This document shows, piece after piece, positions 1-21,601 of a stretch of DNA of 21,601 bases (its first letter is position 1; each line of letters opens with the position of its first letter). A model generated the notes under the pieces. The model ran no database searches, had not been told where the DNA came from, and worked only from the letters and a program-made list of their open reading frames with translations. This DNA comes from a virus: IMG/VR virus record IMGVR_UViG_3300027784_000063, positions 1 to 21,601 of that record, one strand, 5' to 3'. A program made the translations under genes and the position numbers.

Positions 1-2
1 AT

Positions 3-113
3 ATGGATGATGATAAAAGTGTGACTGCTTGGTTTACTGAAATATTGGAAGGTTATTTGGAATATGAAGGTAAAAGATTGGTGTCAAATGGTAAAAAAAT
101 GTGGTATGAGTAA
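3..113 (+). CDS. 3' end of an unidentified gene (partial)
   Basis: An open frame enters from the left edge and stops at TAA 111-113. About 36 C-terminal residues are visible, ending in GKKMWYE. They are polar and contain several aromatic residues, with no recognisable motif. In tailed viruses the terminase, portal and prohead protease genes usually lie upstream of the capsid genes, so this may be the tail of one of those, but the fragment is too short to decide. The ATG at base 3 is probably internal rather than the true start, because there is no room to see a ribosome-binding site. Confidence 0.5.
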   Translation: MDDDKSVTAWFTEILEGYLEYEGKRLVSNGKKMWYE

Positions 114-134
114 ACTGATAAATTTTTGAACACT

Positions 135-154
135 ATTCCAAAACCTTTAAATAT
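135..154 (+). promoter_or_regulatory. BRE/TATA promoter, copy A (+ strand)
   Basis: The 20-base element ATTCCAAAACCTTTAAATAT matches the element at 16961-16980 at 18 of 20 positions. CCAAAAC resembles a purine-rich archaeal BRE and TTTAAATA the TATA box, so transcription is expected to start near base 175. No protein gene follows on this strand before 745. The product is probably the hairpin RNA just downstream, or read-through into the leader of the structural operon. Confidence 0.6.
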
Positions 155-174
155 CATTACTCCCATATGTTTAT

Positions 175-262
175 TGCAGGGCAAACCAAACGGGTTAGTT
201 GTGGAGACTAGCCCAACTTTTCTTTAAAACGTATTGGTTATATAGCGGTAGCTCTCCTCACT
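175..262 (+). ncRNA. candidate small structured RNA
   Basis: A transcript starting about 26 bases after the TATA box at 147-153 would run straight into a hairpin. Its stem is GGGTTAGT (192-199) with ACTAGCCC (207-214), 8 pairs with one G-U, around a 7-base loop. A U-rich run (TTTTCTTT, 218-225) follows. Loop bases GGAG (203-206) could also pair with CTCC at 254-257, a possible pseudoknot. No open frame of useful length is present, and it is not a tRNA because no T-arm or acceptor pairing is seen. The RNA could be about 50 bases if it ends at the U-run, or about 90 if the 254-257 pairing matters. Existence and ends are inferred. Confidence 0.35.
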
Positions 263-291
263 TATAAAAATAGGAAAAGGAAGGGTGTTTT
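262..291 (-). terminator. pyrimidine-rich archaeal terminator, copy 1
   Basis: Read on the minus strand, the stop codon of the 86-residue gene runs directly into AAAACACCC, then TTCCTTTTCC and TATTTTTATAA. The same order (A-run, C-run, T/C tract, ATTTAT-like end) follows the major capsid gene at 2900 and the tail tube gene at 7204. There is no stable stem, which fits U-tract-directed termination in archaea. Confidence 0.6.
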
Positions 292-550
292 ATTCTAATT
301 CACTAAATTTCTCAAGCGCTGTATCGATAGCAACGTCGCCAGAGAATCCAACGATAATCGCATATCCATACAGGATCGGTACTGGTGGGAACCATCCTAG
401 GAACAAGAATATAAGGGCGGCTATCATCCCTAAGAAGCCTTGTTTACCTAACAAAAATAAATTATGAGTTTCCTCTTGCTTCTTAAGGTGCCAGCCAAAT
501 CCACCGATTGCTCCTAAAATTGCCACTATCAGAACAGTTACTAACTCCAT
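290..550 (-). CDS. small membrane protein, moron-like cassette
   Basis: This 86-residue protein is the only convincing gene on the minus strand. ATG at 550 is preceded by a good ribosome-binding site (AAAGGTGA, 4 bases upstream). Residues 3-20 form a glycine-containing membrane segment. A basic/polar stretch (about 22-36) follows, then a second hydrophobic region (about 38-72) that can hold one or two more segments around WFPPVP. The tail is short and acidic. I do not recognise the family with confidence; the build recalls small phage membrane proteins of holin-like or superinfection-exclusion type, but no sequence motif proves either. The gene has its own promoters (631-680) and its own terminator, and faces away from the structural operon, as expected of an accessory insertion expressed independently. 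Confidence 0.75.
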   Translation of the reverse strand: MELVTVLIVAILGAIGGFGWHLKKQEETHNLFLLGKQGFLGMIAALIFLFLGWFPPVPILYGYAIIVGFSGDVAIDTALEKFSELE

Positions 551-577
551 ATTTTCACCTTTGCGCAGTTATAATGA

Positions 578-593
578 GGGACCAAACGGCCCC
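578..593. other. leader hairpin between membrane gene and its promoter
   Basis: GGGACC, loop AAAC, GGCCCC forms 6 pairs with one G-U on either strand. On the minus strand it lies inside the leader of the membrane-protein gene, about 28 bases before its ATG. On the plus strand it is followed by TTTTGTGTTT, so it could instead block transcription running from the left into the divergent region. The sequence does not say which role applies. Confidence 0.4.
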
Positions 594-630
594 TTTTGTG
601 TTTGCGCGTGTAACTTATATTATAACTCAT

Positions 631-650
631 CCTATATAAACATTTTGGAA
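631..650 (-). promoter_or_regulatory. BRE/TATA promoter for the membrane-protein gene
   Basis: On the minus strand this reads TTCCAAAATGTTTATATAGG: a BRE-like CCAAAA followed by the strong TATA box TTTATATA. Transcription would start near base 610, giving a leader of about 60 bases that includes the 578-593 hairpin and the ribosome-binding site. It is the nearest of two tandem copies of the window's shared promoter element. Confidence 0.65.
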
Positions 651-660
651 TCTTCGGAAC

Positions 661-680
661 GGTATTTAAATGTTTTGGTA
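661..680 (-). promoter_or_regulatory. second BRE/TATA element facing the membrane gene
   Basis: The minus strand reads TACCAAAACATTTAAATACC. Sixteen consecutive bases, CCAAAACATTTAAATA, are identical to 16964-16979 on the plus strand. A start near base 641 would give a leader of about 90 bases. It may act as an alternative or overlapping promoter to the 631-650 element. Confidence 0.55.
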
Positions 681-728
681 AAATGGAGTATTTAAATCTT
701 TCCCCTACCCAAAAATTATTTATAGGGG
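679..728 (+). promoter_or_regulatory. promoter region of the structural operon
   Basis: Two TATA candidates face right. TATTTAAAT at 689-697 would start transcription near 718. CCCAAAAATTATTTATA at 708-724 fits the shared BRE/TATA consensus and would start at about 745-750, making the first gene leaderless or nearly so. An inverted repeat, CCCCTA (702-707) with TAGGGG (723-728), brackets the second TATA box and could be an operator. The region is back to back with the promoters at 631-680, a compact divergent control region. Confidence 0.55.
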
Positions 729-744
729 TTCTTATAATGGTATA

Positions 745-1551
745 ATGGTAATTATGAAAGAGGTACAATTAGACGATGTTACGGAGGTAGTGAACAACGA
801 ATTGTACAAAGTACCCGCTAGTAATTTTGATTCCATCATGTTTATTGATGGCGATTATACCACGGGGCTATCAGAAGAACAAGAGAGTGAAATGTCCAGG
901 ATAGTTAGTGAATTATCCGATATCACAGGCTATGACACTTCTGAAATAACAAGTACACTAGCTCCTTTATACGGTGATACTACCATACATGAGATGGTTA
1001 TAGATGAGAATTTAGAATATATGATTATCTCGACAGGTGATGAAATGGAAGAAGAAGATAATTGTTTAGAGGAAATTGCGGAAGTTCTTTCTAAGAACGG
1101 CGTCCTTGAATATGACAAAGAGGAAGTCGAACTTCGAGAGCATAAAGAGAAAGTCCAGGAATTACAGGAGAAACTAGAGGACAAGGATACGGAAATTCAA
1201 GAATTGGAAGAAAAAGTCAATGAGAAAGATGAAAAGATTGAGAAGCTAGAAGATACCGTTGAGGAGTTTAAGGCCGAGAAGCGGGAAGAGCTAGCTAAAG
1301 AGATTGCAGAGATAAGGGACAAGAAAGGTCTCTTAAACGTCGAAAGGGAAGAGAAAGTGGAACAGCTGAAAGACAAAGATGAACAAGTTCTTGAAGAATT
1401 GTTAGAGGAAGCAAAAGCGATAAGCGAAAAGTTATCACAACCAAGTCCAAAAGTGAAGGAAAATTCTGGTAAACAAGATCCAGTTAAAACAGAGAAAACT
1501 ATGGAAGATTACAGAGAAGAAATGTTTGGATATAGACGGGATGGTGATTAA
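745..1551 (+). CDS. capsid scaffold-like coiled-coil protein
   Basis: The protein has 268 residues. Residues about 1-118 form a mixed, acidic N-terminal domain of unknown fold. Residues about 125-232 are a long, highly charged heptad-patterned coiled coil rich in Glu and Lys. A flexible linker (about 231-250, with Ser, Pro and Lys) leads to a C-terminal aromatic/acidic peptide, MEDYREEMFGYR. A charged coiled coil with a short C-terminal helix, immediately before decoration and major capsid genes, is the usual build and place of a scaffolding protein. The capsid protein here has no N-terminal delta domain, so a separate scaffold is expected. No protease catalytic motif is visible. The start is uncertain: neither ATG 745 nor ATG 754 has a clear ribosome-binding site, and 745 could be leaderless. 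Confidence 0.65.
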   Translation: MVIMKEVQLDDVTEVVNNELYKVPASNFDSIMFIDGDYTTGLSEEQESEMSRIVSELSDITGYDTSEITSTLAPLYGDTTIHEMVIDENLEYMIISTGDEMEEEDNCLEEIAEVLSKNGVLEYDKEEVELREHKEKVQELQEKLEDKDTEIQELEEKVNEKDEKIEKLEDTVEEFKAEKREELAKEIAEIRDKKGLLNVEREEKVEQLKDKDEQVLEELLEEAKAISEKLSQPSPKVKENSGKQDPVKTEKTMEDYREEMFGYRRDGD

Positions 1552-1553
1552 AT

Positions 1554-2057
1554 ATGAGTGAACCAGATTGGGGTGCAATCCCTGATAAAGGAGATAGAGA
1601 TGTTGCAGGTGACGTAATCTACAAAGATAATCTTTTTGTAGTATCTGGCGACGACATTGATTTAGACGGTAATAACGAACCTGAATTCGAGAAGGGTGCA
1701 ATTGTGTACTCTGATGACGGAACATGGAAAGAAGCTAGCGAAAGTCAGGATGATGATGTTGATATAGCAGTTGTAACCGACGTTTACCCTGTAGTTGACG
1801 CTGAGGATGCGGATCATTATAAAGCCGCACTATTAAGGACTGGTGTTGTAAGAGTTGGAGTTTATGACGACCCAAGTGGTTGGAGCGAAACGCCAGAACC
1901 AGCTGATGGTGAAGTTGTTCATTTAGGCGAACAAGACGGTGTTATAAGTGATGCAAGCACTGATAATGCTGAAACTCCGGTTGGCAACGCGCATTACATG
2001 GGTGAGGCTTATCAAAATGATAACGATGACTGGCTTGTTGACATATACGTGAGGTGA
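1554..2057 (+). CDS. putative capsid decoration / head stabilisation protein
   Basis: This acidic, beta-rich protein of 167 residues lies between the scaffold-like gene and the major capsid gene, where decoration proteins usually sit. It has regular short strands separated by Asp/Gly turns, for example RTGVVRVGVYDD, few Lys and no membrane segment. Such features recall the small beta-sandwich decoration proteins of head-tail viruses (DUF2190/gpD-like), but I see no specific family signature. The start is 2 bases after the upstream stop, with GGTGATTAAAT acting as ribosome-binding site. Expression at capsid-protein level would be expected, since it shares the transcript with 2064. Confidence 0.55.
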   Translation: MSEPDWGAIPDKGDRDVAGDVIYKDNLFVVSGDDIDLDGNNEPEFEKGAIVYSDDGTWKEASESQDDDVDIAVVTDVYPVVDAEDADHYKAALLRTGVVRVGVYDDPSGWSETPEPADGEVVHLGEQDGVISDASTDNAETPVGNAHYMGEAYQNDNDDWLVDIYVR

Positions 2058-2063
2058 TGAATA

Positions 2064-2900
2064 ATGGGTAAATTAATAGTTCGTGATGATTTAGCAGAAC
2101 CAATGAAAGCGAAGACGGTTCTGGATGAAGTTTATCTTGTTACAAGAGATAACTACAATTTAAGAGAAGCATGTAGAACGGTACAAACTGGAGATTCACT
2201 GCAAGTTGAAGTACCAGTGATAACTGATACCGTATCTGGGCAAATGAATGTTCCAGAGTTAGAGGAAGCAGAGATTTCTAGTGAAGCATATGACTATATA
2301 CGAAGCAGACTTCATAAGAATGTCGTACACGTTGCTTTGTCACACGAATCACAAATGGAATCAATGATGGACATCATGACAATGAACGTCCAAGATGCTG
2401 GTCGTGAGATAGCAAGGATGGAAAACGAAGAGATTGCAACTGAAATGGAAGGTTTCACAAACACTTGGGATGTAAGTACTGAGAATGATGAGTGGGATGC
2501 TGATGAACCTGGTGACCCGTTTTATGACATAATGGAAGTTGCAAGGGAAATACGTGAAGAGAATTACGAACCCAACCAATTGTGGTTAGCAACTGATGCA
2601 TACTCTGCATTACTATCTAACGAACACGTCATGGAGAGGATGCAAAGAGGTGCAACAGCTGATGGGACCATAAATACAATTGCAGGATTCGAAATCAGAA
2701 CTGACCATATGATACCGTCTGGTGAAGGATATATGTTGGACAGTACAGCGCCAGCGATGATGTTCTTTGACGGTCCTGAGTGGGTACGTGAATACAGAGA
2801 CGAAATTGCGTTCTTCGATGGTTACGTGATTGCTGACTTCCTTGGAATACAGAAAGTTAATGAAGATGCCGCATATAGGTTATATAACATAACCGAGTAA
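2064..2900 (+). CDS. major capsid protein, HK97 fold
   Basis: The protein has 278 residues and forms the icosahedral shell. Residues about 1-40 are an N-terminal arm without a cleavable delta domain. About 95-130 is a long helix matching the HK97 spine helix. Then come the P domain and an A domain containing LWLATDAYSALL (173-184), the TINTIAGFEIRTD stretch (202-214) and a C-terminal FDGYVIADFLGIQ strand. This C-terminal order is typical of HK97-type capsid proteins of archaeal and bacterial tailed viruses. GAGGTGATGAATAATG gives a strong start. The gene is followed at once by the conserved terminator at 2898, which should separate its high expression from the downstream connector genes. Confidence 0.85.
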   Translation: MGKLIVRDDLAEPMKAKTVLDEVYLVTRDNYNLREACRTVQTGDSLQVEVPVITDTVSGQMNVPELEEAEISSEAYDYIRSRLHKNVVHVALSHESQMESMMDIMTMNVQDAGREIARMENEEIATEMEGFTNTWDVSTENDEWDADEPGDPFYDIMEVAREIREENYEPNQLWLATDAYSALLSNEHVMERMQRGATADGTINTIAGFEIRTDHMIPSGEGYMLDSTAPAMMFFDGPEWVREYRDEIAFFDGYVIADFLGIQKVNEDAAYRLYNITE

Positions 2901-2922
2901 AACCCCTTTTCTTTTTATTTAT
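2898..2922 (+). terminator. pyrimidine-rich archaeal terminator, copy 2
   Basis: The stop codon TAA of the capsid gene runs into AAAACCCC, TTTTCTTTTT and ATTTAT. It aligns almost base for base with the element after the tail tube gene (7204-7228). Termination is likely partial, because the next gene starts only 14 bases later with its own ribosome-binding site. CCTTT at 2905-2909 could also pair weakly with AAAGG at 2924-2928. Confidence 0.6.
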
Positions 2923-2935
2923 AAAGGAGGTTCGC

Positions 2936-3322
2936 ATGACAGTTTCCCCGCAGGATGTAAGGGCTGCGCTAAATGAAATGAGTGAGGAAGAGCTTGCGGA
3001 CTCGACGATAGATTTAAAATTGAAAGATGCGCGATTTAGAGCTAAGAAACTTGGGTTAGATGAAGGAACACCTGAGTGGGAAAGATTTGTAAGAGCGAAA
3101 GCAGCATTAGGTTCATTTATTATATCTAACACTTATCAACGTACTGATTTTGGTGACATTGCTGTCACTAGAGAATGGGAAAGAATTGTTGATGAATTAG
3201 AGAACGAAATGGAGGAAGCATTAGAAGAAGCAGGAATTTATGATTATTATGTGACATCTACACCTATGTTTGATAGTAGACCGAAGGATAAAGATAGAGA
3301 ATCGGAATTAGTAAGCAGGTAG
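2936..3322 (+). CDS. head-tail connector (gp6/gp15-like adaptor)
   Basis: The protein has 128 residues and is mostly helical. It begins with VRAALNEMSEEELADSTID, then helices carrying KDARFRAKKLG and RAKAALGSFII. This order (short helix, 'ee-l-D' turn, long helix, small-residue-rich helix) is the layout of HK97 gp6 / SPP1 gp15-type adaptors, which sit on the portal ring under the head. The C-terminal part (about 75-128) is acidic and probably extended. The ribosome-binding site AAAGGAGG is the best in the window. The gene follows the capsid terminator, and its stop codon is buried in the first A5-loop hairpin. Confidence 0.7.
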   Translation: MTVSPQDVRAALNEMSEEELADSTIDLKLKDARFRAKKLGLDEGTPEWERFVRAKAALGSFIISNTYQRTDFGDIAVTREWERIVDELENEMEEALEEAGIYDYYVTSTPMFDSRPKDKDRESELVSR

Positions 3323-3336
3323 TGGAAAAACCACTA
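3320..3336 (+). other. A5-loop hairpin 1 (first of upstream pair)
   Basis: TAGTGG (3320-3325), loop AAAAA, CCACTA (3331-3336): 6 Watson-Crick pairs, extendable by a G-U pair. The stop codon of the connector gene is the 5' arm. Thirteen bases separate it from hairpin 2. Confidence 0.6.
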
Positions 3337-3349
3337 TATGTGTAAGTTA

Positions 3350-3362
3350 ACGGAAAAACCGT
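3350..3362 (+). other. A5-loop hairpin 2 overlapping a ribosome-binding site
   Basis: ACGG (3350-3353), loop AAAAA, CCGT (3359-3362): 4 pairs. Its 3' arm contains the first bases of GTGAT (3361-3365), the likely ribosome-binding site of the gene starting at 3370, so folding could reduce initiation. Same loop and closing G-C as hairpin 1, different stem. Confidence 0.55.
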
Positions 3363-3369
3363 GATATAT

Positions 3370-3951
3370 ATGGGAGAGATAGTAGATTTAGGAATTGGAT
3401 TCGAACCTGTTGATGTAGATAGTGATCTTCCGGCAAAGAAGGTTACTGGAATTAATGATGATTTTTCTAAAGTTTTTATTGAAGAATTGGCTAAAAAAAT
3501 TATTAGATATGCTAAAAAGCAAATAGAGACTGAGGGTTCAAGCCCGAAGGAAATGGCTTGGGATCCATTAAGACGAAATACTTTAGAAATTAAGGAACAA
3601 AGAGGATATGGCGATAAAGGTATGTTGGAAGAGTCCGGTAGGTTAAAAGACTCTTTAGATTGGCGCTGGGAAGGTGATGATACTATTTTAGTTGGGTGTA
3701 TTAATGATCCTCCAATTTATGCTGCTATTCAAGAATATGGAACGATAGAATCACCATGGACAATCCGAGTGACAGACGATATGCAAGGATATTTAAAGAA
3801 AACATATAATGTTAGACCGCCAAGAGAACCATACCTTCGGATTCCAGCTAGACCGTTTTTTAGACCAGCAGTAGAGTATGTACAACGAGATCCTGATATG
3901 CAAGATGCTGAATTAGAAGCGTTTGCAAGAACCGGAGGTCCTTATGAGTAA
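3370..3951 (+). CDS. tail-completion / neck protein, HK97 gp10 - Mu gpG type
   Basis: The protein has 193 residues from ATG 3370. A GTG 9 bases earlier is open, but its GTGAT is better read as the ribosome-binding site. A helical start (residues about 30-55) is followed by W-x-PL-x-x-x-T, a K-x-x-x-G-x-G region and a 'L-E-E-S-G-R-L-K-D-S-L' segment. Then come a beta part with YAAIQEYGT and the typical IPARPFFRPAVEY near the C-terminus. The 'G-L-x-x-S', 'YA-x-x-x-x-G' and 'IPARPF' order is diagnostic for gp10/virion-morphogenesis proteins, which close the neck and join the tail. The tandem A5-loop hairpins sit in its leader. Confidence 0.75.
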   Translation: MGEIVDLGIGFEPVDVDSDLPAKKVTGINDDFSKVFIEELAKKIIRYAKKQIETEGSSPKEMAWDPLRRNTLEIKEQRGYGDKGMLEESGRLKDSLDWRWEGDDTILVGCINDPPIYAAIQEYGTIESPWTIRVTDDMQGYLKKTYNVRPPREPYLRIPARPFFRPAVEYVQRDPDMQDAELEAFARTGGPYE

Positions 3952-4396
3952 ATATCCGGCGTTTAAGGGAGCAGGACAACGCCTGAAGATTTTTGAGGAA
4001 GAAGTTACTTATAGGATTAGAAAAGATATAGATAGAGAGAGCGATATTGGTGAAAGTGCTATTGATGATTATGGTTATGTAACTAGAGTTGTTGATGAAG
4101 AAGATGAAGATTATGAATTTGAGAATGTAACTATAAAAGCAGCGATTGTTGAAGATCCAGAAGAAGATTATGATGTTGATAGAGTAGGGGAATCCGTCAT
4201 TGGTGTCGGGCACATATATGTTAGAAGGAAACAGTATGAGATGTGTAGTGACGTTGAAGTTCCGAAACCTAATGTTGGTGATTTTATAATTACAAAAGAT
4301 GATGTTAAATGGAAAATATTAAATGTATCCGATTATGAGACTTATGTAAAATGTACTGCAGGAAGATTAGAAGGTGATAGTGCTTATGTTGGCTGA
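3944..4396 (+). CDS. head-closure (stopper) protein candidate
   Basis: The protein has 150 residues. ATG 3944 overlaps the upstream gene by 8 bases and is preceded by GGAGGT. The N-terminal third is helical and charged. Residues about 45-150 look like a small beta-barrel: 'D-D-Y-G-Y-V-T-R' followed by alternating strands, then GDFIITKDDVKWKILNVSDYETY and a strand ending in CTAGR. The final 'gD-x-i-x-x-x-x-x-x-y-k-V-x-x-v' segment is characteristic of SPP1 gp16/HK97-type head-closure proteins. Its order, directly before the tail-terminator candidate, supports that role. Assignment is by layout and fold impression, without a single decisive motif. Confidence 0.6.
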   Translation: MSKYPAFKGAGQRLKIFEEEVTYRIRKDIDRESDIGESAIDDYGYVTRVVDEEDEDYEFENVTIKAAIVEDPEEDYDVDRVGESVIGVGHIYVRRKQYEMCSDVEVPKPNVGDFIITKDDVKWKILNVSDYETYVKCTAGRLEGDSAYVG

Positions 4397-5240
4397 AGAT
4401 TCCCAAAGGTTTATATACAAGGAGATAGTTAATACTATTGATGACTTCCAAATTCAGGGCCATGAAGCTTCTGATTTAGGAGTAAAAGTATTATACGCAA
4501 ACCAATTCGTTAATGTCGAGTTACCTGTAGTTACACTTCAATATATAACGTCTGGGATAGTCAGTCATGCATATATAAATGATTTATATGAAAATAGGAC
4601 GAAGACAACAGAATCCTGGAATTGGGAAGGTCCGGGAGTATATAAAACTAGAGTTGATCCAACAGAGAAAATGGTACATGAAGATAACCATGAATGGAGT
4701 ATCGAAAATATCATTGTTACGTTAGATGATGGGACAGGTCATTATTGGATGGATACATATACTAGAACTGTAGATGATTACACTCATATTAATATTACAG
4801 ATGACGGAAACATTGAAGTTGGAAGTAACTTTGAGGATATTATTGATAAAGAAGACGATGATGATGAGATATTAGAACTAGAAGTTACTTATAATCATGA
4901 AGGAAAAGTTGCCGTTGTATTAGGCGGTGAGTTTTCGGATACATTACAAATTGATGTTTATACAACAGACATGAATGTTGATGGTGAACACATCAATGGG
5001 ATTGTCTTTAATAAGAAGTTAGCGAATGAGTTAAGAAAGAAATTAAGATTTGGAACTAGAGATCCACATATTTCAATTAGAAGTGTAGGAAATGTATCGG
5101 ATATGACAAGTATATCAGGTGAAAGATATAGATATAGACGTTCATTTGACGTTAGTATTGCTTACATGGATATGTGGACGGAATATTACGATACAATTGA
5201 TGAAGCAGAATATGCAGTTAACATACAGAAGGTGGATTAA
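4386..5240 (+). CDS. putative tail terminator / tail-to-head joining protein
   Basis: The protein has 284 residues from ATG 4386, with GGTGAT 7 bases upstream and 11 bases of overlap with the previous gene. The N-terminus has a helix and the segment NVELPVVTLQYIT, resembling the 'LP-x-v-x-v' strand of tail terminators. The C-terminus (about 245-284) has RYRRSFDVSIAYMD followed by a helix and a last strand, again terminator-like. Between them lies a large acidic insertion (about 60-200) with many Trp, Tyr and Asp, more than doubling the usual length of about 130-150. The position between head closure and sheath supports the call. The insertion might be an extra domain facing outward. Confidence 0.5.
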   Translation: MLAEDSQRFIYKEIVNTIDDFQIQGHEASDLGVKVLYANQFVNVELPVVTLQYITSGIVSHAYINDLYENRTKTTESWNWEGPGVYKTRVDPTEKMVHEDNHEWSIENIIVTLDDGTGHYWMDTYTRTVDDYTHINITDDGNIEVGSNFEDIIDKEDDDDEILELEVTYNHEGKVAVVLGGEFSDTLQIDVYTTDMNVDGEHINGIVFNKKLANELRKKLRFGTRDPHISIRSVGNVSDMTSISGERYRYRRSFDVSIAYMDMWTEYYDTIDEAEYAVNIQKVD

Positions 5241-5241
5241 G

Positions 5242-5559
5242 ATGGTTAAATATAAAATCGTAGGCTTAGGTAATGTTTCCATGGGTTCAATTAGGTTAGA
5301 AAGGGGAGAGAAACAAATTATTGAGGATCCTGGTGATAATCTCATGGATAATATTGAAAGAGCCTCAAATTTAGGTTTAGTTGAAGTAACTAAATTAGAA
5401 AAGACAGAGATGACTACATTTAAGGAAAACAGTGAAGATGAGGAAGAGTCCGAGGTGGAAGATGATGAAACTGAGGAAGATGAAACGTATTATTGCCCAG
5501 AATGCGATAGGGAACATAGGTATGATTCCCAAATTGGGCAGGAACATTTAGAGGATTGA
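5242..5559 (+). CDS. small acidic protein with C-terminal zinc finger
   Basis: The protein has 105 residues. ATG 5242 follows the upstream stop by one base, with AAGGTGG as ribosome-binding site. Residues 1-50 are beta-rich (KYKIVGLGNVSMGSIRLERG). A run of almost pure Glu/Asp occupies about 60-82. The end reads YYCPECDREH and continues to a final EHLED: a C-x2-C-x3-H-x9-H arrangement typical of a classical zinc finger. The place between terminator and sheath matches small linker or adaptor genes in other contractile-tail viruses. No family was recognised; the zinc finger could mediate protein-protein contact in the virion or bind nucleic acid. Confidence 0.7.
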   Translation: MVKYKIVGLGNVSMGSIRLERGEKQIIEDPGDNLMDNIERASNLGLVEVTKLEKTEMTTFKENSEDEEESEVEDDETEEDETYYCPECDREHRYDSQIGQEHLED

Positions 5560-5565
5560 TAAATT

Positions 5566-6660
5566 ATGCCAAGGAAAATTGTAGATATAACAACGGATAT
5601 TGTAATTACACCTAGGGATGTTGCATACCCTAGAGATTTAGTGATACTAGGACTTGACGGTGCAGAGTTTCCTGAGGACGAAGACAAGATTATAGAGTTA
5701 TCAGATAGTGATGAAATCGAGAATGCGGACCTTGAAGACTGGTTTGAAGATGAATTAAAAGGTGCATTAGAACAAGGGATAAGCAGAGTATTTGCTATAC
5801 CAGTAGAGTACGATACAACCGAGGAAACGGATGATATTGGTGAACAAGTTGATTGGGATACTATTGAGGAGCAAATATCTTCGCAACCGACAATTGCACA
5901 TACCGGTATTGCTGATGATGGTCTTTCAGGTGTTGATGACATAGACGATGTGTATAGTACATTACATACCGAACTATTGCAGAATGGTCTTAGTGCAGTA
6001 ACAGTATGGCCAGTAGATGATACAGGCGATGATGCAGATACGACTGTTGGAGACGTATCTTCAAGTAGAATAATGACCGTCGCACATAAATTCGATGACG
6101 ATTATGCAAAGGATAGATTAGTAGGTGCAATGAATGCAGCAGCACTTAAAGTACCACGTTGGGATAAACTGATGTGGAAAAAAGTGATGTTCGATATGAC
6201 TGACGAAGATTTTGATATGCCAGATAGATTTACCACAAGTAGGATAAACGATTTAGAAGACGATAACATAAACGTATTGATGTATCGTGACGGTGATTTC
6301 GTGTTTAGTAACGGTTTAGCGTTAGCTGATGATGACATATATAAATACATTGATGTTATAAGAACACAAGATTACATCGAGTCAGAGATTGAAAGACAAC
6401 TGGCTAACAGAATCGGTGGTGGAAGAGTACCATTCACAAGTGAAGGTATTGGAATGATAGAGAACAGGTTACTTTCAGTACTATCAGATTTGACTGACGA
6501 GGATATTATAGTAACTGGTGGATACAGAGTTGATATGCCAACAATGAATGATGTTACAGCCGATGACAAAGTAGACAGATTGCTTAAAGGTATAGAAATC
6601 GAATGTCGACTACAGGGTCATATCCAAGAGATTAAAATAGATATGACATTAAAAATATAG
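5566..6660 (+). CDS. contractile tail sheath protein
   Basis: The protein has 364 residues. The C-terminal half shows the sheath signature in order: NINVLMYRDGDFVFSNGLAL, YKYIDVIRTQDYIESEIERQ, a GGGRVPFTSEGIGMIENRLL stretch, a TGGYRVDMP segment and the final strand pair ending IQEIKIDMTLKI. The N-terminal half carries an acidic domain that likely faces outward. The sheath surrounds the tube and shortens on infection, driving the tube through the cell envelope; this gene is what makes the virus a myovirus. At 364 residues it is a compact, minimal sheath. The ATG is 6 bases after the upstream stop. The tube gene follows 12 bases later, the usual sheath-tube order. Confidence 0.85.
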   Translation: MPRKIVDITTDIVITPRDVAYPRDLVILGLDGAEFPEDEDKIIELSDSDEIENADLEDWFEDELKGALEQGISRVFAIPVEYDTTEETDDIGEQVDWDTIEEQISSQPTIAHTGIADDGLSGVDDIDDVYSTLHTELLQNGLSAVTVWPVDDTGDDADTTVGDVSSSRIMTVAHKFDDDYAKDRLVGAMNAAALKVPRWDKLMWKKVMFDMTDEDFDMPDRFTTSRINDLEDDNINVLMYRDGDFVFSNGLALADDDIYKYIDVIRTQDYIESEIERQLANRIGGGRVPFTSEGIGMIENRLLSVLSDLTDEDIIVTGGYRVDMPTMNDVTADDKVDRLLKGIEIECRLQGHIQEIKIDMTLKI

Positions 6661-6672
6661 AGGTGATAGATT

Positions 6673-7203
6673 ATGCCACATGGACGTGAAAAGGTTTATA
6701 ATGTTGAACACGTTGATTTCATCATTGAACTAGATGACGAAGACGTTAGTGAATTTGATCCTGAAATACAGGAACGATTTGATGGTGGTGAACTAACCAT
6801 TGAAGGTATTTCAGACTCAGGGTTTGGTGTTACACCAACTGCAGAAACAGAAATGATTGAAGGACTTAAAGGTTATGAAGGATTTTCAGTTGATCCTGGT
6901 AATGGTGCAGAAATTGACTTAGCGGTGAAAAGTACAAGTTTATCTTTACCTGTACTACAAGCAATTTACAATAAGCAGCAAGATGAAGTAATTGCACCAT
7001 TTAAGGTAAGAATTGAAGTCAACCAAAGTGATATACGACCTGCATTCGGATTTAACAACATAGAAGTCAAACATTGTCTTCTAGTGAATATGGCACCATT
7101 CGAAGTTGATGGACCAGAAGCACCGGATTGGGAATTCGAAATGGTAGGATATGGATTTATTATAGAGAATTACGATATCAGTCTATATACAGCTGACGAG
7201 TAA
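6673..7203 (+). CDS. tail tube protein
   Basis: The protein has 176 residues and forms the rigid inner tail tube. It is beta-rich and acidic, with an early FIIELDDEDVS segment, a variable loop region, and a C-terminal part in which long strands alternate (KVRIEVNQSDIRP, IEVKHCLLVNMAPFEVD, WEFEMVGYGFII). Size, strand pattern and position between sheath and assembly chaperone fit the T4 gp19-like / Mu gpM tube fold. Ribosome-binding site GAGGTGAT. Directly after its stop lies the same terminator sequence as after the major capsid gene, the other protein needed in many copies, which suggests a deliberate drop in downstream expression. Confidence 0.75.
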   Translation: MPHGREKVYNVEHVDFIIELDDEDVSEFDPEIQERFDGGELTIEGISDSGFGVTPTAETEMIEGLKGYEGFSVDPGNGAEIDLAVKSTSLSLPVLQAIYNKQQDEVIAPFKVRIEVNQSDIRPAFGFNNIEVKHCLLVNMAPFEVDGPEAPDWEFEMVGYGFIIENYDISLYTADE

Positions 7204-7228
7204 TTAAAACCCTTTCCTTTTATTTATT
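7204..7228 (+). terminator. pyrimidine-rich archaeal terminator, copy 3
   Basis: TTAAAACCC followed by TTTCCTTTTATTTATTAA begins right after the tail tube stop codon. It is nearly identical to the element after the capsid gene (one C and one T shorter). No hairpin precedes the U-rich tract, as expected for archaeal termination. Confidence 0.6.
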
Positions 7229-7229
7229 A

Positions 7230-7244
7230 ACGCGAAAAACGCGT
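7230..7244 (+). other. A5-loop hairpin 3 (first of downstream pair)
   Basis: ACGCG (7230-7234), loop AAAAA, CGCGT (7240-7244): 5 Watson-Crick pairs. It comes immediately after the terminator tract and 11 bases before hairpin 4. Confidence 0.6.
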
Positions 7245-7255
7245 GAAATAAACTT

Positions 7256-7268
7256 TCCGAAAAACGGA
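7256..7268 (+). other. A5-loop hairpin 4 overlapping a ribosome-binding site
   Basis: TCCG (7256-7259), loop AAAAA, CGGA (7265-7268): 4 pairs, extendable by two T-G pairs to 7254/7270. The 3' arm takes in the first half of GGAGGTG (7266-7272), the ribosome-binding site of the chaperone gene at 7279. Confidence 0.55.
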
Positions 7269-7278
7269 GGTGTAAATT

Positions 7279-7587
7279 ATGGAAGAAAAGTATGAAGAAG
7301 CGTTGTATGTAAGTGACGAACCAACTAGTGTCGAGATAAATGGTGTAGAAGTTAAAGTAGAGGAAATGACTGGAATGAGATATTCCGAAATTGCCGATGA
7401 AATGGGTCTTGAACCAGGCAAAGAAAGTGCTTTTGATAACACAGCTTTTATGAAAAGGTTAATTGAAGAATGTGTTATTGAACCTGAAGATTTAGATCCA
7501 TCAAGATTAAGAATCGACGCTATGATAAAGATAACCACTGAAATACAACAAGGTATGAATTTAGAAGAGGAAGTAGAAAATTTGTAA
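7279..7587 (+). CDS. tail assembly chaperone, short form (gpG-like)
   Basis: The 102-residue product of the zero frame is acidic and mainly helical after an N-terminal beta part (about 15-32, VEINGVEVKVEEMTGMRYSE). Its size and place between tail tube and tape measure are those of the lambda gpG-type chaperone, which coats the tape measure protein while the tube polymerises and is absent from the finished virion. ATG 7279 follows GGAGGTG by 6 bases. The last sense codons are AAT TTG, then TAA TAA. They form the heptamer A AAT TTG at 7578-7584, so a fraction of ribosomes is expected to slip back one base and make the long form. Confidence 0.75.
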   Translation: MEEKYEEALYVSDEPTSVEINGVEVKVEEMTGMRYSEIADEMGLEPGKESAFDNTAFMKRLIEECVIEPEDLDPSRLRIDAMIKITTEIQQGMNLEEEVENL

Positions 7588-7853
7588 TAAAGGTTGAACG
7601 GGAATTTCCATTCTTTTTGATAGGCAAAGAATTCGGTATACCAGTGGACGTAGTAAAATCTTGGAAGATGCGTAAGATTAAGGAATATGCTACCTTTCTT
7701 GAGAAATACTATAAACAAAAATACGGAACTAGTGAAGATATGGATATTCCAGATGTTAGTACGTCTAGAATGCCAAGAATGGGAAGAAAACATTTACCAA
7801 GTAGTATGAGAAAAGGAAGAGGAGCATCGGGCCATAGCTTTAAATTTGCATAG
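7279..7853 (+). CDS. tail assembly chaperone, frameshifted long form (gpGT-like)
   Basis: Joining 7279-7584 to 7584-7853 by a -1 shift on AAATTTG gives about 191 residues. The downstream frame is open from the slip site: VIKVEREFPFFLIGKEFG continues through a Trp- and Lys-rich helical region (VKSWKMRKIKEYATFLEKYY) to a basic, Ser/Gly/Arg-rich tail ending HSFKFA. It has no ATG near its beginning and no ribosome-binding site, so independent translation is unlikely. Known G/GT pairs show exactly this: an acidic G part and a longer T part that binds the tape measure protein. The basic tail contrasts with the acidic proteins around it. The shift is inferred from sequence. Confidence 0.7.
7578..7584 (+). 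other. -1 ribosomal frameshift heptamer AAATTTG
   Basis: In the zero frame the bases read A AAT TTG, fitting the X XXY YYZ rule; both tRNAs can re-pair as AAA TTT after slipping back. The zero-frame stop follows immediately (TAA, then a second in-frame-adjacent TAA), and the -1 frame stays open to 7851. I see no strong stem or pseudoknot in the next 40 bases; the stop codon itself may stimulate slippage. Confidence 0.65.
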
Positions 7854-7863
7854 GAGATAATAA

Positions 7864-10800
7864 ATGGCTTTAGTTCACCAATTAACAGCAGCCCTTGATT
7901 TCACAGGTGTTGTAGAAGCAAAAAGTAAGATGACAAGCTTAGAGCAAACTATCGCCAATAATGCCGGTGAAATCAGAAAATCTTTCCTTTTTATGTCATT
8001 CGGTATGATGGCAGCTAATCAAGTTTTAAAAAAGTTTGTTAGTAGATTAGAAATGGCTGCCCAGTCAATGCGACAGGCTTTTATAGATATTGAACATCAA
8101 GCAGTTGTAGTTTCTACTATTTTAACAGGTACCGCTGAAGATGTTGGTGTAGTTACAGAAAGAATGATACAGTTGGGAAGAGAAACTGAATGGACTGCAT
8201 ATGATGTTGGGCTTGCAATGGAAGATTTAGCACGTGCAGGATTTACTACAACTGAGGCTATTCAATCAGTCGGTGTTGCATTACAATTTGCTACTGCAAC
8301 TGGTATGCAGACTTCGCAAGCCGCTGATATACTTACTGGTTCCATTCGTGGATTCAATATGCAGGCTGACTACATGGAAACGCAAATCGGTGATGCGTCT
8401 GGCGAACTTGAAACATTTACAATGCATGCTAGTGAAGCTGAAGCTACAACGACTGCAGCAGGTCATGCCGCATCTGTTTTCGCAGCTGGTGCTATGAATG
8501 CAAGGTTACATGCAGAAGATCTTGGTGAAGGATTTAAATATGCTGGTGCTGCTGCTGAAGCTTTAAATTGGAGAATGACAGAAGTCGTTGCGACGATGAT
8601 GAGTGCTGCAGATAATATGGTTAGGGCTGGTATGGCTGGTCGTGGATTTAGAAGAATGGCAACCCGTCTAGCTAGAGCCGCAGGTGAAGCATCTACAGGT
8701 ATAGAACAATTGGCTGGTGAACTTGAAGATTTAGGTGTTGAGTTAGTCGACCATCAAGGTGAGATGAGAGGTCTTTTTGATATATTAATTGATTTAGAAG
8801 AAGCAACTGAAGACATGACGGCACAGCAGCAGGCCAATTTATACCAGATGATTGCTGGTACACGTGGTATGACGATGCTTGCTGGTGTTATGAGTGATGG
8901 AACAGACCAATTGAAAGAACACGCAATGATGCTTGAAATTTCATCTTCAAGAAATGAATTGGCTGCTGCTGGTTATGCTGATTCCGCTGAAATCATGAGG
9001 GATTTAGGTAAAGAATATTTTGAAGCTACAGAAGGAATGGAACATGCTAATATTAAATTAGAGGAATTTACTGAGTTAAATCCTGCTTCTCAAGAACAAA
9101 TCAGACGTACAATGCAATATCTTGATGATTTGAATTTAACACAAGATGAATATGCTGCTGCATTAGAGAATTCTGCAGAGTTAACTGAAGTACAAATGGA
9201 AAGATTGCAAACCTTACAAGGTGCAACAGATTTAATGACTTCGTCTTTAGAAGCGATGTGGTTCCAAATTGCGCATCAGGTCGCGCCTATGATGAAGTCG
9301 TGGGAAAGAACAGTTAGACTTGTTGCCGATATCATTACGTTGTTGCCGGATCATTTACAGATGCTTATAGGATTCTTAATTTTAACTGGAGCCGCATTAG
9401 GTGGTGTAATAACATCACTAATACAAGTTACAGCTATGCTTGTGATGACTGGTGCTGCGATGGCAACTTATTCTGTTGAAATCCAAAAAACTACAGTTAA
9501 TCAAGAGATGTTTAATATTGCATATCAATCATTCATAAAAATGTTAAAATTATCGTTACCGTTACTTAAACAACTAGTTGTCAAAGTAGGAATGTTAGCC
9601 GGACAAATGGTAATGATGACTGGAGGTATTGCATTACTTGTCAGAGCATGGGATGAAGGCGAACCTATATTGTATGCAGCTGGTATTATCGTAATGGGAC
9701 TTGCTTATGCCTTAGGGTTTTTAAGGGTGCGAATGGGACAAAATATTGTAGCAGCTGGAAAAAACGCGAAGGCAATTACTGCTTTGACATCTGCAAAGGA
9801 AATAGAAAATAAAGCAACGCATAAACAATTACTACATTATGGTAAATTATTTAAAGCACGTGAAGCAACATTACAACAAAGAAAAAGAGAAACAATAAGT
9901 GAATTGGAGTTTGCAAAAGCAAATAATGTCGTTACAACACAAAGGATATGGGAAAGAAAAGTAAAAGAATCGCATTTGGCCATTGATGAGGTTAGGAATA
10001 AACAAAGCGCTATGGAAAATAAATTATTGAGTGCTAAAACGAAAAAATTAATGAGTTATACTTCTACACAAGCGGGTGCCAACAAATTAGAAGCCGCGGG
10101 TATAACGCTAAAAGAAATACATAATTCAAGGGTTTTATCTTTAGCATTTTCATATAGTGCGTTAGCAATTGCAGTCGCTGCTGCGTTAGGAGGCTTATTC
10201 TTGTTATACAAAGCTTATGAGGACGGTGATTATATCCTTGGTGTATTGGCAACATCGGTACTTGCATTTGCGGCAGCTGTTCATTTTGCAAGGGATTCTG
10301 TTAATGCATTCATAACAGCTCAATTAAAGAAAATTAAATCATCACTTGCAGATTTTGCTGCGAATAGTAAATTGATTGCGTCATTAAAAGGTTATATATT
10401 AGCTGCATTCGGTGCTAAATCCGCAACTGAAGGATTAACTTTTGCTAAATGGCAATATGCAGCAGCGGCGAGTGCTGCGTTAGGTATCATAGGTGTCTTG
10501 TGGTTGGTGTGGAATGAAAGTAGGGATGCAGCGATGGCGCTGGCAGCTGCAATAGTGGTGGTAACAGCAGTTATGTGGAAATTAAATATAGCAATGTGGG
10601 CAAATCCGATATTATTAGTTGTGGGCTTAATCGGTTTATTAATTATGGCATTGTATCGGTGGTGGGATACAATATCAAATTACGTGATGCCTGTTTTAGA
10701 ATATCTTTGGAACGTATTAAAAGGTTTACTTGCACCATTGTTACTTACTATAAGGCTTATATGGATGGGGGTTCAAAGATTAAGGCAATTTGTTGATAGT

Positions 10801-11649
10801 GCTGGTGGCGCAAGTGCAATTTTACAAAGATTATGGAATGTTTTAAAAGGATTATTCTTACCGTTAAGACTAGTAATTTGGGGAATACGAGAACTTATTG
10901 ATAGAGCTGGCGGAGCTAGTGCGATATTACAGAGAGTAGTACAAGTTCTTAGAATTATTTTTGCACCTCTTATATTAGTTGGAAAACTTATACAATGGGT
11001 AGTCGACAGACTAGGTGGATGGGGTGCTATACTAGGCTATATATATGAAGGTTTAAAATTCCTTTTATGGCCATTAATCGAACTCATAAAGCTTCTAGAA
11101 GAATTGGGTAGTAAATTCCCAATATTAGGTAAACTCGGGTCATTTGCTGAAATACTTGAGTACCTATCTGACCCAATGCAGGTTATAAAGGATTTAATTA
11201 ATGCAGTTGCTGATGCATTTGATAACTTACTAAGTAGAATTCCAAATGTACTTAGTGGATTATCAAGGATAGGCAGTGCTATAAGAAGTAGTGTATCAGG
11301 GGCATTCGAAAGTGCGGGCGAATCCTTAAGAAGTTTTGGCGGAAGAGTTATGAGCGCTTTAGGTCGTTCATGGATTGTTGACGCTTTTAGTTCCGGCATC
11401 GGGCAAATAACGGGAATGTTTGCAGGATTACAAGAAATGATGGGAATGCTTGGATTTGGTAACATAGGCCAGATTTCAACAGTACAAGCTGGCCCTGTGC
11501 AACCCACAAGTAGTATGCCAGGTGAGATAAACATAACTTTAAATACGACAATCGATGAAAGTATGAGTGCAGACGAACATGCTGAGTTAGTTGAAGATGC
11601 GGTTGAAAAAGCACTTTATCAATGGAATAGGGAGTTTAAGAAAACATGA
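7864..11649 (+). CDS. tape measure protein
   Basis: The protein has 1261 residues and is by far the longest gene. The N-terminal third is helical, with the Ala/Gly/Met-rich pattern of phage tape measures, including AGFTTTEAIQSVGVALQFAT and RGFRRMATRLARAAGEASTG, matching the conserved TMP core (residues about 65-290). From about 470 on there are many hydrophobic segments that could insert in a membrane during ejection. Two internal repeat families are present (9622-10590 and 10702-11120). The gene sets tail length; at about 0.15 nm per residue the tail would be near 190 nm (estimate). ATG follows GGAG by about 7 bases. The stop overlaps the next start as ATGA. Confidence 0.85.
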   Translation: MALVHQLTAALDFTGVVEAKSKMTSLEQTIANNAGEIRKSFLFMSFGMMAANQVLKKFVSRLEMAAQSMRQAFIDIEHQAVVVSTILTGTAEDVGVVTERMIQLGRETEWTAYDVGLAMEDLARAGFTTTEAIQSVGVALQFATATGMQTSQAADILTGSIRGFNMQADYMETQIGDASGELETFTMHASEAEATTTAAGHAASVFAAGAMNARLHAEDLGEGFKYAGAAAEALNWRMTEVVATMMSAADNMVRAGMAGRGFRRMATRLARAAGEASTGIEQLAGELEDLGVELVDHQGEMRGLFDILIDLEEATEDMTAQQQANLYQMIAGTRGMTMLAGVMSDGTDQLKEHAMMLEISSSRNELAAAGYADSAEIMRDLGKEYFEATEGMEHANIKLEEFTELNPASQEQIRRTMQYLDDLNLTQDEYAAALENSAELTEVQMERLQTLQGATDLMTSSLEAMWFQIAHQVAPMMKSWERTVRLVADIITLLPDHLQMLIGFLILTGAALGGVITSLIQVTAMLVMTGAAMATYSVEIQKTTVNQEMFNIAYQSFIKMLKLSLPLLKQLVVKVGMLAGQMVMMTGGIALLVRAWDEGEPILYAAGIIVMGLAYALGFLRVRMGQNIVAAGKNAKAITALTSAKEIENKATHKQLLHYGKLFKAREATLQQRKRETISELEFAKANNVVTTQRIWERKVKESHLAIDEVRNKQSAMENKLLSAKTKKLMSYTSTQAGANKLEAAGITLKEIHNSRVLSLAFSYSALAIAVAAALGGLFLLYKAYEDGDYILGVLATSVLAFAAAVHFARDSVNAFITAQLKKIKSSLADFAANSKLIASLKGYILAAFGAKSATEGLTFAKWQYAAAASAALGIIGVLWLVWNESRDAAMALAAAIVVVTAVMWKLNIAMWANPILLVVGLIGLLIMALYRWWDTISNYVMPVLEYLWNVLKGLLAPLLLTIRLIWMGVQRLRQFVDSAGGASAILQRLWNVLKGLFLPLRLVIWGIRELIDRAGGASAILQRVVQVLRIIFAPLILVGKLIQWVVDRLGGWGAILGYIYEGLKFLLWPLIELIKLLEELGSKFPILGKLGSFAEILEYLSDPMQVIKDLINAVADAFDNLLSRIPNVLSGLSRIGSAIRSSVSGAFESAGESLRSFGGRVMSALGRSWIVDAFSSGIGQITGMFAGLQEMMGMLGFGNIGQISTVQAGPVQPTSSMPGEINITLNTTIDESMSADEHAELVEDAVEKALYQWNREFKKT
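9622..10590 (+). repeat. three dispersed hydrophobic units in the tape measure
   Basis: Units begin near residues 587, 776 and 874 of the tape measure protein. They read GGIALLVRAWDEGEPIL, GGLFLLYKAYEDGDYIL and GVLWLVWNESRDAAMAL, each followed by a 20-residue Ala/Val/Leu-rich segment. The shared plan is hydrophobic strand, aromatic, acidic turn, hydrophobic helix. Confidence 0.45.
10702..11120 (+). repeat. four tandem 35-residue repeats in the tape measure
   Basis: Units start at residues about 947, 989, 1024 and 1059. The first two share WNVLKGL, and both end in AGGASAILQ. The third has VLRIIFAPLILV and LGGWGAILG; the fourth has EGLKFLLWPLIELI. Spacing is 42, 35 and 35 residues. Each is an amphipathic/hydrophobic helix pair closed by a Gly-rich turn. 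Confidence 0.6.
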
Positions 11650-12281
11650 TGATACCAGAAAGACATTTTATTGATGGTGGAAGGCGCGGTATAACAATTG
11701 AAGAGTTACGGCCACGTATCCATGCAAAAAACCGAAATCCTATAATTGAAGTTAGAGGAGAGTTAGATTTAATAATTGAATTAGATAAAATAGAGACGTT
11801 GGATGTATCATATGAAAGACAAATAGCTGAAAGCCCGATTAGTGAAGAATTAACAACACCTACATCTACTGATATTATTGCTACCACAAACCCAATTGAA
11901 GTTAACCTTTCTGGTCATTTAGGAACAAAATGGAAAGATGGGGAAATGGTATCAAATAGAGATACGGAATTAAATGCATTATACGAACTACATAGAAGGA
12001 AAAAAATTATAAAATTCGAATCAGATCCTATAATTTTAGATGCATGTATAATAACGGAATTAAGTGTTGATGAAATTGTAAGTAAAAATATGTATCAATT
12101 TGATATGACATTAACCGAAATTGATGTTTATTCACCTATTACGATTGAAGCTTTATATGAAGACGAAGAGTATCATGATGTACCAAGTGATCAAGATTTT
12201 GAAACAGTTGTATTAACAGAGCCAGAATCAGCTGAAGCTGAAGAAGATGAAAGCTTTTGGAGTTGGTGGCCATTTTGGTAG
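11646..12281 (+). CDS. Dit-like baseplate/tail tip protein, first copy
   Basis: The protein has 211 residues (start ATG 11646 or the adjacent ATG 11649). The core (about 55-165) has the Dit-like plan: SPISEELTTPTSTD, strand PIEVNLSGHLG, a helix after 'NRDTELNALYELHRRKK', strand IIKFESD, a 'acIITELSV' strand and the closing YQFDMTLTEIDVYSP. That matches the Dit-like phage tail protein domain, which forms a ring linking tube and hub. The C-terminus is odd: an acidic stretch ending FWSWWPFW, five of eight residues Trp or Phe pairs. The downstream paralogue overlaps this end by 7 bases or more. Confidence 0.65.
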   Translation: MMIPERHFIDGGRRGITIEELRPRIHAKNRNPIIEVRGELDLIIELDKIETLDVSYERQIAESPISEELTTPTSTDIIATTNPIEVNLSGHLGTKWKDGEMVSNRDTELNALYELHRRKKIIKFESDPIILDACIITELSVDEIVSKNMYQFDMTLTEIDVYSPITIEALYEDEEYHDVPSDQDFETVVLTEPESAEAEEDESFWSWWPFW

Positions 12282-12838
12282 AACCTACATCGCATGATAT
12301 AGTAGTTATTAAATCGAAACAAGATGATATAGAAATAGAATTACCGTTAGTAGATTCACATAGTGCTGCATTTGCAGTATCGCCTCAATTTACAAGTGAT
12401 TATTCAAGGAATGTAGAGCATATAATTGATGATGAATTAGAGTTTTCAATTTCAGGTATGATAGGTAAAAAAGATAGAGATGCGACGTTAAATAAAATTG
12501 CAGTATTGGCCGAGGAGGATCATTTAATAACAATAGAATCAAATATCAGTGTACCTATTAACGATATGACAAATCTGACAAATATGATGGATAACTTGAT
12601 GATCACTGATTTTTCTGTTACCCAAACAAGTGATTCGAGAAACTTATACGAAATTGATGTATCATTTCAGAAGATGAGTATACAAAAACCGACACTACAA
12701 AAACATGAAATACAAAGTATAGATGATATTAATTTAACACCGGCACCGGATAAAGAAGTAGCTACAGTTATCATAGAAGTAGATGATGATTGGGAAGTAG
12801 AAGAAGAAGAAGGATGGATTAGTAGGTTAGGTGGATGA
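12275..12838 (+). CDS. Dit-like baseplate/tail tip protein, second copy
   Basis: The protein has about 187 residues and no ATG near its beginning. TTG 12275 after GGTGG (12264-12268) is my choice; GTG 12266 is possible. The fold repeats the first copy: an N-terminal beta-strand pair, YSRNVEHIIDDELEFSISGM, KKDRDATLNKIAVLAEED, strand ITIESN, DNLMITDFSVTQTSD and LYEIDVSFQKMSIQKP. It also ends with an acidic stretch followed by Trp (EEEEGWISRLGG). Two consecutive Dit-like genes suggest a hetero-ring or two stacked rings at the tube end, or one subunit specialised for binding the plug and hub encoded next. Confidence 0.6.
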   Translation: MVEPTSHDIVVIKSKQDDIEIELPLVDSHSAAFAVSPQFTSDYSRNVEHIIDDELEFSISGMIGKKDRDATLNKIAVLAEEDHLITIESNISVPINDMTNLTNMMDNLMITDFSVTQTSDSRNLYEIDVSFQKMSIQKPTLQKHEIQSIDDINLTPAPDKEVATVIIEVDDDWEVEEEEGWISRLGG

Positions 12839-12842
12839 TAAA

Positions 12843-13157
12843 ATGGGAGATGTATTAACAAAAAAATTACCATGGGATAAAAATTTACCCTTCCCGCAAA
12901 GGAACAAATTTTATTATAAAGGTAGAACGTATGAAGTAACGTATAGGTGGTCATCAATTGATGATTCACTTATAATAAAAATAAAAAGAGAACTTGATAA
13001 GAGAACAATTCATACTGGTAGACTAAACGAAAAAAGTTTTGGCCATGTGTATTCCCCTGAAACATATGAGAAATTATTTAGTTATTGGGGAAAAACAATT
13101 AAAAAAGATAAACTCAATATTTGGATAATAGATGAAGACTTTAGGATAAGTGATTAA
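12843..13157 (+). CDS. baseplate plug-like small protein
   Basis: The protein has 104 residues from ATG 12843 (GGTGG 8 bases upstream; GTG 12831 would add 4 residues). It is less acidic than its neighbours. After a short basic start there is a beta core: KFYYKGRTYEVTYRWSSIDD, LIIKIKRELDKRTIHTG, then a helix and a final strand pair LNIWIIDEDFRIS. Small beta-barrel proteins with 'Y-x-x-x-x-W-n/s' strands between the Dit-like genes and the hub are baseplate plug proteins in several contractile systems. I rate this as likely by place and strand pattern, not by a decisive motif. Confidence 0.5.
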   Translation: MGDVLTKKLPWDKNLPFPQRNKFYYKGRTYEVTYRWSSIDDSLIIKIKRELDKRTIHTGRLNEKSFGHVYSPETYEKLFSYWGKTIKKDKLNIWIIDEDFRISD

Positions 13158-14378
13158 ATGGTACAATTTGGTAGAATAACAGAAGTTGAAATACAAAAAG
13201 TGGCACTTCTTAAAACGGTTCCTGAAGTTGAACGGGAAATAGGCCGGACGCTTGGTATAATACCAACATTAGAAAGGCATATAGTGGGCCAAAATTATAA
13301 AATACCAGAAGAGGCCGATAAAGTAGATCCTGAAGAAGATGAACTATATACAACCTGGGCTACGTTTAGGTCCGCTGATATTACATTAAGACAAAGCGTG
13401 GATGATGAGGGAAATACGATAATTCGCGGCGAGTTTCCATATAATATAGATGAGTGGGAAGATAAATATGAAATAAATTTTAACGTCTCTACAAAAGATG
13501 CAAGTTCCGAAGATGAAGACCCCCAATTAGAATTAGATTGTGAAATATACAATGTTCCAAGCACCTGGAAGAAAACTGTGGGTGCCCAAAAAGAGAAGGA
13601 CTGGAAAAAATTAGGATTTTCATCTTCGGAAGGTGATAGAAATAACATAATTGTTAAATCAGGATATATGGGTCCTAAAGGGCCTGATTTGAAAACAATT
13701 TTTGCGGGTCCTATATCATCCATATCATACCATGAGGAGCCCAGTGATTCTGTTTTAGAAATTGAAGCAGAAGGTGGAAGGGTTAAGGAACGTGATGTTG
13801 ATGTTACGATACTGGCCGACACAAGAATTGATAAGGCCATTGAACGTCTTTGTCGTAATGCCTCAGTTCCTATTGGCGAAATACAAGGAACAAAATATGC
13901 TGATGGAAGTTATGTTAGAACGCATGAAAAACTGGAATTAACTGGAACGTTATCGGACGGGTTAGAGAAATTAATTGGTCATATAAACAAACATTTAGAA
14001 GAATCATTAAAATATAACTTTAGAGGGATGAGAGTAAACGTTGTTATTGATGATTATAACTACAGGACAGGATACAGGCTAACGTTTGGGAAAGATTTAC
14101 AAGAAATATCTCCCGCGCAATCATCTGAAGAAGATGACGACGATGAAGATCTATATGAAGCTGAATGTGTATTTTTACCGTCAATTGCTACTGGATCTAT
14201 AATTGAATTAAGAAGACCAGGACATGAGGAAGTTGATCACTTCATGGTTGAAATGTTTGAACACGATGTTGATTCAAAAGGTGATGCTGTTACATCGTTA
14301 GAAATAAAAATGGTCGAAAGTTCGGTATATTTCGCTGAAGACGAAATTAGAGATGTTAATAGACCACGTTTCGGCTAG
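13158..14378 (+). CDS. baseplate hub protein (gp27/Mu gp44-like)
   Basis: The protein has 406 residues. After an acidic N-terminal part, a strand (about 107-130) leads to the conserved 'L-D-C-E-I-Y-N-V-P' element. It continues to IIVKSGYMGPKGPDLKTIFAG and then PISSISYHEEPSDSVLEIEA. The combination 'i-Y-N-x-s/p', 'v-x-x-GY', 'iF-x-G-x-i' is the hallmark of hub proteins that sit at the tube tip and carry the spike. The second half has an alternating alpha/beta domain and closes with SIIELRRPG and an HDVDSKGDAV turn, like the OB-type domain of gp44 proteins. It starts at the base after the previous stop. The spike gene follows, as expected. Confidence 0.75.
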   Translation: MVQFGRITEVEIQKVALLKTVPEVEREIGRTLGIIPTLERHIVGQNYKIPEEADKVDPEEDELYTTWATFRSADITLRQSVDDEGNTIIRGEFPYNIDEWEDKYEINFNVSTKDASSEDEDPQLELDCEIYNVPSTWKKTVGAQKEKDWKKLGFSSSEGDRNNIIVKSGYMGPKGPDLKTIFAGPISSISYHEEPSDSVLEIEAEGGRVKERDVDVTILADTRIDKAIERLCRNASVPIGEIQGTKYADGSYVRTHEKLELTGTLSDGLEKLIGHINKHLEESLKYNFRGMRVNVVIDDYNYRTGYRLTFGKDLQEISPAQSSEEDDDDEDLYEAECVFLPSIATGSIIELRRPGHEEVDHFMVEMFEHDVDSKGDAVTSLEIKMVESSVYFAEDEIRDVNRPRFG

Positions 14379-14402
14379 TTTAAAAGGAAAATCCCTCCTT
14401 CC
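14379..14402 (+). terminator. weak terminator-like tract after the hub gene
   Basis: After the hub stop codon comes GGAAAATCCCTCCTTCC, a degenerate version of the AAAACCCTTTYC terminator but lacking the T-run and ATTTAT end. AAGG/CCTT could form a short stem. Function is doubtful. Confidence 0.2.
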
Positions 14403-14450
14403 GTTGGCCCATTAAACATTATGCGAAGGTATATATAAAGGTTGTGGAAT

Positions 14451-16958
14451 ATGGCACGTGAGAGTCCAAGAAAATTAGTCAAAAGACTATTTAGAAGAAT
14501 GATGGGTAGTGTGTGGACTGCAGTACCTGGTGTAATTTATCGTGTGCATAAAAAAAGGATGAAAGTAGATGTAAAATTAAAAGTTAAATGGACTGAGGAT
14601 CCTATAACGATTGAAAATGTAAGGTTATTATATCCACAATCATCTTCATCTAAATTCTTATTTAACGTGTCTGAAGGCGATACAGTAATGCTGTTTTTTA
14701 GCAAATATTCATTGGAATGTCTGGCAAATGAACAAATTTTTGAAGTCGATGGTCAATTTACAATCAATGCTGATGAAGAATTTGAAATGCAGGATGCTAT
14801 TGCATTTCCAGGTATAACATTAGATAAAGATGTTGGGAAAACTGTTAATGATTCAGTTGTTGAAATACCTGACGGAATTAAAATTATATCAAGTAATGAC
14901 ATACTGATATCGGGTGATTCAGTTGAAATCGAAGGATTGAGATGGAGGGAAGAATTTGCATTAAACTTCTGTGGTGAATGTTATGTTGAAATAGAGGAAG
15001 ATGCAAGCAATGTTTTCTCATCCAACGGATTTTCCATCGAAATGAGAGTATATTCAAATGATCTTGAAAGTAATAATACGCATATGCATATTGACGGTGA
15101 GAACGATACATTTCTTAGGTTGTATGAGAATGACGGTGATTTTCACTTTTCGTGGTTTGATGGAACACAAATCCAAGTAGAAACCATAACAGATGTTAAT
15201 CCTCATACTTGGTACGTAAGGAAAATAGTGTATGACGGTACTAATTTAATTCATTATTTAGATGATGAGGAAACAAATAATATCACTACTACGATAGATG
15301 AACCGTTAGGAGATATGTATTTGGGAAGCGATACTGATGGTTCATATAAATTTATTGGTAGTATAAGTAGGTTTCAAATATGGGATAGATGGGGTAATGT
15401 AAAAGTATTGTACCCAATGAATGAAGGATCAGGGGATATACTTTATGATCAATCTAATAATGATATAAATGCATCAATCCATGGTTGTGAATGGCACATC
15501 ATAGATTATGAATTAGGTATCAGTAGTTTTACAACTTTAACCGATACGCCGGAAACATATCAGGATTCTGGTGGTCAATATGTTATGATAAAGGATGATG
15601 AATCCGGATTAACATTTACAAGTACTACAACACCTGAAGTCCATGATATTGCAGGAGATAGACATTCAAGTAATACGTTAGAAGAGTTAAGTACTAAAGT
15701 ATCTGATGAAGACTTAGTTGCAAAATCAGTTGTTGAGGACCATATAGGTAACGTAGGAGTTACTCATCATGGGCTAGTTGATTCAGACAACGCCGGATTT
15801 ATGAGTCCAAATGAACATGATAAACTAGATACTGTAGAGTGGAATGCAAATGATTATGAACTAGAAAAACATAACCATAGTGGTGAGGAAACTGGTGGCA
15901 CATCATTGAACCCTGACGAGGTAGAAACAAAATTAAGACAAATTTTACCTCAATACGATGATTTAATTGATGCACCTGATGAACAAGGTTCTATTATATA
16001 TTTTACACCCCCAGAAAATGAATTAATTGAAGGTGTCTATAGACACGATGGTTTGTCATACAGATTGTTAACTGATAAATCCTATGTTGATTTTGCAGTC
16101 GCATCCTTGAGTATAAATTATTTTTTAACCAATGAAGATACTGGTGTAAATGACCCTGACGATGGCGAATATAAGAAAACATCATTAGAACCTGTTGATA
16201 TACCTGAACAAAGTATAAGTGTAAGTGGTTCAAATGCTGATGATTATCATATACAAAGTTGGGTATGTCCTGAAGATTATTTACCAACGGAATTATTAGC
16301 AGGTATTTATTCTCTTACAATAGATGCAGAAAGAACAGATGGTACAAGGGCAGTTAGGTTGTTTTATAGAGCTTACGAAAAAAAAGATGATGAGACTGAG
16401 GAGTTTTTAATAGAAAGTGCTCCCTCTAAATTGATAACAGATAGGGAATCTATTGTAGTTTCTGGCAGATTACCATATCATGAAATGGATGAAGGAAGTT
16501 GTATTGTATTTAAATTATATATGAGAAGGGAGCAACAACCGTCGAGTGATGAAGTTACTGTTTATTATGGTGGGGATACTGGCGCAAATATTACGCTACC
16601 AACATCAACTGTAATTTTAGACGAAATATATGCTAGTAATCCACATAAAATTGGTGGAGAACAGCACGCATCAGATACTCTCGCGAATGTGAGTGGTAAA
16701 ATACAGGAGGATATTGATAGTTTATTTACAACTCCGGCACAACATGACTTAGATATGGATGGTAAAGATATAGACAATATTGACCAATTAGATTGGAGTG
16801 GAGGTTTAGCGTATCCAAGGATAATAGAAAGTGGTGATGAACCGACTTTAAATGAGGGTGCATGGTGTATTTGGATAGATGAATATTCGCAGGACAAAAA
16901 TACTTATCTTGTTCTGAATGTACCTGATAATGGTCAAAAAAAGGTAGAATTGTGGTAA
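14451..16958 (+). CDS. baseplate spike fused to LamG and fibre domains
   Basis: The protein has 835 residues from ATG 14451 (AAAGGT 8 bases upstream). Residues about 20-100 resemble the Gp138/gpV OB-fold: VPGVIYRVHKKRMKVDVKL, a proline-led 'pi-x-i-x-n-v' strand and SEGDTVMLFFSKYSLE. Residues 110-165 look like a beta-helix shaft. Residues about 166-350 are a LamG/concanavalin A-like domain (LNFCGECYVEIEED, IDGENDTFLRLYE, TWYVRKIVYDGTNL, LGSDTDGSYKFIGSISRFQI, YPMNEGSGDILYDQS). Fibre-type units follow: FTTLTDTPETYQDSGGQYV (360-378), HHGLVDSDNAGFMSPNEHDKLD (439-460), a KHNHSG turn and, near 732, HKIGGEQHASDTL. A beta-sandwich lies at 560-720. The spike thus carries receptor-binding modules of its own. 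Confidence 0.75.
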   Translation: MARESPRKLVKRLFRRMMGSVWTAVPGVIYRVHKKRMKVDVKLKVKWTEDPITIENVRLLYPQSSSSKFLFNVSEGDTVMLFFSKYSLECLANEQIFEVDGQFTINADEEFEMQDAIAFPGITLDKDVGKTVNDSVVEIPDGIKIISSNDILISGDSVEIEGLRWREEFALNFCGECYVEIEEDASNVFSSNGFSIEMRVYSNDLESNNTHMHIDGENDTFLRLYENDGDFHFSWFDGTQIQVETITDVNPHTWYVRKIVYDGTNLIHYLDDEETNNITTTIDEPLGDMYLGSDTDGSYKFIGSISRFQIWDRWGNVKVLYPMNEGSGDILYDQSNNDINASIHGCEWHIIDYELGISSFTTLTDTPETYQDSGGQYVMIKDDESGLTFTSTTTPEVHDIAGDRHSSNTLEELSTKVSDEDLVAKSVVEDHIGNVGVTHHGLVDSDNAGFMSPNEHDKLDTVEWNANDYELEKHNHSGEETGGTSLNPDEVETKLRQILPQYDDLIDAPDEQGSIIYFTPPENELIEGVYRHDGLSYRLLTDKSYVDFAVASLSINYFLTNEDTGVNDPDDGEYKKTSLEPVDIPEQSISVSGSNADDYHIQSWVCPEDYLPTELLAGIYSLTIDAERTDGTRAVRLFYRAYEKKDDETEEFLIESAPSKLITDRESIVVSGRLPYHEMDEGSCIVFKLYMRREQQPSSDEVTVYYGGDTGANITLPTSTVILDEIYASNPHKIGGEQHASDTLANVSGKIQEDIDSLFTTPAQHDLDMDGKDIDNIDQLDWSGGLAYPRIIESGDEPTLNEGAWCIWIDEYSQDKNTYLVLNVPDNGQKKVELW

Positions 16959-16960
16959 TT

Positions 16961-16980
16961 ATTCCAAAACATTTAAATAA
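16961..16980 (+). promoter_or_regulatory. BRE/TATA promoter of the wedge-fibre operon
   Basis: ATTCCAAAACATTTAAATAA is the best copy of the shared element. With TTTAAATA centred near 16975, transcription should begin close to 17000, giving an unusually short leader before ATG 17008, with AAAGGTG (16997-17003) at or near the RNA end. It restarts transcription after the spike gene. Confidence 0.65.
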
Positions 16981-17007
16981 GACGAACAATAATATAAAGG
17001 TGTAATA

Positions 17008-17361
17008 ATGAAAACTTTAGAAATGACGGATGATTGGGATTTAAAAATGGAGGATAATAGTTTTTCTATAATTAAATATCCTGATAAAATAGGTCAAGAT
17101 ATTAAAATGATATTATATACTATTAAAGGTTCTAATAAATTTGATAGGGATATGGGTGTCGAGTGGATTCCAATTATAAGATACCCAACAGAAGGTAATA
17201 TTAAAAGAGGTATATTAGAAGCACTTCAATTTTATGATAGGCCTTTATTAGTTGATAAAATTGATGTACAAATGGACGACACTGAAAGAATTGCTTATGT
17301 TACTTTAGAAATTATTGTTGATGATGAAAATTATGAAATTGAGCTGACTATTGGTGATTAA
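17008..17361 (+). CDS. baseplate wedge protein, gp25/gpW-like
   Basis: The protein has 117 residues. It follows the plan of T4 gp25-like wedge proteins: an N-terminal strand pair with DWDLKMEDNSF, a helix in KIGQDIKMILYTIKG, the 'D-R-D-M-G-V-E-W-I-P-I' segment, helix IKRGILEALQFYDR, and C-terminal strands VDKIDVQMDDTERIAYV and ENYEIELTIGD. These proteins bind the sheath initiation ring at the baseplate. It is the first gene after the 16961 promoter, and the gpJ-like partner starts 2 bases after its stop, the normal W-J pair of contractile tails. Confidence 0.75.
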   Translation: MKTLEMTDDWDLKMEDNSFSIIKYPDKIGQDIKMILYTIKGSNKFDRDMGVEWIPIIRYPTEGNIKRGILEALQFYDRPLLVDKIDVQMDDTERIAYVTLEIIVDDENYEIELTIGD

Positions 17362-17363
17362 AA

Positions 17364-18662
17364 ATGAAATATGGAGTAACTGATGATGGTTTTGAAAGAA
17401 AACCGTATTCAAGGATAATTGAGGATTTAAAAGAAAGAGCTAAGGAATATTTTGGTGAGCAAGTTGATTTATCACCAACATCACCATTGATGCAATTATT
17501 ACAAACATATGCTTTAGAAATAGCAAGGATGTGGGAAATGGCGGAGCATATGTATTATAATTCATATTTAACAACAGCAGAAAATACATCGTTAGATAGA
17601 ATTGCGTTATTGATGGGTGTTGAAAGAAAAAGTGCAACCAACTCAACGGGTATGTTATATTTATATAATAACGTTGATGTTAATGTTAGTGAGGGTTCAA
17701 TTGCACAAACTTCCGGTGGTACTAGATTTTCAACGAGTGATGATATAAGACGTGATGATTGGATTCATTTAGATCCTGAAGCAGATGTAGAAAATAAAAT
17801 ATCCTATTGGTCGGATAGTGTAGAATATGAAATAGGGGATCATGTAAAGCATCAGGATCAAGACGAAATTTACGTATGTATTAATGCACACGATGATGTC
17901 GAACCACTGGTACATCAAAATTGGATGCAATATTGGTCAAATGTTCCTTATGATACAAATTACTATAGTAATATACCCATAATGGCGATAGAATCTGGGA
18001 CGCAAAGTAATGTGGCATCCCAATCAGTAGTAGAGCCGGTAGATATGGCAGTATCTCAAATTGTTAATTGGAGACCAACATTGGGAGGTTCCGGACCTGA
18101 GACTGATAGTGCATTAAGAGCAAGAGTTTTACAACAATTGGATAGGATGGGTAAGGCTACATTGGATGCATTGGAAGCTGCAATATTAGAAGTGGATCAA
18201 GTATCATCAGTATCAATCGAAGAATTAGATGATAGAAGTTTAAGTATTGTGATAGAATCAGCTGAATATGAACAAATTAAGGATGAAGTCAAGGAACAAA
18301 TTGATGCAACGAGAGCATTTGGAATCCCATATGATATAAATCCTGTTGATATTGTACAAATATATGTGGAGGTTAATTTTGAAAGAACTGACGATGCGCC
18401 TCCAAGAAGGGATGCACATAAAATGATTGGTCAGGCTATACAAGATTATGTAGGTAGCAGAGGTGCTGGTGATGATGTATTATATTCGAAAATGTATGAT
18501 GTAATATTTAATGTAGGTGATTGGGTATACGACGTGACACAACTTAAATTAGGTAAAGATCCTCAGGATTTGTACAGTGAAAATGTCGTAATAGACTCTA
18601 ATGAAAATTCGTCAATTGAAAGTATAGAAGATAATATAGATATAACATCGGAATTGGTATAA
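17364..18662 (+). CDS. baseplate wedge protein, gpJ-like, with CBM5/12-type insertion
   Basis: The protein has 432 residues. The N-terminus (about 15-95) carries 'PTSPLMQLLQTYALEIA', NTSLDRIALLMGVERK and the following strand, the standard Baseplate_J opening. The middle and C-terminus include IESGTQSNVASQSV, GGSGPETDSALRARVLQQLD (240-259) and GKATLDALEAAILEVDQVSS, also typical. Between them, residues about 147-192 insert YWSDSVEYEIGDHVKHQDQD and EIYVCINAHDD, then W-M-Q-Y-W. This is the aromatic pattern of carbohydrate-binding modules of family 5/12. J-type wedges connect hub to periphery. The inserted module would lie on the baseplate surface where it could touch host glycans; that role is inferred. 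Confidence 0.75.
   Translation: MKYGVTDDGFERKPYSRIIEDLKERAKEYFGEQVDLSPTSPLMQLLQTYALEIARMWEMAEHMYYNSYLTTAENTSLDRIALLMGVERKSATNSTGMLYLYNNVDVNVSEGSIAQTSGGTRFSTSDDIRRDDWIHLDPEADVENKISYWSDSVEYEIGDHVKHQDQDEIYVCINAHDDVEPLVHQNWMQYWSNVPYDTNYYSNIPIMAIESGTQSNVASQSVVEPVDMAVSQIVNWRPTLGGSGPETDSALRARVLQQLDRMGKATLDALEAAILEVDQVSSVSIEELDDRSLSIVIESAEYEQIKDEVKEQIDATRAFGIPYDINPVDIVQIYVEVNFERTDDAPPRRDAHKMIGQAIQDYVGSRGAGDDVLYSKMYDVIFNVGDWVYDVTQLKLGKDPQDLYSENVVIDSNENSSIESIEDNIDITSELV
17802..17939 (+). other. CBM5/12-like module encoded within gpJ
   Basis: Encodes residues 147-192 of the wedge protein: W-S-x3-Y-x2-GD-x-V, then Y-V-C-I-N-A-H-D and a closing P-x5-W-x3-W. These are the conserved aromatic, GD and cysteine positions of chitin-binding type modules. 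The flanking J sequence is continuous without it. Confidence 0.6.
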
Positions 18663-20110
18663 TGTCATTTAGCGGTGAAGGTAGTGGAACTAGTCTAGAT
18701 CCATATAAAATTGAAAATTGGCATCATTTAAATGATGTTAGAAATAATTTAGAAGCTAACTTCATTCTTGTTAATAATCTGGATGAAAATACGGACGGTT
18801 ATGGTGATTATATAGGTGAAAATCCTGAAGGATGGGACCCTATAGGTGATAGTGGTAATATTTTTAGTGGGGTTTTTGATGCCAATAGATACACTATAAA
18901 GGATTTAGTGATAGATAGATCAGGAAGTAATTATAATTCGTTATTTAGTCATAATGATGGAAAAATTGAAAATGTATATGTAGAATATCCAATTATAGAG
19001 GGCGGCGAAGATACTGCAGGGCTCGTATCCTTTAATGGTGGAACAATAGAAAATTCTTATGTTATTAGCGATTATATATCAGTTCAGGATTCAGGATATG
19101 GCGGTGGTTTAGTTTCTTCAAATGAAGGAACAATTAAACATTGCTATACGATAGTTACCATTGAAGGTATTGCTGGATCTCAATTAGGTCACCTAGTAGG
19201 CTTAAATCAAGGTACAATTGTTGATTCTATGGCATTAGTAAGTACTGAGTCCCTCATACATACGGACGAAGGAACACGAGGCGGTAGGGTAGTTGGTACT
19301 GAATTAGATGGTGATATGAAAAATATTCGTATGTATACTGATGATAATTTTAGAGATTATAAGAAACTTCATAAGCCATGGAATATCAAAGTACTAAATC
19401 GTTGGACTGGTGAAACATGGCATATAGAAAGCGGTGAAGATTATCCACGTCTGCATGAACCCGATATTGTAACTGACGAGTTCGTAAAGTTAAACCAGAA
19501 GGTAGGTGAAATTGATGAAGGAACTAACATGCATAATATAACATTGAAGCATGGTTCTTTTGAAATAAACGTAGAGAATGAAGGTCCTTTACGAAGATAT
19601 GATGCTTTACCAGAATGTTTGGATGAGGAACCAAGGAAGTGTAGAAGTCCTATAATCGTCCCATCTTGGAGAAAACAAGGAAAGGTACCGTTAGGTATTG
19701 GTAAATATTCCATTGATGTTTTTGTAACACCAATTGATAACGTCAAAGTTAAATGGGACTTTGATGCAGATAAGATACTTATAAATCAAGAAGAAAAAAA
19801 TTTCCTACATAATATCACCGAATATGACATACTAGAATTAGAAGAAGTTAATTACATTAGAGTAATTGGAGAGGATGAAGAAGCATTTGCAAAATTTAAT
19901 GCTAACACAACAACTGACGCTCTTCCTGATATATCATATAATTATCCTGTGAAGGCATATATTGACCATATGAATGATATAATTACAGTAGATGTTGAGT
20001 GGGAAGTAGGTGAACAAGGAAGTCAAGATACAATAGATGTCGTTGTTGCGCTAGCATTTGAACAGAATATGAAAGATAACTTACCCGAATTTTGGGATAA
20101 ATATGAATGA
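18662..20110 (+). CDS. GLUG-repeat adhesin fused to a tail protein domain
   Basis: The protein has 482 residues; the ATG overlaps the gpJ stop (TAATG). Residues 3-80 have the opening of GLUG adhesins: F-S-G-E-G-S-G-T-S-L-D-P-Y-K-I, then L-N-D-V-R, W-D-P-I-G and F-S-G-V-F-D-A. Four GLUG-type rungs follow at about 30-residue spacing: SLFSHNDGKIENVYV (93), AGLVSFNGGTIENSYV (119), GGLVSSNEGTIKHCYT (148) and GHLVGLNQGTIVDSMA (177). This predicts a small beta-helix. Residues about 265-482 form a different, beta-rich domain with a CLDEEPRKC pair of cysteines and no adhesin repeats, probably the part that anchors to the baseplate. GLUG domains occur in archaeal and bacterial surface proteins, so a host-binding role is likely. 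Its place between J and I is unusual. Confidence 0.7.
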   Translation: MSFSGEGSGTSLDPYKIENWHHLNDVRNNLEANFILVNNLDENTDGYGDYIGENPEGWDPIGDSGNIFSGVFDANRYTIKDLVIDRSGSNYNSLFSHNDGKIENVYVEYPIIEGGEDTAGLVSFNGGTIENSYVISDYISVQDSGYGGGLVSSNEGTIKHCYTIVTIEGIAGSQLGHLVGLNQGTIVDSMALVSTESLIHTDEGTRGGRVVGTELDGDMKNIRMYTDDNFRDYKKLHKPWNIKVLNRWTGETWHIESGEDYPRLHEPDIVTDEFVKLNQKVGEIDEGTNMHNITLKHGSFEINVENEGPLRRYDALPECLDEEPRKCRSPIIVPSWRKQGKVPLGIGKYSIDVFVTPIDNVKVKWDFDADKILINQEEKNFLHNITEYDILELEEVNYIRVIGEDEEAFAKFNANTTTDALPDISYNYPVKAYIDHMNDIITVDVEWEVGEQGSQDTIDVVVALAFEQNMKDNLPEFWDKYE

Positions 20111-20738
20111 CGAATCAAATATATTAAAATACTTGAAGACGATTACCATCGAGCTTGATGAATGGATGGAAACCGCGAATATGATCAAAAAACAACATTA
20201 TATTGATACTGTTGATGATCATAAAGATCCCACTTCAGATGACTTAGGTGACATTGACAAATTAATTAAAACTATAGGTATAATCAGAAGGTTAGACGAA
20301 AATTTAAGTGAAATACGTGATAGGGCACTAAATTATGTCAATGACTTTGAAGGTGGAGGTACTTATAATCATATAATCCATTCCTTATCGCCGTACATCG
20401 ATGAACAATATGTACAATTAGTTGAAGGCATTAAAGTTGATGATAAATATGGAGTTATTATTTATGGTGTTGATCCGAATGCGTTAGTAGATGAACCTAT
20501 TGACATTGGATTAATTGACTTTGTTGTCCAGAGAAGTAAGGCAGCTGGTATTAAAGCATTATCAGGAATTTACTTATCGGATAGTTTTGTAGTCGATGAT
20601 GAAATGAATTGGAGAAAGCAAGGTCATTCCAAATTTAGTGCATTAAGTGATAATGATTATACGCATGATGGTATTCATGATATGGCAATTCATAGAGTAG
20701 GTATAACTAAATTAGGTTCACAAAATAAAATAGGTTGA
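20103..20738 (+). CDS. baseplate/tail protein, gpI-like (P2 tail protein I / XkdT neighbour type)
   Basis: The protein has 211 residues; ATG overlaps the previous stop by 8 bases. It opens with a helical region (about 1-45), then IDKLIKTIGIIRRLDENLSEIRDRALNYV, the 'lG-x-i-x-x-l-x-R-x-x-x-E-s-x-x-x-x-R-x-R' signature of gpI/DUF2313-type proteins. Next comes 'GGGTYNHII' and a beta domain with YGVIIYGVDPN. A helix then leads to VVQRSKAAGIKALSGIYL, equivalent to the 'K-A-A-G-I/V' end of this group. The C-terminal tail (about 180-211) is polar. Such proteins complete the wedge and carry the tail fibres, which agrees with the fibre gene downstream. Confidence 0.65.
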   Translation: MNDESNILKYLKTITIELDEWMETANMIKKQHYIDTVDDHKDPTSDDLGDIDKLIKTIGIIRRLDENLSEIRDRALNYVNDFEGGGTYNHIIHSLSPYIDEQYVQLVEGIKVDDKYGVIIYGVDPNALVDEPIDIGLIDFVVQRSKAAGIKALSGIYLSDSFVVDDEMNWRKQGHSKFSALSDNDYTHDGIHDMAIHRVGITKLGSQNKIG

Positions 20739-20743
20739 TATTT

Positions 20744-21259
20744 ATGAAAGGAGAAATAACATTAAAAGGAAAAGTTAAAGTTAAGAAAAATGGAAAAATA
20801 GTGAATGAAACAAATATGATATTAGACGTTGGTCTTGAAAGAATGGCAAGATTATTATTATATCATACAGATGGTAATGAATCGGCAGGCGGTGAAAGTG
20901 ATTTTGAGGACGGGGACATCATACCGATGTCACATGTTACGATAGGTGATGGTAATGATGAAACACAAGAATATATGGAAGATATCCAAGGAAACGTTTT
21001 AGAGGAAGAAGAAATATCCGTAGAACTCAGTGAGGTATTAACACCGGATATGCCAGGCGTAGATCAATATATAACAAGATTTGTTGCCGAATTCGAGGAA
21101 TGCGACCCAAACACACATTATGAAGCCGTATTAGCAGATGATGAACATGGACTAGATAGAACTTGCCTAGCAAGGGTAGTATTAGGAGACGGAATTGAAG
21201 TTCAAGATGGTGAGGATATAACATACATATGGGAAATATTTGTACAAAGAGGTGTATAA
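20744..21259 (+). CDS. tail-associated protein of unknown family
   Basis: The protein has 171 residues from ATG 20744 (GGTTGAT 5 bases upstream; an open TTG at 20735 is less likely). The start is basic (KGEITLKGKVKVKKNGKIV), followed by 'N-M-I-L-D-V-G-L-E-R-M-A-R-L-L-L', an acidic region with HVTIGDGNDET, and a C-terminal beta part ending ITYIWEIFVQRGV. The plan (strand, 'N-x-i-l-x-x-G', helix 'm-a-r-l-l', 'i-x-i-G-x-G-x-x') recurs in proteins encoded beside tail fibres in tailed viruses. Closing 'w-x-i-f/v' strands suggest a fibre-attachment or collar protein. Function is inferred from position only. Confidence 0.5.
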   Translation: MKGEITLKGKVKVKKNGKIVNETNMILDVGLERMARLLLYHTDGNESAGGESDFEDGDIIPMSHVTIGDGNDETQEYMEDIQGNVLEEEEISVELSEVLTPDMPGVDQYITRFVAEFEECDPNTHYEAVLADDEHGLDRTCLARVVLGDGIEVQDGEDITYIWEIFVQRGV

Positions 21260-21260
21260 A

Positions 21261-21601
21261 ATGGATTGGAATACAGGTAATAGAATATACGGTGATGAAC
21301 TAGCAGCAATTGTATCAAGAGGTGTAGATGAACCTTGGAATCATGATTTCGGAGAAGATGGACACCCTGTAAAAGAAGGAATTATTTATGTACAAGAAGA
21401 CGGTGATGTTGATATTATTTGGCAATGTGTCGATCCAGAAGAAGAGGATAATGAGAATGGCTGGGAACTTAGAATAACCGACCAAGATTTGCGTGAAAGT
21501 GCAAGTCCAACATTTGATGGTATGAGTTTGACATCAGATTTGGATATGGTTGGTAATAAAATAATATCACTTGATTCACCTGACGATGATTCCCATGCTA
21601 C
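21261..21601 (+). CDS. tail fibre protein, N-terminal part (cut by window end)
   Basis: Open from ATG 21261, two bases after the previous stop, with GAGGTG 8 bases upstream, to the window end (113 codons visible). Residues about 30-75 form an acidic beta region (GIIYVQEDGDVDIIWQCVD). Near residue 95 comes LTSDLDMVGNKIISLDSPDD followed by S-H-A. This matches the widespread fibre motif 'L-x-x-D-L-D-M-x-G-N-K-I-x-x-L-x-x-P', which normally continues A-x-K-x-Y-V-D into a trimeric fibre shaft. A related stretch, HDLDMDGKDIDNIDQLDW, occurs near the C-terminus of the spike fusion at 14451, so the two fibres may share a fold or a chaperone. Confidence 0.7.
   Translation, partial: MDWNTGNRIYGDELAAIVSRGVDEPWNHDFGEDGHPVKEGIIYVQEDGDVDIIWQCVDPEEEDNENGWELRITDQDLRESASPTFDGMSLTSDLDMVGNKIISLDSPDDDSHA

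Follow-up and report, generated by a model that had tools for sequence, protein, structure and literature searches.

Introduction

The T4 protein gp43 represses its own synthesis through a hairpin near the ribosome-binding site whose loop reads UAAC or UAAA; the AC and AA at the 3' side of the loop are important in this operator, and in RB49 the loop is UAAA (PMC3014915). In single-stranded RNA phages, the coat protein binds a hairpin at the replicase start and represses this downstream gene (PMC3561173). In the boxB hairpin of P22, with the loop GACAA, the middle base is turned out and contacted by the N peptide, and UMAC loops adopt the same fold (PMC12550061).

The hairpins described here, found in a group of uncultivated tailed DNA viruses that probably infect archaea, resemble each of these systems in part. 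Like the gp43 operator of T4 and RB69, they are small hairpins in the leader of a tailed-virus mRNA, close to its ribosome-binding site, with an A-rich loop ending in AC (24 of 30 distinct copies) or AA (6 of 30). The gp43 operator, however, has a tetraloop, makes extra contacts overlapping the ribosome-binding site and is a single site on its own gene, whereas the present element has a pentaloop, AANAC or AANAA, often occurs in tandem and lies on the neck and tail chaperone genes instead of the polymerase gene. At the start of the family B polymerase gene, examined in two large relatives, no such hairpin was listed. With the MS2/PRR1-type operator it shares a hairpin at a start codon, which there represses a downstream gene in response to virion protein and here may act as a repressor site; that operator, in contrast, belongs to RNA phages and needs a loop adenine and an unpaired stem purine, whereas the stems listed here, from a search that covered unbulged stems, are unbulged, of 4-8 bp, and carry a 5-nt loop. 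The boxB sites of lambda and P22 likewise combine a short stem with a conserved pentaloop in which one base is free (outward in P22), but their loop is GANAA, they act in anti-termination through an arginine-rich N-like protein and they occupy another place in the operon; all 30 distinct copies of the present element have A[AG]NA[CA] loops. CsrA needs GGA in the loop, and the sites of CsrA/RsmA and T4 RegA resemble ours in lying near the Shine-Dalgarno sequence or start of the regulated mRNAs; 28 of our 30 loops are without GGA, AGGAC in two relatives (L048 and L045) being the exception. RegA sites are without secondary structure (PMC3014915). As far as sequence comparison can tell, where the element lies, how restricted its loop is and how its stem covaries all fit the class of protein-bound translational operators.

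Results

A structural gene module of a contractile-tailed virus

The window, by which we mean the whole stretch of DNA analyzed, is a complete IMG/VR record of 21.6 kb and probably a piece of a larger genome. It contains the structural module of a contractile-tailed virus, with genes in the order capsid, connector-like, neck (Phage_tail_S), sheath, tube, tail chaperone, tape measure and baseplate J (Table 1). The connector-like gene is without a family match, and the gene behind the first hairpin pair, called gp10-like in the initial annotation, turns out to encode a neck or tail-completion protein. Upstream of the structural genes, at 192-214, a strong hairpin followed by TTTTCTT resembles a terminator.

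Sheath and capsid match the haloarchaeal viruses ChaoS9, phiH and HGTV-1 weakly. Larger relatives encode a family B DNA polymerase, one of them also an ERCC4-HHH nuclease, and the capsid of another matches a Methanomicrobiales virus. Taken together, these similarities make archaea the most likely hosts of the group. Capsid and sheath alignments against one genome per species from 84,980 cellular species yielded no provirus. One large relative (L028 13353-18656, minus strand, and L029 3743-7099) carries QueC, QueE-like and FolE2 genes, a set belonging to the 7-deazaguanine pathway and perhaps serving DNA modification; its polymerase gene contains a LAGLIDADG-like stretch, a possible intein.

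In each of 13 chaperone genes compared (window, L004, L006, L007, L008, L009, L010, L012, L019, L043, L046, L048 and L055), a -1 slippery heptamer of the type A AAA AAC, A AAA AAG, A AAT TTG or A AAT TTT lies 3-66 nt before the end of ORF 1, with an open -1 frame behind it. Judged by heptamer and overlap, this is a predicted programmed frameshift of the G/GT type. Frameshifting has been reported for other archaeal viruses (PMC8211752).

Table 1. Genes, hairpins and T-rich tracts of the window (all on the plus strand)
Feature	Position	Strand	Basis or remark
Major capsid protein gene	2064..2900	+	PHROG major head protein, E 5e-10
Pyrimidine/T-rich tract CCCCTTTTCTTTTTATTTA after capsid gene	2903..2921	+	candidate archaeal terminator
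Connector-like gene, upstream of hairpins N1 and N2	2936..3322	+	position and sequence kept in 9 relatives (tblastn)
Hairpin N1, TAGTGG-AAAAA-CCACTA	3320..3336	+	5' arm holds the TAG stop (3320-3322) of the upstream connector-like gene
Hairpin N2, ACGG-AAAAA-CCGT	3350..3362	+	touches possible neck GTG start at 3361
Neck / tail-completion gene	3361..3951 (start GTG 3361 or ATG 3370)	+	PHROG Neck1, E 3e-10; Pfam Phage_tail_S
Tail sheath gene	5566..6660	+	PHROG tail sheath, E 5e-22; tblastn to ChaoS9 and phiH sheath
Tail tube gene (probable)	6673..7203	+	follows sheath gene; alignment; weak PHROG virion structural protein
Pyrimidine/T-rich tract AAAACCCTTTCCTTTTATTTATT after tube gene	7206..7228	+	candidate archaeal terminator
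Hairpin C1, ACGCG-AAAAA-CGCGT	7230..7244	+	just 3' of the pyrimidine/T-rich tract
Hairpin C2, TCCG-AAAAA-CGGA	7256..7268	+	3' arm holds first bases of chaperone Shine-Dalgarno GGAGG
Tail assembly chaperone ORF 1	7279..7587	+	homologues in L004, L006 and L008; gene order; -1 overlap
-1 frame open stretch, C-terminal part of frameshifted chaperone	7542..7853	+	
-1 slippery heptamer A AAT TTG near end of chaperone ORF 1	7578..7584	+	like heptamers in all 13 viruses checked
Tape measure protein gene	7864..11649	+	profile matches including PHROG and Pfam

Four hairpins in two leaders

The initial annotation had pointed to four GAAAAAC-capped hairpins in two pairs, and all four were recovered, with gaps of 13 and 11 nt within the pairs. 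By itself GAAAAAC is near expectation in the window (8 seen versus 4.9 expected). The comparison with shuffled sequence that the annotation had proposed bears the hairpins out: GAAAAAC-capped stems of at least 4 bp occur four times on the sense strand and once, weakly, on the antisense strand, versus a mean of 0.09 per shuffled genome, and tandem pairs appeared in none of 400 shuffles. Both leaders also fold better than shuffled sequence (z of -3.4 and of -2.0 to -2.4). To the three other GAAAAAC sites listed at first, which stand, a fourth has to be added, on the minus strand at 17060, with 4 complementary flanking bases; its flanking pairs are AT-rich and it lies inside a gene. The proposed overlap of the second hairpin of each pair with the ribosome-binding site applies to C2, but not to N2, which is without a Shine-Dalgarno sequence and precedes ATG 3370 shortly. 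None of the four is followed on its 3' side by a T run, the T tracts lying upstream, and a bacterial intrinsic terminator, a GC-rich stem directly followed by a T run, was rejected for them.

The same two junctions carry the element in relatives

Hairpins capped by AAAAC, AACAC, AAGAC or AAAAA recur in relatives at the same two intercistronic regions, from connector to neck gene and from tail tube to tail chaperone gene, with covarying stems. Loss of stem pairing at these junctions in relatives was the other refuting condition set by the initial annotation, and the hairpins withstood both. The closest relative, L004, whose tube protein is 52% identical, has a single hairpin, ACGGG-AAAAC-CCCGT, at the tube-chaperone junction; capsid and sheath of further relatives are only about 23-40% identical. 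Tandem pairs are found in the window and a subset of viruses but not throughout the relatives. L009, like the window, has them at both junctions: AGGTGG-AAGAC-CCACTT, 11 nt and GAGG-AACAC-CCTC before the neck gene, and TGGG-AACAC-CCCA, 9 nt and GGATCG-AACAC-CGATCC before the chaperone gene.

A held-out set came from contigs of a later capsid-protein scan, made after the hypothesis, seven of which contain the neck and/or chaperone junction. Five of them (L043, L044, L046, L051 and L055) carry the element at the neck start, and two of these five, L046 and L055, carry it before the chaperone gene as well; the variant loop AGGAC occurs at the neck in L048 and L045. In L048, a long hairpin with an AATAA loop also stands behind the tube gene; a T run comes after it, and it is probably a terminator.

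With start codons inferred from sequence, an A[AG]NA[AC] hairpin was found at 14 of 15 neck starts and 9 of 13 chaperone starts (8 of 13 on a strict count that omits the AATAA hairpin of L048), compared with 1 of 219 other gene starts (p≈2e-26). AANAM loops (M being A or C) account for 29 of the 46 pentaloop hairpins in neck and chaperone start windows versus 18 of 828 elsewhere (p=4e-30). The same position test gave p=2e-20 in the discovery set and, with 10 of 20 versus 7 of 408, p=6e-11 in the held-out viruses, and the enrichment in odds at neck and chaperone starts is 57- to 100-fold. When loops are classed as XXNX, AANA is the sole enriched class (p=7e-28; next best 0.11). All these p-values overstate the number of independent events, because the viruses are related, and the chosen start positions inflate them further. 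L010 is without the element at either junction and L007 and L012 at the chaperone junction; no such hairpin was found at these junctions in phiH, ChaoS9, HGTV-1 and the methanogen virus vir524.

Similar hairpins were seen at a few further places. In L008 (about 7037-7053; G004 36651-36667), CATGGC-AAAAA-GCTATG surrounds what is likely to be the start codon of the gene preceding the sheath gene, and in L044 (4997-5013), TCCAAT-AAAAC-ATTGGA lies 25 nt before an ORF that is probably the sheath gene. L012 (3836-3850) and L046 (9067-9083), which have one copy at the neck start proper, carry a further AANAC hairpin within the connector gene, 161-175 nt upstream of the stop codon of that gene.

A restricted loop on a free stem

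Among 30 distinct copies, the loop has A at position 1 in 30, at position 2 in 28 and at position 4 in 30, and C (24) or A (6) at position 5, while position 3 is free (A13, C8, G7, T2). Thus 28 of the 30 loops read AANAC or AANAA, the other two being the AGGAC variants. The signal is therefore not the heptamer GAAAAAC, as had been thought at first, but the pentaloop A-A-N-A-(C/A), of which the AAAAA closed by G-C is the form seen in the window; in relatives, the closing pair is G-C, A-U, U-A or G-U, and the loops include AATAC. The free third base suggests by analogy that it may be turned outward, in a loop folded like GNRA or UMAC.

The stems, of 4-8 bp, are uninterrupted and free in sequence. 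Their covariation is 1.07, compared with 0.235±0.045 in shuffled alignments and at most 0.26 when slid; three hairpins that the automatic alignment had placed out of register were excluded from this test. Because the copies were selected in part by their inner four pairs, the clean controls are the position statistics at gene starts. These four inner pairs hold in every listed sequence, and all four Watson-Crick types occur at three of them.

When both strands of 542 kb were scanned with a small covariance model, 26 matches came out; every one is on the sense strand, and almost all fall at the two junctions. The E-values are weak (0.5-8), a consequence of the motif's short length of 17 positions. 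Likewise, all 19 strong AANA[AC] hairpins in nine viruses are on the sense strand, a bias that argues against a symmetrical DNA site. Where the loop falls within the chaperone N-terminus, it is read in different frames (GGG AAC ACC CCA in L009, GGA ACA CCC in L006), and the neck copies are mostly non-coding; conservation across differing codon frames points to an RNA signal, not a protein one. On these sequence grounds, we conclude that all these hairpins represent a single small cis-acting RNA element, made up of a 4-8-bp stem and an AANAC or AANAA pentaloop.

Hairpins, stop codons, start sites and T-rich tracts

The 3' arm of the hairpin carries the Shine-Dalgarno sequence in L046 and L048 (TGGAGG arm), in L012 and in C2 of the window. 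The start codon lies within the hairpin in L004 and probably also in L006 and in N2 of the window. First neck hairpins adjoin the upstream stop codon in the window, L009, L051 and L045 (offsets -1, -1 and 0 in the last three), and in these four viruses the second copy follows the stop by 24-28 nt; the second neck hairpins of L009, L051, L045 and L007 lie at +24 to +29 nt. At the chaperone junction, the hairpin lies 44±11 nt from the upstream stop versus -9±23 nt from the chaperone start (n=8). With the spacing to the upstream stop the tighter of the two, an intercistronic or processing element fits at least as well as occlusion of the start site. Some copies in L006, L009, L046, L055 and L019 lie wholly inside coding sequence. 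By its placement, the element is intercistronic and would act at the point where translation of one gene ends and that of the next begins.

The T-rich tracts behind the capsid and tube genes have near-identical counterparts (AAAACCCTTTCCTTTT type) behind the same two genes in the relative L001/L004 (L001, about 2338-2353 and 6533-6549); they are candidates for archaeal terminators or attenuators, each placed after the gene of an abundant virion protein. Such a tract follows the tube gene in the window, L004, L009, L046, L048 and L055 and precedes the neck hairpin in L006, L007, L043 and L044. It is absent at the neck junctions of the window, L009 and L055, and at junctions of L008, L012, L019 and L051.

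Searches for a described counterpart

Rfam 15 gave no match at gathering score in nine relatives and nothing at either window junction up to E=1, in agreement with the initial view that no named RNA element has this form. A literature search returned no description of such an element, and a survey of archaeal tailed viruses is without mention of hairpins. The pattern of a pyrimidine tract plus exact GAAAAAC gave three matches in viral contigs, dismissed as chance, as were three model matches in HRTV-5, all inside annotated coding genes (E 0.2-2.2). The element is a new cis-acting RNA family, and the mode of action that we propose for it belongs to a known class.

Discussion

In tailed viruses generally, capsid, sheath and tube are highly expressed, whereas the neck and chaperone genes are low-copy. 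A restricted loop on free stems is the mark that a specific RNA-binding protein would leave, and together with the position of the element it speaks for a translational operator that governs two assembly genes with low-copy products. With moderate confidence, we favor as the best explanation a protein-bound intercistronic operator that would restrict how often translation starts or restarts at the neck and chaperone genes. One putative protein, viral or host, would bind the pentaloop; the bound hairpin, which often holds or adjoins the Shine-Dalgarno sequence, the start codon or the preceding stop codon, would block initiation or coupled re-initiation downstream; and the low-copy neck and chaperone/tape-measure proteins would be made later, or in smaller amounts, than the capsid, sheath and tube proteins encoded in the same operon. 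A protein-binding translational operator or an RNA-processing site had been offered as alternatives at the outset; what survives of that proposal is an RNA recognition element, family-wide and at both junctions, in which GAAAAAC as such is not the signal, with the operator still the preferred reading.

Because T-rich tracts precede the hairpin at several junctions, processing or stabilization of the RNA is the main rival, though a somewhat unlikely one in our judgment. A nuclease would cleave the junction, or polymerase would pass a T-tract terminator, and the hairpin at the fresh 5' end, stable by itself or bound by protein, would shield the neck or chaperone/tape-measure message from 5'-to-3' decay, setting differing mRNA levels along the operon. 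The tighter spacing to the upstream stop at the chaperone junction speaks for it as well. Yet many junctions are without a T tract, some hairpins fall within the coding sequence on one side or the other, and a mere 5' blocker has no need of a fixed loop sequence.

Less probable again, and to be regarded as clearly unlikely, is an anti-termination site like lambda boxB, at which the hairpin would equip RNA polymerase with a factor for transcribing the long tail operon to its end. A short hairpin with a fixed pentaloop, one free base and a strict sense-strand occurrence would suit such a site, as would the T-rich terminator candidates in the same operons, and the free position 3 recalls P22 boxB (PMC12550061). 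Against this, the loop is AANAC, not the GANAA of lambda and P22, and the element lies at two internal junctions rather than at the operon start and touches Shine-Dalgarno sequences or start codons. It also lies 3' of the nearest T tract, and would thus be made only after that tract had been passed.

That the hairpins are plain mRNA structure hiding the Shine-Dalgarno sequence or start codon without any protein, the A-rich loop being merely stable or cheap, appears very improbable: in several viruses one or the other does lie within the stem, but several hairpins leave both single-stranded, and loop identity is too restricted, with AANA the only enriched class, on stems that are free. A chance or compositional product of A-rich late genes, to which the unremarkable frequency of GAAAAAC itself might have pointed, is practically negligible in the face of the shuffles, position statistics, covariation and strand result of the covariance model, and is refuted by replication in the held-out contigs.

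What might bind the pentaloop under the favored operator reading? The small protein encoded before the sheath gene (5242-5559) ends in a CxxC...H zinc-finger-like motif; in the homologues from other viruses, a SAP-like or a lysine-rich low-complexity tail takes the place of this motif. It was rejected as the binder, its C-terminal part not being conserved. The conserved early genes of the large relatives offered no RNA-binding candidate. The Arg/Lys-rich tail of the frameshifted chaperone in the window and L004 is a possible candidate by its composition; outside these two viruses the tail is not equally basic. A part for the hairpin in the frameshift signal was rejected because about 300 nt separate it from the slippery site.

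More tentatively, and with rather less confidence than we place in the operator itself, we propose that it is family-wide among these archaeal viruses and that a putative AANAC-binding viral protein coordinates neck and chaperone synthesis as a checkpoint of tail assembly. To our knowledge, post-transcriptional control in archaeal viruses has been little explored, and we know of no translational operator previously described in one. If true, the model would provide a new RNA-protein recognition pair and the first known translational operator of an archaeal virus. With a compact motif that comparison supports strongly, a defined loop and two defined targets, the binding protein could be fished out directly, and motif and protein might together provide a tethering pair of RNA and protein, possibly suited to archaeal hosts. 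It would also offer a handle on how tailed viruses balance the amounts of their virion components where many genes lie in a single operon.
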